From positions 2,542,001-2,606,000 of the forward strand of contig NZ_CP047048.1 of the NCBI RefSeq assembly GCF_030408555.1: DNA of 64,000 nucleotides. The letters are read 5' to 3'. Below the pieces are notes generated by a model. It was not told the DNA's origin. It did not search any database and saw only the letters and a list, made by a program, of their open reading frames with translations. Below, piece after piece: positions 1-64,000 of the stretch (its first letter is position 1; each line of letters opens with the position of its first letter). The position numbers and the translations under genes were made by a program. Source of the stretch: Corynebacterium aurimucosum (GTDB lineage: Bacteria; Actinomycetota; Actinomycetes; Mycobacteriales; Mycobacteriaceae).

Positions 1-269
1 GAGGACGCGCCCATGCAGAAGACGATGAAGGCGAGGAGGACGTCGAGAAGCACGCGCGTGTGAAACAGCGACTCCGCGCCCGCAGCCGCAGGAGCCGCCA
101 AGACCAAAACGTTCTTGACCCACTGCTTGGGGCGCAGGGCCTTCACCATGCCATCGGCGAGGTTCTTCGGCGGCTTGCGCTTGCGGCCGGTATCGATGCC
201 GGAGGTGTGCGGCTCAGAGTGGAAGACTCTCTGTTCGCCGTCGTCGACGCGGTTGGGTCGTTCGCTCAT
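1..269 (-). CDS. ubiA: Decaprenyl-phosphate phosphoribosyltransferase UbiA (5' part only)
   Basis: The gene runs off the left edge; only about the first 89 codons are present. The family moves phosphoribose from PRPP onto decaprenyl phosphate at the membrane, the first committed step to the arabinose donor DPA of arabinogalactan. Visible are a charged N-terminal tail, then the typical stretch with LRPKQWVKN (about residues 46-54), followed by the first hydrophobic helix. The catalytic aspartate motifs lie outside the window. The start ATG overlaps the stop of the upstream PAP2 gene as ATGA, so the two are probably translationally coupled. The same order is found at Rv3806c-Rv3808c in Mycobacterium. 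Confidence 0.88.
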   Translation of the reverse strand, partial: MSERPNRVDDGEQRVFHSEPHTSGIDTGRKRKPPKNLADGMVKALRPKQWVKNVLVLAAPAAAGAESLFHTRVLLDVLLAFIVFCMGAS

Positions 270-793
270 GCGGTCTTCCTTTCATAGCGGTGACATGCTT
301 CCGCGGTGGCGGCTCCCAGCAGGGCACCGATCGCCGTATCGGATGGGTAATGTACCCCGAGCACCATACGCGAGGCCATCATGACCGGCACACCAACGAG
401 CGGTGCCGGGGTTCCTAGAACGTGCGCTGCACCCACGAGGAACGCGCTTGTCGACGTCGCGTGGGACGACGGAAAAGACAGCTTAGACGGGGTTTTCACG
501 CCGACTTTGACGTAGTCATAGTCCGGGCGCTTGCGGCGCACAATGCGCTTGATCACAACGCTGGCTGCGTGCGCCGTGAAAGCGCCCACGCCGACGGCTA
601 GCCACTGGCGGCGACGCGCCGGATTCTGGTAATTCACGGCGACACCTAAGCCGGAGAGCGCCAGCCAGCCCAGGGCGTGCTCGCCGAAGTGGCTTAAACC
701 CCGCGCGGTGGGCAGAACACCGGGCGCATCAAAGGCCGCGTCCTGAATCTTTTCGAGGACGTGGGATTCGGCGACAGAAAGCTTATTGGGCAT
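266..793 (-). CDS. PAP2-family phosphatase (probable decaprenylphosphoryl-5-phosphoribose phosphatase)
   Basis: A membrane phosphatase of 175 residues. All three PAP2 signature motifs are visible: KRIVRRKRP (residues 82-90), PSSH (108-111) and SRMVLGVHYPSD (141-152, with the catalytic histidine). Hydrophobic segments lie around residues 40-55, 65-82 and 118-140. It sits between glfT2 (11-base overlap) and ubiA (4-base overlap). By position it should remove the 5-phosphate from decaprenylphosphoryl-phosphoribose, the product of UbiA, as proposed for Rv3807c. The family assignment is firm; the substrate is inferred from context. Confidence 0.88.
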   Translation of the reverse strand: MPNKLSVAESHVLEKIQDAAFDAPGVLPTARGLSHFGEHALGWLALSGLGVAVNYQNPARRRQWLAVGVGAFTAHAASVVIKRIVRRKRPDYDYVKVGVKTPSKLSFPSSHATSTSAFLVGAAHVLGTPAPLVGVPVMMASRMVLGVHYPSDTAIGALLGAATAEACHRYERKTA

Positions 794-2756
794 CGAAGAC
801 CTTTCGCCAGGACTCGCGGGAGGTCAGCGCCGGCAGGGCCGCGCGGTACTCGGCGCGCAGGTCATCGAAGTTATCCTCGATTTCCTTGAGCAGCCCGCGG
901 GTGGACTTCACCAGCTCGAGGGCCAGCTCGCGGTCGCGCTTGCGGAAGGCCACGCCGGTGCCACCCGCGGTAGAGACGGTGGCGGAATCGACGCGGGAGA
1001 GCGTGAACCAGCGGGCCTCCTCCGGGGTGAGGTTGAGCTGCGGCGCTTCATGGTGTGCCGGGTCTTCCTTGGTGACCAGGTGCTTGGCGGACTTGATGAG
1101 CCACGGGATCTTCTTGATCTTGCCCAGGCGGCCGCCGACATTGCGGGTCGGCACGCCCGGCGCGCCGGTGGGCGCGGGTAGTTGGTCCGCCGAATCGATA
1201 ATGACGGCGTCCGGGAATTCCTTACGGATTGCGGCGATGCGCGGCAGCGAGGACTCCAGGATGTCGAAGAGCTGATCCGGGCCGGCCAGGAAGTCCTTCA
1301 TGGCCTCCAGCTGGATGGCCATGGTGGAGTACTCCATGCACATGGTGTGCTTGAGGGTGGACTTGAAGATGGACTTGGTAATCCCGCGCGCATCACCCTC
1401 GTGGTAGAGGGCCGCCACGATGAGGCGGTTGCGCAGGTGGAAGTAGGCCTGCCAGTCGATGGCATCGTCCTTATCCGCCCATGCCATATGCCAGATGGCC
1501 GCGCCCGGCCAGGTCACCGTGGGGAAACCGTGGGCGGCGGCGCGCAGGGAGTACTCGGTGTCATCCCACTTGATGAACAGCGGCAGCGGCTGCCCGATGC
1601 TCTCCGCGACCACACGCGGGAAGAGGCACATCCACCAACCGTTATATTCCACGTCGACGCGGCGGTGCAGCGCGCGGGAGTCATATTTCTTCGGGTCGAG
1701 GTGGGACTGGGCATCACCGATGGCGCGCAGCGGGTACTTGGCAAAGTCGTGGTCGTAGACGGCGTGCTCGGCCGCGCCCCACATGAAGTCGGCGCGGTTC
1801 ACGCGCTCACCGGTGGTACGCAGCTGGGAGCGCTCCTGCAGGTTGAGCATCTGCCCGCCCACGATGAAGGGCTTGGCGGCATAACGCGCCGCCTGGACTG
1901 CGCGGAGGATGGAATCCGGCTCGATGGCAATGTCATCATCCATGTAGAGGATGTACGGCGAGTCTGTGTTTTCCAGCGCCTCGAACATGATGCGGGAGTA
2001 GCCACCCGAGCCGCCCAGGTTGCCCTGGCGGAACTCGCGGAAGCGCTCACCGAAGTGCGCAACGGCTTCGTCGTAGCCCGGCTCGTCCGCCGGGTGCTGG
2101 TTGCCCTGGTCCGGCATAAGGACGTAGTCGATGATGCCGTCCACCACCGGGTCCTCCGCCAGCGCCTGCAGCGCCGCGACGGCGTCGGTGGGGCGGTTGA
2201 AGGTCGGAATGCCCACGGCAACACGCTTCTCCTGCGCCGGGTACTCGCTGCCGTCCGGCAGGAGCTGCGGGTTCGGGGCGTGCGGGGCGCACCAGGAGGC
2301 GTCGGCAAGCACGGTGTCCTCAACGGCGGAGGCATCGAACCACAGCAGGCCGCCGTCCTCGAAGTTCTTCAGGGGCAGCTCGAACTCGTGGTGCCCGGTG
2401 GTCACCACGTGGTTGGCGACGGCGATGCGCTGGCCATCCTGCTTAGAGCGGTACAGGGAGATGTTGGCTTCGCCCTCGACGTCCATCACGAGCACGATGG
2501 ACTTCAGCTGGGACCAACGGCGCCAGTAGGCGGCCGGGAACGCATTGAAGTAGGTCTCGAAGGAGGCCTCTTCGCCGGCCGGGATGGTCACGGAAGTGCG
2601 GCCACTCCAGCTGAGGCGCTCGCGGTTTTGCTCGGACTCGATGAGGTAGAGCATGCGGACGTCGACCGGCTCGCCACGCTTGGGCAGCAGGATGCGCTGT
2701 ACGGGTTCGTACGCAGCAGAATTGTTGGCAGTCACGATATCTTCGGTTCTCCACAC
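783..2756 (-). CDS. glfT2: Galactofuranosyltransferase GlfT2
   Basis: A bifunctional UDP-Galf transferase that polymerises most of the galactan of arabinogalactan at the cytoplasmic face of the membrane. An N-terminal beta-sandwich region (to about 170) precedes a GT-A domain. It carries the metal-binding MDDDIA motif (DDD at about 273-275), WDDTE (397-401) with candidate catalytic acidic residues, and a conserved His in WHMAW (423). Length (657, or 650 from a later start) is near the roughly 640 of the family. The first in-frame start is GTG at 2756; a GTG at 2735 follows a GGAG and fits the family N-terminus better. The IS30 insertion lies about 215 bases upstream, so promoter supply may have changed. 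Confidence 0.93.
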   Translation of the reverse strand: MWRTEDIVTANNSAAYEPVQRILLPKRGEPVDVRMLYLIESEQNRERLSWSGRTSVTIPAGEEASFETYFNAFPAAYWRRWSQLKSIVLVMDVEGEANISLYRSKQDGQRIAVANHVVTTGHHEFELPLKNFEDGGLLWFDASAVEDTVLADASWCAPHAPNPQLLPDGSEYPAQEKRVAVGIPTFNRPTDAVAALQALAEDPVVDGIIDYVLMPDQGNQHPADEPGYDEAVAHFGERFREFRQGNLGGSGGYSRIMFEALENTDSPYILYMDDDIAIEPDSILRAVQAARYAAKPFIVGGQMLNLQERSQLRTTGERVNRADFMWGAAEHAVYDHDFAKYPLRAIGDAQSHLDPKKYDSRALHRRVDVEYNGWWMCLFPRVVAESIGQPLPLFIKWDDTEYSLRAAAHGFPTVTWPGAAIWHMAWADKDDAIDWQAYFHLRNRLIVAALYHEGDARGITKSIFKSTLKHTMCMEYSTMAIQLEAMKDFLAGPDQLFDILESSLPRIAAIRKEFPDAVIIDSADQLPAPTGAPGVPTRNVGGRLGKIKKIPWLIKSAKHLVTKEDPAHHEAPQLNLTPEEARWFTLSRVDSATVSTAGGTGVAFRKRDRELALELVKSTRGLLKEIEDNFDDLRAEYRAALPALTSRESWRKVFDAQ

Positions 2757-2918
2757 AGATTTCGACAGTATTCAGAAACCAAGATTAGTGCTTAAGCGCT
2801 GCTGCGCTGAGTTCCCACGCGGCTGCTCTTATATGACTCCTTGTCCACATCCGCGCGCCTTAATCTACTGCAACGTCCACTTCAGCCGAGCTTTGCGCAA
2901 GAAAGATGCGCCTTGGCG

Positions 2919-2953
2919 AAAGGTTTCACACCAGAGGCTGGTGGAACCCTTTA
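2919..2953. terminator. Inverted repeat between glfT2 and the IS30 element
   Basis: An imperfect hairpin: AAAGGTTTCACACCAG pairs with CTGGTGGAACCCTTT around a 3-base loop. It lies between the glfT2 start and the left end of the IS. It may be a terminator for transcription arriving from the genes to the right, or a structured site next to which the IS inserted. There is no clear T-tract. Confidence 0.4.
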
Positions 2954-3006
2954 CGTCCTGGTGCGCCAGATCCCCAGATTTGGAACCCGAAACCTCCAGG
3001 GCGGAA

Positions 3007-4668
3007 TCAAGCGGTGGATGCGCCACGCTTGAATAGTTCGTTAAGTATTTCACGTGGGGTTGCGCCGCCGAGGATTTGTCGGGGTGTTTCGTTGAGCTCA
3101 TTTTGTACCCACGCGACATGTTCGGGTGTGACGGTGGCAAAGTCGGTGCCTTTTTTGTAGAACCGGCGCCTGATCTCGCCGTTGGTGTTCTCGTTGGTTG
3201 GTCTCTGCCACGGTGAGTGCGGGTCGCAGAAAAACACCTGGCAGCCGTCTTTGATCTGGACCTGTGCTGTGACAGCCATTTCTGCCCCTTGGTCCCATGT
3301 GATGGTTTTTAGCTGCTCGATGTTGAGGTCTTTGACCATGTCCTGCAAGGTTGCGACCACGGTTTGTGAACTGTGCTCATCGGGGAGGTGTCCAAGCAGG
3401 GTGTAGCGGCTGGTGCGCTCTACTAGGGTAATCAGTGCGCTTTTGCCGCCTTTACCAATGACAAGGTCGCCCTCCCAGTGCCCGGGGATAGCCCTGTCAT
3501 CAGCTTCCGGGTTGCGGTGGGTGATCTCAGCACCTTTGATCCAAGGGCGACCGGTTAACACGCCAGCGTTTCGGGCACGACTCTTGCGTGTTGCGCCGCC
3601 GCGGATAAGTACGTCTTTAGTCTTCATGACTTCTTCAAGCTCGGCTCGCAGGCTGCCTTTACCTTGAATGTATAAGGCACTGTAGATCGCTTCGTGGGAA
3701 ATACGCATGCTTTCATCATCGCTGAAAGCATGCTCAAGCCATGCACTAATGCGCCCAGGTGACCACCTGCGGGCAAGGCAATCGATCACTACACCCCGAA
3801 GCGTTGGGCTTTCATCGAGCTTGCGTAGTTTTGGCCGCACCATCCGACCAGCAGTAGAAACAGCAGCGTTGTGGGCGTTATACCGCAGCTGCTCTGTGCC
3901 GTCCTCATCGATAATCTTCCAACCATTACGGGTGATTTCACGGGCGACGACACTGTGGTGCCTATTTATTTTCTGTGCGATAGCACGTGCCGAATCACCG
4001 ACACGACATCCCGCTTCAATAGCAACACGGTCTTCAACAGTAAGCCTGCGACCACGCCCTACTAAGGCGTGTTTGTCGAATACGCCGCTAGGAAATCCAT
4101 CAATGGCTTGAGCTTTCATCGGTGCTGGCATAACAGTATCTTTACCCAGCTTCTTGCCGGTATCTGGCATAGACACCACCGCCTCATCAGGCGTTCGACG
4201 GTGTCGCTGCCGGCGTAATTCCGCATACCGTTGCTTCCTTATCCACTGATACACCGTGGAAGGATGCACACCGACCGCATCAGCCACCGTCTGACAGCTC
4301 TCACCAGCAAGCACTCGCTCCACGGCCTGGACACGTTCATCAGGTGACAAGCGGGCGCGTCTAGGCCGTACTTCGATTACACCAGCTTTCTTTAACCTAC
4401 TGTGAAGCACGCCAGTCGATAATCCAACAGTCTGTGCTGCTTGATTGATCGACATACCTGCACACACCAACCCAACGGCCTCACGGACAAACGGATCACG
4501 CAGACGACTCGCACGCCTGCCAGGAGGTTCGACACCTCTTACCCTCAACCATCCGTAAACAGTTTCAGGGCCCACACCGACATCACGCGCGACCAGGCTA
4601 ACTGCCTCGCCCGCAGCCACTCGCTCAACAGCAGCATCCTTAACATCCTTCGGAGTCCAACGCGTCAC
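3007..4668 (-). CDS. IS30-family transposase
   Basis: DDE transposase. The GTG at 4668 is preceded by GGGAGG five bases away and gives 553 residues; an upstream ATG at 4695 lacks such a site. The first 150 residues contain three successive helix-turn-helix units of Hin/Tc3 type (around 5-30, 60-85 and 115-145). Then come the IS30 helix-turn-helix with the RLTVEDRVAIEAG region and a C-terminal integrase core. Likely catalytic residues are D401 (EGDLVIG), D459 (WDQGAEM) and E493 (NENTNG); the last two are separated by 33 residues as in the family. The frame is intact, so the element may still be active. Confidence 0.92.
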   Translation of the reverse strand: MTRWTPKDVKDAAVERVAAGEAVSLVARDVGVGPETVYGWLRVRGVEPPGRRASRLRDPFVREAVGLVCAGMSINQAAQTVGLSTGVLHSRLKKAGVIEVRPRRARLSPDERVQAVERVLAGESCQTVADAVGVHPSTVYQWIRKQRYAELRRQRHRRTPDEAVVSMPDTGKKLGKDTVMPAPMKAQAIDGFPSGVFDKHALVGRGRRLTVEDRVAIEAGCRVGDSARAIAQKINRHHSVVAREITRNGWKIIDEDGTEQLRYNAHNAAVSTAGRMVRPKLRKLDESPTLRGVVIDCLARRWSPGRISAWLEHAFSDDESMRISHEAIYSALYIQGKGSLRAELEEVMKTKDVLIRGGATRKSRARNAGVLTGRPWIKGAEITHRNPEADDRAIPGHWEGDLVIGKGGKSALITLVERTSRYTLLGHLPDEHSSQTVVATLQDMVKDLNIEQLKTITWDQGAEMAVTAQVQIKDGCQVFFCDPHSPWQRPTNENTNGEIRRRFYKKGTDFATVTPEHVAWVQNELNETPRQILGGATPREILNELFKRGASTA

Positions 4669-4740
4669 AACTACCTCCCGGTCGAAGTGGCGCATTCACC
4701 CCTTGACAGCACGCAGCGTGCTGTCAACTAGGCCACAGTG

Positions 4741-4783
4741 CTTGACGACGCCGACCTGCGTGTTTCGGGTTCTAGGTCTGGGG
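4741..4783. repeat. Right terminal inverted repeat of the IS30 element
   Basis: These 43 bases run from CTTGACGACGCC to AGGTCTGGGG. They match, inverted, the left end at 2972-3010. They also match directly the right half of the palindrome at 36334-36376 (36 of 43 bases by eye). Confidence 0.7.
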
Positions 4784-4842
4784 AAATGGTTATGGCACTG
4801 GAATGCTCGACCCGACAAGTGGCAAATCACAGCTCTCAGGGT

Positions 4843-5451
4843 TTAGGCCGTCACCGGCGCATCCTCCGAGATGGGCTCGATCCCCAGGCGGTTGAGCATG
4901 TAGAGCACACGGGCGCCGAGGTCATCGGCCAGCTCACGGGTCTCTTCCACGGTTTCTGCGGTGGCGATGTCCCAGATCTTGACGTCCTTGCCGGCTTCAT
5001 CGCGCGGGATCTCGCGGCCCAAGTAGACGATGTAATCCGGGATGGTCACCAGACGCAGGTCCTCGACGTAGCGGTCCGGGTGCTCCGCCATGCCGCGCTC
5101 TTGGAGCACGTGGGCCATGTGGGAGTCCGGGTCGTTTTCGGGGTGGGCTACGGCGGCGTCGACCAGCAGGGCCTCGCCAGCGTACTTCTTCGTCAGCGCC
5201 ACGGCGGCCTGTGCCAGGGCGTGGTCGGTGCCCGCGGAGAAACGCACGTGGATGCGGTGGGTGCCGAAGTGCTCGCGCACCTCACGCTCCACCATCACGG
5301 GAATGAATTCTTCTAAAGTCGCACCAGCTTCGTGACGCTCAATGGTGGCATCGAGGAAGGAGTCAATCTCCTGCGCGGTGTACTCGTGTCCATAATCTGC
5401 GTGCAAGTCGTGGCGCAAGGTATCGAAACGGCGGGCGTTCGGGGAAGTCAT
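4843..5451 (-). CDS. Three-helix-bundle / phosphatase-like protein lacking the catalytic loop
   Basis: From the ATG at 5451 the product has 202 residues; an upstream extension to 5523 looks untranslated. The N-terminal 60 residues resemble the three-helix dimerisation domain found in actinobacterial low-molecular-weight phosphatase/arsenate reductase proteins. The C-terminal part follows the LMW-PTP/ArsC layout: a strand plus loop (FSAGTDHAL), MAHVLQERGM, IPDYIVYLG, and a WDIA segment with a final helix ending in LYMLNRLG. The CX5R loop is replaced by SAGTDHAL and there is no catalytic cysteine. It is therefore probably a binding or regulatory pseudoenzyme. Its place next to glf suggests a link to cell-wall metabolism, but the function is unknown. 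Confidence 0.72.
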   Translation of the reverse strand: MTSPNARRFDTLRHDLHADYGHEYTAQEIDSFLDATIERHEAGATLEEFIPVMVEREVREHFGTHRIHVRFSAGTDHALAQAAVALTKKYAGEALLVDAAVAHPENDPDSHMAHVLQERGMAEHPDRYVEDLRLVTIPDYIVYLGREIPRDEAGKDVKIWDIATAETVEETRELADDLGARVLYMLNRLGIEPISEDAPVTA

Positions 5452-5478
5452 CTCTAAACCCACTTTCTGTTCGCCTAT

Positions 5479-5498
5479 TGTTAACCTACTGTTAACCT
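5479..5498. repeat. Tandem TGTTAACCT repeat in the promoter region of the phosphatase-like gene
   Basis: Two exact copies of TGTTAACCT start 11 bases apart, about one helical turn, and lie 28-47 bases upstream of the start at 5451. The spacing suits a dimeric response regulator such as an MtrA- or PhoP-type factor; this is inference. Confidence 0.45.
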
Positions 5499-5540
5499 TA
5501 AGTGATTGTTGGCCAGTCCACAAGTTTTATTTTCTTTGGT

Positions 5541-5738
5541 CTAGTTCCGCACGCTGGCAAAACCTCCCCATAAACGGCCAAAGGCCCGCCGGGTGTTCCG
5601 GCAGGCCTTCTTGGATTGTTCCTTCTTCTTATCGGGAATGCGCGTTGCGCGACTGCGCAGCTTGAGGTGTTCCTCGAGCCGCTCCGGGGACATCTTCCAC
5701 ATGCTGCGGTCTGCGCGCTTCTTCTTGCGCTGCGCCAT
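5541..5738 (-). CDS. Small basic hypothetical protein
   Basis: 65 residues, very rich in Lys and Arg (AQRKKKRADR at the N-terminus, KKKEQSKKACR in the middle). The ATG at 5738 is preceded by GGAGG at good spacing, which decides the start over the upstream ATG at 5756. No domain is recognised; the charge suggests nucleic-acid or membrane-surface binding. It lies 64 bases downstream of glf on the same strand and could be co-transcribed. A GC-rich hairpin (AAGGCC.GCCGG / CCGGC.GGCCTT) at about 5580-5609 falls inside the coding sequence. Confidence 0.65.
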   Translation of the reverse strand: MAQRKKKRADRSMWKMSPERLEEHLKLRSRATRIPDKKKEQSKKACRNTRRAFGRLWGGFASVRN

Positions 5739-5802
5739 GCCGTCACCTCCTTCCATCGAGGTGTTTCAGCATAGCGCGCCACACTGCACTACCGGGAGCA
5801 GC

Positions 5803-7110
<1,308 letters not shown>

Positions 7111-7169
7111 TTAGTTAACTTTTTGCGCTCCTTTTAACCTTGTGGCGCACACCATCCTAGGGAGTAACA

Positions 7170-9110
7170 GTGCACCTCAAACGTCGTCTTGTTCCCGCGA
7201 AATCGACGTGGTCCACGCCGATTATCGCCACGGTCACCTCGATCGCTGTGGTCGCCGCCGCAGCCGTGGGCGGCCAAACCCTTATCCACACCCAGGAAGC
7301 GGGCAGCGGGCCCATCGAAGTAAGTTCGGCCTCCGAGTCCTTCGGTTCTGGCGAAACGGTCGTGGTGGATGACCCGGCCATCGCCGGCCAGGGCGAGGGC
7401 GAAGGCCCGCGCGCGGTCAAGCAATTCCACCGCGATGAGACCTTCTCCTCTTTTGCCGTGACTTGGAAGGGCGCGCGCGATGTCGCTGCCTTCGTCCGCG
7501 CCAAGCAGCCAGACGGGTCCTGGTCCGAGTGGTACGACATGGACTCAATGTCCTACAACAACGATGATCCGAACGCCACGAACGGCACCGAGCTCATCTT
7601 CGTGGGCGATACCAACGACGTGCAGGTCTCCATCAACAATGTGGATCTGGTAACCGGGTCGAATCTGGACGAAGAGTTCACCGAGACCCCCGTTGAGGAC
7701 GCCGCGCTTGACGACGCCTCCTTCAACGTCGGCGACATCGCCCCCGTCGCTGAGGCCGAAGAGCTTCCCGCCAATAGCGACGTGGAAGGCCTCGAGGCGG
7801 TCTTCATGGACGGCAACGCCCAGGAGGGCGAGGTCATCGAGCCAACCGCTGAGACCGATGGCATGCCGCGCGTGGTTTCGCGCGCCGGCTGGGGCGCGGA
7901 TGAGAGCATCCGCTGCTCGAGTCCCACCTATGATGATGGTGTGGAGGCCATTGCGCTGCACCACACCGCGGGCTCCAATAACTACACCCGCGCGCAGGCA
8001 GCCGCGCAGGTGCGCGCCGCGTACAAGTACCATGCGCAGAACCTGGGATGGTGCGATATCGGATACAACGCGCTGGTGGATAAGTACGGCACCATCTACG
8101 AGGGCCGCTACGGCGGTCTCGCTAAAGCTGTGCAGGGTGCGCACATCGGCGGTTTTAACAAGAACACGTGGGGTATCTCCATGATCGGCAACTACGAGAC
8201 TGCGCAGCCGACGGAAGCCCTCTTGGAATCTGTCACCGACCTCGCCGGCTGGAAGGGCGCCATTTCCGGTGTCGATCCGACCTCCCGCGTCTCCCTTCGC
8301 TCGGAAGGCTTCGGTGGTTCGCGCTACCCAGCAGGCGCCTCTGCCCCGGTTTATGGCCTTTTCGGTCACAGCGACGTTCATTTCACTGCCTGCCCGGGTA
8401 AATACACCATTGCCCAGTGGCCGACTATCCGCCAGGCAGCGCACAAGAAGTACCTCGCCATTAAGTCGGGCGCATCTGGTTCGACGTCGACAGACTGGGG
8501 CAGCGGAAATACCTCTACCCCAGACTCCTCTGGCTCCACGCCGAACGGAAACGCGCCGTCTGCTCCCGCACCGGCTGCCCCGGCACAGGAGGCAACGTCC
8601 TCGCTGGGCGATACTGAAATCCCGATGAGCACCATCACCGCACTAGTCGGCCTGGCTGGCACGCTCTTCGCCATCATGTATGCCCGCTCGGACCAGCAGA
8701 TTGACACGGATAAGACGGTCAATGGGCTGCCGCTGGAGCAGATCCCGGGCATCGTGACCAAGGTGTTGGCCCTGAGCAAGAACGAAGGCCTGAAGCAAAC
8801 GTGGACGGCAGTTCTCAATACCTTCGGCCCAGCACTTGGTCTGGCAGTTGGCGGTCCGGATGAGTCGGCAGGCATCATCTACCAGCTCTTCCAAAACGGC
8901 ATCGTGCTCAGTTCCGAAGACACCGGTACGCACGCGCTGGTGGGACGTATCGCAAAGGAATGGGCCTCCGGCAACAACTCGGCAACGCTCGGCTTGCCGA
9001 CGTCCGACGAAGTCCCCACCGGCCTCGGCAAGGAAGTCCGCGTTCAGTTCCAGGGCGGATCCATTGTCTACAACCCGGAGACTGAGCAGATTCAGGTCTT
9101 CACGGACTAA
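7170..9110 (+). CDS. Secreted N-acetylmuramoyl-L-alanine amidase (PGRP domain) with LGFP repeat
   Basis: 646 residues from GTG, with AGGGAG nine bases upstream. An N-terminal signal/anchor helix spans about 13-33. A poorly conserved region follows, then a PGRP/amidase-2 domain from about 235 to 425 (SRAGWGADES, ALHHTAGSNNYT, CDIGYNALVDKYGTIYEGR, AVQGAHIGG, GHSDVHFTACPG) with the zinc histidines in LHHTAG and GHSDVHFTACPG and the tyrosine region retained. A Ser/Pro/Ala linker and a hydrophobic segment follow (about 490-505), then LGFP-type sequence near the C-terminus (ALVGRIAKEW, LGLPTSDEV, FQGGSIVYNP). LGFP repeats are associated with the mycolic-acid cell wall. It should cleave peptide stems from glycan strands during growth or division. 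Confidence 0.9.
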   Translation: MHLKRRLVPAKSTWSTPIIATVTSIAVVAAAAVGGQTLIHTQEAGSGPIEVSSASESFGSGETVVVDDPAIAGQGEGEGPRAVKQFHRDETFSSFAVTWKGARDVAAFVRAKQPDGSWSEWYDMDSMSYNNDDPNATNGTELIFVGDTNDVQVSINNVDLVTGSNLDEEFTETPVEDAALDDASFNVGDIAPVAEAEELPANSDVEGLEAVFMDGNAQEGEVIEPTAETDGMPRVVSRAGWGADESIRCSSPTYDDGVEAIALHHTAGSNNYTRAQAAAQVRAAYKYHAQNLGWCDIGYNALVDKYGTIYEGRYGGLAKAVQGAHIGGFNKNTWGISMIGNYETAQPTEALLESVTDLAGWKGAISGVDPTSRVSLRSEGFGGSRYPAGASAPVYGLFGHSDVHFTACPGKYTIAQWPTIRQAAHKKYLAIKSGASGSTSTDWGSGNTSTPDSSGSTPNGNAPSAPAPAAPAQEATSSLGDTEIPMSTITALVGLAGTLFAIMYARSDQQIDTDKTVNGLPLEQIPGIVTKVLALSKNEGLKQTWTAVLNTFGPALGLAVGGPDESAGIIYQLFQNGIVLSSEDTGTHALVGRIAKEWASGNNSATLGLPTSDEVPTGLGKEVRVQFQGGSIVYNPETEQIQVFTD

Positions 9111-9160
9111 TCCCAGCCGCACCGTGTGCGCGTGCAGCTCTGTGGGGGGTCGCCGATGTC

Positions 9161-9186
9161 GCGGGAGCCACCTGGTGGCTTCCGCT
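9161..9186. terminator. Hairpin between convergent amidase and HNH genes
   Basis: GCGGGAGCCACC and GGTGGCTTCCGC form a near-perfect stem with almost no loop between two convergent genes. The T-rich tail is weak, so the terminator role is inferred. Confidence 0.45.
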
Positions 9187-9210
9187 TCAGCGTGTGTTTG
9201 GGATTGGGGT

Positions 9211-10311
9211 TTAGGTATCCGGCGGTACTGCGTCGAATAAGTCCCCGTTAGCCTGCTGCTTCAATGCTGCTTGCGCTGCCTTGTACGCTGGCTGGGACGT
9301 AATCGGATCCGCCCAGGGTGGCACATAATCCACCCCACCCCGCAACCGGAAGACATAGCCAGCACCAGTCGGCTTATCCGGATCATCATCATTGATGCCA
9401 TTGTGATAGGCACACAACATCGTCAAATTCGGTGGATCCGTGGTCCCACCAGCTTTCCACGGCACCAAATGATGCACCTGGCAATAGTCAGCCGGCTTAT
9501 TGCACCCTTCACGCGCACACGTCGGATGCTCCGCACTGGCCATAATCCGCTGCTCAAACCCCGCCAAACGCCGCACCCTGTGCAACCACACCGGCCCAAT
9601 CGTCGGATGCACCAACGTGACATACCCAACCTCAGCAAACTTATAAGTGACAAACTCCCGGCCAGTCATCCGCCCGCCATTGGTGAGTTCAAGCTCAATA
9701 TCATCACCCTCACCTCGCACAATCCGATCAAACTCATCCAAGGTCACCACCACATTGGTAGCCACCGCAGGCTTAGTGCCCCCGTGTGCCTTATCAAAGA
9801 ACACCTGGCCTACCGCATCCAACAAATCAGCCCGATTAATCGACTCCAAAGTCCCGCGCATCTCACTAATGCGCAAGGCTGAATCAGTAATCGTCAACGA
9901 ATGCGGCCCCACCTTCCGATACGTCAGACGCACCCCGACCTCCGGCACCCGCCGCGGCCGCAACTGCTTCAACCGTTCGTTTGCCACCTTCGGGATACGG
10001 TGTGCTGGGGTCCCCGCCAAGCGGACACGCAGATTCCACGCATCCAACTCTTTTTTCACCTTGGCGGTATAGGACTCGATCAAACTCAACGTCGCCACAT
10101 CATGCCTGTGAGAAGCAGCAGCCGCACGCGCTTGGCGCTGCTTGCCCGTAAAACGCGTCGGCCCGAAATACACCCCATGCAACCCAGCCAACTCCGCAGC
10201 ATCAGCCTTTGATGCACCACGCGCGCGTAAATCATCCACACTGCCCACCGCAAGCCCCACAAGCTCCAACCCCGAACTGCGGTAGGAGAAATAAGTCTCC
10301 AAATCCCCCAT
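9211..10311 (-). CDS. DUF222 / HNH endonuclease signature protein
   Basis: 366 residues from the ATG at 10311 (MGDLETYFSY), which is preferred because residues encoded further upstream look random. The N-terminal two thirds resemble the DUF222-type helical region common in actinobacterial HNH proteins. The C-terminal HNH motif is complete: CAREGCNKPADYCQVHHL, then a conserved GG and PPNLTMLCAYHNGIND, with two cysteine pairs and the HH pair. Such genes are multi-copy in actinobacteria and of unknown role; nuclease activity is predicted only. It is convergent with the amidase and follows the HAD gene on the same strand, 122 bases away. Confidence 0.8.
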   Translation of the reverse strand: MGDLETYFSYRSSGLELVGLAVGSVDDLRARGASKADAAELAGLHGVYFGPTRFTGKQRQARAAAASHRHDVATLSLIESYTAKVKKELDAWNLRVRLAGTPAHRIPKVANERLKQLRPRRVPEVGVRLTYRKVGPHSLTITDSALRISEMRGTLESINRADLLDAVGQVFFDKAHGGTKPAVATNVVVTLDEFDRIVRGEGDDIELELTNGGRMTGREFVTYKFAEVGYVTLVHPTIGPVWLHRVRRLAGFEQRIMASAEHPTCAREGCNKPADYCQVHHLVPWKAGGTTDPPNLTMLCAYHNGINDDDPDKPTGAGYVFRLRGGVDYVPPWADPITSQPAYKAAQAALKQQANGDLFDAVPPDT

Positions 10312-10433
10312 GCGACAAAGACTAAAACACCACCACCCACCCCGCAACCGGAGGCAAAAACTCTCAGGTTCCGCCACAAATAGAGCAGGTAGCGCGGGGT
10401 TTCACGGCTACAGCGCGGCGGGGTACAGCAGCG

Positions 10434-11279
10434 CTAGAACCAACGCTCAAGGACCTTTGCCACACCTGCTTGGTGGTGCGCTAACGTCACAGTATCTGCG
10501 GCCGCCACGACATCCGGGTGTGCGTTCTCCATGGCAACACCGCACCCAGCCCACTCGAGCATCTCGATATCGTTGGGCATATCGCCAAAGGCGATGATGT
10601 CTTCGCGGGCGATACCGTGGTGCTCAGCCAACCACTTAATTCCGCGCTGCTTCGTCACGTTGGGGGCCGCCACCTCGAGGATGCCCTCGGACATTGAGTA
10701 AGTCACGTGGGCAAGCTCGGAATCGATGTGGGGAGCGATGAGGCTGTAGAGCTCCGGCGCGGAGAATGCGGTGTTGCGAATCAACAGCTTCACCGCCGGC
10801 CGGGACACCAACTCCCCCACGCTAACCAGCCCAAAGCCTTCGAAGAGCGCGTTTTCCGAATAGTGCGACTCAACCACGAAGAGTTCCTCAACCGGATCCA
10901 AAACCGAGCCGCCCGCACGTTCCGCACCAAAGCCAACGCCGCCATGGGGCTCGAGTACCTTGGTGGCTACCTCTACGGTTTCCGCGAGGGCCTCCGGCGA
11001 GAGTCCGTGGGCGGAGAGCACGCGGTCTTCCGCTGAGTCATAAATCACCGCGCCATTTGATGTCACGCACACTGGGCGCACGGTCAGCTGGTCCAGCACA
11101 GGCATGATCCAGCGGAAGGGCCGGCCAGTTGCCAGCGCGAACTCGCTGCCCGCTGCAACCGCGCGGGCCACTGCTTCGCGGTTTCGCCTGGGCACCCGGT
11201 GGTTCCGGTCCAATAAGGTGCCGTCGATATCACTAATGATGAGGCGCGGAGCGCGGTCCGAAAATACGTCACTGGCCAT
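10434..11279 (-). CDS. HAD-superfamily Cof-type phosphatase
   Basis: 281 residues, the usual size of Cof/type IIB HAD phosphatases. Motif I is SDIDGTLL (about 14-21), motif II a Thr in ALATGRP, motif III Lys in the KLLIRN region and the GIKWLAEHHGI cap-core junction, and motif IV GDMPNDIEML (about 237-246). The substrate is unknown; related enzymes act on sugar phosphates or flavin precursors. The gene lies downstream of glpK but a strong terminator separates them. It provides a good internal comparison for the degenerate HAD-like end of the acyltransferase at 15921. Confidence 0.87.
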   Translation of the reverse strand: MASDVFSDRAPRLIISDIDGTLLDRNHRVPRRNREAVARAVAAGSEFALATGRPFRWIMPVLDQLTVRPVCVTSNGAVIYDSAEDRVLSAHGLSPEALAETVEVATKVLEPHGGVGFGAERAGGSVLDPVEELFVVESHYSENALFEGFGLVSVGELVSRPAVKLLIRNTAFSAPELYSLIAPHIDSELAHVTYSMSEGILEVAAPNVTKQRGIKWLAEHHGIAREDIIAFGDMPNDIEMLEWAGCGVAMENAHPDVVAAADTVTLAHHQAGVAKVLERWF

Positions 11280-11410
11280 AGCCCCGAGTCTACGTCAGGG
11301 CGACACGCTCAATGGCGTGCCCGCAACGTGGTCAGCCACCACACCGTCCGACTGTCACGCAGGAGCTCCACCACCGCGTTGCGTCCAGCCGCACTCGGCG
11401 ACTTCTAAAA

Positions 11411-11459
11411 CGACGAAAGCGGCCGCAACGAGAATGCTCGTGACGGCCGCGTCTTCGTG
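11411..11459 (-). terminator. Rho-independent terminator of the glp genes
   Basis: A long stem built from GCGGCCGC and ACGAG arms around an AATG loop, with outer CGACGAA/TTCGTG pairing. On the minus strand it is followed by TTTTAG. It lies just after the glpK stop. Confidence 0.75.
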
Positions 11460-11479
11460 CAACGACTCCTGGTTAGCTC

Positions 11480-13027
11480 TTAGGCGATAACGTCGTCATC
11501 GTCGACGTCTTCCCAGTTCAGGGAACGCTTGATGGCGCGCTTCCAGTCGCGGTAGAGAGCGTCTACCTCGTCCTTCTCGCGCTGTGGCTTCCAGACCTTG
11601 AAGTCTCCCTGCTGGGAGCCCAGCACGCTGAGGTCATCCCAGAAGCCCGAGTCCAAGCCGGCGGCAAAGGCCGCACCGGTGGCGGTAGTCTCCACGTTCT
11701 TCGGGCGGTGCACCTCCACGCCGAGCATGTCCGCCTGGAACTGCATGAGCAGCTCGTTCATGGTCATGCCGCCGTCGACGCGCAGCTCGGTGATCTCCAC
11801 GCCGGAATCAGCAACCATGGCGTCAGCGACGTCACGGGTCTGGTACGCGGTGGATTCCAGGACCGCGCGGGCCAAGTGCTTGCGGTTGGCGTAGCGGGTC
11901 AAGCCCACGATGACACCACGAGCGTCCGGGCGCCAGTACGGAGCGAAGAGGCCGGAGAAGGCCGGCACGATGTAGACGCCGCCGTTGTCCTTGACCTCGC
12001 GGGCCAGGTTCTCAATGGACGCGGAGTTCGGGATAAGTTGCAGGTTATCGCGCAGCCACTGCACCAGGGAACCACCCATGGAGACGGAACCCTCGAGCGC
12101 ATAGACTGGGCGCTCGCCCTCGCGCTGGAAGCACACGGTGGTGAGCAGGCCGTTATCGGAGAACTTCGGCGTGGTACCGGTGTTGAGCAGGAGGAACAGA
12201 CCGGTGCCGTAAGTGTTCTTGGCAGAACCCGGGCGGAAGCAGCCCTGGCCAAACATGGCGGCCTGCTGGTCACCCAGGATGGCGCGAATCGGCACACCGG
12301 ACAGCGAGCCACGCTCGCGGACAGTGCGGAAGTCGCCCAGGGACGGACGGATCTCCGGGAGCATGGAGGTCGGGATACCCATCTCCTTGCACAGTTCCTC
12401 ATCCCACTCGAGCTTCTCGATGTCCATGAGGAGGGTACGGGAGGCATTGGTGACATCGGTCGCGTGCAGGGCCTCTTGGCCGTTGTCGCCGTCGGCGCCA
12501 CCGGTGAGGTTCCACAGCAACCAGGTATCGATGGTGCCGAAGAGCAGCTCGCCAGCCTCAGCGCGCTCGCGGGCGCCCTCCACGTTATCGAGGATCCACT
12601 TCACCTTCGGGCCGGCAGGGTAGGAATTGATGATGAGGCCGGTGCGACGACGCCACTTGTCCGCACCGTCGTCGCCGGCGAGTTCCTTACAAATGTCGGT
12701 GGTTCGGGTGTCCTGCCACACGATGGCGTTGTAGACCGGCTTGCCGGTGTTCTTGTCCCACACAACGGTGGTCTCACGCTGGTTGGTGATACCCAAAGCG
12801 GCGATGTCTTCAACGTTGATGTCGCCGTTGGCCAAGGCCTCACCCACCGCGCGGCGGGTATTGCTCCAGATTTCCTCTGGGTCATGCTCGACCCAGCCCT
12901 TCTCTGGGAAAATCTGCTCGTGCTCGAGCTGGCCGACGGACACCTGCTCTCCGTCGTGGTTGAAAATGATGCAACGCGTGGAGGTCGTACCCTGGTCAAT
13001 CGCTGCAACGTAGCTCTTGGTGGACAT
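11480..13027 (-). CDS. glpK: Glycerol kinase
   Basis: ATP-dependent phosphorylation of glycerol to sn-glycerol 3-phosphate in the cytosol. 515 residues, close to the family norm. The N-terminal phosphate-binding segment [14 protein letters not shown] (about 9-22), the GITNQRET motif, the FGK-type signatures VRWLRDN-like and [14 protein letters not shown] are present. It is the last gene of a glpD-glpF-glpK series, 24 bases after glpF, with an SD-like AGGAG before the ATG. The product feeds GlpD or phospholipid synthesis. Confidence 0.97.
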
Positions 13028-13051
13028 AACTTTCTCCTTGTCGGGGGTGTT

Positions 13052-13789
13052 TTAAAGGGCTATGGATAGCAGGCCAACGGCGACGGCCGAGAGAGTCGGC
13101 GCGACGACCGGAACCCAGGCATAGCTCCAGTTTCCAGTGCCCTTGTCTTTGATGGGGAGGACAAAGGCGTACATGATGCGGGGGCCGAGGTCACGAACCG
13201 GGTTGATGGCATATCCGGTGGGGGTGCCGAGGGACAGACCGATAGACACGATGACGAAGGCCACGCCGAAGTAGCTCAGCGGACCGAGCTCGCCGCCGGC
13301 AGGACCGAAGGCGATAAACATAAGCAGCACGGTGGTAGCGATGAACTCTGTCACTGCGTTCCAGCCGTTATTCGGGTGCGCCGGGTTCGTAAAGAAAATA
13401 CCGCCGGTATTCTTGTTGGCTCCGGTGACGTTGCCGGCTTCGTCGACATTGTTGGCATCGAAAAGCTGCTTAAACGTTGCCCACGCCAGGAAAGCACCGA
13501 GCATGGCGCCCAAGATCTGACCCAGGAGGTAATAAGGCACAAGGCTCCACTCAAGAGAGCCGTTGACAGCGAGCATGATGGTCACCGCCGGGTTAAGGTG
13601 ACCGCCAGTGGGGTCCGCGATGCTAGCACCCAAGTAGACGCCGAGGCCCCAGCCCATTGCGATAACGATCCAGTCTGAACCGCGCGCCGCGGAGGTGCGG
13701 AGGTTTACAGTGGCGCAGACGCCGTTACCCAACAGGAGCAGCACTGCCGTGCCAAGGAACTCCCACAGGAATGCATCAGTTCCGGTCAT
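13052..13789 (-). CDS. glpF: Glycerol facilitator (MIP/aquaglyceroporin)
   Basis: 245 residues with six transmembrane helices expected. Both pore motifs are present: GGHLNPAVT in the first half and the variant INPVRDLGPR in the second, where Asp after NPxR is the usual mark of glycerol-conducting members rather than water channels. It is encoded between glpD and glpK, so glycerol uptake, phosphorylation and oxidation are grouped. GGACAAG precedes the start. A hairpin upstream (13821-13856) separates it from glpD. Confidence 0.95.
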   Translation of the reverse strand: MTGTDAFLWEFLGTAVLLLLGNGVCATVNLRTSAARGSDWIVIAMGWGLGVYLGASIADPTGGHLNPAVTIMLAVNGSLEWSLVPYYLLGQILGAMLGAFLAWATFKQLFDANNVDEAGNVTGANKNTGGIFFTNPAHPNNGWNAVTEFIATTVLLMFIAFGPAGGELGPLSYFGVAFVIVSIGLSLGTPTGYAINPVRDLGPRIMYAFVLPIKDKGTGNWSYAWVPVVAPTLSAVAVGLLSIAL

Positions 13790-13820
13790 AACTTGTCCTT
13801 TCTCTTTTGCCTAGGACAAA

Positions 13821-13856
13821 GGCCCAGCGAGAGACAGCAAACGTCCTCGCTGGGCC
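13821..13856 (-). terminator. Intercistronic hairpin between glpD and glpF
   Basis: Perfect 11-base arms GGCCCAGCGAG and CTCGCTGGGCC with a 14-base loop, ten bases after the glpD stop. On the minus strand it is followed only by TTTGTCC, so it may be a partial terminator or an mRNA-stability hairpin. Confidence 0.65.
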
Positions 13857-13865
13857 CCGTGACGC

Positions 13866-15590
13866 TTAGGCTTCTTCCTTAGTGGCTCGTGCGCTGCCAG
13901 CGCGCTCGAGAATGTCATTTGCCTCACGGTCGGTGAGGGCAGCCTCGGCGGCAAGCTCCGCCTCGGTGTGCTGCTTGAAGTGGCTAACCTCGCGCTCAAT
14001 GTCGCTCTGGTCCCAGCCCAGCAGTGGCGCGACGAACTCAGCAATAGGCTGAGCAGCGGCAACGCCTCGGTCGGCGAATTCGATGGCTACGCGCAGGCGG
14101 CGAGACACGATGTCGTCGATGTGCAGTGCACCCTCGTGGGTGACGGCGTAGCGGGCCTCAGCCCAGATGTAGCTCTCAGCGCCCGGAATCGGCTCAAGGA
14201 GGGAGGCATCTTCGGCGGCCGGAGCCAGCACCTCGCTGATGAGCGAACCGTAGCGGCCAAGCAGGTGCTCGATGCGCTTCTCGTCGAGGTTGTAGCGGCG
14301 AGCAAGCGCCGGAACCTGGTTGGCCAGAGCATGGTAGCCGTCCGCGCCCAAGATCGGGGTGCGCTCGGTGACGGATTCTGCCACCTTGAAGCCCAGTTCC
14401 TTAGCGGCCAGGTCCACCGCGTCCTTACCGATGACGCGGTAAGTCGTGTACTTACCACCAGCAACGGAGACGAGGCCCGGGGCTACTCGGGCAACGGCGT
14501 GGTTGCGGGAGAGGTTGGTGGTGGAGTCGGACTTACCGGACAGCAGCGGGCGCAGACCGGAGTAGACACCAACGATGTCCTCGCGCGTGATCTTGTTGCG
14601 CACGCGCTGGTTGACCTGGTCCAGAATGTAGTCGATATCCGCCTTCGTCGGAGCCGGGTCCGGCAGGGACAGGCCCTTCTCCCAATCGGTGTCGGTGGTA
14701 CCGATGATCCAGTACTCGCCCCACGGGATGACGAAGAGCACGGACTTTTCGGTGACGAAGCACAGCGCGGCATCCGCATCGAGGGCATCCTTCGGAACCA
14801 CGATGTGCACACCCTTGGAGGCGTGAACGGTGAACTTACCCTCCGCGCCGGCCATGTCCTGAATCTTGTCGTTCCAGACACCCGTGGCGTTGATGAAGAC
14901 CTTGCCCTTCACGGTGGTCTCGCGGCCGGTCTCGAGGTCACGGACCTTTGCGGCGGTGATGCGGCCGCGGTTGTCCTTCTCGAAACCGATAACCTCAGTG
15001 CCGGTGCGCACGCTTGCGCCATACTCAGCGGCGGTACGCAGGACGGTCATGGTGTGGCGGGCGTCGTCGACAAGCGTGTCGTAGTAGCGCACGCCACCGA
15101 CGACGGCATCCTCCTTGAGGCCCGGGGTGACCTTGAGCACGCCCTTGCGGGTGAGGTGCTTCTGCATCGGGACGCTCTTGGCACCACCCATGAGGTCATA
15201 GAGGGTAAAGCCGCCGAACATCATGACGCGCTCCCAACCGCGGTGAGTCAGGGGGAAGATGAACTTCAGCGGCTTGACCAGGTGCGGGGCCAGGGTAGAC
15301 ATGTTGAGCTCGCGCTCCTTGAGGGACTCCGCAACGAGGCGGAAGTCAAACATCGCCAGGTAGCGCAGGCCACCGTGGAACATCTTGGAGGAACGCGAGG
15401 ACGTTCCTGCCGCAAAGTCTTGGGACTCCAGCACGGCTGTCTTCAGGCCACGGGTGGCCGCATCCACCGCAGCACCAGCGCCTACTGAGCCGCCGCCGAT
15501 GATGACGACGTCATAATCCTCGGTGGAGTAGTCGTTCCATGTCTTTTCAAAATACTCAGGGTTGAAGCTGTTAATACTCGTCGTGGTCAT
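13866..15590 (-). CDS. glpD: FAD-dependent glycerol-3-phosphate dehydrogenase
   Basis: Membrane-associated enzyme that oxidises glycerol 3-phosphate to dihydroxyacetone phosphate and passes electrons to menaquinone. 574 residues. The N-terminal FAD motif GGGSVGAGAA (about 32-41) and the downstream SRSSKMFHGGLRYL signature are typical, as are GVWNDK, the YTTYRVIGKDAVD region and the C-terminal DAO_C helical domain. It leads the glpDFK group; the ATG is preceded by a GGAG-rich leader. Absence of a LuxR/DeoR-type glp regulator nearby means control cannot be read from the context. Confidence 0.96.
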   Translation of the reverse strand: MTTTSINSFNPEYFEKTWNDYSTEDYDVVIIGGGSVGAGAAVDAATRGLKTAVLESQDFAAGTSSRSSKMFHGGLRYLAMFDFRLVAESLKERELNMSTLAPHLVKPLKFIFPLTHRGWERVMMFGGFTLYDLMGGAKSVPMQKHLTRKGVLKVTPGLKEDAVVGGVRYYDTLVDDARHTMTVLRTAAEYGASVRTGTEVIGFEKDNRGRITAAKVRDLETGRETTVKGKVFINATGVWNDKIQDMAGAEGKFTVHASKGVHIVVPKDALDADAALCFVTEKSVLFVIPWGEYWIIGTTDTDWEKGLSLPDPAPTKADIDYILDQVNQRVRNKITREDIVGVYSGLRPLLSGKSDSTTNLSRNHAVARVAPGLVSVAGGKYTTYRVIGKDAVDLAAKELGFKVAESVTERTPILGADGYHALANQVPALARRYNLDEKRIEHLLGRYGSLISEVLAPAAEDASLLEPIPGAESYIWAEARYAVTHEGALHIDDIVSRRLRVAIEFADRGVAAAQPIAEFVAPLLGWDQSDIEREVSHFKQHTEAELAAEAALTDREANDILERAGSARATKEEA

Positions 15591-15920
15591 TGTTGACCGA
15601 GTCTCCTCTCTCGCTGCACGGCGTCAGAAAGCCCTGCCCTCGTTGACGGTATGCGCAGCATATTGTGCTCATCCACCACGCACCCAGTGTGCCGATTCCT
15701 CGGCTAATTGCTCGGATAGCGGATGAAGAAGAAGTTTTCTCCCACTGCCAATGCTATAGATCACCCAATTTTCTCTCTGGAGACGCTACTCACACGTAAG
15801 TTCCGCTTCCGTAAGCTGGATCTTTTAAGGCATTCCATAGGTGGACAAAATAAAATAACACCCCCTTCCGGGGGTGTTAACGGGCGTTGCGAATGCTTCT
15901 TAAGTCCAGGGTGTCAAGAC
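15591..15920. other. Intergenic region between glpD and the acyltransferase gene
   Basis: 330 bases without a gene. The first 130 should hold the glpD promoter; ATATGCT around 15655-15662 on the minus strand is a possible -10 element. The middle is AT-rich with no supported gene. The right end holds the terminator of the acyltransferase gene (15857-15878). An open frame starting at 15723 lacks a ribosome site and runs into the antisense of the neighbour; I do not call it. Confidence 0.6.
15857..15878 (-). terminator. Rho-independent terminator of the acyltransferase gene
   Basis: AACACCCCC, loop TTCC, GGGGGTGTT; on the minus strand it is followed by ATTTTATTTT. It lies 42 bases beyond the stop of the minus-strand acyltransferase gene. 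Confidence 0.88.
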
Positions 15921-17711
15921 TTATTTCTTCTCCTGCTGCAAGCGCGCCATGGCCTCCAGCACCTCGGCCATTCCGTAGCGCTCAGTGGAATACGTCACCG
16001 CCTGCGCAGCCTTAATCACCTCAATGGGCGCAGTCTCAAGCGCCACCATGCGCACGGCGACGCCCTCCCCGCCCTCCGCAAACGTTTCATCACCAGGCTC
16101 ATTCGCAAAGAATAGAAGGTCCGCAGGCTCGACTCCGATCCTTTTCGCCACAGCCGCCAGCCCCTCGGCGGGCGAGGACGCCGTGACTACTACGCCCCCA
16201 GGAGCATCGTTGAACTGTGCCCCGTCAGCACCTTCTGAACAGGCGATCCGCCAACAGGATTGGGGGAGGTCGCCAAAGGCTGCAGCGTCGAGCACCTCTC
16301 CCTGCGGCGAGAGCACCACCAACTCCTCCACTTGTGGGTGCAAGTGCGTCAGCGCTTCCTGAAGCCGCCTCGAGATTTCCCCGTTCTCCATGCTGAGCGC
16401 ACTCTGATCAGCCACAACCACGCGCGGCACCTCAGAGTATTGAGCCTTCACGCGGTGCGGCAGGCGGGAGACAATAATGCGCGATTGCGTCGCCGCAGAA
16501 AGTAGACCCTGCTCCACCACGGAACCGGCGAAAATTTCCTTGCTGCTCGCGGTCATGGAGGCCTGAGCCTCCATGACGTCAGACTTTAGTTGCGCCATGA
16601 CTTCCGTGACCTTGTCGCGGCCTTCCCCGACGCCGCGCATCGCTTCCTCGACCACCGAGTTAAGGTTTTCCTTGATCCATTCCAGGGTCTCTGGAGCAGT
16701 ACGCGGGCGCTCTTTGCCTTTGTCAGTAGCTGAGCTTTCGGCCTCTACGCCAGGGCTTCCTTCCGCATCAGCAATGTGTTCCGCGCCGTCGGCGCTCTCC
16801 TTGCCATTGGTGTTGGTGCTTGGGCCGTCGCCAAGCACTGCCTCTGCCTCTTCCGAGTTATCCCGCTTCATCAGCGCCATCCGGTCCCGCATGAGCTCCA
16901 CGGTGGCCTCGGAGACGCGGTCCTTGAGGTTAGTCAGGTCATCACGCAGCCGGCGCACGCGGTAGCGCTCAGACTCCACCTCGGAGTCCTGGGCCTCAGC
17001 CTCCTCCAGCGTTGGTGCCCCACCACCCTTGCGGGCGGGCACCCAGAACTCCCCGGCTGGCATCGGTCCGAACTCCGTCTCATACTCCGCCCACAGGCCC
17101 TCCAGGGCCTCCTGCATCCGACGGCGCACCTCCGCGATATCCGCGTCGAAATCGCCCGTCGTGTAATAAGGCTCCAAAGCCTTAATCAGCACCGGCGTCT
17201 TCGTGCGGCCCAAGTGCTTCTTCTGCCCCTTCGTCCAAATACGCTGGGAGCCAAAGATAACCTGCGGAATAATCGGAACGCCCGCACCATGCGCAATACG
17301 CGCCGCACCGTTACGCATGCTGCGAATTTCAAAGCTGCGGGAAATCGTTCCCTCCGCGAAGATCCCCACGAGTTCCCCACTCTTGGCTAGTTCGATGCCT
17401 TTGACAATCGACGCCCCGCCATCGATACGGTCCACCGGGACATGCCCCATGACCTGAAAAAGCTGCCCGGCCACCGGCGCTTGGAAGATGGAGGCCTTAG
17501 CCAAGTAGCGCACCAAACGGCGCTTGCGGTAAGCCAAGAAGGCCCCGAAAAGGAAATCCATGTAACCCGTGTGGTTGCACACGATGACGGCCCCACCCTT
17601 ATCCGGGATATTCTCCTCCCCGGACAAGCGCATCTTGAGCCCCTGGGCCAGAGTCACCCCGCGGCCGATGTGTGTGATCTGCCGGTAGAGGAAGTTAGTC
17701 ACAGCGCTCAT
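15921..17711 (-). CDS. PlsC-type lysophospholipid acyltransferase fused to a degenerate HAD-like domain
   Basis: 596 residues from the ATG at 17711, which has GGAG four bases upstream. Residues about 25-240 form the acyltransferase: CNHTGYMDF (HX4D), a GHVPVDR motif, IFAEGTIS and GVPIIPQV, which matches 1-acylglycerol-3-phosphate acyltransferases. A charged coiled-coil linker (about 245-390) follows. The C-terminal 200 residues align with the Cof-type HAD encoded at 10434: VVVADQSALS in place of DxDGT, and LLFFANEPGDETF in place of GDMPND, ending in a similar GVAV...VIKAAQAVTYS...GMAEVLEAM pattern. The catalytic aspartates are lost, so this part is probably regulatory or structural. It lies 89 bases downstream of serS. 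Confidence 0.85.
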   Translation of the reverse strand: MSAVTNFLYRQITHIGRGVTLAQGLKMRLSGEENIPDKGGAVIVCNHTGYMDFLFGAFLAYRKRRLVRYLAKASIFQAPVAGQLFQVMGHVPVDRIDGGASIVKGIELAKSGELVGIFAEGTISRSFEIRSMRNGAARIAHGAGVPIIPQVIFGSQRIWTKGQKKHLGRTKTPVLIKALEPYYTTGDFDADIAEVRRRMQEALEGLWAEYETEFGPMPAGEFWVPARKGGGAPTLEEAEAQDSEVESERYRVRRLRDDLTNLKDRVSEATVELMRDRMALMKRDNSEEAEAVLGDGPSTNTNGKESADGAEHIADAEGSPGVEAESSATDKGKERPRTAPETLEWIKENLNSVVEEAMRGVGEGRDKVTEVMAQLKSDVMEAQASMTASSKEIFAGSVVEQGLLSAATQSRIIVSRLPHRVKAQYSEVPRVVVADQSALSMENGEISRRLQEALTHLHPQVEELVVLSPQGEVLDAAAFGDLPQSCWRIACSEGADGAQFNDAPGGVVVTASSPAEGLAAVAKRIGVEPADLLFFANEPGDETFAEGGEGVAVRMVALETAPIEVIKAAQAVTYSTERYGMAEVLEAMARLQQEKK

Positions 17712-17800
17712 GGTGCTCCAAACAGCTAAGACCCCGCCGTCGAGAGCAGCGAGGAGGGACAAGAGAGGGCGGCGCGCGAAGCCCCGCGCACCGCGTTCTT

Positions 17801-19063
17801 CTAGGAGTTTACGGGGTACAGCACGTCCTTGCCCACGAATGGGCGCAGGGCCTCCGGAACCACCACGGAGCCATCTGCCTGCTGGTGGTTCTCCAGGATG
17901 GCCACGAGCCAGCGGGTGGTAGCCAGGGTGCCATTGAGCGTGGCGGCGTACTGGGTCTTGCCGTTCTCATCGCGGTAGCGCGTGGACAGGCGGCGCGCCT
18001 GGAAGGTGGTGCAATTCGAGGTCGAGGTGAGCTCGCGGTACGTGCCCTGGGTGGGTACCCACGCCTCGTTATCGAACTTGCGCGCCGCAGAGGAGCCCAA
18101 GTCTCCGCCCGCGATATCGATGGTGCGGTAGGGCAGTTCCATCGCCGCCAGCATGTCCTTTTCCATGTTCAGGAGCTTCTGGTGCATCTCCTCGGCGTCT
18201 TCCGGCTTGCAGTAGACAAACATCTCCAGCTTGTCGAACTGGTGCACGCGCAGGATGCCGCGGGTGTCCTTGCCGTGCGAACCTGCCTCGCGGCGGAAGC
18301 AGGAAGACCAGCCTGCATACTGCAGCGGCCCCTTGGACAGGTCGATGATCTCTTCCTTGTGGTAGCCGGCCAGAGCCACCTCTGAAGTGCCGACCAGATA
18401 CAGGTCATCTGCCGGCAGGTAGTAAACCTCATCCGAGTGCTGACCCAAGAAGCCAGTTCCCTGCATAACGTCCGGGCGCACGAGCACCGGCGGAATCATC
18501 AGCTTAAAGCCTGCCTCACGCGCCTTCTGCGCAGCCAACATCAACATACCCAGTTGCAGGAAGGCGCCGTCACCAGTGAGGTAGTAGAAACGTGCGCCGC
18601 CTACTTTGGCGCCCCGCTTGACGTCGATAAGCCCCAGCGTCTCACCCAGCTCCAGGTGATCCTTCGGTTCGAAGTCGAACTGCGGCTTTTCACCGACCTC
18701 CTCGAGGACGATGAAGTCATCTTCGCCACCCGCCGGAGCACCCTCCACCACGTTGGAAAGCTGATACTGCAGCTCCGTTACCTTGGCCTCGGCCGCGGCC
18801 GCTTCCTCGCCGGCCGCCTTGACCTTCTCCTTCAGCTCGTTGGAGCCCTCCAGCAGCGCTGGGCGCTCCTCGGGGGAGGCCTGGCCAATCTTCTTGCCAA
18901 AGGCCTTCTGCTCCGAGCGCAGCTGGTCTGCCTTCACAATGGCCGCGCGGCGCTGTTCATCGGCGGCAAGCAGCTGGTCCACCAAAGCGGGGTCCTCCCC
19001 ACGGTTTACCTGGGAGGCGCGGACGACATCGGGATTTTCGCGAAGAAACTTGAGATCAATCAC
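17801..19063 (-). CDS. serS: Seryl-tRNA synthetase
   Basis: Class II synthetase that charges tRNA-Ser. 420 residues from the GTG at 19063, giving the standard N-terminus [14 protein letters not shown]; the open frame upstream is not family-like. The N-terminal 110 residues form the antiparallel coiled-coil tRNA arm. The catalytic core shows motif 2 ([21 protein letters not shown]) and motif 3 ([12 protein letters not shown]), plus the TSE motif (VGTSEVAL). It is divergent from a GntR regulator with only 57 bases between the start codons, as in C. glutamicum where farR is next to serS. Confidence 0.96.
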
Positions 19064-19120
19064 GCCGGATAGTCTAGCGCACGGCCATACCTTTGCGCTG
19101 GTCATAACCAGCGCATTATC

Positions 19121-19861
19121 ATGAATAACATGGCACCTCACATTATTACCGACGGCCCCGTGCCCAAGCACGCTCAGCTGCGGGATATTCTCTCCGAGCT
19201 CTGCCGAACCACCCTCAAACCCGGTGACATCCTCCCAGGCGAGCGCATTCTCGAAGAAACCTACGGTGTTTCCCGCATCACCGTACGCCGCGCCATCGGT
19301 GATTTAGTGGCCGAAGGCCGCCTGCGGCGGGTGCGAGGCAAGGGCACCTTCGTGGCTCCGAACCCACTCGTCTCCCGGCTCCATTTGGCATCCTTTTCCG
19401 ATGAGATGGGCTACCAAAAAGTACAGGCTTCCTCGAGAATCCTGCTGGGTGAGCGCAGCACCGCCCCCAGTGAGGTCTGCGAGTTTTTCGGCACAGAAAC
19501 CACCGTGGCCCACACCCACCTGCGGCGCCTGCGCTTGGGCGATGGCGAGCCTTATTCCATTGACGATGGCTGGTATAACTCCGCCTTCGCGCCGACGCTG
19601 CTAGAAAATGACATCTATAACTCCGTCTACGCGATTCTGGATAGCACCTTCAAGGTCCCCATCACCGAAGCCGAGCAGACAGTCACCGCGGTGGCGGCGG
19701 AGGACGACATCGCCGAGCTTCTCGACGTCCCCCCGAACACCCCGCTTCTCCACATCACCCGCCTCGCCCGCTCGGGGGACCGACCGGTTGAATGGTGCTC
19801 CTCGGTCTACCGCACTGACCGCTACCGCCTTACGACCCACGTCTCCCGCTCGCATACTTAG
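19121..19861 (+). CDS. farR: GntR/HutC-family transcriptional regulator, FarR-like
   Basis: 246 residues; a second ATG three codons in (19130) is also possible. The N-terminal winged helix (about 15-80: [39 protein letters not shown]) is typical of GntR. The C-terminal part (about 90-240) is a UTRA ligand-binding domain with [21 protein letters not shown] and a final [21 protein letters not shown]. In C. glutamicum the regulator next to serS is FarR, which acts on amino-acid biosynthesis genes; orthology here rests on that synteny and the HutC-type fold. The effector is unknown. The very short divergent region must contain both promoters. Confidence 0.75.
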
Positions 19862-19934
19862 CGGCTCCATGGTGGCGAACAGCGCTGGGCGGGCTAGAAG
19901 CCAGGGCCGCTAAGGGAGTAGTATGAGGAGTTCT

Positions 19935-21050
19935 ATGAGCACTTCATCTGCATGGCGCTCCGCCTCCGCCATCCGCGTCGTCCTCGTTGCAGCCGTGGCC
20001 GCGGCCGTCTTCATGGCCTCCTACGGCCTCTTTAGCGGCGAGCCAACCGGCACCGATTCGGCCGGGAATGACTCCGCTAGCTCCAGCGCCGACGGCAGTC
20101 AGGCCGCCGATCCTTCTACCGCCGACGGTGAAGCTGCTCCCTTCACCACCGCCTCCGCTGGGGCATGCGTGACCTGGGACATCGCCCCGGATGGCACCGC
20201 CACCGGTTTTGAGCAGATCAGCTGCGAGAAACCACACCGCTTCGAAGTCTCGGCTCGCGAGGATCTCAGCGCCTACCCCACCAGCGAGTTCGGCCCCAAC
20301 GCCACGCGCCCCGATATCACACGCCAAAACGCCCTGCGCGATGAGCTGTGCGAAGCACCCACGGTGAGCTACCTCAACGGCAAGTGGGATCCCAACGGGC
20401 GCTATGACATTGCTTCCATCCTGCCCCCGGCCGCATCCTGGGATCAGGGTGACCGTACCTTGCTGTGTGGCCTGCAGACTACCGACGCCAACGGCGTACC
20501 GCAGGAATCCACCGGCAAGGTCAGCGAGGTGGACCAGGCGGTCGTCGCCAAGCCCGGCGAGTGCCGCAAGGTGGATGAGAACCAGGCTCTCAGCACTGTG
20601 CCCTGCCAGGAACCGCACCAGATGGAGACCGTGTCCGTCATCAACCTGGCCGAAAAGTTCCCCAATGGCTACCGCAGCGATGAGGACATGGATAAGTTCC
20701 TCTCCGAAACCTGCACCCAAAATGCCATGGATTACCTGGGCGGCGAGGAGAACCTCTACCAGTCCACGCTGCAACCTTTCTGGGGCGCGATGAGCCGCGA
20801 GACCTGGGAGAGCGGATCCCGTTCGGTGAATTGCTCGCTGATCCACATCAAGGACGGTCACTTCTCCGAGATCACCGGCTCTGCCACAGGGGGACGCGAG
20901 GCCCTGAGCATTAACGGCGCCCCGCCGACCGAGCAGCCGAAGCGCAACCCATTGCGTGACCCGAATGCTCAGCCGGGCGGCGAGAACGCCGAGCCAGCTG
21001 GTGCGAACGACGCGCCCGCCACCCCCGAAGCTGCGGCTCCGGCCCTCTAG
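19935..21050 (+). CDS. Septum formation family protein (membrane-anchored, secreted)
   Basis: 371 residues from the ATG at 19935, which has AGGAG four bases upstream; the ATG at 19923 overlaps that ribosome site. One N-terminal transmembrane helix (about 10-30) is followed by a low-complexity Ser/Asp/Ala stretch and then an extracytoplasmic region. This shows two repeats of the 'septum formation' type, each with a GxC and a CxxPHxxE pattern (GACVTWD with SCEKPHRFEV; GECRKVDENQ with PCQEPHQMETV). The C-terminus is Pro/Ala-rich. Role in division is suggested only by the family name. The metallopeptidase gene follows after 29 bases, probably in one operon. Confidence 0.82.
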   Translation: MSTSSAWRSASAIRVVLVAAVAAAVFMASYGLFSGEPTGTDSAGNDSASSSADGSQAADPSTADGEAAPFTTASAGACVTWDIAPDGTATGFEQISCEKPHRFEVSAREDLSAYPTSEFGPNATRPDITRQNALRDELCEAPTVSYLNGKWDPNGRYDIASILPPAASWDQGDRTLLCGLQTTDANGVPQESTGKVSEVDQAVVAKPGECRKVDENQALSTVPCQEPHQMETVSVINLAEKFPNGYRSDEDMDKFLSETCTQNAMDYLGGEENLYQSTLQPFWGAMSRETWESGSRSVNCSLIHIKDGHFSEITGSATGGREALSINGAPPTEQPKRNPLRDPNAQPGGENAEPAGANDAPATPEAAAPAL

Positions 21051-21079
21051 GCTCCGGTCATCAAACAGGAAGAAATCAC

Positions 21080-21427
21080 ATGTACGAGGTCAGCGAGGAA
21101 CGCTTCGAGGAACTGGTCGGCGAGGCCCTCGATAAAATTCCGGATCGCTTCGTTGATCAGATGCGCAACCTGGTCATCCTCGTCGAGGAAGAGCACCCGG
21201 AGAACCCTGAACTGTTGGGGCTTTATGAGGGCGTCATGCTCACGCAGCGCACCGCCTCACACACCGGCTACCTGCCGGATACCATTTCCATTTACCGGCA
21301 GCCTCTGCAGGCCATCAGCAACTCGGAAGAAGAGCTCGCCCACGAAGTCATGGTGACCGTCTTCCACGAGGTCGGGCACTATTTCGGATTCGAGGAGGAG
21401 CGCCTCCACGAGCTCGGCTGGGGGTAG
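21080..21427 (+). CDS. Small zincin-type metallopeptidase family protein
   Basis: 115 residues of the minimal metallopeptidase family. The zinc motif HEVGHYFGFEEE (about 97-108) gives HExxH and the following glycine and glutamate seen in this family. The middle holds ILVEEEHPENPELLGLYEG and TISIYRQPL, both typical. There is no signal peptide. Substrate is unknown. The start is supported by AGGAAG upstream, and the gene follows the septum-formation gene at close range. Confidence 0.85.
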   Translation: MYEVSEERFEELVGEALDKIPDRFVDQMRNLVILVEEEHPENPELLGLYEGVMLTQRTASHTGYLPDTISIYRQPLQAISNSEEELAHEVMVTVFHEVGHYFGFEEERLHELGWG

Positions 21428-21480
21428 GCGCCCAAGGCACCTACCGTGACCACAACGAAACCTACCGCGGCCGCAGCGGG

Positions 21481-22128
21481 TTAGACTTCGGTATCCGCCC
21501 AGCGCTTGAGCGTCCACTGGCCAAAAGGCTGGCCCTGCGGCTCCATGAGGGTAAAGCGGCAGTTCGGCATGTAGCCAGTATAAGCAAAATCGGGGTCCAC
21601 GCCGCAGGCATGCCTCGTCACTACGCGAATGGCGGCGCCGTGGCTGACGACGACGATGTCTTCATCATCCTCCAGCTCCGCAGCGAGATCCTCCAACACC
21701 GGTTGGTAGCGCTCGAGCACATCCACGTAGCTCTCACCGCCAGGCATCCGGGCGGACTCATCACCGTCGAGCCAGCCGCGCAGTGCCACCATGTATTCGC
21801 GGTGGGTATCCTCACTACCGCTCATTTCATGATCACCGGCAAAGACCTCATGCAGGCCTACACGCACGTCCACCGGAACATTGCGCTCATCGGCGGTCTC
21901 GCCGAAGGTACGGGCGGCCAGCATCGCGGTCTGCTGAGCGCGCAAGGCAATGGAACACACAAAGCGCACACGGCGCCCTGCGCACAGTTCAGCTAACTCG
22001 CGGCCGACATCTTCCGCTTGGCCGCGGCCGCGCTCGGTGAGCTCGGCACCTGGGGGCCGGGTATCCATAACGCGGTCAATATTGGAAAAGGTCTGGCCGT
22101 GGCGCAGCAGGATGATTCTTCCGGTCAT
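21481..22128 (-). CDS. Histidine phosphatase family protein (phosphoglycerate-mutase-like)
   Basis: 215 residues. The phosphohistidine motif LRHGQTFSN (about 7-15), the R/E/H partners (ELTERGRGQAEDVG; VLERYQPVL; VVVSHGAAIRVV around 158-169) are all present, so it should be an active branch-1 histidine phosphatase. The substrate cannot be told from the sequence. It follows pheA by 11 bases on the same strand, as gpmB-like genes do next to pheA in C. glutamicum. Confidence 0.88.
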   Translation of the reverse strand: MTGRIILLRHGQTFSNIDRVMDTRPPGAELTERGRGQAEDVGRELAELCAGRRVRFVCSIALRAQQTAMLAARTFGETADERNVPVDVRVGLHEVFAGDHEMSGSEDTHREYMVALRGWLDGDESARMPGGESYVDVLERYQPVLEDLAAELEDDEDIVVVSHGAAIRVVTRHACGVDPDFAYTGYMPNCRFTLMEPQGQPFGQWTLKRWADTEV

Positions 22129-22139
22129 GCTTCACCACA

Positions 22140-23051
22140 CTATTGGCCGGTGCGCGCCTGCGCTACCCATTCATCGGCTTCTTGCAGCCGCGCCAGATCC
22201 CGCGGGCCCTCCCCGAGTGCCGTGGCGGAAGGCCAGGAACCAACGAACACGACGTCCTCCGCCCGCAGCCACAGTGCCCGCAGAGCCTCCGCCACCGGCT
22301 GGTCCTCAATGTGTCCGATGAGATCGGCGTGGAAGCGATAGTTACCGAAGACGGTGCGCAGCGGGCGGGATTCGATGCGGGAGAGGTCCACCCCGCGGTG
22401 CGCGAATTCCTGTAGGGCCCCTACCAGGGAGCCCGGCTCGTTGGGCAGGGTGAAGATGACGGACGTCCTGTCGTTGCCGGTCCGCTCGGTCGGCTTTCCG
22501 GCCGGTCCCACGAGGACGAAACGAGTCGTGGCCCCCGCGACATCTGCCACATTCTCCGCAATAGAATCCAGTCCGAAGACCTCCGCTGCGCGGGCAGGGG
22601 CGGCAGCGACATCCACCTCCCCGCGCGCCACGGCCTGCGCCGCCGCACCATTCGACGCCGCCGGAACATACTCCACGTCCGGCAAGTTCTGCTTCAACCA
22701 ACCGCGCACCTGCTGGTAGGCCACGGGATGCGTAGAGAAGGTGCGAAGATTCTCTGCGGTAGTGCCGGGGCGCACCAGAATGGAGAAGGACACCGGCAGG
22801 TCTACCTCGCGGTAGATCTGGACCCGGGAGCCGTCGGCAAGCGCGTCAAAGGTGGCAGTAACCGGCCCGTCCACGGAGTTTTCGATAGCCACGCAGGCAT
22901 AATCCGCCGCACCGGAACGCACCGCCGACAGCGCCTCGGCCGGGGAGCTCACCGGCATCCCCTCGGGGGAAGCAAAGTCTGCGGCGAAATGCTGCATCGC
23001 CGCTTCCGTAAAGGTTCCAGCGGGCCCGAGGAATGCGATCGTGGTGCTCAT
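22140..23051 (-). CDS. pheA: Prephenate dehydratase
   Basis: Converts prephenate to phenylpyruvate in phenylalanine synthesis. 303 residues, monofunctional form without chorismate mutase. The N-terminal FLGPAGTFTEAA start, the ENSVDGPV motif and the catalytic TRF (ATTRFVLVG, about 180-188) belong to the PDT domain. A C-terminal ACT domain (EPGSLVGALQEFAHRGVDLSRIESRPL) should mediate feedback inhibition by phenylalanine. It is divergent from the amidase gene with 41 bases between starts and leads a two-gene operon with the histidine phosphatase. Confidence 0.96.
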   Translation of the reverse strand: MSTTIAFLGPAGTFTEAAMQHFAADFASPEGMPVSSPAEALSAVRSGAADYACVAIENSVDGPVTATFDALADGSRVQIYREVDLPVSFSILVRPGTTAENLRTFSTHPVAYQQVRGWLKQNLPDVEYVPAASNGAAAQAVARGEVDVAAAPARAAEVFGLDSIAENVADVAGATTRFVLVGPAGKPTERTGNDRTSVIFTLPNEPGSLVGALQEFAHRGVDLSRIESRPLRTVFGNYRFHADLIGHIEDQPVAEALRALWLRAEDVVFVGSWPSATALGEGPRDLARLQEADEWVAQARTGQ

Positions 23052-23092
23052 GACAGCAACTTTATCTCACACAACTACTAAACTGAGCCGCC

Positions 23093-24238
23093 ATGGAGAG
23101 CACCGAGTTCACTCTGGACAAGCTGCGCGAAGACCTATCTGGCCTGAGCCCTGCGGAGCACGGCTTCACGTACCTCGACCTCGAGCGCCGGCCGCAGGCG
23201 CACGGGCGCTTGAGCGGCTGGATTCTCTCGGTCAAGGACCTTAATGACGTCGCCGGCATGCCCACCACACTCGGGCATGCCGAGCGCGCCTACGTGGCGG
23301 AGGAGACCGTTCCTTTCGTGCAAGAGCTTATCGACGCCGGCGCGCTCGTCATCGGCAAATCCGCCGCACCCGAGCTGGGCCTGCGTGTGGACACCGAACC
23401 TGTAGGCCTGCCGCACCCGGATAATCCGCTCTACCCGGGCCATACCCCGGGCGGCTCCTCCGGCGGGGCGGCGGTCCAGGTGGCCCGGGGCCTCATGCGC
23501 GCTGCGCATGCCTCCGACGGTGGCGGTTCCATTCGCGTGCCGGCTGCCGCCTGCGGTGTCGTCGGGTTTAAACCCGCCGGCGAGGATCTCTCGGTGCAGG
23601 GGTTCATCACGCGCAGCATCGCCGATACCGCAACTCTGCATGGCCTTAACCCGCGTGCCCGGCGCGCCCGCATCGGCGTGCTGACGGATCCCCTCTTCGC
23701 TCAAGCTGAGGTGGCCCCGCACATGCTGCGCGCGGTCGCAGAGGCCACCGCTACCTTTGAAGGCGCGGGTTTCGAAACCGTGGCTATCTCCCCCTATCCC
23801 CAGGCCGCCCGCACCTTTGAGGCCTTCCAGCACATCTTTAGTCGCCGGCTGGCTGGCCTTGACTTCGCGGAGGGTTACGCGGAGTGGATCCGTGCGAAGG
23901 GCCGGCGCGTCACGGACTCCGAATTCGCCGCGGCCCGCGCCCACGCCGCCCAACTACCGGAAATGCTGGCACAAGAGTGGGACGTCGACGCCATCTTGAG
24001 CCCCATGCTGGCCTTCGATCCACCCCGGCGCGGGCACTTCCTGGCACGGGAGCACCAGGCCAACTTCGATGAGCAAACGCGGTGGTCGCCGTGGGGATCG
24101 TTGTTCAACGTGGCGCAGCTGCCCGCTATTTCTGTGCCCTGGCCGGTGCGCGATCACCCGCCGGTAGGCGTGCAGTTAGGCTCACTCACGCTTGACGAGT
24201 CCTCCCTTCTCGGCCTCGCCCAGGTGCTTCACCCATGA
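23093..24238 (+). CDS. Amidase signature family hydrolase
   Basis: 381 residues, shorter than the 450-500 usual in the family. The Ser-cisSer-Lys triad is visible: SVKDLNDV (Lys), GGSIRVPA (Ser) and TPGGSSGGAAVQVA (nucleophile loop region, about 120-135). The C-terminal part is compact and ends in a substrate-pocket segment NVAQLPAISVPW. It should hydrolyse an amide; the substrate is unknown. Its stop overlaps the start of the CPBP gene as ATGA, which suggests translational coupling. Confidence 0.88.
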   Translation: MESTEFTLDKLREDLSGLSPAEHGFTYLDLERRPQAHGRLSGWILSVKDLNDVAGMPTTLGHAERAYVAEETVPFVQELIDAGALVIGKSAAPELGLRVDTEPVGLPHPDNPLYPGHTPGGSSGGAAVQVARGLMRAAHASDGGGSIRVPAAACGVVGFKPAGEDLSVQGFITRSIADTATLHGLNPRARRARIGVLTDPLFAQAEVAPHMLRAVAEATATFEGAGFETVAISPYPQAARTFEAFQHIFSRRLAGLDFAEGYAEWIRAKGRRVTDSEFAAARAHAAQLPEMLAQEWDVDAILSPMLAFDPPRRGHFLAREHQANFDEQTRWSPWGSLFNVAQLPAISVPWPVRDHPPVGVQLGSLTLDESSLLGLAQVLHP

Positions 24239-24933
24239 CCGCGCGCTCACGCCTGCGCGCGGAAATCCTCATCGTCCTCACCATCACTTTTGGAATCTCT
24301 GGTGTTCGCGCCGTGCTACGCCTGACCGATTCTCTGCTCAACCCGGCCCCGCTCAACGAGCAGTCGGTCACCATCAACGCTTCGCAGTCGGCGACTTCGC
24401 TGCTGGACTTTGCCTTCCAGCTCTGCAGTGCCGCCGTGCTGTGTGCCTGGGGAGCGCTTGCCCTTTATTTGATTTCTTTTCCGCCCCGCCCACAGTGGCG
24501 GGACGGCCTGCACGGCGCGGCGTTGGCGGCGGTTATTGGGCTTCCCGGGTTGGTGCTGTATTACGTGGCGTTGCACTTCGGCTGGACCAAGGAGGTGGTG
24601 CCGGGGGCCTTCGATAGCTGGATTGAGATCCCGGTGCTGCTGATTAAATCCTTCGCCAACGCCTGGGCGGAGGAACTGGTGGTGGTGTACTGGTTCATGA
24701 CCAGGCTCAAGCAGTCTGGGTGGGCCTTACCCGCAACGCTGGCCGCCTCCTCTATCTTGCGCGGTTCTTACCACCTCTACCAGGGAGTCTCCGCCGGCTT
24801 TGGCAATATCATGATGGGCCTGCTTTATGGCTGGTATTTCCACCGCACCGGGAAGGTATGGCCTCTGGTCATCGCGCACTTTCTGATCGACGCCGTCGCT
24901 TTCGTGGGCTACGTACTGCTCTTCGGCGCTTAA
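24235..24933 (+). CDS. CPBP family intramembrane metalloprotease
   Basis: 232 residues with about seven hydrophobic segments. Motif 1 is AEELVVVYWF (about 142-151, EE with downstream aromatic), motif 2 SSILRGSYHLYQG with the metal-binding histidine and motif 3 VIAHFLIDAVAF with a second histidine. These residues make it a probable active membrane protease of the CAAX-processing/bacteriocin-immunity type. Motif 1 lacks the common EExxxR arginine at the usual place. Coupled to the amidase gene by a 4-base overlap. Confidence 0.85.
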   Translation: MTARSRLRAEILIVLTITFGISGVRAVLRLTDSLLNPAPLNEQSVTINASQSATSLLDFAFQLCSAAVLCAWGALALYLISFPPRPQWRDGLHGAALAAVIGLPGLVLYYVALHFGWTKEVVPGAFDSWIEIPVLLIKSFANAWAEELVVVYWFMTRLKQSGWALPATLAASSILRGSYHLYQGVSAGFGNIMMGLLYGWYFHRTGKVWPLVIAHFLIDAVAFVGYVLLFGA

Positions 24934-25025
24934 GCGGTGCCCGGAACAGCGTCGCGCCGAAAAGACCACCACCGCGCCCTGTGGGATAGGTGGGGCGCAA
25001 GTGATTTCGCGGTACAGTGTTCCCC

Positions 25026-26429
25026 ATGACCTACCAAGGACGCGATCCCGAGCGCGAAGCTCGCCGTGCTGGCGAGCCCCACGGCACTCCCCGCCGCGCG
25101 GGCTCCGCTGATTCTGCGAGGCCTTCCCGCCCCTACGACCCGGCTGGCCCGCACGCCTCACATGCCTCCGGCCAGGACGCGGGCGAATTTGTCCTTGGTG
25201 CCGATGGGCAGCCCTTGCGTGATCGCTACGGCCGTCCGGTGCGCCGCCGTCCATCCACACAGCGCAGCACGCCGTCTCAAAATTCCCCACGCACCCAGCG
25301 TCCCACCCCGCGTCGCTCACGGCCGGAGGAAACCCGCTTCGACGTCGATGCCTACATGGCCCAGCACTCCCCCGCGCGCCCAGCGCCCCGCCAGAGCGCG
25401 GCCACCCGGGAACCTGCCGCCGGCGCATACCGGCGAAGTCCCGACGCACCGCCACGCAGCTATTCCCCACAGGCTCCCTCCCGCGGGCGTGCCGCAGGAC
25501 GCCCACATAGCCGCCGCAAGAAGGTCAACCCGGTCAAGCAAGCTTTCGGTTGCCTGGGCTGGCTCATCGTCATCGCCCTCGTCTTCATGGTGGCCTTCAC
25601 CTTGTGGACGGATTCACGCCTCACCCGCATCGATGCCCTGCCCACCGAACAGGTGGCGCCGACCTCTGGGACGAACTGGCTGTTGGTGGGCTCGGACTCC
25701 CGCCAGGGCCTCACCGAGGAACAACAAGCGGAGCTAGGTACCGGTGGCGATGTAGGCGTCGGCCGCACCGATACCATCATGCTTCTGCACATCCCCAGCT
25801 CCGGAAAGGCCCAGCTGGTCTCCATTCCACGCGATAGCTACGTCGACGTGCCCGGCTTCGGCATGGACAAGGTCAATGCTGCCTTCACCTACGGTGGGCC
25901 CCAGCTGCTGACCCACACCGTGGAACAAGCCACCGGCCTCCACATCGATCACTATGCGGAGATCGGCATGGGCGGCTTGGCAAACGTCGTGGATTCCGTG
26001 GGCGGCGTGGAGATTTGCGTCAAGGAGCCCATCAACGATCCGCTCGCGGGCATCGACCTTCAAGCGGGCTGCCAGAAGCTCCGCGGCCCAGATGCCCTTG
26101 GCTACGTGCGCACCCGCGCTACCGCGATGGGTGACTTGGACCGCGTCGAGCGCCAGCGCGAGTTCTTCGCCGCGCTGCTGGATAAGGCAACGTCCTTCTC
26201 CACCATTGGCAACCCCTTCAAGGCCGTCTCCCTGGTCAACCACACCACGGATTCCTTCATCGTCAACGAGAAGGACCACGTGTGGCATCTTGCCCGCGTG
26301 GCGCTGTCGATGGCCTCAGGCGTGGAGACAACGACGGTGCCCATCGGCGGTTTCCAGGACACGGTCGTGGGCAATGTCGTCCTCTGGGATGACGCTGAGG
26401 CCCAAGCGCTCTGGGACTCCATGCGCTAA
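25026..26429 (+). CDS. lcpB: LytR-CpsA-Psr (LCP) family cell-wall ligase
   Basis: 467 residues from the ATG at 25026. A long basic Pro/Arg-rich cytoplasmic tail (about 1-165) precedes one transmembrane helix (about 180-200) and an extracytoplasmic LCP domain. The domain shows the WLLVGSDSRQGLT start, GRTDTIMLLHI, VSIPRDSYVDVPGFG and YVRTRATAMGDLDRVERQREFF, including the Arg and Asp residues used for polyprenyl-phosphate and metal binding. LCP enzymes attach arabinogalactan to peptidoglycan in this group. By position next to pheA it corresponds to the second C. glutamicum LCP gene (lcpB). TACAGT ten bases upstream of the ATG could be a -10 element of a nearly leaderless mRNA. Confidence 0.88.
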   Translation: MTYQGRDPEREARRAGEPHGTPRRAGSADSARPSRPYDPAGPHASHASGQDAGEFVLGADGQPLRDRYGRPVRRRPSTQRSTPSQNSPRTQRPTPRRSRPEETRFDVDAYMAQHSPARPAPRQSAATREPAAGAYRRSPDAPPRSYSPQAPSRGRAAGRPHSRRKKVNPVKQAFGCLGWLIVIALVFMVAFTLWTDSRLTRIDALPTEQVAPTSGTNWLLVGSDSRQGLTEEQQAELGTGGDVGVGRTDTIMLLHIPSSGKAQLVSIPRDSYVDVPGFGMDKVNAAFTYGGPQLLTHTVEQATGLHIDHYAEIGMGGLANVVDSVGGVEICVKEPINDPLAGIDLQAGCQKLRGPDALGYVRTRATAMGDLDRVERQREFFAALLDKATSFSTIGNPFKAVSLVNHTTDSFIVNEKDHVWHLARVALSMASGVETTTVPIGGFQDTVVGNVVLWDDAEAQALWDSMR

Positions 26430-26447
26430 GGCTTCGACCGGTCGTTT

Positions 26448-26500
26448 CGATCAATTAAGGCTCCAAAACCGCCTTGAGGTTTTGGAGCCTTAATTGATCG
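26448..26500. terminator. Perfect 23-bp stem, bidirectional terminator
   Basis: Arms 26448-26470 and 26478-26500 are perfectly complementary, beginning CGATCAATTAAGG and ending CCTTAATTGATCG, with the 7-base loop GCCTTGA. It lies between convergent lcpB and DUF5926 genes, and its AT-rich outer stem supplies a tail in both directions. Confidence 0.85.
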
Positions 26501-26537
26501 ATATGTACCTAAGCTTTGGGGCTAAAGCACCCAGGAA

Positions 26538-27467
26538 CTAGCGCAGCGTCACCTGACGGGACTTGATGTTCTGCAGCTGCTTGCGCTCATCGGCATCGAG
26601 GTTGGCGTCGTTGGAAATCTCCTCTTCCAGCGCCTTATTCACACGAGACAGCTCGGACTCGTAAGAATCGTGCGCAACCTCAGGGTCGAGGTCAAAGACC
26701 GGGGCGATGAGACCATGCGTGCGGAAGACACCGGCGAACTTGGTGTTCTCGCCCAGGTTGAGCTCACCGCGAGCGGCAATGCGCGCAAGCGCATTGAGGA
26801 AAGCATTCTCGTCATCGCACGGGCGGACCCATCGGATATGCGCCTTGCCGCCACCGGCATTAGCCCAGAAAGCGGTGCCGACGAAGCCTTCGGCCTCCTG
26901 GCCCACCTGGTAGGACTCGATGACGGAATCATTGGCGCGCTGCAGAGCCTGCGCCATCTGTGGAGGAACCTGCGCGCCCTCCGGCATCCACCACGCGAAG
27001 TCCTGGTAGACGTTGATCTCCAGCTCGGCGTCCTCCTCCAGCAGCTCCTTGAGCTCCGGCTGGGAACCATCAGCAGCAGTGGACTCGAGGGTGGAGCCCG
27101 GCGCGTTGTTCTTCACCCAGTTCAGAGCAAAAGCCAAGTCGCGGCCCGGGTTGTGGGTGTGGGACTGCACCTGCAGGCCCACGAAGGCCTCACCACCGGA
27201 TTCCTCATCACGGATGAGCGCCGCGGTAGCACCGGGCAGCACGGTGGCGACGTAGACATCCTTGTCGAAGCCCTTGACGGACAGCTTCGCCGTTGCGGAA
27301 GGAACAAATTCCTGCAGGGCGACGAGGCTAGCCTCAGCGGCCAGCCCACCAAAGGGGCGAGGGTCCTTTTCCAGGGCAGCGCGCTCGGCGGCGCGGGCAG
27401 CGAGCTTAGCTTGGCGGCGGGACATGCCCTCCGGCAGCTGTTCGTTCTTCTTTTTCTTCTTGGCCAT
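26538..27467 (-). CDS. DUF5926 family protein
   Basis: 309 residues from the ATG at 27467 (AKKKKKNEQLPEG). A Lys-rich start and a helical Ala/Arg segment (ARAAERAALEKDPRPF) precede a globular part of unknown fold (LVALQEFVPSATAKL, VGLQVQSHTHNPGRDLAFALNW, FAWWMPEGAQVP). There is no signal peptide or membrane helix. It is probably co-transcribed with gdpd and ldh, 21 bases downstream. The function is unknown; the family is conserved across actinobacteria. Confidence 0.8.
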   Translation of the reverse strand: MAKKKKKNEQLPEGMSRRQAKLAARAAERAALEKDPRPFGGLAAEASLVALQEFVPSATAKLSVKGFDKDVYVATVLPGATAALIRDEESGGEAFVGLQVQSHTHNPGRDLAFALNWVKNNAPGSTLESTAADGSQPELKELLEEDAELEINVYQDFAWWMPEGAQVPPQMAQALQRANDSVIESYQVGQEAEGFVGTAFWANAGGGKAHIRWVRPCDDENAFLNALARIAARGELNLGENTKFAGVFRTHGLIAPVFDLDPEVAHDSYESELSRVNKALEEEISNDANLDADERKQLQNIKSRQVTLR

Positions 27468-27488
27468 ACTGAACAACTTACCTGTTCA

Positions 27489-28193
27489 TTACAGCTCAAT
27501 GGCATGCAGGGCCACTTCCGGCTGGTTCGTGGCGAGAATATCTACCCCGTTGGCCCACGCCCACTTCATGTCCGCGGGTTTATCGATGGTCCACATGTAC
27601 GTGGGCAAGCCGTGCGCGCCGATCGCGTCAGGCTGCAGCTTGCCGCGCAACAGGGACATGCCTAAGCCAGTGGGCTGGGATAACAGGATATCCGAGCGGT
27701 TAAAATGGCGCTCCCAATCGCGGCGCAGGTAGATGCGGTCGACGTGCGGGGCAAGCGCTGCCATTCGACGAATGGCCCGGTGGGAAAAGGAAATCATGTG
27801 GATCCGGGGGTCGTCGAGAAGCCCTGCGTAGCGCAGCCGCAGCACCATCTGTTCTTCGAGGATGTCGCCTTGCCCCGAGGGATGCTTGGTCTCAATGTAG
27901 AGGTGGTGCTTCTTATCCCCGAGCATGTCGAGGAGTTCGTCGAGAAGCAGCATGCGCTGGCCGCCGCCAATCTTGAGGCGGCGCAGCTCCTCCCAGGTCA
28001 TCCGAGACACTCGGCCTGAGCCATTCGTGGTGCGGTCCAGTGTGGGATCGTGATGAACCACCACCTTGCCGTCGCTGCTCAGGCGGATATCGCACTCGAT
28101 ACCGTGAATGGGTAGCTCGAGCGCTTTCTCAAAGGCAAGAGGGGATAGCTCCGGATATTTCCCGGAGTATCCCCTGTGGGCGACAATCTTCAC
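27489..28193 (-). CDS. Glycerophosphodiester phosphodiesterase
   Basis: 234 residues, cytoplasmic UgpQ-like size. The HRGYSG start with catalytic His, the GIECDIRLSSDGKVVVHHDPTLDRTTNGSG block (metal-binding E and D, second catalytic His) and LYIETKHP are typical. It should release sn-glycerol 3-phosphate from glycerophosphodiesters. The start is GTG, whose first base is the last base of the ldh stop (TAGTG), so translation is probably coupled. Confidence 0.92.
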   Translation of the reverse strand: MKIVAHRGYSGKYPELSPLAFEKALELPIHGIECDIRLSSDGKVVVHHDPTLDRTTNGSGRVSRMTWEELRRLKIGGGQRMLLLDELLDMLGDKKHHLYIETKHPSGQGDILEEQMVLRLRYAGLLDDPRIHMISFSHRAIRRMAALAPHVDRIYLRRDWERHFNRSDILLSQPTGLGMSLLRGKLQPDAIGAHGLPTYMWTIDKPADMKWAWANGVDILATNQPEVALHAIEL

Positions 28194-29140
28194 TAGCCGA
28201 AGATTTCTTCCTTGATGGTGTTGAGCGTGTTGAAGGAGTTCTCAAAGCGCTCCTTCTCGTGATCATCGAGGGCCAGCTCGATAACGCGGTTGACGCCGGA
28301 GCGGTCAACGATGGCCGGGGTGCCGATGAAGACATCCTCGTGGCCGTACTCGCCCTGCAGGTAGGCAGAGACCGGGAGAGCGACGGCCTGGTTCTGGATG
28401 ACCGCGCGGGTGATGCGGGCCAGGGCCATGCCGATGCCGTAGGAGGTGGAGCCCTTAGCGTCGATGATGTGGTAGGCAGCGTCGCGGGTGTCCTCGAAGA
28501 TCTTCTCGATGCGCTCGTTGTAGCCCGGGTCCTTTTCAGAACGGTGGGACAGGGAGACACCTGCGATGTTGGCGGAGGAGACGACCGGCAGCTCGGAATC
28601 GCCGTGCTCACCGATGATGTAGGCGTGGACGGAGGTCGGTGCCACGTCATCCATTTCAGAGAGCATGTAGCGGTAGCGGGCCGAGTCCAGGACGGTGCCG
28701 GAGCCGATGACGCGCTGGTGCGGGAAGCCGGAGGCCTTCCACACTGCGTAGGTCAGCAGGTCCACCGGGTTGGAGGCGACCAGGAAGATGCCGTCGAAGT
28801 CATTCTTCATGACGTCCGCCACGATGGAGTTCATGATCTTGACGTTCTTGTCCACGAGCTGCAGGCGGGTCTCGCCGGGCTTCTGTGCGGCACCGGCGCA
28901 GATGACGACCATGGAGGCGTCCTTGCAGTCTTCGTAGGTACCCTTGGTCACGCGGGTGCGGGACGGGGCCCAGACGACGCCATGGTTGAGGTCCATGACG
29001 TTGCCCTCGAGCTTCTTTTCGTCGATGTCGATGATGGCCAGGTGATCAACAGTGCCCTGGTTGACCAGAGCGTAGGCGTAAGCAACTCCAACGTCGCCAG
29101 CGCCGATGAGTACTACTTTGTTTCCAACATGATTTCCCAT
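28193..29140 (-). CDS. ldh: L-lactate dehydrogenase
   Basis: NAD-dependent reduction of pyruvate to L-lactate. 315 residues. The Rossmann motif [10 protein letters not shown] (about 13-22), [14 protein letters not shown] with the mobile loop, [18 protein letters not shown] and the catalytic histidine in IGEHGDSE (about 190) are all present. It heads the ldh-gdpd-DUF5926 group. A run of 104 bases separates it from the divergent hydrolase gene and must contain both promoters. Confidence 0.97.
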
Positions 29141-29244
29141 GACTCCTATTGTGCCCCTAATGTCCGAGTTTTGCTCGTTATGCGCCCGAATTCACAGGTT
29201 AAGTAGTCCGATCTCACATTTTTATGCCCGATTAGGTCTGATTA

Positions 29245-31122
29245 GTGGCATCACTGCACGTTCGCCCCAAAGCTGGTTCAATGGCCAGCATGCGTCAACT
29301 CGCGCGCCGCATCGCCCTCAAAACCGCCCGCACAGGACTTCAGGCTGCCATCTTTTCCTTGGAGCTCATCAGTGATCTCACCCCTGGAATGCGCATGACC
29401 GGCAGGCGGCGCCTGCCGCAAAATATGTGGCCCGGGCTCTTCGGCGCCGAAGTAGCGACCTGGGCAGCCGTCTCCCCGTCGCTATTGCCACGCCCGTGGT
29501 GGGTTACCGCTGCCAACGTGGCCATCGGCCAAGGCGCGGGACATCTCGCCGCCACCACCGCGGCTTTCGCAGCGAAGCGCGCTCTACGCCACGCGGGCCG
29601 GCGCCCCCAGGATCGGGTCGGCCCCACCACTCGGCGCTATTCCTACTACTTGCTGGGGCTCGGAACCTTCATCGCGGGCATACGCTCCCTGCGCAACCAA
29701 ACAGAGCAGGCCCGCCTCGTGGGCAAACTCAATGACCGCGGCCCGCAATCCGCCGCACTAGGCATGATGGTGGGCACCGCAGGCTACGGCGCCTTGCTCA
29801 TCGTAGGGGAGGCGGCTCAGCTTACTGTCACTCAGCTTTCTCTCCAGGTGCAGCGTTGGCTGCCCCGGTGGATTGCCTGGCCCCTAGCCGGCGGCGCGGT
29901 GGGCTTCGCCGCGGCCGTGGCCAGCGACCGCATGGTCTGGCGCCGGCTGCTCCGCAAAGCCACTGTCCAGGGCCTTGCCCTCAACAAGCTCGTCTATCCG
30001 GGATCTGTCATGCCATGGGAGCCGGAACGCTCGGGCAGCCCATGGTCCCACGAGCAGTGGACGGCTGTCGGCTCACAAGGCCGCGTTTTTCTCGACCGCG
30101 GCCCCCGCGCCCAAGACATCAAAGAGGTCATGCACTTCGACCGGGCGCGCGAACCAATACGCATTTACATCGGCCTCATCCGCGGCCGTGGTCCGCACGC
30201 CGCCGCCCGCCACGCGGTGGCGGAGATGGACCGCACGGGGGCCTTCCACCGCGACACCATCGTGCTGCAGATGCCCTCCGGCTCAGGCTGGATCAATAAT
30301 TATTCGGTCAGTGGCTATGAATTCCTCACGCGCGGCAATTGCGCCACCGTGGCCTTGCAATTCGACTACCTGCCTTCCATGTTTTCCTACCTGGTGGATA
30401 AGAACCTCTCCCGCACTTTTGCGCGCGAGCTCATCGCCGCTGTTCACGCCCGCCTCGAGCTCTTGCCCGAGGATAACCGCCCCAAGCTGTACTTAAGCGG
30501 CGAATCCCTGGGCTGCTATGCCATCGTGGAAAACTATGAGACGGTCGAAGATTTGCTCGCGGCGTGCGATGGCGCGGTATTCACTGGGCCGCCCCGGATG
30601 ACCAGTTTCATGCGCCGCCTGCACCGCGAACGCGGCTCCTTGGAGCGCTTGCCGCTTATCGACGGCGGCCGGCACCTCCGCTTCGCCGCAGTCCCCGCCC
30701 ACATGGAGCACGATGCCTTCGGCGAGCCCTATGGCCCCTGGGAGCGCCCGCGGGTAGCGGTGGGGCAACACGCCTCCGATGCCATCGTGTGGTGGGATAG
30801 CAAGCTCATTTATGCCCGCCCCAACTGGATCCACGAGCCGACCCCGCAGACCTTGTACGCAGATACTTTTAACAACCTGCGCTGGCATCCGTTCATCACC
30901 TTCTGGCAGGTAGCACTGGACCAGATCAACTCGCTCAACGTGCCGGGCGGCCACGGGCACAACTACTTCGAGGAAACCTTCTGGTACTGGGATTCCGTCC
31001 TCGGATCCCAAACCCGCACCCAGCTCACTCCGGAGCTAGCTGAGCGCATGCGGGCCTTTGTGGAGCGCGACCAGCTCAACAAACCTTCCGACTTCCGCAC
31101 GCATGTGCGCAAACAGCTCTAG
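29245..31122 (+). CDS. Alpha/beta-hydrolase family membrane protein (PF10081 type)
   Basis: 625 residues from the first GTG; ATGs at 29281 and 29290 are alternatives and no ribosome site decides. The N-terminal half has several membrane helices (about 60-80, 85-110, 130-150, 170-190, 205-230). The C-terminal half is an alpha/beta hydrolase with a nucleophile elbow GESLGCYA (about 415-422), a VFTGPPRM segment and a GHGHNYFE histidine near the C-terminus. This two-domain layout is an actinobacterial family that hydrolyses unknown lipid or cell-envelope esters. Confidence 0.82.
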   Translation: MASLHVRPKAGSMASMRQLARRIALKTARTGLQAAIFSLELISDLTPGMRMTGRRRLPQNMWPGLFGAEVATWAAVSPSLLPRPWWVTAANVAIGQGAGHLAATTAAFAAKRALRHAGRRPQDRVGPTTRRYSYYLLGLGTFIAGIRSLRNQTEQARLVGKLNDRGPQSAALGMMVGTAGYGALLIVGEAAQLTVTQLSLQVQRWLPRWIAWPLAGGAVGFAAAVASDRMVWRRLLRKATVQGLALNKLVYPGSVMPWEPERSGSPWSHEQWTAVGSQGRVFLDRGPRAQDIKEVMHFDRAREPIRIYIGLIRGRGPHAAARHAVAEMDRTGAFHRDTIVLQMPSGSGWINNYSVSGYEFLTRGNCATVALQFDYLPSMFSYLVDKNLSRTFARELIAAVHARLELLPEDNRPKLYLSGESLGCYAIVENYETVEDLLAACDGAVFTGPPRMTSFMRRLHRERGSLERLPLIDGGRHLRFAAVPAHMEHDAFGEPYGPWERPRVAVGQHASDAIVWWDSKLIYARPNWIHEPTPQTLYADTFNNLRWHPFITFWQVALDQINSLNVPGGHGHNYFEETFWYWDSVLGSQTRTQLTPELAERMRAFVERDQLNKPSDFRTHVRKQL

Positions 31123-31146
31123 CCGCCGGCCAGTGCGCTCACTTCA

Positions 31147-31797
31147 CTAGCCGCACTTCACGCCGGTGCTGTGGTGCGGGCAGTAGCCGTTGGGCACCTT
31201 GTGCAGGTACTGCTGGTGTTCGTCCTCGGCCAGGTAATACTCTCCCGAGTCTGTCTCACTGAGGAGGGTGACTTCGGTGGTGGTGGCGCCGAAGCCGGCG
31301 TCGGCAAGCTTGCCTGCGTAGGAATCCACGAGCTGCTGGATCTCTTGGCGCTCCTCCTCGGTCTCCGGGTAGAACGCCGAGCGGTACTGCGTGCCGACAT
31401 CGTTGCCCTGGCGGAAGCCCTGAGTCGGATCGTGGGCCTCCAGAGCCTTGACCACTAAGTCTCGCAGGCTCACGCGCTGCGGGTCATAGGTAATCTGCAC
31501 CGCCTCCGCGTGGTTGGTCAGCCCGCGGCAGACCTCGTAGTAGGTCGGGTTAGGCGTGGTGCCGCCCGCATAGCCCACGGACGTGGACTCCACGCCCTCA
31601 GTTTCCCAGAACATCTTCTCCGCGCCCCAGAAACAACCGATGGCGATGATGAGGGACTTCTGCCCTTCCTTCCACGGTCCAGTAATCGGAGTGCCTAGCA
31701 CCGCATGGGGCTGCGGGTTATCCAAGACGGGCTCGGCGCGCCCGGGAAGGGCGTCCTCCGCTGCCACCAGCTTGGGTTCTGGTTTGAAAAGAAACAT
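31147..31797 (-). CDS. msrA: Peptide methionine-S-sulfoxide reductase MsrA
   Basis: 216 residues from the ATG at 31797, with GGAG at a good distance. The catalytic [11 protein letters not shown] (about 51-61) has the nucleophile cysteine and the conserved aromatic/acidic partners; [16 protein letters not shown] and [11 protein letters not shown] are typical. The C-terminus carries a further cysteine pair region ([11 protein letters not shown]) for thioredoxin-linked recycling. It repairs oxidised methionine. It is divergent from sodA, as in other corynebacteria, forming an oxidative-stress pair. Confidence 0.95.
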
Positions 31798-31960
31798 GCT
31801 GGGATCTCCTTCACTTAGTGCTGTCCTCCCCTTATACTCCGCTGCGCTGCCCACAATCCAGGTTTTTGTTCATGGCCTCTACCATAGAAAAAATATTGTG
31901 GCCAAATTCTCATTTGATCCCTACCATGGGGCCTCGTACCCCAAAGAAAGGATGACACAA

Positions 31961-32563
31961 ATGGCTGTTTACGAACTTCCGGAACTCGACTACGCATACG
32001 ATGCTCTAGAGCCGCACATCTCCGCCGAGATCATGGAGCTGCACCACTCCAAACACCACGCTGGCTACGTTGCTGGTGCTAACGCTGCGCTCGAGGCCTT
32101 GGAGGAGCAGCGCAACGGCGAGGCTAACGCTGACGCTATCCGCGCTCTGTCCAAGAACCTTGCCTTCAACCTGGGTGGCCACACCAACCACTCCATCTTC
32201 TGGAAGAACCTCTCCCCGAACGGTGGCGGCGAGCCCACCGGCGAGCTGGCTGAGGCTATTAACCGCGACTTCGGTTCCTTCGAGAAGTTCAAGGCTCACT
32301 TCTCCGCTGTTGCTACCGGCCTGCAGGGCTCCGGTTGGGCAGTTCTGGGCTATGACCATGTTGCTGGCCGCCTGATTATTGAGCAGCTGACCGATCAGCA
32401 GGGCAACATCTCCGTGAACTTCACCCCGCTGCTGATGCTGGATATGTGGGAGCACGCCTTCTACCTCCAGTACAAGAACGTGAAGGCTGATTACGTCAAG
32501 GCTGTCTGGAACGTCTTCAACTGGGATGACGTTGCTGAGCGTTACGCTGCTGCCACCAAGTAA
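31961..32563 (+). CDS. sodA: Superoxide dismutase (Mn/Fe family)
   Basis: 200 residues from the ATG at 31961, with AAAGGA upstream; the longer open frame before it is not protein-like. The metal ligands are visible: His in MELHHSKHH (about 28), His in GHTNHSIFW (about 76), and Asp/His in LDMWEHAFY (about 159-163). The codon usage is noticeably biased (highly expressed gene). It removes superoxide in the cytosol. A terminator follows at 32596. Confidence 0.97.
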
Positions 32564-32595
32564 GCACTCTGGCCTCATTTAAGGCCACATAGCTG

Positions 32596-32632
32596 ACCGC
32601 GCTGGGTCCTCTTCATTGAGGCTCAGCGCGGT
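32596..32632 (+). terminator. Terminator of sodA
   Basis: ACCGCGCTGGG pairs with CTCAGCGCGGT (one wobble/mismatch region) and is followed by TTTCGCGTTTT. Confidence 0.8.
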
Positions 32633-32879
32633 TTCGCGTTTTGGCTCCCTCTACAGGCTTTGCGGAGGACCACCCAACCCCGATATCCAGACCACAACTG
32701 CCCGATCCGCCAAAGTTATGCGCCGTCATTGCAGATCCGAGAGGGATCTTCGTCATGTTGGGCAGTTGGCCTATCCGTTAAGACACTCTGCCGCCTGGGA
32801 GCACCAGTGCCAGGCTGCCACACGAGGTCTCCAGCCCTGAAGCGCTCCGCGCGTTGGCGGCCGCGCTGCCGTTCGATAG
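32633..32879. other. Intergenic sequence without a recognised gene (sodA-lysR)
   Basis: Together with the terminator this is a 316-base gap between convergent genes. Short open frames on both strands look random and lack ribosome sites. It could be a decayed gene remnant, but I recognise nothing in it. Confidence 0.4.
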
Positions 32880-33752
32880 CTAGTCAGCGGTGCGTGCCAC
32901 AACGAAATCCTTGAAGTGCTCCACCGGCGGGGCATCATCGCCCTCGCGCCACACCAAACCCAGCTCACGGTAGGCCTCCGGCTCTAAGGGAATGAGGTTG
33001 CGGGCTTTCAGGTACGGGTCATCAAGCGGCAGCAACGCTGATCCCAGTCCGGCGGCCACGAGGCCGGCCACGGTGGTCAGCTCCATCGACTCGAAGACCA
33101 GGCGGGGGCTAAAACCGGCTTCGCCTGCCAGGGAATCCAGAAGCATGCGCGTTCCATAACCCGGCAGCATGCCGATGAAGGGCTCGTCGCGAAAATCTTC
33201 CATGCGCACATTGCCTTTTCCTGCCGCCCAATGCCCTTCCGGGACCGCCAGCCCCAGTCGTTGCAGCTTGAGCTGGTGCCAACCCAGCGGGCCTGGGTTT
33301 ATAGGTCGGGGACCAACCAGCGCTAAGTCGGACTCGCCGGCCGCTACTCTGTCCACCAACTCCCGGGCCGCCCCCTGGTGCAGGCGAATATCCACGTGCG
33401 GGTGTTGAGCGCGATAAGCCTTGAGTAGCTCCGGGACCATCCACGTGCCCAGGGAATGCATGAAATCGAGGCGCACGGTACCGCGCTCCGGATCCATAAG
33501 TCGGGACACGGCATCGCGCGCAGCGGCTTCCGACAAAAGCATCCGCCGCGCGTGTTCCACGAAGGCCCGGCCGCGGGCATTAAGCCGCAGGCGCCGGCCG
33601 CTGCGCTCAAACAGGCTGGCCCCCACTTCGGCTTCGATGCGCTGCACGCGGCGGGTCAGCGCGGATTGGGAGAGCCCGAGGGCGTCGGCAGCCGCGCCGA
33701 CGAGGCCATGGTCGGCCACGGCGACGACGCCGCGCACATCCTCCAGATTCAT
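32880..33752 (-). CDS. LysR-family transcriptional regulator
   Basis: 290 residues from the ATG at 33752 (MNLEDVRGVV), which is preceded by GAGG five bases away. The N-terminal helix-turn-helix (about 16-60: GAAADALGLSQSALTRRVQRIEAEVGASLFERSGRRLRL) and the C-terminal substrate-binding domain are complete. It is divergent from an MFS transporter gene with 70 bases between, so it most likely controls that gene and itself. The inducer is unknown. Confidence 0.9.
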   Translation of the reverse strand: MNLEDVRGVVAVADHGLVGAAADALGLSQSALTRRVQRIEAEVGASLFERSGRRLRLNARGRAFVEHARRMLLSEAAARDAVSRLMDPERGTVRLDFMHSLGTWMVPELLKAYRAQHPHVDIRLHQGAARELVDRVAAGESDLALVGPRPINPGPLGWHQLKLQRLGLAVPEGHWAAGKGNVRMEDFRDEPFIGMLPGYGTRMLLDSLAGEAGFSPRLVFESMELTTVAGLVAAGLGSALLPLDDPYLKARNLIPLEPEAYRELGLVWREGDDAPPVEHFKDFVVARTAD

Positions 33753-33768
33753 GCACACCTCGCATGCT

Positions 33769-33798
33769 TTATGTAACTTTTAGACATTTTACACATAA
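33769..33798. promoter_or_regulatory. Dyad in the lysR / MFS divergent region (probable LysR site)
   Basis: TTATGTAA and TTACACATAA form inverted arms around 12 bases, centred between the divergent starts. Placement and symmetry fit a LysR-type regulatory binding site. Confidence 0.5.
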
Positions 33799-33822
33799 CC
33801 CACGCTAGGTCATGCTTGATGC

Positions 33823-34974
33823 ATGACCAGAACGCGGCGCGCCACCATTGCCATGCTCTTCGTGGGCCTGGCAATTTTTTCTTGCCTCTACCCCACACAA
33901 GCCATGCTGCCCACCCTGGTGGAGGACATGGGCATGTCCCCCACGGAAGCCGCCATGACCATTTCGGCAGCCACCGGCGCACTGGCTATCTGCGTGATCC
34001 CCGTGTCCATCATCTCCGAGCACATCGGACGCGGAAAACTACTGCTCGTCTCCACCATCGCGGCCACGCTCATCGGCATGCTTGTTCCGCTAGCGCCCAA
34101 CCCGGAAATCCTCATCGCCACCCGCGCGCTCCAGGGAGCCGTCATCGCCGGCGCACCTGCTACCGCCATGGCCTGGATTTCGGAGGAGCTAGAAAGTTCC
34201 TACGTTGCCCGCGCCATGGGTTTGTACATCGCCGGCACCACCATCGGCGGGCTGACCGGCCGTCTCATCCCGACTGGGCTTCTCGAGCTCACGTCCTGGC
34301 GCTGGGCCCTGGCAGGCTCCAGCCTGGTCACACTCATCCTGGCCATCATCGCAGCGATCTTGCTGCCCTACCAACAGAATTTCACCCCGAAGGAGATCCA
34401 CTTCCGCTCGGAGCTGCGCGCCATCTTCCGCCACGCCCGGGACACCCGCCTGATCCCCTTATTCATCGTGGCCTTCGTGGCGATGGGCACCTTCGTGTCC
34501 CTCTATAACTTCTTGGCTTTTCGGCTCATCGACCATTTCCACCTCTCGCCGGGCTTGGCCGGCTTGGTCTTCCTCTTCTACCTCACCGGAACCTGGTCCT
34601 CGGCGCGCGCTGGCCGGCTGGTTACCCAAGTGGGCCACGCCAACACGCTTCTGCTCTCCTGCGCGCTCTTTGCCGTGGGCATCGCACTGTGCATGGGTTC
34701 GCTGATCCCCACCCTGCTGGGCATCGTGCTCTTCACCATCGGCTTCTTCGCGGCGCACTCCACTGCCTCGGGCTGGGTCGGACACATTGCCACCCACGAC
34801 CGCGCGGAGGCCTCCAGCCTCTATGTCTTCTTCTACTACCTGGGCAGTTCTATCCTGGGCGCGCTGGCCGGCGTGCTCTTTGACTCCCTGTCGTGGACCG
34901 GCTTCATCACCGTCTACGCAGCCCTCGCAGCGGGTATCGCGGCGCTGAGTTGGGCCGTGAGAAAAACCGGATAA
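33823..34974 (+). CDS. MFS transporter (YnfM-like)
   Basis: 383 residues with twelve expected membrane helices. The N-terminal half contains YPTQAMLPTLVEDMGMSPTEAAMTIS and the loop 2-3 motif SEHIGRGKLL (A-like), then GALQGAVIAGAPATAMAW around helix 4. The nearest family impression is the YnfM/arabinose-efflux-like group of drug or metabolite exporters. The substrate is unknown. It is controlled most likely by the divergent LysR regulator. The next gene starts 11 bases downstream. Confidence 0.85.
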   Translation: MTRTRRATIAMLFVGLAIFSCLYPTQAMLPTLVEDMGMSPTEAAMTISAATGALAICVIPVSIISEHIGRGKLLLVSTIAATLIGMLVPLAPNPEILIATRALQGAVIAGAPATAMAWISEELESSYVARAMGLYIAGTTIGGLTGRLIPTGLLELTSWRWALAGSSLVTLILAIIAAILLPYQQNFTPKEIHFRSELRAIFRHARDTRLIPLFIVAFVAMGTFVSLYNFLAFRLIDHFHLSPGLAGLVFLFYLTGTWSSARAGRLVTQVGHANTLLLSCALFAVGIALCMGSLIPTLLGIVLFTIGFFAAHSTASGWVGHIATHDRAEASSLYVFFYYLGSSILGALAGVLFDSLSWTGFITVYAALAAGIAALSWAVRKTG

Positions 34975-34985
34975 AATCGTGTTTT

Positions 34986-36278
34986 ATGGATAAGTGGTCA
35001 CCGCGTACATGGCACCGGAAGGCATCCCGCCCAGTCAGCCTGTGGATGATGGTCTTCCTCATCGCGGGCGCGACCCATACCTTTATTCCGAACTACCGCT
35101 GGGTCCTCATCCACCTCTTCACGCTCGGCATCCTCAGCAACAGCATCGTGGTGTGGTCCCAACATCTCACCGAGAAGTTCGTGCAGCTCAAAGTACCTCT
35201 TTCTGCCCGCCCCCGGCAGCTCGCACGCATTTATCTGCTGAACTCAGGCGTCGTTTTCACCCTCGTAGGTCAGATGCTCGTCGAAGCCTGGGAACGGCAC
35301 TGGCTACTTACGCAGGTGGGTGCCACACTTGTTGCGACTGCCGTGGCTTGGCACGGCGCGGCCCTCTTTGCCTTATGGCGCCGCGCGGAATCCAAACGAT
35401 TCCGCCCTGTCGTTGCTGCTTATGTGGCCTCCGCCTTCTTTCTTGCCGTGGGCGCCACCCTGGGCGCTTTCCTCGCGACGCATCCCTCCCATCCGCGCCT
35501 ACTCATCGCCCACGTGGCCGCCAATATTGGCGGCTTCGTGGGCCTTGCGGCAGCCGGCTCACTGACCATCTTGTTCCCCTCCATCTGGCGCACCAAAGGA
35601 ATCAATCCGCGCATGAGCTTAAGCTTCACCCTGCTGGGCCTGGGCGTCACCGCCACTGTGGTGGGCAGCATCTGGAATGTTCCGCAGGTAGGCCTCATCC
35701 TCTACTGCCTGGGCTGGGTGCTCAGCCTGCAGGGCTGGCTCGTCAACGCCCTCACCGTGGTGCGTGATCCGCGTGGACGCATTAGCTTCCCGGCACTTTC
35801 CGTGCTCTTTTCCTCTTTCTGGCTGCTCGGCGGTCTGATCTATTACACCACCCAGCACTTCTTCTCCAGCGAGCCAAAGATTCCCATGCTCGCGCTCGTC
35901 GTGGGCTTTGGCGCCCAACTGCTCATCGGCGTCATGGGCTATATGCTGCCGACCACTATGGGCGGCGGTCCCTCAGCGGTGCGGGCTGGCCTGCGCGAAT
36001 ACAACCGCTGGGGGCTCGGGCGATCCGTCTTCATTAACGGCGGACTCGCCCTGTGGCTGGCCACCGATAGTTCCCTCACCATGGTTGCCGCCTCCCTGCT
36101 CTGCCTTGGTTCCATGGCAGTCTTCCCCATCCTCACCGCCCGCGCGGTCAAGGCCCAGAAAGCCGTGCTGTTCAAGAAGGCCGAAGGCCCAGCCCCGACG
36201 AGCACCACGGATTGGGACCAGGCCTGGGTGGCCCTTGCAGTGCTCATCATCCTCGGCGGACTCAGCCTCATCCTGTAG
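34986..36278 (+). CDS. Polytopic membrane protein of unknown function (heme-copper-oxidase/NnrS-like features)
   Basis: 430 residues from the ATG at 34986 (MDKWSPRTWH), with about twelve hydrophobic segments. Conserved-looking histidines occur in membrane segments: ATHTFIPNYRWVLIHLFTLG, VVWSQHLTEKF, LIAHVAANIGG and the GYMLPTTMGGGPSAVRAG loop. This pattern recalls NnrS and heme-copper oxidase subunit I relatives, but I cannot assign it firmly. It begins 11 bases after the MFS gene and could be co-transcribed with it. A 96-bp palindrome starts three bases after the stop. Confidence 0.6.
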   Translation: MDKWSPRTWHRKASRPVSLWMMVFLIAGATHTFIPNYRWVLIHLFTLGILSNSIVVWSQHLTEKFVQLKVPLSARPRQLARIYLLNSGVVFTLVGQMLVEAWERHWLLTQVGATLVATAVAWHGAALFALWRRAESKRFRPVVAAYVASAFFLAVGATLGAFLATHPSHPRLLIAHVAANIGGFVGLAAAGSLTILFPSIWRTKGINPRMSLSFTLLGLGVTATVVGSIWNVPQVGLILYCLGWVLSLQGWLVNALTVVRDPRGRISFPALSVLFSSFWLLGGLIYYTTQHFFSSEPKIPMLALVVGFGAQLLIGVMGYMLPTTMGGGPSAVRAGLREYNRWGLGRSVFINGGLALWLATDSSLTMVAASLLCLGSMAVFPILTARAVKAQKAVLFKKAEGPAPTSTTDWDQAWVALAVLIILGGLSLIL

Positions 36279-36280
36279 AT

Positions 36281-36376
36281 CCCCAGACCTCGATCCCGCA
36301 ACCTCCTGGTGAGGGGTGGGACGTCGGCAAGCGCTTGGCGACGCCCACCTGCAGGTTGCGGGTTTCAGGTCTGGGG
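36281..36376. mobile_element. 96-bp palindromic element with IS30-type ends (MITE-like)
   Basis: The sequence runs from CCCCAGACCT to AGGTCTGGGG and is close to symmetrical over its full length, with CAAGCGCTTG at the centre. Its right 43 bases match the right end of the IS30 element at 4741-4783 (36 of 43 by eye) and its left end matches the IS left end (23 of 29). It has no coding capacity. It lies between convergent genes and can serve as a terminator hairpin. I read it as a non-autonomous derivative of the IS; the alternative is a resident palindrome that IS30 elements use as target. Confidence 0.65.
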
Positions 36377-36403
36377 CCTTGCAAACAGGAAGGCAGAGAG
36401 AAG

Positions 36404-37840
36404 CTAGGGCTCGAGGGGGGACACTCCCGGCGCGCCATCGGTCATCCACTCGCGGACGGCGTGGGTAGCGCGCACATCGCCCGCGTTGTAGCGCAGAATC
36501 TGCGCCCGCGCGGCGGCATCCCCGGCAACGGCGGCGCGGCGGGCATTGACGGATTCCTCACCATCAAACTCTTCCGGCCATTCGAAACCCGCAACGGGGG
36601 CCACGGTCTTCAGGCCCAGCCCCGCAGTGCCAGCGAAACTGCGCTTGACGTGGGCGAACATATCCACCCATTCTTCCGAGGAGATGAACTCTTCCACCTC
36701 CTGGAGACTGGGCTTAGAAAAACGTTGGGCGGATCTGCGCATCCAATGGTTCTCACCATGGGCGGAGTAGCAGTAGGCTGCGAAGGTCTTTCCTGCCTCA
36801 TGTGCCTCAGCGCGCACCCGCATGAGCCAGTCCCAGAACTCAGCGAAATTCTCCGCTTCCGCGCGGCCACCGAGCAGTTCCCACGTCACGAAGGAATGGT
36901 ATTCACCGTCCAGAAGCGCACCCCACAGGTAGGCTCCCTGATCCAGGTAGGCCTCCATATCCACATCAACCTCGACATCCGCGCGGGGAGCGCTGACCCG
37001 GTCACGGCGCAACAGTGGGACGCCTTCACGCCAGGCAGCGGCAAGGGCGGAAGGGGCGCCGAGGGAGGCGTCGATAAGCCCCTGCACTGTCGTGATACCG
37101 CGCTCACGATAGGGCTTCGCGCGGTCGCCCGGCAGGAAGAGCGAGATGTCATCGCGGGCTTCCAGCTCCTCCCGGCACAAAGGCCAAAAGCGGCAGGAGG
37201 CGCACTCTTTAACGCGGCGTGGGCCCGCTGGTAGTGGCTGCGCCAACGCCTCATCGATGGCAAAACGCGAGGTATCCGTAACAAAAGCTTGGCTGCGATC
37301 CTGGCCAATCGCAGCGCCCCTGCCGGAATTCAGGCCTACTTCTTCCAAGCCCCGCGCGGCCAAGGCCAACCGGTAGCCATCGACGGCATGGTGCCGAATC
37401 TTGTACTTTGCCGGTAGCGGCTCACTCAACCCCAAACGATGGGTAGGCACAACCAGCGTACGCGAGCTCTCGTGCGGGCGGGCCACGCGGTGATCAGAAA
37501 CGATGACAGGACTGTATTTGTCCCCATCCCGCACTAGGAGCTCCACGCGCACCATCCACTCGGAAGTAGAAAACACAGCGTTCGTAATGTGCGTATAGCC
37601 ATGAACAAGTGCTTCCAGTGTGGCAAGCGCCCGCTCGAAATCATCCCCCTCCAGGTCAATCCGGCGGAAACGCCCCGGTCCCTTCTTGGGAAGGCGGCTG
37701 AGCGCAGCATCGATGGCGGCCGCGTGGCGCTCCGCGCGGGCTTGGCTCACTGCGGTGCGTGGGATCTCGGGATGCGCGCGGCGCTGCACTAAGCGATAAC
37801 GGCAGCCCACAAGATCCGTGGCAACGAGCACATCCTTCAC
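36404..37840 (-). CDS. TM0106-family RecB-like nuclease
   Basis: 478 residues. The N-terminal half contains a RecB/Cas4-like nuclease core and a cysteine group typical of the family (CASCRFWPLCREEL, about 207-220). The C-terminal half is an RNase H-like region with TFAAYCYSAHGENHWMRR and the closing RYNAGDVRATHAVREWM (DVRA with a catalytic-type Asp). The protein is probably a DNA repair or processing nuclease; there is no experimental function. CRISPR genes are absent from the window, so a Cas4 role is unlikely. Confidence 0.8.
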   Translation of the reverse strand: MKDVLVATDLVGCRYRLVQRRAHPEIPRTAVSQARAERHAAAIDAALSRLPKKGPGRFRRIDLEGDDFERALATLEALVHGYTHITNAVFSTSEWMVRVELLVRDGDKYSPVIVSDHRVARPHESSRTLVVPTHRLGLSEPLPAKYKIRHHAVDGYRLALAARGLEEVGLNSGRGAAIGQDRSQAFVTDTSRFAIDEALAQPLPAGPRRVKECASCRFWPLCREELEARDDISLFLPGDRAKPYRERGITTVQGLIDASLGAPSALAAAWREGVPLLRRDRVSAPRADVEVDVDMEAYLDQGAYLWGALLDGEYHSFVTWELLGGRAEAENFAEFWDWLMRVRAEAHEAGKTFAAYCYSAHGENHWMRRSAQRFSKPSLQEVEEFISSEEWVDMFAHVKRSFAGTAGLGLKTVAPVAGFEWPEEFDGEESVNARRAAVAGDAAARAQILRYNAGDVRATHAVREWMTDGAPGVSPLEP

Positions 37841-37916
37841 AGCAGGTGAGCTTAGTAGACCACCTTGCTAGAGTTGTAGCGAGACCCTAAAGATAGATTA
37901 ATAAAAGGACGTTTCA

Positions 37917-38549
37917 ATGGGCATTATGAAGAAAATCCGCAAGGCCCGCCGTGAGGCCCGCGCTGAGATCAAGGCCGCTAAGACCCGTGCAAAGGCAGAG
38001 GTCAAGGCTGCAGATAAGGCCAAGCACCGCCAGCAGAAGCTGCTGGCCAAGCAAGAAAAGGCACTTATTAAGTCTGAGGAAAAGGGCTTAAAGAAGCGCC
38101 GCCAGCACGAGTACAAAATGGCCAAGAAAGAACTCGAACGCATCAAGCAGGGCCGTTTTAATAAGGACAATGTCAAGCGCTATGCCGGTGCCCTGCGCAC
38201 CGCAGCACCGCTTCTTTTGCCCTTGATCTACCGCGGCATCACTGCCGCCCAGCGCGAGGTGGAAAAGAAGCGCGCGCAGAAAGCCGGTGTCAGCGCCGAA
38301 CAGCTGGCGTCCTTCTCCGGCCACGGCGCGCCGCTCAAGGCCCGCACCGCGGGTATCCGCAACTCTCTCAAGGACGCGCAGCTTCCCGCTGGTTTCAAGC
38401 GCGACGTCAAGGAGCGCCTCAACGAGCTTGACTCCGCGATTGACAATGCGGAGTACATGACCGATCAGCAGCGTCAGCGCGCGCACCGCTCTATTTCCGG
38501 CGAGATCGACTCGCTGAACGACGAAATCCAAGCCAAGCTGGGGGCTTAG
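37917..38549 (+). CDS. DUF6474 family protein
   Basis: 210 residues. The first 85 residues are an extremely Lys/Ala/Glu-rich helical segment with coiled-coil character. The GALRTAAPLLLPLIYRGITAAQREVE stretch (about 90-115) is hydrophobic, and the C-terminal region (SFSGHGAPLKARTAGIRNSL, ERLNELDSAIDNAEYM) is helical. AAGGA precedes the ATG. The family is found in mycolic-acid actinobacteria and has no known function; nucleoid or membrane-surface binding is conceivable from the charge and its place before lsr2. Confidence 0.8.
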   Translation: MGIMKKIRKARREARAEIKAAKTRAKAEVKAADKAKHRQQKLLAKQEKALIKSEEKGLKKRRQHEYKMAKKELERIKQGRFNKDNVKRYAGALRTAAPLLLPLIYRGITAAQREVEKKRAQKAGVSAEQLASFSGHGAPLKARTAGIRNSLKDAQLPAGFKRDVKERLNELDSAIDNAEYMTDQQRQRAHRSISGEIDSLNDEIQAKLGA

Positions 38550-38651
38550 CCTCTCAGCGCGCAGACGTCTACCCTTCAAGCCGCACTACCCTCCCCCAAG
38601 CGGGGAGGACACTCGTCGCGTATCCACATCGTTCAGCCGGAATGGAGATTC

Positions 38652-38969
38652 ATGGCCCGCCGCGAAATCACTCAGTTTTTTGATGATATCGATAACAAGC
38701 CCCTCAGTGAGGAAGAACTGATCGTCATCCGCTTCAGCGTTGACGGTAAGGACTATCTTCTCGACGTATCCCAAGAAAACGCCGACAAATTCCACGCTGC
38801 GCTGGACCCCTTCATCAAGGCGGCCCGCCACCCCGTTAAAAAGGACACCCGCCGCTATAAGCCAGCCGATGTCCGCGCGTGGGCCGCCAAGCACGGCTAC
38901 CAGGTAGCTGAGCGCGGCAAGATCCCCAACGAGGTGATTTTGGCGTACCGCAACGCCAACAATCTTTAA
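38652..38969 (+). CDS. lsr2: Lsr2-family nucleoid protein
   Basis: 105 residues. The N-terminal dimerisation domain (about 1-60) shows ITQFFDDID, IRFSVDGKDYLLDVSQENADKF and LDPFIKAARH. The C-terminal DNA-binding domain (about 70-105) is DVRAWAAKHGYQVAERGKIPNEVILAY. Lsr2 binds the minor groove of AT-rich DNA and silences foreign genes, like H-NS. The hook that is RGR in mycobacterial Lsr2 is RGK here. The stop overlaps the convergent response-regulator gene by four bases. Confidence 0.93.
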   Translation: MARREITQFFDDIDNKPLSEEELIVIRFSVDGKDYLLDVSQENADKFHAALDPFIKAARHPVKKDTRRYKPADVRAWAAKHGYQVAERGKIPNEVILAYRNANNL

Positions 38970-39604
38970 AGAACGCCCTGCTCGCGGGCAGCAGCCACGG
39001 CGGAGGTGCGGGAGCGCACGCCTAGTTTGTCGTAGATGTGGACTAGGTGAGACTTCACCGTCGCCTCTGACAGCATCAGTTCCACACCGATCTCACGGTT
39101 GGAGGAACCCGCCGCCACCAGCTTCAATACTTCAAGCTCACGCGGGGTAAGGGAGGTGCGCGGGGTACGCACGCGGGTCATCAGCTTATCGGCCACCACG
39201 GGCGAGAGCGCGGAATCTCCTTCCGCCGCCGAACGTACCGCCGCGAGCAACTCCACCGGTGGCGCATCCTTCAGCAGGTAGCCCACCGCTCCGGCCTCGA
39301 TGGCTCCGAGGATATCCGCATCGGTGTCATAGTTGGTCACCACGAGCACCTTGGGGGGATTCTCCATGGAGTAGCGGATAGCAGCGGTTGCTTCCGCGCC
39401 ACCCATGACGCGCGTGCCTTCGATGCCCGCGCCGAAACGCAAATCCATGAGGAGGACGTCGATGCCACCCGCCTGTGCCGCGGAAACAGCGGCCTCGGCC
39501 GTAGCTACCTCGCCCACGACCTCGATATCCTCTGCTCCCTCGAGCACCGAGCGTAGACCTAAGCGTACGATCTCGTGGTCGTCGGCAAGCAAGACCCTAA
39601 TCAC
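38966..39604 (-). CDS. hrrA: LuxR/NarL-family response regulator, HrrA-like
   Basis: 212 residues from the GTG at 39604, which has AGGAGG six bases upstream and gives the N-terminus VIRVLLADDHEIVR. The receiver domain has the acidic DD pair, phospho-acceptor Asp in VLLMDLRFG (about 58), Thr/Lys switch residues (VTNYDTD, LLKDAPP) and a C-terminal LuxR helix-turn-helix (LTPRELEVLKLVAAGSSNREIG, VKSHLVHIYDKLGVRSRT). It closely resembles the corynebacterial heme-responsive HrrA/ChrA group; choice of HrrA rests on recalled synteny. Transcribed with the kinase 36 bases upstream. Confidence 0.82.
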   Translation of the reverse strand: MIRVLLADDHEIVRLGLRSVLEGAEDIEVVGEVATAEAAVSAAQAGGIDVLLMDLRFGAGIEGTRVMGGAEATAAIRYSMENPPKVLVVTNYDTDADILGAIEAGAVGYLLKDAPPVELLAAVRSAAEGDSALSPVVADKLMTRVRTPRTSLTPRELEVLKLVAAGSSNREIGVELMLSEATVKSHLVHIYDKLGVRSRTSAVAAAREQGVL

Positions 39605-39640
39605 GGGCTTCCTCCTCATTGGTACAGTGTGGACAATTTC

Positions 39641-40813
39641 CTAATCTACATCGTTATCTAAGGGCACACTAACTGAGACCGCCGTGCCGCTGCCTGGCGT
39701 GGATTCAATCACGACTTCTCCGCCGAGCTCCTCTGCGCGCCTGCGCATCGCCGATAGACCAATATGGCCCAAACCCGCCGGCTTATTCTCCACCGCCGCG
39801 ACATCAAAGCCCTCTCCATTGTCCACGACGTCCACGCGCACCTCATCCGGCGCATAGGTCACGGTGACCCGCGCCTTGCTGGCGTGAGCGTGCTTGACGA
39901 CGTTCCCCATCGCTCCCTGCGCAATCCGCAACAGTGCTGCTTCCACCTTCATGGGCAACTGCTGCGTATCGCCCTCAACGTCCACAGACACGTCGACCCC
40001 ACCGGTTGCCACGAAATTATCCGCCATCCGCGTCATGGCAGCTCCCAGGGAAGTTTCCGAGAGTGCCGCCGGCTGAAGTGCCGCAATCATGGCGCGCGCT
40101 TCATGGAGGTTATCCGCTGCGGTGCGCCGCGCGAGCTCAATGCGCTCTTGTGCTTTGGGAATATCCTCTTGGTCGAGGTCTCGGTCAGCGGCATGCAGCA
40201 GCATCTGGATGGAGGACAGGCCCTGCGCCAGGGTGTCGTGGATCTCGTGGGCGATGCGCTGACGCTCAGCCGTCATGCCTGCCGTGCGCTCAGACTCCAC
40301 AAGTTGCGAACGGGTCTTCACCAATTCCTGGTTCATACGGCTCAGCGCCCGGAAGGCGTAGGTAATCGCGATTGTCACCAGGGCCGATACCGCGGGGCCC
40401 ATGATGCCGCCGAAGGACAACCCACCCGGTATCTGCACCAGCACGGTCATCACCGTGGCCGCGATAACGCAGATGATGCCGGGGATCATCTCCAGTACGT
40501 AGAGGTACACAAAATACAGGGAAAACACGAGATAGATGGCCGCGGGCGCCACCGCCATATCCGCTAGCCACAACACCGTGAGAATGACTATCCAGCCATA
40601 ACGCGCGATGCGCGGCAGGGTCTCTAAGTAGGCCGACCCCCCGAAGTACACCACGGCAAAAGAAACCAAGAGCAAAAGGTTCAACACACCTTGCCACAGG
40701 GGAAGGCGTACCGTGGTAAAAATTGCCACCACCAGCAGCGTCGCCGTCAGGACGTGGATACCGTTGCGCAGGGCATCCGATTCAACCGAGCGCTGGTCTA
40801 GTGTGGACGTCAT
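39641..40813 (-). CDS. hrrS: Sensor histidine kinase, HrrS-like
   Basis: 390 residues from the ATG at 40813. About six membrane helices (about 18-150) form the sensor part. They are followed by a HisKA_3 dimerisation helix with the phosphorylatable His in QRIAHEIHDTLAQGLSSIQML (about 205) and a HATPase with DNGEGFD and GHIGLSAMRRRAEELGG. The membrane-embedded sensor is as in HrrS/ChrS, which detect heme. No heme oxygenase or ABC heme exporter is nearby, so function rests on resemblance. The ATG shares a CATG with the start of the divergent lipoprotein gene. Confidence 0.82.
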   Translation of the reverse strand: MTSTLDQRSVESDALRNGIHVLTATLLVVAIFTTVRLPLWQGVLNLLLLVSFAVVYFGGSAYLETLPRIARYGWIVILTVLWLADMAVAPAAIYLVFSLYFVYLYVLEMIPGIICVIAATVMTVLVQIPGGLSFGGIMGPAVSALVTIAITYAFRALSRMNQELVKTRSQLVESERTAGMTAERQRIAHEIHDTLAQGLSSIQMLLHAADRDLDQEDIPKAQERIELARRTAADNLHEARAMIAALQPAALSETSLGAAMTRMADNFVATGGVDVSVDVEGDTQQLPMKVEAALLRIAQGAMGNVVKHAHASKARVTVTYAPDEVRVDVVDNGEGFDVAAVENKPAGLGHIGLSAMRRRAEELGGEVVIESTPGSGTAVSVSVPLDNDVD

Positions 40814-41366
40814 GCGCCACAGCCTACTTCCCTCGCTTACTGCCTGCCTGATCGGCATCGGCTTCGCCGTCGCAGGATGCTCGGATGCATCCAACCCCAC
40901 GCCCAGCACCCCGGCCGCAAGTTCGGTGCCACACACCGACGCAGGCGATGGCCTACCTATCGACGCCACAGCTGAAGTCAGCGACTGGGAAGACTGCCCC
41001 TATCTGGATACCCAATGGGTGGCCGATACCAACGGGCAGAGGATGACCCGGTGGGGCGTCGACAAGCGCTTTAGCACCCCCGCCTGCGTGTTCTGGTCCT
41101 ACCCCGAGGATCCACAGGCCACCGTCCTGGTTCGGCAGATGCCCAGCGTGGAGGAGGCCCGGGCCGTCGTGGATTGGGCCGCACCGGTAGAGGACACGGA
41201 GCTGGCCGAGTTCGATGGCTGGTCGGGTGGGCGCGGCGTCTTTGAGGACCACACGGTCTTTGCCGTGCAGAAGGACAACCACGCCGTGGTGGTGTGGTCG
41301 AACCAGCTGCAGACCCTCAAGCCCCAGCTCATAGCCCAGGAAGCCATCAAGAGCTTAGGTCTATAA
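40812..41366 (+). CDS. DUF2020 domain lipoprotein
   Basis: 184 residues from the ATG at 40812. A lipoprotein signal with lipobox VAGC (Cys at 23) is followed by a Ser/Pro-rich spacer and a globular DUF2020-like domain (CPYLDTQWVADTNGQRMTRWGVDKRFSTPACVFWSYPEDPQ) with a probable disulfide pair. It is anchored on the outer face of the plasma membrane; function unknown. The start codon overlaps that of the divergent kinase by two bases, leaving no conventional ribosome site, so the mRNA could be leaderless. Confidence 0.8.
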   Translation: MRHSLLPSLTACLIGIGFAVAGCSDASNPTPSTPAASSVPHTDAGDGLPIDATAEVSDWEDCPYLDTQWVADTNGQRMTRWGVDKRFSTPACVFWSYPEDPQATVLVRQMPSVEEARAVVDWAAPVEDTELAEFDGWSGGRGVFEDHTVFAVQKDNHAVVVWSNQLQTLKPQLIAQEAIKSLGL

Positions 41367-41386
41367 AGACCTAAGCGTGTAAAAGC

Positions 41387-41539
41387 CTAAACGGCGACGT
41401 CGTTATAGGGCATCTGCGCTGCCACCCAAGGGAAAATAACCTCCATGAGCAGGAAGAAAACACCCACAGCCAGCGCCAGCGCCAGCACCGCCTTCACCGC
41501 GGTGGGGCCGGGCAACAAGTTCCAGAGTGCGCGATACAT
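41387..41539 (-). CDS. Small membrane protein translationally coupled to the sortase gene
   Basis: 50 residues, one membrane helix: MYRALWNLLPGPTAVKAV, then ALALAVGVFFLL and EVIFPWVAAQMPYNDVAV. Its ATG shares one base with the sortase stop (TAATG), and GGAG lies eight bases upstream inside the sortase end, a clear coupling arrangement. Similar tiny genes follow class E sortases in other actinobacteria as far as I recall. The function is unknown. Confidence 0.75.
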   Translation of the reverse strand: MYRALWNLLPGPTAVKAVLALALAVGVFFLLMEVIFPWVAAQMPYNDVAV

Positions 41540-42297
41540 TAGTTCTCCTCCAAGACGGCGGGGCGGTCATTGTCATCCGTGCCGGGCGCTTTGGCCTCCC
41601 GGTCAGTCTCCATCGCGTGAATGATCATGCGCTCCGCATTGGAAAACTGCGGGTGGCACGTGGTGAGGGTGAGTAGGGATTCGCTGGGCTCAACCCCCTC
41701 CGCACCGGGGACGGGGTGGAGCACACTGACATCGCCCGGCAGCGTGATATGGCGGCCCTGCACCGAATGGTACTCCGGTTTGGCTTGCTGCTCTGGGCTG
41801 AAACAGCCGCCCGGGACACCATCAATGGGCAAAACACGGTAGGTGATCCACTCCGTTTCGGTTTCGATGACGATGGCATCACAGGTATCCAGGTTTCCCA
41901 GATCATTAAAGGGAGCGCCCTTGCCCACGCGGTGCCCGGCGACGGCAAAATTTCCCGGCTCACCGGGCATCTGTGTCTCCGTGTAGCGCCCTGGTCCGCG
42001 CAACAGATCATCCTCGTTGGTGCCTTCCAGAACCGCAAAAGCGAAATCCGATCCAAAGGCCGGTATGTAGAGGCGCGCAAAGGCCTCACCAAGTTTCGGG
42101 GCGTGGCCCCCTCCTCGCGGGTTGTGCCATTCTTCCTGCAGCGTCTCATTGGCTTGGTTCTGCATCTGGCCAGACTTGATGTTGGTCCAATAGGACTCAT
42201 AGAAAGCGAAAAGCAGCAGCAGCACGCCGGCCGTCAGCATGAGCTCACCGATGACGGTACCTACGGTCGGTCGAGTGCGTGCAGTGGGGTGAGGCAT
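41539..42297 (-). CDS. Class E sortase
   Basis: 252 residues with an N-terminal membrane anchor (about 15-38). The sortase core shows FAVAGHRVGKGAPFNDL with the catalytic His (about 133), TLTTCHPQFSNAERMIIHA with the nucleophile Cys, and an Arg close after (ER). The extra loop and the TLTTC motif fit class E, the housekeeping sortase of high-GC Gram-positives recognising LAxTG. It should anchor proteins to the cell wall. No sorting-signal protein is seen nearby. A small membrane protein is coupled downstream. Confidence 0.88.
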   Translation of the reverse strand: MPHPTARTRPTVGTVIGELMLTAGVLLLLFAFYESYWTNIKSGQMQNQANETLQEEWHNPRGGGHAPKLGEAFARLYIPAFGSDFAFAVLEGTNEDDLLRGPGRYTETQMPGEPGNFAVAGHRVGKGAPFNDLGNLDTCDAIVIETETEWITYRVLPIDGVPGGCFSPEQQAKPEYHSVQGRHITLPGDVSVLHPVPGAEGVEPSESLLTLTTCHPQFSNAERMIIHAMETDREAKAPGTDDNDRPAVLEEN

Positions 42298-42362
42298 ACC
42301 AGCATCTTAGACTCCCTGTAACGTGTAAGTGCCCCACCACCCTGCAGGAAGAGGAGTAGGCG

Positions 42363-43349
42363 ATGATCAGCATCTTCATGTACCCGGTCTCCGGAATCAT
42401 GAAACTCTGGCACCTGCTATTTGCTTCTTTCCTGGACGGTTCGATGGCGTGGATCCTCACCATCGTCTTCCTGGTACTCACAGTCCGGGGAATCATCGCT
42501 CCGCTGAATTGGCTTTCCGTGAAGCAGGGCCGCATCGGCGCACTCATGCGCCCGGAGATGACCGAGCTCAACGAACGACTCAAGCAGGCCGATTCTGTCG
42601 ATGATGCCGTCACTATCCTGACCAAGCAGCGCGATCTTAAGGAACGCTTCCAGCACAACCCCATGGTGGGTTGTTTCCCGGTTTTCCTCATCTTCCCAGC
42701 CTTCATCGGTCTCTACCAGGTGGTCCTTAGAGTCTCGGGCTCGGCGAATGAACCGGTGGGAATGCTCACGCTTGACGACGTCTCCTCCTTCCGCGCCTCC
42801 ACCGTCTTCGGCGTCCCCCTCACCGACTTCGCCCGCGAGCATCACGACTTGATCCTGCCGATGCTCGTGGCGGCACTCGCGTTCACCTCGCTGAACACCC
42901 TTATCACGCTCTACCGCGGCTACCTCACCACTCTTTTCGATCAGAAGATTCCGCGCCGCTTGTTGTGGTTCATGGCGCTCACGGTCTTTCTCATTCCCTG
43001 GATGCTGTGGGCGGTAGCGTGGAACGGTCCCATCCCCGTGACCATCATTTTCTACTGGGGCTGCTCCTACCTCTTCACCTTGCTACAGACTTTGGCGTAC
43101 GAATTCATCCTGCACAAGCGCTATCCCTTACCGGAAGCTGTCCACGAACAGCGGCGGGAGAGCATTCGACGCTGGCGGGCTAAGGAAAAGAAGAAAGAGA
43201 AGAAAGCCGCCAAACAGCGCCTCAAGGACAACCCTGCGTACGAGGAGGAGTTGGCTGCTGCCCGCAAACGCCACTCTGCGATTGTGGCGGAGGCACGCAA
43301 AATTCTTAAATCGAATAATCGGCCGGAGGCGCCGACAGAAGCTGAATAG
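42363..43349 (+). CDS. YidC/Oxa1-family membrane insertase paralogue
   Basis: 328 residues, five membrane segments. ISIFMYPVSGIMKLWHLLF starts the protein without signal peptide, followed by WILTIVFLVLTVRGIIAPLNW, the cytosolic hairpin, NPMVGCFPVFLIFPAFIGLYQVVLRV and the C-terminal helices. Its basic tail (RRWRAKEKKKEKKAAKQR) could bind ribosomes. The principal YidC of actinobacteria lies near rpmH/rnpA, so this should be the second paralogue. AGGAG lies upstream. The 3' end overlaps the convergent tetR gene by 44 bases. Confidence 0.85.
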   Translation: MISIFMYPVSGIMKLWHLLFASFLDGSMAWILTIVFLVLTVRGIIAPLNWLSVKQGRIGALMRPEMTELNERLKQADSVDDAVTILTKQRDLKERFQHNPMVGCFPVFLIFPAFIGLYQVVLRVSGSANEPVGMLTLDDVSSFRASTVFGVPLTDFAREHHDLILPMLVAALAFTSLNTLITLYRGYLTTLFDQKIPRRLLWFMALTVFLIPWMLWAVAWNGPIPVTIIFYWGCSYLFTLLQTLAYEFILHKRYPLPEAVHEQRRESIRRWRAKEKKKEKKAAKQRLKDNPAYEEELAAARKRHSAIVAEARKILKSNNRPEAPTEAE

Positions 43350-43914
43350 CCAACTGCTTCGCGGTGACGAGCGGGGCGACGTCACGGGTCAGGCGGGCGC
43401 CGGCGAGACCACCATCAAGGAAGATAAGAATCTGGCTCGCCTGCTCCTCTGAGGGATAGCCATTCTTGGCGTTAAGGAGTGCCGTGATGGTGGAATGAAT
43501 CCACGTTCGGTGCTCCACGCAGGCGGCCACGATGCCCCGCTCGGCGTCTGTCTCTGGGCGTGGGTATTCGCCAGCTGCGTTAAGGAAGTGCGAGCCGCGA
43601 AACTCCATGGCTGGCTGCTCTTCGATGGCCTTGTCGAAGAAAGCCAGGATCTTGTTCTCCGGGTCAGTGGCATCTTCGGTGCGCTTTTGCCAATCTGCGC
43701 GGTATTCCTCATCGAGGGCCTCGACATAGGCGATAACGAGGGCATCCTTGGAGCCGAAAAGAGAATAGAGCGAAGCCTTTGCCACATCTGCCTCGCGCAA
43801 GATGCGGTCAATTCCGATGACGCGGATACCTTCGGTGGTAAAGAGCCGCGTGGCGGATTCGAGTAGTCGGCTACGCGGGCTCGGGCGATTACGGCGCGAC
43901 TTCTTTTCGGCCAT
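43306..43914 (-). CDS. TetR-family transcriptional regulator
   Basis: 202 residues. The N-terminal helix-turn-helix is RSRLLESATRLFTTEGIRVIGIDRILREADVAKASLYSLFGSKDALVIAYV (about 15-65). The C-terminal ligand domain resembles the TetR_C group common in actinobacteria (YRADWQKR, FFDKAIEEQPAMEFRGSHFLNAAGEYP). A 33-bp palindrome 22 bases upstream of the start is a good candidate autoregulatory operator. The regulated partner is uncertain; GlsB-like gene and YidC are the neighbours. Confidence 0.9.
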   Translation of the reverse strand: MAEKKSRRNRPSPRSRLLESATRLFTTEGIRVIGIDRILREADVAKASLYSLFGSKDALVIAYVEALDEEYRADWQKRTEDATDPENKILAFFDKAIEEQPAMEFRGSHFLNAAGEYPRPETDAERGIVAACVEHRTWIHSTITALLNAKNGYPSEEQASQILIFLDGGLAGARLTRDVAPLVTAKQLAIQLLSAPPADYSI

Positions 43915-43935
43915 TTCTTCTCCTCACATGACAAA

Positions 43936-43968
43936 ACCGGTTCATCTATACAATATAGACAAACCGGT
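43936..43968. promoter_or_regulatory. 33-bp palindromic operator upstream of tetR
   Basis: Arms ACCGGTT...TCTATA and TATAGA...AACCGGT are inverted about a central CAA. It lies just upstream of the tetR start, within the likely promoter, consistent with autorepression. Confidence 0.7.
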
Positions 43969-43982
43969 ATGTATGCGAATTA

Positions 43983-44243
43983 TTATTTCTTGCGGCCCGT
44001 AATGGCCCCCACGATCCACAGCAGGATGCAAGCACCGACGGTCGCAGTAATAATCATCAGGAACCAGCTATCGCCGACATCCTTATTAAACAGCGCCAGC
44101 AAACCGCCACCAATGAGGCCGCCGATAACACCAACGATGAGGTTGGTGACCAGCCCCTGGTCACGCTTCATAATCTTCTCTGCGAGCCAACCCGCAATGA
44201 TGCCAACAACAATCGATCCAAAGAAACCGAGACCAAGTCCCAT
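43983..44243 (-). CDS. GlsB/YeaQ/YmgE family stress-response membrane protein
   Basis: 86 residues from the ATG at 44243, preceded by GGAG. Three membrane helices with Gly-rich turns: GLGFFGSIVVGIIAGWLAEKIM, GLVTNLIVGVIGGLIGGGLLALF and FLMIITATVGACILLWIVGA. This is the transglycosylase-associated (YeaQ) family found in general stress regulons; its activity is unknown. The tetR operator lies 15 bases after its stop. Confidence 0.9.
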   Translation of the reverse strand: MGLGLGFFGSIVVGIIAGWLAEKIMKRDQGLVTNLIVGVIGGLIGGGLLALFNKDVGDSWFLMIITATVGACILLWIVGAITGRKK

Positions 44244-44323
44244 GTCACTCACTCCTTCTCTCAACAGTAAATAGCTTTTATTTACGCACTTCCCACCGTA
44301 CGCGTTAAAACATCAAAACGACC

Positions 44324-44355
44324 CGGGCCCACCATTTATCCAATAAATGGGCCCG
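44324..44355 (-). terminator. Terminator of the universal stress gene
   Basis: CGGGCCCA..ATTTAT pairs with ATAAATGGGCCCG with a small bulge; on the minus strand it is followed by TCGTTTTGATGTTTT. It lies 28 bases after the stop of the usp gene. Confidence 0.78.
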
Positions 44356-44382
44356 AATCGTTATAGCGGAGTTATGCGAAGG

Positions 44383-45279
44383 TTACTCGGAGTCCGGACG
44401 TACCACCATCATCGGGCAGGGAGCGGACTGCAGCAACGCGCGGGAGGTAGAACCAAGCAGCATACCCTTGAAGCCACCTCGACCGTGGGAACCCACGACG
44501 AGCAGCTGAGCGCCCTCGGAAGCTTCCGTCAGCGCACGGACAGGACGGTCACGAGCGATAACCTTCTTCACCTGTACATCCGGGTACTTCTCTTGGAACT
44601 CTGCAAGGCGCTCGGTCAGCAGTTCTGCCTGCTCCTTCTCCACCTCAGCCCACTCCGCCTGGGCTGCCGAGAGGCCAGCCAGGGAAGCTTGAACCTGCAT
44701 ATCCATCCACGTGTGAACAGCAATCAGCTCTGCGCCACGGGCATCCGCTTCCTTGAAGGCGTAATCAGTTGCCTTCTGGGAGACCTCGGAGCCATCGACA
44801 CCGATGACGACAGGACCGTACTTGGTGGACTCAGTGACGTGGTTATCCTCACGGACTACGACCACCGGGCAGGAGGCATGGGAGACCACGGAGGCAGAAA
44901 CCGAACCCATGACCATTCCGGAAAGACCGCCCATGCCGCGGGAGCCCATCACAATCATGGTGACGTCCTTAGACATCTCCAACAGCATATCGATCGGGGA
45001 ACCTTCAGCCACGGTGTGGCCAATCTTCAGATCCGGGGCAACCTTGTGGGCCTCGGCGCGGGCCTCCTCAATCTTTTGCAAGGTTTCCGCCTGGAGGTCA
45101 TCGAAAAGCTCCTTCGGCGGGACCATGCCTTCGGCGTAGAGGAACTGCGGCATCGTATAACTCGATGCGATACGCAGTGGGATACCCCGCTTCACCGCAG
45201 TGTTGGCAGCCCAGCGGACGGCGTTCTTCGACGCTTCCGAACCATCGACGGCTACGACGACAATGTCTTCCTTTGCCAT
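44383..45279 (-). CDS. Universal stress protein with two tandem UspA domains
   Basis: 298 residues formed by two similar halves (about 5-140 and 150-295). Each has the ATP-binding pattern: VMGSRGMGGLSGMVMGSVSASVVSHASCPVVVV and VVGSHGRGGFKGMLLGSTSRALLQSAPCPMMVV (G2xG9xG(S/T)). This arrangement is usual in actinobacteria; such proteins are induced by stress and can bind ATP. AAAGGAAAGG precedes the ATG. Upstream lie a hairpin (GAAGTG/CACTTC) and a small co-directional gene. Confidence 0.93.
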   Translation of the reverse strand: MAKEDIVVVAVDGSEASKNAVRWAANTAVKRGIPLRIASSYTMPQFLYAEGMVPPKELFDDLQAETLQKIEEARAEAHKVAPDLKIGHTVAEGSPIDMLLEMSKDVTMIVMGSRGMGGLSGMVMGSVSASVVSHASCPVVVVREDNHVTESTKYGPVVIGVDGSEVSQKATDYAFKEADARGAELIAVHTWMDMQVQASLAGLSAAQAEWAEVEKEQAELLTERLAEFQEKYPDVQVKKVIARDRPVRALTEASEGAQLLVVGSHGRGGFKGMLLGSTSRALLQSAPCPMMVVRPDSE

Positions 45280-45310
45280 GACCTTTCCTTTCGAAGTGCT
45301 TACACTTCCA

Positions 45311-45331
45311 GTCTAATACCTATTATTAGAC
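45311..45331. repeat. Inverted repeat overlapping the stop of the small gene upstream of usp
   Basis: GTCTAATA, loop CCTAT, TATTAGAC. It spans the stop codon of the small peptide gene and lies 32 bases before the usp start. It could be an attenuator or an operator of usp. Confidence 0.4.
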
Positions 45332-45466
45332 CTGTGGGGTGGTCGCAGCATCTGCGTTGGCAGGGAAGAGAATGTTGTAGGCGGCCACGACAATGTCACG
45401 AATGACGGCACCGATACCATTAGAGAAGAAATCGATGACGGGTGCGAGAATAGAGTTGAAATCCAT
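45326..45466 (-). CDS. Small hydrophobic peptide (hypothetical)
   Basis: 46 residues from the ATG at 45466: DFNSILAPVIDFFSNGIGAVIRDIVVAAYNILFP followed by a short polar tail ending TTPQV (shown in two parts: DFNSILAPVIDFFSNG, IGAVIRDIVVAAYNILFP). The helix is amphipathic, lacks a signal peptide and is similar in size and character to corynebacterial mycomembrane pore peptides (PorA/PorH), but no sequence match is claimed. Its ATG shares CATG with the start of the divergent pseudouridine synthase. It lies 47 bases upstream of usp on the same strand. No strong ribosome site is visible. Confidence 0.5.
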   Translation of the reverse strand: MDFNSILAPVIDFFSNGIGAVIRDIVVAAYNILFPANADAATTPQV

Positions 45467-46454
45467 GGGACAAAGAATATCGCAAAAAAGGCGTGGCGCA
45501 ACACCACTTCCTATCCGCGATGGACTAAACCCCACTCACGCTCGCGTATCCGACGGGCCAATCACTGCGTGGGACTTCGTACACAACCTCATCACCACGC
45601 AGCGCCACCGGCACCCCGAAGACAACGAGGCCGCGCTACAGGCACGCTTCGATGCCAACGAAGTTGTACGCCAAGACGCTTCACCCCTACGCCCCGACAG
45701 CATCCTGGCTTCCAACGCCGTGGTGTACTTCTACCGCATGCCGGCACCAGAAACGCCCGTCCCATACGAAATACCGATTCTCTTTGAAGACGAACGCCTT
45801 TTGGTCGTCGACAAACCACCCTTCATGGCCACCATGCCCCGCGCCCGCCACATCACGGAGACTGCCACCGTGCGCCTGCGTCGGAAAACCGGAAACAACG
45901 AGTTATCCCCCGCGCACCGCCTCGACCGTCTCACTTCCGGCATCCTCGTCTTTACCAAGGACCGCTCCATACGGGGCGCCTACCAAACGCTGTTTGCCGA
46001 GCGCCGCGTCACCAAGACCTACGCAGCCATCGCGCCGCTTGCCGACGTCTCCCCCGGCACCGTCTGGCGCTCCCGCATGGAGAAGACCCCGGGGGAACTA
46101 CAAGGACGCATCGTCGAAGGTGAAGTCAACGCCATCACCGAAGTCGCCGGCGTGGAGCCAGTAGATAAGGCCCCGTACGAAGCTATCCACGGAGCACTAC
46201 CTGAGCTAGCGAAGTACACACTCAAACCACAGACCGGGAAGACTCATCAATTACGGCTCCATATGCTCCAAGCCGGAGCACCCATTATTGGCGACCCCAT
46301 ATACCCGGTCATTTACCCTGCCGAGGCCGAAGACATGCGGATACCAATGCATTTGACGGCAACGCACATTTCATTTGTTGACCCCTTAACTGGTGCCGAC
46401 CGTGAATTCTCATCACAATTACCATTACAGACCTATCATCTATTAAATCCATAA
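45465..46454 (+). CDS. RluA-family RNA pseudouridine synthase
   Basis: 329 residues from the ATG at 45465. The N-terminal PLPIRDGLNPTHARV segment is characteristic of actinobacterial members. The core has ILFEDERLLVVDKPPFMATMP, the catalytic HRLDRLTSGILVF (Asp at about 155), KTYAAI, and PQTGKTHQLRLHM near the end. It should modify uridine in rRNA or tRNA; which site is unknown. The start codon shares CATG with the divergent small gene. Confidence 0.88.
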   Translation: MGQRISQKRRGATPLPIRDGLNPTHARVSDGPITAWDFVHNLITTQRHRHPEDNEAALQARFDANEVVRQDASPLRPDSILASNAVVYFYRMPAPETPVPYEIPILFEDERLLVVDKPPFMATMPRARHITETATVRLRRKTGNNELSPAHRLDRLTSGILVFTKDRSIRGAYQTLFAERRVTKTYAAIAPLADVSPGTVWRSRMEKTPGELQGRIVEGEVNAITEVAGVEPVDKAPYEAIHGALPELAKYTLKPQTGKTHQLRLHMLQAGAPIIGDPIYPVIYPAEAEDMRIPMHLTATHISFVDPLTGADREFSSQLPLQTYHLLNP

Positions 46455-46816
46455 ATAGATAAACGAAAATAACATCGCCTCTGAACAGTGGCTATGGCCT
46501 GAACCCTGGAAAGCAGTTTGGTGCTTGATGTTCTCAACTTCGGGGTTGTGGGGTTGTGTCTTAGATGGCAGGGTAAGCGTTGTTGTTGAGGACGGCTCGG
46601 CCGCTTTCGGCGGGGTTTTGGTGGAAGAGCCCGGGCCTGTGCTTGGCTACTTGGGCTTGGTTGTTGCGTGTTTTACAAGTGCAGACGTGGAAGTACATAC
46701 CTGCAGCGTGACTGATCAGCAGACGCGGGCCTGTACTTGGCTGCGACCAGCGGGTCTGCACTTTCGGGTCTGCACTTTCGGGTTGTGGGGGACGGTGAAC
46801 ACCGCAAAACGAAAAG
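46455..46816. other. Intergenic region with short repeats downstream of rrn
   Basis: About 360 bases between the pseudouridine synthase gene and the rRNA terminator. On the minus strand it contains four related copies of AAGYRCAGRCCCG (near 46767-46780, 46752-46765, 46728-46740 and 46632-46644) and one inverted AAGTGCAGAC (46677-46686). Short open frames exist but encode only translated repeat sequence, so I call no gene. Function unknown. Confidence 0.55.
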
Positions 46817-46856
46817 AGAGAGACCGTTGAAACAGTAGTGTTTCAACGGTCTCTCT
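46817..46856 (-). terminator. rRNA operon terminator
   Basis: Perfect 18-base arms: AGAGAGACCGTTGAAACA (46817-46834) and its complement (46839-46856), loop GTAG. On the minus strand it is followed by CTTTTCGTTTT. It lies about 30 bases beyond 5S rRNA. Confidence 0.92.
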
Positions 46857-46885
46857 TTGTTGTGTATTGAGTTGTTGTTTTGTTT

Positions 46886-47006
46886 GGTGTCGGCGGTTTC
46901 TTACTCTCCCACAACCTCCCGGTTGCAGTACCATCAGCGTTAGCAGGCTTAGCTTCCGGGTTCGGAATGGGTCCGGGCGTTTCCCTGCTGCTATAGGCCA
47001 CCGACA
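46886..47006 (-). rRNA. rrf: 5S ribosomal RNA
   Basis: About 121 bases. On the minus strand it contains the conserved CCCATTCCGAACCCGGAAG segment (loop B/C region), GGTACTGCAACCGGGAGGTT and complementary ends (TCGGTGGCC near the 5' end and CCGCCGACACC at the 3' end). It is the last gene of the operon; ends are estimated. Confidence 0.93.
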
Positions 47007-47124
47007 AACACTCGAGGCATCTTTGTGCCTGGTTGGGTGTGTTGTGTCAGATACTGTGTAGTGGACGCAAGCGACAGTGTGAATAATTGTGTCTTTGTTG
47101 TGTTTGTTGTTTCCACACTCGAAA

Positions 47125-50210
<3,086 letters not shown>

Positions 50211-50652
50211 CAACCAACAAGGCAACCACCACAAAAGCAGCAGAAGACAGTGTTGGTGTGAACACACAAAACACAAAAGAACAAAGAAATCACACAAACC
50301 ACAACCCACCACCAACACACGCACAAAGCACGTATCAGCAGCAAGCATATGGTTTAATGCTCGCGTCCACTATACAGTTCTCACACAACACCCCACACCA
50401 GCCCAACAACCAGAACATTAAGCACTCTGACCATCAAGCTCATGTGGGTTAAACAACCAGGGAACAATGCCCCAGACACCCAACAATGCACCACGTACTT
50501 TTAAAAAATGTTAGTCAACCATTCTGGTTAAGATGTATCTCCACCCGATTAAACAAACGGTGGCAGCAAAACAATCGTTCACTCAACCACCACGCACATG
50601 AAAACACTCACATGCTTAAAGACACCAACTGGTGCCACAAATAAAGCTCCTT
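50211..50652 (-). other. 16S-23S internal transcribed spacer without tRNA
   Basis: About 440 bases. There is no tRNA-Ile or tRNA-Ala fold or T-loop consensus. The spacer holds A/C-rich tracts (as read on the plus strand) and processing-stem sequences flanking the two rRNAs. Absence of tRNA is usual in Corynebacterium operons. Confidence 0.8.
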
Positions 50653-52175
<1,523 letters not shown>

Positions 52176-52679
52176 CCGTGAAAAGCCCAAACCTAGACAA
52201 ACAGACAAACCACACCGCATGATGCAAACACACCACACGGACTGGCTATCCAAAAATTACATAAAGAAAAAATCCAAAAACCAACCCCCAACCCGACGGG
52301 GATATACAAGGAGGCTGGCCCAGTCAGAAGATTTTAAACAATACGCCCAAACAACTTATGTTATTTACAATGACGCCGCTAAAAGGAAAAGCGCCATCCG
52401 GCATACACCAACCGTGCCACACATACGGCACAACACGGCCAGAACAAATAAAATCAACCAACAAAAAAGTACATTGGCACACTATTGAGTTCTCAGACAT
52501 CGTCACCACACAGCCATACGGCCCGCTTTAAGCGAAACGCAGTACTGCGAGTAAAGAAAATATTTGTTGTCAGGGCCTGTTTTCCTACCGCCTCTCTCCA
52601 AGAACCTCTGTTCCTGTGGGGCGCTGTCGGTCGCGCTGACTCATATAAAGTTACATACGGCCTTGAAAAAACACAAATA
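52176..52679 (-). promoter_or_regulatory. rRNA operon leader and promoter region
   Basis: About 500 bases upstream of 16S. On the minus strand it includes GAACTCAATAGTGTG (52492-52478) followed by a T-tract, the conserved antitermination-type leader element of actinobacterial rrn operons. It lies some 300 bases before mature 16S, so the promoter should be in 52500-52680. CTGACA near 52565-52570 and TATATG near 52641-52648 are possible -35 and -10 hexamers, not a secure pair. No gene is supported here. Confidence 0.6.
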
Positions 52680-52718
52680 TGCACTTCAAAGAAGGTTTTT
52701 ATCCCTTCTTGAAGTGCA
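52680..52718 (-). terminator. Terminator between the ABC permease gene and rrn
   Basis: TGCACTTCAA(A)GAAGG pairs with CCTTCTTGAAGTGCA with one bulged base; loop of eight. On the minus strand it is followed by TATTTGTGTTTTTTC. It isolates the ABC operon from rrn. Confidence 0.85.
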
Positions 52719-52754
52719 CAAAGACAACCGTTTAACGCCGACATTGGTTGGCGC

Positions 52755-53744
52755 TCAGCGTGACCCAAACCAGCCCATGAGGCCCGGGCTAAACACGTTG
52801 GTCTTTTTAGCCATCCGGGGATACGCGGCAACCCACACAACGTAGATGATTGCCATCCCTGTGAACGTCCACCCCATCGCAACGCTGGGATTGATAAGCC
52901 ACGCTATGAACAGTATGGCGATTGCTCCCGCTAGCGCAGTTGTGTAAAGCCACGTCGGTTTGTCGGTAATGGCGAAACTTAAAAGTAGTGACGTTGTAGC
53001 AAGACACACGATGGTGAACCCCGCTGGATTGCCGGTCCACATCATCGCTACCAGATCGGCCACGAGCGATAGGACCACGGGGATTGCCGTGCACAGCACA
53101 GTGGCCTTAGCCCAGGCACCGCGCGGCAGCCCAAAGGCCACTGCATCTTTGAGTGAGCTGCGGATTGAATCAGCAACTAGCGGCAGGACAATCAACGTAA
53201 CAATGACACCCACGATGCCCACGGCGGCATCCCACAGCTTGCTCACCACGATGGTTATCGCTATTGCGATGGCTACACCGATCGCAGTCCACATCCACGC
53301 GCGAACCTGGGGACGCAACACAATTTGGGAGACCGGGGACGCTGAGAACCAGCCCGTCGAAGAATCACCATCGCTGCCTACGATGAGGGAGCTCGCGGTC
53401 ATGCGCGATGGCTCGACGCGCTTGGCCACGCAGAATATCCACGCTGCCGTTGGCGCGATGAGAGTCCACCACGGAAAGGCGAAGGGCGCGCTAACAAGAA
53501 TGAGCACAAGCGTCAGGGAAGCATTGATTCGCCGGTGCCCATTCCACACCCGGGTGCTCAACCCAAAGGTCAGATAACGCGTGAAATCAGGCTGCGAAAG
53601 GTAAACCATAAGGACCATAAAGAGTGAGTAACCAATGGCCCACCCTTGCCCGCGATCCATTCCCAGCACCGGAAGGACAACAATCCACAAGGCAAAAAAG
53701 AAGCTGTTCCAGCTCAGCGCCATATGTCTATAGATCTTCATCAT
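52755..53744 (-). CDS. ABC transporter permease-like membrane protein
   Basis: 329 residues, about ten hydrophobic segments, with no conserved enzyme motif. It follows an ABC ATPase gene with a 4-base overlap, so it is very likely its membrane partner. In C. glutamicum a similar GntR/ABC/membrane-protein group is found next to the rsmP gene. Direction and substrate are unknown; YtrA-type operons elsewhere respond to envelope antibiotics. Confidence 0.7.
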   Translation of the reverse strand: MMKIYRHMALSWNSFFFALWIVVLPVLGMDRGQGWAIGYSLFMVLMVYLSQPDFTRYLTFGLSTRVWNGHRRINASLTLVLILVSAPFAFPWWTLIAPTAAWIFCVAKRVEPSRMTASSLIVGSDGDSSTGWFSASPVSQIVLRPQVRAWMWTAIGVAIAIAITIVVSKLWDAAVGIVGVIVTLIVLPLVADSIRSSLKDAVAFGLPRGAWAKATVLCTAIPVVLSLVADLVAMMWTGNPAGFTIVCLATTSLLLSFAITDKPTWLYTTALAGAIAILFIAWLINPSVAMGWTFTGMAIIYVVWVAAYPRMAKKTNVFSPGLMGWFGSR

Positions 53745-54541
53745 GCCTCCCCCAATGCCAACACTGCCTGTTCGAGGGATACCTCGCTGGCACGCAAACC
53801 CATTTCCTGGGCCATGTCGAAGACGTTGGTGGTGTGGCTGGGGCGGGCGTCGACAAGCGCGCGGTCTGCCACGGCTGAGGTTTCGCGCTCAAGGACCGGA
53901 AGCTGCAGGCGCCCCAGCGCGCGATCGAGGGCTTCGGCAGAGCCGGTGAGTTGGACGACGCCCTCAATGAACTCATCGATGGGTCCGGAGATCGGGCTCT
54001 CCCCCATCAAAGCCACGGTATCGAGCAAACCGGATAACTCGTTGAGGTGGTGGGTGGAGACAATGATGGTGCGGCCATGCTCCTCGCGTAAGACTTCGTA
54101 GAATACTTCCCGCTTGGAAGCGTCGAGGCCGAGATAGGGTTCGTCGAGAAGCATGTACGGCACCCCCGAAGCCACCGCGACAATGAAGCTCGCCGCCGAC
54201 TTCTGCCCGCGGGAAAGCCCCGAGTAGTTCTTCATCGGGAGCTCGAAACGCTCCACCAATTCCTCGGCGCGCTCCTTGTTCCAGGTGGGCCAGCGCAGGC
54301 TGGCTACGGTGAAGACTTTCTTCACGTTCCAGCCTTCGGGCAAGGGGTTGTCGATACCCATAAGCACAACCTTGTTGAGCACCTTTTCATTGTCATAGGG
54401 CTTGTCGCCATCGACCTTGATGCCGGAAGCATTCAGCTGTCCGGCAATCTTGCGTAGCAACGTGGTCTTACCAATACCGTTGGGGCCGACGAGGCCATGT
54501 GTGAGGCCGTCGCCGAAGGTGAAGTGTGGGGTGGAAATCAT
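53741..54541 (-). CDS. ABC transporter ATP-binding protein
   Basis: 266 residues. Walker A is GPNGIGKTT (about 18-26), signature YSGLSRGQKSA (about 113-123), Walker B YMLLDEPYLGLDA (about 142-154) and the switch His in STHHLNEL. The signature has LSRGQ rather than LSGGQ, common in YtrB-like exporters. Overlaps by four bases both the GntR gene upstream and the permease gene downstream, so the three form one operon. Confidence 0.92.
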   Translation of the reverse strand: MISTPHFTFGDGLTHGLVGPNGIGKTTLLRKIAGQLNASGIKVDGDKPYDNEKVLNKVVLMGIDNPLPEGWNVKKVFTVASLRWPTWNKERAEELVERFELPMKNYSGLSRGQKSAASFIVAVASGVPYMLLDEPYLGLDASKREVFYEVLREEHGRTIIVSTHHLNELSGLLDTVALMGESPISGPIDEFIEGVVQLTGSAEALDRALGRLQLPVLERETSAVADRALVDARPSHTTNVFDMAQEMGLRASEVSLEQAVLALGEA

Positions 54542-54912
54542 GAGTAGAGTCCTCGGCTTTCTGCGACAAGATCAATGAGGTCATGGAGCTGCTGGCGGGT
54601 ATAGCCCAGGTGCACGGCTTCGTCGATCAGCGGCGCGGCGTACTCGGCTGCAAATTCTTGGCGACGCCGCGCGCGAATCATTTCGGCTGCACCTGAGGTG
54701 ACAAACATCCCGATGCCCCGGCGCTTTTCGAGGATCCCCAGATCCACGAGAAGAGAAAGGCCTTTACGGGCGGTGGCGGGATTGATGCTATGGAAGGCGG
54801 CCAGCTCGTTCGTGGACGGCGCCTGTGCCCCTTCGGTGAGGGTGCCTTCGATAATGGCGTCCTCAATGAGCACAGCTATCTGACGGAAGAGCGGCTGCGC
54901 GGAGTTATCCAT
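54538..54912 (-). CDS. GntR-family regulator, YtrA subfamily
   Basis: 124 residues. A winged helix (about 5-75: QIAVLIEDAIIEGTL, SINPATARKGLSLLVDLGILEKRRGIGMFV) is followed by a short helical dimerisation segment, the YtrA layout. It is first in the operon with the ABC genes and has a matching palindrome just upstream, so autoregulation is probable. The inducer is unknown. Confidence 0.9.
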   Translation of the reverse strand: MDNSAQPLFRQIAVLIEDAIIEGTLTEGAQAPSTNELAAFHSINPATARKGLSLLVDLGILEKRRGIGMFVTSGAAEMIRARRRQEFAAEYAAPLIDEAVHLGYTRQQLHDLIDLVAESRGLYS

Positions 54913-54930
54913 GCCGACTCCTTAGCTGGT

Positions 54931-54952
54931 TGGTTACTCATGTAACTAACCA
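54931..54952. promoter_or_regulatory. Operator-like palindrome upstream of the ytrA-type operon
   Basis: TGGTTA (54931-54936) and TAACCA (54947-54952) enclose GTTAC-TCAT-GTAAC. It begins 19 bases upstream of the GntR start and overlaps AT-rich promoter-like sequence. Confidence 0.6.
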
Positions 54953-55137
54953 TATAACCATCCTTTAGTCCTGGCAAGACTGCATCGAGCCCTGACTTTG
55001 ACCTGGGAATTCCCTCAAGGTTATCGACGTTTTGTGACTAATGGGGCACACTGGAACACACCGGCCTTAGGCTGGAAGACCTCACAGAAGTGACCTAAGA
55101 AAATTATTTAGAAGAAATAGAACGGAATTTAGGAGCC

Positions 55138-56355
55138 ATGCTTGAACGAACACTTGTCTTCGTCGACACGTCATATCTACTCGCCAGTTTCTATAACTCA
55201 TGGGAAACGGGTGCCCGAGCCCAGCTAGAGATTGATTTACCCGAAGTAGTCAGCTCCCTTGGTTCCATGATTGAGAACCAGGTTGGAAACCGTATTCACC
55301 GCCAATACTGGTATGACGGAATCCCGGATACTGGGCCCCACCGCTACCAGCGAGCGTTGCGCGTCTGCGATGGCGTGCAGCTGCGTACCGGCCAACTCAT
55401 CGAATGGGGCGAGCGCCGCACCCAAAAAGCGGTGGATACCCGCCTTGTCGCCGACATGATCGTCTCCGCTATGAAGGGCCAAGTCACGGACTTTGTTTTG
55501 GTCTCCGGCGACGCCGACATGATCCCCGGAGTGCAGGAAGCCGTCAATAACGGCGTGCGCGTGCACCTCTACGGCTTCGGCTGGGATTCAATGTCCTCCG
55601 CTCTGCGCCATGCGTGTGATTCCACCACAATCCTTGATCCGCGCGAGGACTTCGCCGATGCAATGGAGCTCGAGGTTCTCGAAGGCCCGCTACCGCCAAC
55701 CATCCGCGAACCCCAGAATTCCGAGGACGGCAGCGAGGACGTGAGCGATGCCGCTAGCGAGCTCGCTCCGGAATGCGAAGAACCTACCGAGGCACAAGCT
55801 GCTTTCCCCTCCGCACCGAAACCCGGGCCGGCCACTCCTTCTGCCGCGGCACAAGATGTGGCGGCCACGGCCGCTCACCCCGAGTCAGCAGCACCCAGCG
55901 TCCCCGCCGAGGACGAGGAGCCCTCCCAGCCTGGAACCGCTGCTCAGGAGCCTGCCGACAAAGAGTCGGAAGCAGGCACCGAAGCCTCGAAGCCTGCTCC
56001 CAAGCCGGCCGCGCCAAAGCCGTCGATGATGGCACCGCGCCGCAAGCTACGTTCGAAGTACGTTCCGCTCCCTGAAGAAGTGTGGAGCTCCGCCGGGTTC
56101 CAGTCTCCCTTTGATGTGGGACAGCAATATGCCTCGTGGTGGTTCGACAACGCTGCGAGCGCTGATCAACGCGACCAGGCTCACCTGCTATCGGGCGGCG
56201 GGCTGCCACCGGAAATCGACCGCCCGCTGCTGCAGTTCGCCTGTGAAACGCTGCACGAGTACACGCTCACCGAAACCCAGCGCGTCAACCTGCGCGATGG
56301 CTTCCACTCGGGCATCCGCGGCGTGCTCATCAATATCCGCCGGCAAGATAGCTAA
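55138..56355 (+). CDS. NYN-domain protein
   Basis: 405 residues. The N-terminal 175 residues form a NYN (PIN-like) domain: VFVDTSYLL (Asp at about 9), VDTRLVADMIVSAM and VLVSGDADMIPGVQEAVNNGVRVHLYG supply the acidic cluster, so it may cleave RNA. A Pro/Ala/Glu-rich disordered linker (about 195-295) separates it from a basic patch (APRRKLRSKYVPLPEEVW) and a conserved C-terminal domain (FDVGQQYASWWFDNA, LPPEIDRPLLQFACETL). AGGAG precedes the ATG. It converges on the rsmP gene. Targets are unknown. Confidence 0.82.
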   Translation: MLERTLVFVDTSYLLASFYNSWETGARAQLEIDLPEVVSSLGSMIENQVGNRIHRQYWYDGIPDTGPHRYQRALRVCDGVQLRTGQLIEWGERRTQKAVDTRLVADMIVSAMKGQVTDFVLVSGDADMIPGVQEAVNNGVRVHLYGFGWDSMSSALRHACDSTTILDPREDFADAMELEVLEGPLPPTIREPQNSEDGSEDVSDAASELAPECEEPTEAQAAFPSAPKPGPATPSAAAQDVAATAAHPESAAPSVPAEDEEPSQPGTAAQEPADKESEAGTEASKPAPKPAAPKPSMMAPRRKLRSKYVPLPEEVWSSAGFQSPFDVGQQYASWWFDNAASADQRDQAHLLSGGGLPPEIDRPLLQFACETLHEYTLTETQRVNLRDGFHSGIRGVLINIRRQDS

Positions 56356-56366
56356 AACACCACAGA

Positions 56367-56430
56367 GACCTTTGAGAGCATAAGGCGCTGAAACTCCCAG
56401 GCCGCGCTACGCGGCCCGCTCTCAAAGGTC
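56367..56430. terminator. Nested hairpin terminator between NYN and rsmP genes
   Basis: Outer stem GACCTTTGAGAGC / GCTCTCAAAGGTC (13 perfect pairs) encloses a second hairpin GGCCGCG-CTA-CGCGGCC (56400-56416). The plus strand continues CCTTTTCT. It serves two convergent genes. Confidence 0.8.
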
Positions 56431-56462
56431 CCTTTTCTATGCGGTGATGTGGTCCGCGGTGG

Positions 56463-57278
56463 CTACTGCTTGCCCTCGGTGGTCTCCGATTCGGAACCAA
56501 CACCAGCTTCGGTGCCAGTCTCAAGCGCTTGGTCGCTAGCGAAGGGGGAACCTTCGATCTCCTTATTCTTGGCCATCTCGGCGCGAATCTCGTCCAAGCG
56601 GGACGCGGCGGCCGTATCGTGACCCGCGGCCGAAATCTCCTGAATCCGGCTGCCACCAGTTGCCTGGTGCAGCTCCTGAGCGCCGAGGGCATCGGCGTAG
56701 CGCTTCTCAATCTTGGCGCGTACCGAATCCAACGTTGGCGTGGAATCATCGGGCTTGAGCTCGTTCATAGAGTCCAAGGCCTCAGCGTTCTTCTCCTGCA
56801 TCGCTGCCTGATCAGCCTGGGACAGCAACTGGTCCACCTGCGCGAGCTGCTCCTTAAGGCGGGCCTCCGACTGCTGCTGCTGGGCCTTCGCCTGCTCGGC
56901 AGCTTGGGCGGCGGCCTCGTGCTGGGACTTCAGATTGGCCAACTCATTCTCTACGGCGACCAGCTGGCTCGCCACGACCTCTGCCGCTTGGTTGTACTCG
57001 GCGGCCTTCTGCGGATCCTCGGAAGCATCCGCCAGCTCCAGCGCCCGGCGGGTCTGGTCTTGGTAGTCCTTCTGGGACTTCACCAGGCGGTTGAGCTGCA
57101 TTTCCAGCTGGGTTTTGCGTCCAATAATCTCCGCCGCATGTTCGGAAATCTGGCGATGTTGCTCTTTCGCACCTTCCACGGCCTGCTGGATCTGGACCTT
57201 GGGGTCAGCGTTCTCGTCGATCTTCTGATCGAAAGAAGCCATCACATACTTCCAGCCTTTGCTAAATGGATTTGCCAT
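56463..57278 (-). CDS. rsmP: PspA/IM30-family coiled-coil protein, RsmP-like
   Basis: 271 residues from the ATG at 57278 (ANPFSKGWKYVMASFDQKIDE). Nearly all helical: long coiled coil from about 25 to 165 with Gln/Ala/Glu heptads, and a less ordered acidic C-terminus. The N-terminal amphipathic segment and layout match PspA/IM30. In C. glutamicum the gene in the same position (after GntR, ABC and NYN genes) encodes RsmP, a filament-forming protein needed for rod shape and regulated by phosphorylation. I assign it on synteny and architecture. Confidence 0.78.
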   Translation of the reverse strand: MANPFSKGWKYVMASFDQKIDENADPKVQIQQAVEGAKEQHRQISEHAAEIIGRKTQLEMQLNRLVKSQKDYQDQTRRALELADASEDPQKAAEYNQAAEVVASQLVAVENELANLKSQHEAAAQAAEQAKAQQQQSEARLKEQLAQVDQLLSQADQAAMQEKNAEALDSMNELKPDDSTPTLDSVRAKIEKRYADALGAQELHQATGGSRIQEISAAGHDTAAASRLDEIRAEMAKNKEIEGSPFASDQALETGTEAGVGSESETTEGKQ

Positions 57279-57435
57279 CGCACTCACTCCTTAGTGGTTC
57301 CTGCAACAGTATTTAATGCAGCTCTTATTAGTGGCCTATATAAAAAGACGCTTTCCTGCGAGTGTAGCGATACTCACAGGAAAGCGCGCGCGGCGGGCGT
57401 ACTTGGCCCTCCGCACCAAGGAGAAGTCTTCGGGA

Positions 57436-57801
57436 CTATTCCGCCTTCTGGCTCTCCACCTGGGCGCGGACTTCGTCCATGTCGAGGGCCTTAACCTGGC
57501 CGATGAGATCCTCCAGGGCTGCCGGCGGCAGGGCGCCAGCCTCACGGAAGACCAGGATGCCATCGCGGAAAACCATCAAGGTAGGGATGGACTGAATCTG
57601 CAGCTTCGCAGATAGCTCCTGGTTGGCCTCAGTATCCAGCTTGGCAAACGTAGCATCAGGGTGCTCTTCAGATGCCTTCTCAAAGACCGGGCCGAAGCGC
57701 TTGCACGGGCCACACCATTCCGCCCAGGCATCGACGAGCGTGATGCCGTCGGCAGAGATGGTCTCCTGGAACGTGTCCTCAGTAATGTCAATCGTTGCCA
57801 T
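57436..57801 (-). CDS. trxA: Thioredoxin
   Basis: 121 residues from the ATG at 57801, with AGGA seven bases upstream. The active site is WCGPCKRFGP (about 30-39), followed by the cis-Pro region QIQSIPTLMVFRDG. A C-terminal extension of about 15 residues is charged. It is a general thiol reductant in the cytosol. It is divergent from the copper genes; the intergenic region contains a CsoR-type operator, so copper could influence it. Confidence 0.92.
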   Translation of the reverse strand: MATIDITEDTFQETISADGITLVDAWAEWCGPCKRFGPVFEKASEEHPDATFAKLDTEANQELSAKLQIQSIPTLMVFRDGILVFREAGALPPAALEDLIGQVKALDMDEVRAQVESQKAE

Positions 57802-57874
57802 GTTGTTCCTATCAGTCTCGGGGATTTTTGTCGGTTCTATCAACCCTCAACGGTACACAAGACTCGATTATTCC

Positions 57875-57902
57875 TTGCGCGTATACCCCAGGGGGGTATA
57901 TT
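57875..57902 (+). promoter_or_regulatory. Copper-responsive promoter with CsoR-type operator
   Basis: TATACCCC (57882-57889), AGG, GGGGTATA (57893-57900) is a perfect dyad of the CsoR consensus type. It fills the spacer between a -35-like TTGCGC (57875-57880) and a -10-like TATATT (57897-57902), 16 bases apart. CsoR repressors release such sites on binding Cu(I). No csoR gene is present in the window. Confidence 0.85.
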
Positions 57903-57948
57903 CTTGGCAGTAGCATTAACCGTTAAGAAGAGAGAAGGATTCATCACC

Positions 57949-58149
57949 ATGAGCACCACAACCTACACCGTTACCGGCATGACCTGTGGCCACTGCGAGC
58001 TTTCCGTCAAGGAAGAGATCTCAGAGATCAGTGGCGTAACCGACGTTACTGCCGACCACACCACCGGCGCAGTCACCGTCACCGGGGAGGGTTTTAGCGA
58101 TGAGCAAGTTGCTGCTGCCGTCGCCGAAGCCGGCTACGAATTGGCCTAA
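57949..58149 (+). CDS. copZ: Copper chaperone, heavy-metal-associated domain (CopZ-like)
   Basis: 66 residues from the ATG at 57949, with GAAGG upstream; longer upstream readings cross the operator and are not real. The metal motif GMTCGHC (about 9-15) binds Cu(I). Ferredoxin-like HMA fold length. It should deliver copper to the ATPase encoded five bases downstream in the same operon. Confidence 0.93.
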
Positions 58150-58154
58150 ACACC

Positions 58155-60326
58155 ATGACTACCAGCCTCACCCTCGGCATCACTGGGATGACCTGTACGT
58201 CGTGCTCCTCCCGCGTCGAGCGCAAACTCAACAAACTCGACAACGTTGAAGCCACGGTCAACTTCGCCACGGAGTCTGCCTCCGTGAGTTATGACCCTGC
58301 AACGACGACGCCCGCCGATCTCATCGACGTCGTCGAAGGCGCGGGCTACGGAGCCTTCACCATGGACGGTGAGGGGGAGGAACCAGCAAGCACGGCGGAG
58401 GATGCTCGCGAGAGCGAAGCCTCCGACATCCTTCAGCGCACCCTGCTCTCTGCGGCACTCTCCCTACCAGTGATGCTGCTTTCCATGGTCCCGGCCCTGC
58501 AGTTTCAGCACTGGCAGTGGGCCTGCTTGATGCTCACGACACTCGTCTACGTCATCGGCGGAGCACCCTTCCACCGCGCTACCTGGGCCAATCTGAAGCA
58601 TGGCGCTGCCACGATGGATACTCTCATCACACTGGGCACTACCGCCGCTTTCGGTTGGTCCCTCTACGCGCTCTTTTTCGGCGATGCCGGAATGCCCGGT
58701 ATGACCATGCACATGACGCTACGCTCCAATGACGCGCAGATGGACCACATCTACCTCGAATCCGTCGGCATGGTTATCACCTTCCTGCTGCTTGGACGGT
58801 GGTTTGAGCTCAAAGCTAAGGGGCGCTCCTCCGAGGCGCTCACCACGCTGCTGACTATGGGGGCTAAAGAAGCCACCGTGCTTCGCGACGGCACCGAAAC
58901 CCGCATTCCCGCCAGCGAGCTCCACGTAGGCGATGTTTTTGTGGTCCGTCCCGGCGAGAAGATCGCCACCGATGGCGTGGTTCTCAGCGGTCATTCCGCC
59001 GTGGATGAATCCCTGCTCACCGGCGAGTCAATGCCGGTTGAGGTTTCACCCGGCAGCACGGTGACGGGCGCTACCATCAACGCCTCTGGGCGCCTTGAGG
59101 TGCGCGCCACCCGCGTTGGCTCCGACACCGTTTTGGCCCAGATGGGCGCGCTGGTCACTGCGGCCCAGACCTCGAAGGCCCCTGTACAACGTCTCGCGGA
59201 CCGCATCGCCGCCGTCTTTGTCCCGATCGTCATCGGCATCGCTCTCCTCGCCCTCGTGGCACACCTGTTGTTCGGTGGTATCGCCCCAGCCTTCGTGGCC
59301 GCCGTCTCCGTCCTCATCATCGCGTGTCCGTGCGCCATGGGCTTGGCGACGCCCACCGCAATCCTCGTGGGCACCGGGCGCGGCGCCGAACTGGGAATCC
59401 TCATCAAGGGCCCGGAGATTTTGGAATCGACGCGCCAGATCGACACCATCGTTCTAGATAAAACGGGCACCATCACGGAAGGCCAGATGTCGGTGGGAGC
59501 AATCCAATCTACGGCAGGGCACACGCAGCAGGACGTTCTTCGTCTCGCCGCGGCCGCAGAGCAGGGCTCCGAGCACCCCATCGCACGCGCCATCCGCACG
59601 GCTTACGACGGCGAGCTCCCCACAGCCGAAGACTTCCACGAGCTTCCCGGCCAAGGCATCGAGGCAACGATTGAGGGCGCGCACGTGCGAGTCGGCCGGC
59701 CGCCTGCGGGCTATGAGGGCACCGGGACCCAAGTCGGCGTCTACGTCGATGACACCCTGGCAGGCTCCATCGAGCTGCAGGATCGCATCAAGGAATCCTC
59801 CGCCGCCGCCATCGCAGCAATGCACAAGCTAGGACTTACACCCCACCTACTCACCGGGGATAACGCCGGCGCGGCGCGTGCAGTGGCGCGAGCCGTTGGC
59901 ATTGATGATGCCAACGTGACAGCGGAGGTCATGCCCGCAGACAAAGTGGATACTATTGCTCGTCTGCAGGAGCAGGGGCGCACTGTGGCCATGGTGGGCG
60001 ATGGCGTCAACGACGCCGCAGCGCTCGCGCAGGCGGACCTCGGAATCGCGATGGGCGCGGGAGCAGACGTGGCCATCGAAGCTTCCGATATCACGGTGAT
60101 GAACAACGACCTGCGCTCCGTTGCCGAGGCAGTGCGACTCGCGCGCAGCACCCTGCGCATCATCAAGGGCAACCTATTTTGGGCCTTCGCCTATAATATT
60201 ATTCTTCTTCCTGTGGCAGCGTTTGGCCTGCTCAACCCCCTACTGGCGGGGTTGGCAATGGCCCTGAGCTCAGTCTTTGTGGTGACCAATTCTCTGCGGC
60301 TGAAAAGCTTTACCCCCGAGGAGTAA
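58155..60326 (+). CDS. copA: Copper-exporting P1B-type ATPase
   Basis: 723 residues. One N-terminal HMA domain with GMTCTSC (Cys 14 and 17), eight expected membrane helices, the transmembrane CPC at about 391-393, phosphorylation motif DKTGT (Asp at about 435), SEHP for ATP binding and GDGVNDAAA (about 615-623). The CPC motif and late NxLR(L)KS-type end mark Cu(I) export. It lies five bases after copZ, under the CsoR-type promoter. Confidence 0.95.
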
Positions 60327-60337
60327 GCTTAGCCTGC

Positions 60338-61672
60338 ATGAATCGTCTTGATCATCGCTCTATCTCACGCACGGAGAGGCTCGACCGCCTTCCCGTCACT
60401 GGAAAACACAAACGTCTCCTCTTCGGCTCCGGCATCGGCTGGGCGCTCGACGCCATGGACGTGGGCCTCATCTCCTTCATCATGGCCGCTTTGGCCGTGC
60501 ACTGGGGGATCACACCGACCCAATCCTCCTGGCTGGCGTCCGTGGGCTTCATCGGCATGGCCTTGGGCGCCACCTTCGGCGGCCTCTTGGCCGATAAGTT
60601 CGGCCGCCGCCACATTTTTGCTCTGACCCTGCTGGTCTATGGCCTTGCCACGGGCGCTTCTGCCCTGGCAACGGGCCTCACGCTCCTCATCATCCTGCGC
60701 TTCTTCATCGGACTTGGCCTCGGCGCTGAGCTGCCGGTGGCCTCCACGCTGATTTCCGAGTTCGCACCGCTCAAGGTGCGCGGGCGCATGGTCGTTCTGC
60801 TGGAGGCCTTCTGGGCGGTGGGGTGGATCCTCGCTGCGGTAATTGGAACGTTCGTGGTGGGGGCGTCGGAAAGCGGCTGGCGCTGGGCCCTAGCGCTCGG
60901 CATGGTGCCCGCGCTCTACGCTCTCTATGTACGCCTTCACTTGCCTGAATCAGTGCGCTTCCTAGAGTCGAAGGGCCGCCACGAGGAAGCAGAAGAAATC
61001 GTCGCTTCCTTTGAGGCCGAGGTAGACGAGGCGGACATTGACCGCACGACCCCGGCACCGACCTACTCCGAGGAAGATGTCACCGCCACCAGCATTTGGT
61101 CAAAGTCCTTGCGCGGGCGCACGCTGGCGCTGTGGACCATCTGGTTCTGCGTCAACCTCTCCTACTACGGCGCCTTCATTTGGATTCCGTCACTGCTTGT
61201 CGCGGATGGCTTCTCCCTGGTGAAGTCCTTCAGCTTCACGCTGATTATCACTCTCGCCCAGCTACCCGGCTACGCCGCAGCCGGCTGGCTCATCGAGGTC
61301 TGGGGCCGCCGCTCGACCCTAGCGATATTCCTCGTGGGTTCCGCCCTGTCGGCCGGGTTCTTTGGTTTCGCTAACACTGAAGCCATGATCATCCTGGCCG
61401 GTTGCCTGCTCTCCTTCTTCAACCTTGGCGCGTGGGGTGCGCTGTACGCCATCGGCCCGGAGCTCTACCCCACCGCCCTGCGCGGGCGCGGTACCGGTGC
61501 GGCAGCTGGCTTCGGCCGACTCGCATCAATCCTGGCACCGCTCATCGTTCCGCCGCTCATCGCGGTGGCAGGAACGGGCTCGCTCTTCGCGCTGTTCGCA
61601 GCAGCCTTCGGCCTCGCAGCTGTAGCAGCACTGACACTGCCAGAGTTCAAGGGCAGGACCCTTGCTCAATAG
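60338..61672 (+). CDS. MFS transporter (metabolite:H+ symporter type)
   Basis: 444 residues with twelve helices expected. The N-terminal DAMDVGLISFIMAAL (Asp in helix 1) and GGLLADKFGRRHIF loop motif, and RFFIGLGLGAELPVASTLISEF, place it among the aromatic acid/NiaP-like symporters. A cytoplasmic acidic loop (about 215-250) precedes helix 7. Substrate unknown. It begins 11 bases after copA but is unlikely to act on copper; it overlaps the VanZ-like gene by 11 bases. Confidence 0.87.
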   Translation: MNRLDHRSISRTERLDRLPVTGKHKRLLFGSGIGWALDAMDVGLISFIMAALAVHWGITPTQSSWLASVGFIGMALGATFGGLLADKFGRRHIFALTLLVYGLATGASALATGLTLLIILRFFIGLGLGAELPVASTLISEFAPLKVRGRMVVLLEAFWAVGWILAAVIGTFVVGASESGWRWALALGMVPALYALYVRLHLPESVRFLESKGRHEEAEEIVASFEAEVDEADIDRTTPAPTYSEEDVTATSIWSKSLRGRTLALWTIWFCVNLSYYGAFIWIPSLLVADGFSLVKSFSFTLIITLAQLPGYAAAGWLIEVWGRRSTLAIFLVGSALSAGFFGFANTEAMIILAGCLLSFFNLGAWGALYAIGPELYPTALRGRGTGAAAGFGRLASILAPLIVPPLIAVAGTGSLFALFAAAFGLAAVAALTLPEFKGRTLAQ

Positions 61673-62165
61673 GGTCGCCCTTGGCGCGTGGATCGCGGTC
61701 ATGGCCGCGCTCACCACGCTTAAGCCCTTCTATCAGATTGGCTACCTCTGGAAGCCGGAGAACCAGCGAGTTCGTGACCTGCGTTTGGTGCCACTTGATG
61801 AGTTCTCCGGAGGCACCTGGTTTGGCCCGCTTTTTGAGTATGCGGGCAATACCGCCTTTTTCATTCCTTTCGGCATGCTCGTCTTCAGCATGTGCCGATC
61901 AATCAAGGCAACGGCCGCGTGGGGATTCGCGCTGAGTTTGGCACTGGAAACAGTCCAGTATGCCTTCACGCTAGGACGCACTGATATTGATGACCTCATC
62001 TTCAATACGATCGGCGTGCTCATCGGCGCGGCATTCGCCCGGCTTTGTGGCGAGCGCTTCTTCCCGGTGTGGCGATGGCTGGCGCTCGCCGCGGCTGCGG
62101 TCTTCTTGGTCTTGGTCATCCTCGGCCCACGGTTGGGTGACCCCAACGCTGTCGTGGACCTGTAA
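61662..62165 (+). CDS. VanZ-like family membrane protein
   Basis: 167 residues with four or five membrane helices. The YAGNTAFFIPFGMLVFSMCRSIKATAAWGFALSLALETVQYAFTLGRTDIDDLIFNTIGVLIGAAF block has the conserved N/F-P-G and E-Q-x(5-8)-R-x-x-D-D pattern of VanZ (in parts: NTAFFIPFG, ALETVQYAF, GRTDIDDLIFNTIG). Family members are linked to teicoplanin resistance or unknown functions. It overlaps the MFS gene by 11 bases; its stop is one base from the convergent dnaB stop. Confidence 0.85.
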   Translation: MLNRVALGAWIAVMAALTTLKPFYQIGYLWKPENQRVRDLRLVPLDEFSGGTWFGPLFEYAGNTAFFIPFGMLVFSMCRSIKATAAWGFALSLALETVQYAFTLGRTDIDDLIFNTIGVLIGAAFARLCGERFFPVWRWLALAAAAVFLVLVILGPRLGDPNAVVDL

Positions 62166-62166
62166 T

Positions 62167-63591
62167 TTAACCGTGCGCCATGTTGACGAACTTGGAGTAG
62201 TGCAGCTGGTGCGCCACCTTCACCGTGTCGATCGGGCCGCCACGGTGCTTGGCCAGGATGATATCCGCCTCACCGGCGCGGGGATCATCGCGGTCTTGTG
62301 AGTCTGGGCGGTAGAGCAGCATAACCATATCGGCGTCCTGCTCAAGCGAGCCGGATTCACGCAGATCCGCCAGCTGCGGCTTCTTATCGGTACGGGATTC
62401 TGGACCACGGTTCAGCTGCGAAATCGCGATGAGCGGAACTTCCAGCTCCTTGGCCAACAGCTTGAGCTGGCGCGAGAACTCCGAAACCTCTTGCTGGCGG
62501 GACTCCACCTTTTTGCCTGAAGACATCAGCTGCATATAGTCCAGCACAATGAGGTCTAGACCGTGCTGCTGCTTGAGGCGGCGGGCCTTGGAGCGAATTT
62601 CCATCATGGTGAGGTTCGGGGAATCATCGATGAACAGAGGCGCATCCTGGATGCGGTTGAGGGTGTCATCGATCTTGGCCCAATCCTCCGTGGACACGCG
62701 GCCACCGCGCATATCCGACAGCTTCACTTCCGCCTCCGCAGACAACAGGCGCATGACGATCTCTGAGGCAGACATCTCCAGGGAGAAGACCACGGAGGTC
62801 TTGTTATGCTGCAGTGATGCCGAGCGCATGAAGTCCATGGCCAGCGTGGACTTACCAACGCCAGGGCGGGCGGCGACGATGATCATCTGGCCGGCACGCA
62901 GACCATTGGTCAGGTTATCGAGGTCGATGAAACCGGTGGGCACGCCGGACTCCACGCCGTTTTGTTGCAGGGCGGCGAGTTCATCAATGGTGGGATCGAT
63001 GAGATCACTCAGCGCACGGTAATCCTCGGTCGTTTTCTTCTGCGCGACAGCGAAAACTTCCTGCTGGGCGCGGTCCAGCACGGACTCAATCTCCATGTCT
63101 TCGGAGCCTTGGAAGCCGAGTTGGACGACTCTTGTTCCAGCGTCCACCAGCTTGCGCAGCACCGCCTTCTCCGCGACAATCTCCGCGTAATAGCGGGCGT
63201 TGGCAGCGGTTGGCACCGTGGCCAACAGGGTATGCAGGTAGGGCGCACCGCCAACGCGCTCGAGGTTGTTATATCGATCGAGTCGGGCCGCCACAATCAC
63301 CGCATCAATGTCGGTGCCTGCGGCATAAAGGTCAATCATGGCCTGGTAGATGAGCGTGTGCGCAGGATAGTAAAAATCCTCCGGCTCCAGCTCTTCAATG
63401 ACCTCCATGACCGTGTTCGGGCTCAGGAGCATAGCACCAAGGACGCCTTGTTCTGCCTCACGGTCCGCGGGCGGCTGACGGAATTCGCCGTAACGCTTAG
63501 GCTCCTCCTGCCGGTAGGAGCGGCGGGGTTCCTCCTCTACCGGCTCCGGTGGTGGTGGAACCTGGTCATCATCAAAACTGGCATTAGTCAT
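62167..63591 (-). CDS. dnaB: Replicative DNA helicase DnaB
   Basis: 474 residues, hexameric helicase that unwinds the fork. A low-complexity Pro/Glu-rich N-terminal tail (about 1-35) precedes the N-terminal domain starting PPADREAEQGVLGAMLL. The RecA core has Walker A ARPGVGKST (about 240-248), DLIVLDYMQLM (Walker B) and the DLRESGSLEQDADMVMLLYR end. There is no intein, unlike many mycobacterial dnaB genes. It is convergent with the VanZ gene. Confidence 0.96.
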   Translation of the reverse strand: MTNASFDDDQVPPPPEPVEEEPRRSYRQEEPKRYGEFRQPPADREAEQGVLGAMLLSPNTVMEVIEELEPEDFYYPAHTLIYQAMIDLYAAGTDIDAVIVAARLDRYNNLERVGGAPYLHTLLATVPTAANARYYAEIVAEKAVLRKLVDAGTRVVQLGFQGSEDMEIESVLDRAQQEVFAVAQKKTTEDYRALSDLIDPTIDELAALQQNGVESGVPTGFIDLDNLTNGLRAGQMIIVAARPGVGKSTLAMDFMRSASLQHNKTSVVFSLEMSASEIVMRLLSAEAEVKLSDMRGGRVSTEDWAKIDDTLNRIQDAPLFIDDSPNLTMMEIRSKARRLKQQHGLDLIVLDYMQLMSSGKKVESRQQEVSEFSRQLKLLAKELEVPLIAISQLNRGPESRTDKKPQLADLRESGSLEQDADMVMLLYRPDSQDRDDPRAGEADIILAKHRGGPIDTVKVAHQLHYSKFVNMAHG

Positions 63592-64000
63592 TGCTCATTA
63601 ATCCCACCGTTCATTAATCCCACCCTGGCCGTGTGCCTGAAATCCTCACTCTTCTCCGCGCCGGACGGCCAGGCTTCGATGCAGTGCCGAGCGGCAACCG
63701 CGCGTTGTACACAACAGTCTAGCTGAGGGTCAAGACACTACCCCTTGGGCATAACTCCCATAGTTATCCACAGAGACCTGTGGAATTCCCAGGTCAGCAA
63801 AGACACGGTGTGCAAAGACAGAGGTCAGGGCTGTGGATAACTTTGCAGCGCTGTGACCTGCGATGATTATTTCCACTGGTCAGGATAGGTTTTTCCTAGT
63901 GTGAAAATCCGCACAAAACCGGTGGAAAAGTAGGCCCCCAACTGAATATCGCCCCTACCAGCGGGTTAACACCGTGCGCCGTGAGTAAATTCACCGTTAA
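63592..64000. other. Intergenic region upstream of dnaB
   Basis: 409 bases to the window edge without a supported gene. It contains two DnaA boxes (63764-63772, 63832-63840), a direct repeat GCAAAGACA (63797-63805 and 63812-63820) and AT-rich tracts with TTTTTCCTAG. In relatives rplI lies beyond. The dnaB promoter should be at the left end. Confidence 0.6.
63764..63840. promoter_or_regulatory. Pair of inverted DnaA boxes
   Basis: TTATCCACA at 63764-63772 and its complement TGTGGATAA at 63832-63840 are both exact consensus boxes, 59 bases apart, facing each other. Position upstream of dnaB suggests DnaA control of the helicase gene or a DnaA-titrating site; it is not the dnaA-dnaN origin. Confidence 0.7.

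Follow-up and report, generated by a model that had tools for sequence, protein, structure and literature searches.

A dispersed palindrome family in Corynebacterium, targeted by an IS30-family element and linked to a gene for a predicted nuclease

The palindrome and its setting

We analysed a 64,000-nucleotide stretch of Corynebacterium aurimucosum contig NZ_CP047048.1 (positions 2,542,001 to 2,606,000), here called the window. A 96-bp inverted repeat lies between two convergent genes, and both its limits and its setting proved to be as the preliminary description had given them, with gaps of 2 nt and 27 nt to the neighbouring ORFs.

34893..36278, + strand: 461-aa ORF upstream of the palindrome, its stop 2 nt before it; present in the relative G012 too
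36281..36376, no strand: 96-bp palindrome, type A (arms begin CCCCAGACCT), defined by inverted repeat, fold (z -7.5) and orthologues
36404..37840, - strand: 478-aa convergent ORF, its stop 27 nt past the palindrome; present in G012 too

The arms are inverted copies of 31 nt with 84% complementarity. The single-strand fold of 36281-36376 reaches -66.4 kcal/mol, against a mean of -40.4 for shuffled sequences, and its stability was equalled by none of 200 shuffles. The orthologous site is occupied by a type A palindrome in G012, G126, G192, G124 and G189, with the core in reversed orientation in G189. When the repeat was tested as an intrinsic (Rho-independent) terminator a GC-rich stem was present, and no stem with a T-run was found at 36200-36450; a terminator role, which its place between convergent genes would suit, is therefore weak here. 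An Rfam search of window positions 36000-36700 returned nothing above the gathering score, the best match having 21.2 bits where 197 were required.

The window contains a second intact palindrome near an rRNA operon.

46677..46777, no strand: intact type B palindrome, 110 bp past the 5S rRNA gene
46888..47005, - strand: 5S rRNA gene (Rfam)

A separate long hairpin (46817-46856), its T-run towards the 5S gene, lies between these two features and is an ordinary rRNA terminator; because it is already there, the type B palindrome is not needed as a terminator at this operon. Another strong inverted repeat at 26447-26501 (score 24) is unlike the palindrome family and is probably a terminator.

Limits and identity of the IS element

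The type A palindrome resembles the sequences at 2972-2999 and 4714-4783, around an IS30-family element. This similarity had been described as one to the ends of an IS at 2972-4783; the similarity is real and the limits were wrong. The genome analysed here (G000) carries seven complete copies of the element, letter-identical over exactly 1714 bp, plus one copy in two pieces (L013/14), and all eight are flanked by 3-bp duplications (CAG, CAG, CTG, CTG, CTG, CTT, GGC and CAG). The extent of identity among the seven copies therefore places the IS at 3000-4713, with CAG duplicated.

3000..4713, - strand: IS30-family element, corrected limits (seven identical copies, 3-bp duplications, NCBIfam, plasmid match)
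3007..4695, - strand: transposase ORF, 562 aa (NCBIfam IS30 transposase)
2972..2999, no strand: left part of an IS-split resident type A palindrome, its last 3 bases the duplication CAG
4714..4783, no strand: right part of the same IS-split type A palindrome, its first 3 bases the duplication CAG

Everything common to the palindrome and the IS surroundings falls outside these limits. The 43 matching bases once thought to include sequence inside the IS end are flank, because the element ends at 3000 and 4713. The arms are thus not IS ends, and they vary between IS copies; the true terminal repeats (GGCGGAATCAAG... / CGTGCTGTCAAG...) are absent from 36281-36376.

The transposase matches the IS30 model NF033563 at 220.1 bits (NCBIfam cut-off 80), and the element has the 2-3 bp duplication and the terminal repeats of ~20-26 bp of that family, with an inner repeat of 20 nt at 90%. 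Over positions 1-1714 it is 96% identical to a stretch of C. striatum plasmid pTP10 annotated as IS1513. As an element it does not differ from IS1513 or the IS30 family; what we describe is its target habit. At window positions 4703-4727 the right IS tip and its flank form a 12-bp inverted repeat, and the resident palindrome there may contain the scar of an earlier IS insertion.

The IS element inserts preferentially into palindromes

The alternative that had been offered, integration of the IS into resident palindromes, is supported. When the flanks of the eight copies in this genome were joined, seven gave a large palindrome, L012 being the exception. Type A palindromes host copies L006, L008 and L009, and type B palindromes (arms AAAAGTGCAGACC...) host L007, L010, L011 and L013/14. 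By a stricter flank-to-flank score six of the eight reach 12, with L011 at 9. Moreover, G012 has intact, uninterrupted palindromes at the sites of L009, L007 and L010, and a clean empty site at that of L012. No IS was found in G012 by a genus-wide search that scored the best two candidates per genome, so that its counts are lower bounds. At one G012 locus (L168), ~24 nt within a palindrome resemble the right IS end and are read as an IS scar.

IS relatives from four other species, 74-82% identical over the aligned part, occupy palindromes of unrelated sequence at seven of eight sites (2/2 in each of G139, G260 and G255, 1/2 in G061), with a 3-bp duplication at all seven. In G186 an IS copy lies within a type A palindrome, and two one-sided IS flanks in G192 resemble the type B palindrome. 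Copies 96% identical to the IS in G130 (two), G212 and G005 lie outside palindromes. Across the sites with two flanks, 14/21 score at least 12; the median for 420 mismatched flank pairs is 7, and 28 of these pairs score at least 12. A non-palindromic site takes part in one of the 28 (L007 with L258), and the remainder pair related palindromes.

Because the relatives occupy palindromes of unrelated sequence, the target looks like palindromic structure and not one sequence. We conclude that the IS targets palindromic form, by a preference that is strong and not absolute. The element inserts between the arms or at their foot, with a 3-bp duplication, apparently recognising the palindromic structure. 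The palindromes used by related elements have no sequence in common, and the system therefore lends itself to a clean test of DNA-shape selection by an IS30 transposase. The target of ISCg2 was reportedly the subject of a 1999 paper. Tobes and Pareja (2006, PMC1525189) describe IS elements that lie inside REP palindromes with a short duplication, and name the families IS3, IS110, IS4, IS256 and IS5. The case here is alike in that the IS sits in repeated extragenic palindromes and makes a short duplication; compared with the families named there, it differs in being an IS30-family element whose relatives use palindromes of unrelated sequence.

Two further IS sites may be recorded. The flanks of a non-palindromic IS site in G000 (L047) and G012 (L367) are 99.8-99.9% identical, against ~90% elsewhere, a sign of recent exchange between the two genomes. 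At L046 (G000), close to where an rRNA operon ends, a type B palindrome that has been split is bordered on one side by a truncated copy of IS3 type and on the other by a direct 787-bp repeat of that copy.

A palindrome family with covarying arms

A covariance model (R2) was built from 29 palindromes of four genomes. At E <= 1e-4 it matched at least 16 of 242 Corynebacterium genomes, with up to 17 best candidates scored per genome, so that the counts are lower bounds; the richest genome, G011, has at least 21 distinct palindrome places. The palindrome analysed here is not a single copy, which had been proposed as the mark of a plain terminator: three members are intact in this genome, two in the window (36281 and 46677) and one at contig place 1147514, and a further seven were found split by the IS. 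Each palindrome is ~95 bp long and each arm carries a ~14-bp motif in two tandem copies, with a third in some (L152, L154, L161).

The arms covary. In the alignment 93.1% of cells are paired, against 71.5 in shuffles, with 131 double changes against 41.5 and a covariation score of 0.673 against 0.260 (at most 0.109 when the arms were slid). Two further measures were not above shuffles, namely 13 against 11.1 pairs (36/500 shuffles as high) and 30 against 31.0 pair types (402/500).

Members of the family are present or absent at orthologous sites. Palindromes at L029 and L139 in G012 have no counterpart at the matching sites of G000, and those of G000 at the window IS site, L008 and L013/14 correspond to G012 stretches in which R2 finds none. 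Among the present/absent sites compared, no palindrome showed a clean insertion with target duplication, and the duplications that the preliminary description had proposed looking for are likewise missing around the window copy and around L002. The best pair, L139 and its G000 counterpart, resembles a deletion between short direct repeats as much as an insertion. By a rough ORF caller, and with orthologues counted more than once, 43 palindrome loci comprise 21 in convergent, 15 in tandem and 4 in divergent settings, 2 within an ORF and 1 undecided. Palindromes of type B and of the G011 types have AAAA and TTTT at their edges.

A composite of ~300 bp occurs in G011, where two palindromes of different type and opposite orientation (L149 and L150) lie ~100 bp apart; it is present at two places, 78% alike, like a mosaic element.

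A gene subfamily flanked by the palindromes

Between palindrome pairs spaced about 1.05-1.2 kb apart we found an ORF of ~300 aa. Its stop lies 2 nt from a palindrome in L166, L208, L209, L210 and L211; in L151 the ORF overlaps the palindrome by 6 nt, and in L212 ~130 nt, with a run of N, separate the two. A search with eight of the proteins defined a subfamily: 10 loci score 480-577 bits, two more are pieces at contig ends (G101, G190), and among the matches listed all those outside it score 240 bits or less. All 12 subfamily loci found adjoin such palindromes, nine of them on both sides. In G186 the second palindrome is weak (19.8 bits), and in G000 both gene-side palindromes are split by the IS.

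The 12 loci fall in 11 genomes, and 10 of these belong to the 16 that are palindrome-positive (Fisher p 5e-13, phylogeny ignored). In G079, the eleventh, a single weak palindrome (28.8 bits) adjoins the gene. No subfamily gene was found in the palindrome-positive genomes G124, G125, G159, G160, G169 and G189. Palindrome types follow the gene clades, and G126 has both an A-type gene with A-type palindromes and a B-type gene with B-type palindromes; its gene-side palindromes are 94% and 97% alike within type and 52-55% between types. Identities for G036 and G238, where orientations are mixed, were excluded.

The gene's reading frame contains a TGA in G000 and a TAA in G186. The G000 copy (L045, 3974-4846), between its two IS-split palindromes, has the in-frame TGA near its start and, judged by this, may be inactive.

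Predicted domains of the linked protein

The linked protein is predicted to consist of an AbiEi-antitoxin-like part joined to a Vsr/I-Bth0305I-like nuclease domain, the fold of its catalytic domain agreeing with that of Vsr-like nucleases. Across 48 sequences D228 and D240 are invariant, and E238 and K244 nearly so; cleavage itself is a prediction. PADLOC AbiEi models match two of four linked proteins, and NCBIfam gave no meaningful family for four. Foldseek returned no match at E <= 0.001, the best relevant PDB sequence match (3hrl, E 0.23) was not significant, and plasmid and phage collections held no relative at E <= 1e-5. A first structure model, from 8 sequences, was poor (pLDDT 51) and was discarded. 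Compared with the Vsr-like homing endonuclease I-Bth0305I, the protein is 18% identical, fused to an AbiEi-like part and flanked by palindromes; it differs from AbiEi antitoxins and DUF559 proteins in having a nuclease domain.

Distant relatives of the gene

Some relative of the linked gene occurs in 159 of 242 genomes at E <= 1e-12. We took 25 distant genes, which are the best-scoring ones plus five paralogues and so not a random sample, and in which L289, L296, L301 and L304 share nearly one palindrome; the count omits L281, L287 and the G190 locus at a contig end. A flanking inverted repeat (score at least 14, 76-121 bp) is present on either side of 15 of these genes and absent by the score criterion from 10. 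Only the either-side count is used, without an upstream/downstream split, because the strand is wrong for at least L282, L285, L291 and L319. In G154 and G174 together such repeats occur in 8/596 windows downstream of ordinary genes (about 1%), four being nuclease palindromes, and in 2/561 upstream windows, and 1/173 far windows of the distant-gene loci reaches a score of 14.

Each lineage has its own tandem motif in these palindromes, whose sequences are unlike the R2 family, and R2 gave no match to them. When 400 kb of G154 and as much of G174 were searched, no further copies of their gene-side palindromes were found, and dispersal of the palindrome is therefore not general. In G255 an IS relative lies in a palindrome that adjoins a distant relative of the nuclease gene.

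Discussion

Comparison of genomes establishes that the palindromes form a family with covarying arms, that this family is linked to the gene subfamily, that its members are present at some orthologous sites and missing from others, and that elements of the IS1513 group use them as targets. The repeat at 36281-36376 is probably a resident member of this dispersed ~95-bp family, linked to the gene for an AbiEi-Vsr-like nuclease and used as a target by IS1513-group elements, with the nuclease's own part in the system conjectural.

The main rival holds that the palindromes are host terminators or processing signals spread passively by recombination and gene conversion, and that the nuclease gene uses one as operator or terminator, like an AbiEi-like autoregulator. 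We consider this rather unlikely. In its favour, 21 of the 43 palindromes lie between convergent genes and 15 between tandem ones, the type B and G011 types have their AAAA and TTTT flanks, orthologous palindromes persist in six species, and two distant genomes showed the palindrome solely at the gene. Against it, the window copy has no T-run and the rRNA operon has its own hairpin between the 5S gene and the palindrome. Nor would a terminator need a constant length of ~95 bp, tandem motifs, or a place to each side of the genes of one subfamily.

The REPIN-RAYT systems of Pseudomonas and enterobacteria combine dispersed intergenic hairpin palindromes of ~100 bp with a gene flanked by its own palindromes. 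The palindromes here are likewise dispersed hairpins of ~95 bp with two inverted halves and species-specific sequence, extragenic, with 2 of 43 placed inside ORFs by a rough caller, and the gene lies between its own. A REPIN mobilised by a Y1 (RAYT) transposase is nevertheless very improbable: PF01797 occurs in 5/242 genomes and in none of the 16 palindrome-positive ones, which led us to reject membership, and the linked gene encodes a nuclease of another fold. REPIN-RAYT systems also reach hundreds of copies, whereas the highest count here is at least 21. By analogy, the architecture resembles REPIN-RAYT with another enzyme class, an AbiEi-Vsr-like nuclease in place of the Y1 transposase.

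A MITE built from the ends of the IS30 element and mobilised by its transposase, as the preliminary description had proposed, is the least credible reading and was rejected once the IS proved to have been mis-delimited, since its one support is the palindrome's similarity to the flanks of the window IS copy, inside which the identical 1714-bp copies end, and since the same IS or a relative of it is found in type B palindromes and in unrelated ones, and G012 has palindromes with no IS found there (best two candidates scored).

Under the preferred reading of a resident, nuclease-linked family, the autonomous-looking form would be the ~300-aa gene with a palindrome on each side, its stop codon 2 nt from one. 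The N-terminal AbiEi-like part would recognise the arm motif, and the nuclease would act at the palindrome or its hairpin. Through these two activities palindromes might be kept and copied to new sites during repair, a step that we regard as possible, if somewhat short of an even chance. More tentatively, the family may represent a new selfish or domesticated repeat class, in which motif-array palindromes are carried and copied by a homing-endonuclease-like enzyme via an AbiEi-type domain, with one motif-enzyme pair per lineage, and in which an IS30 group exploits the hairpin or cruciform form and not the sequence. If the nuclease does maintain or copy the palindromes, this would be a REPIN-like system on a homing-endonuclease fold instead of a transposase, and a DUF559/AbiEi-type family, matched in 159 of the 242 Corynebacterium genomes, would gain a function. 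In the literature covered on IS30 and REP-targeting IS, DUF559, Vsr-like homing endonucleases and Corynebacterium palindromes, which included few subscription papers, we did not find the link between palindrome and nuclease.

Palindromes also surround an operon that encodes a secreted-looking peptide of 99 aa and a membrane protein of 661 aa (L214 in G160, L215 in G186 and L213 in G238), joined at L214 and L215 by an ABC ATPase. We take this arrangement to recall the lactococcin 972-type bacteriocins.
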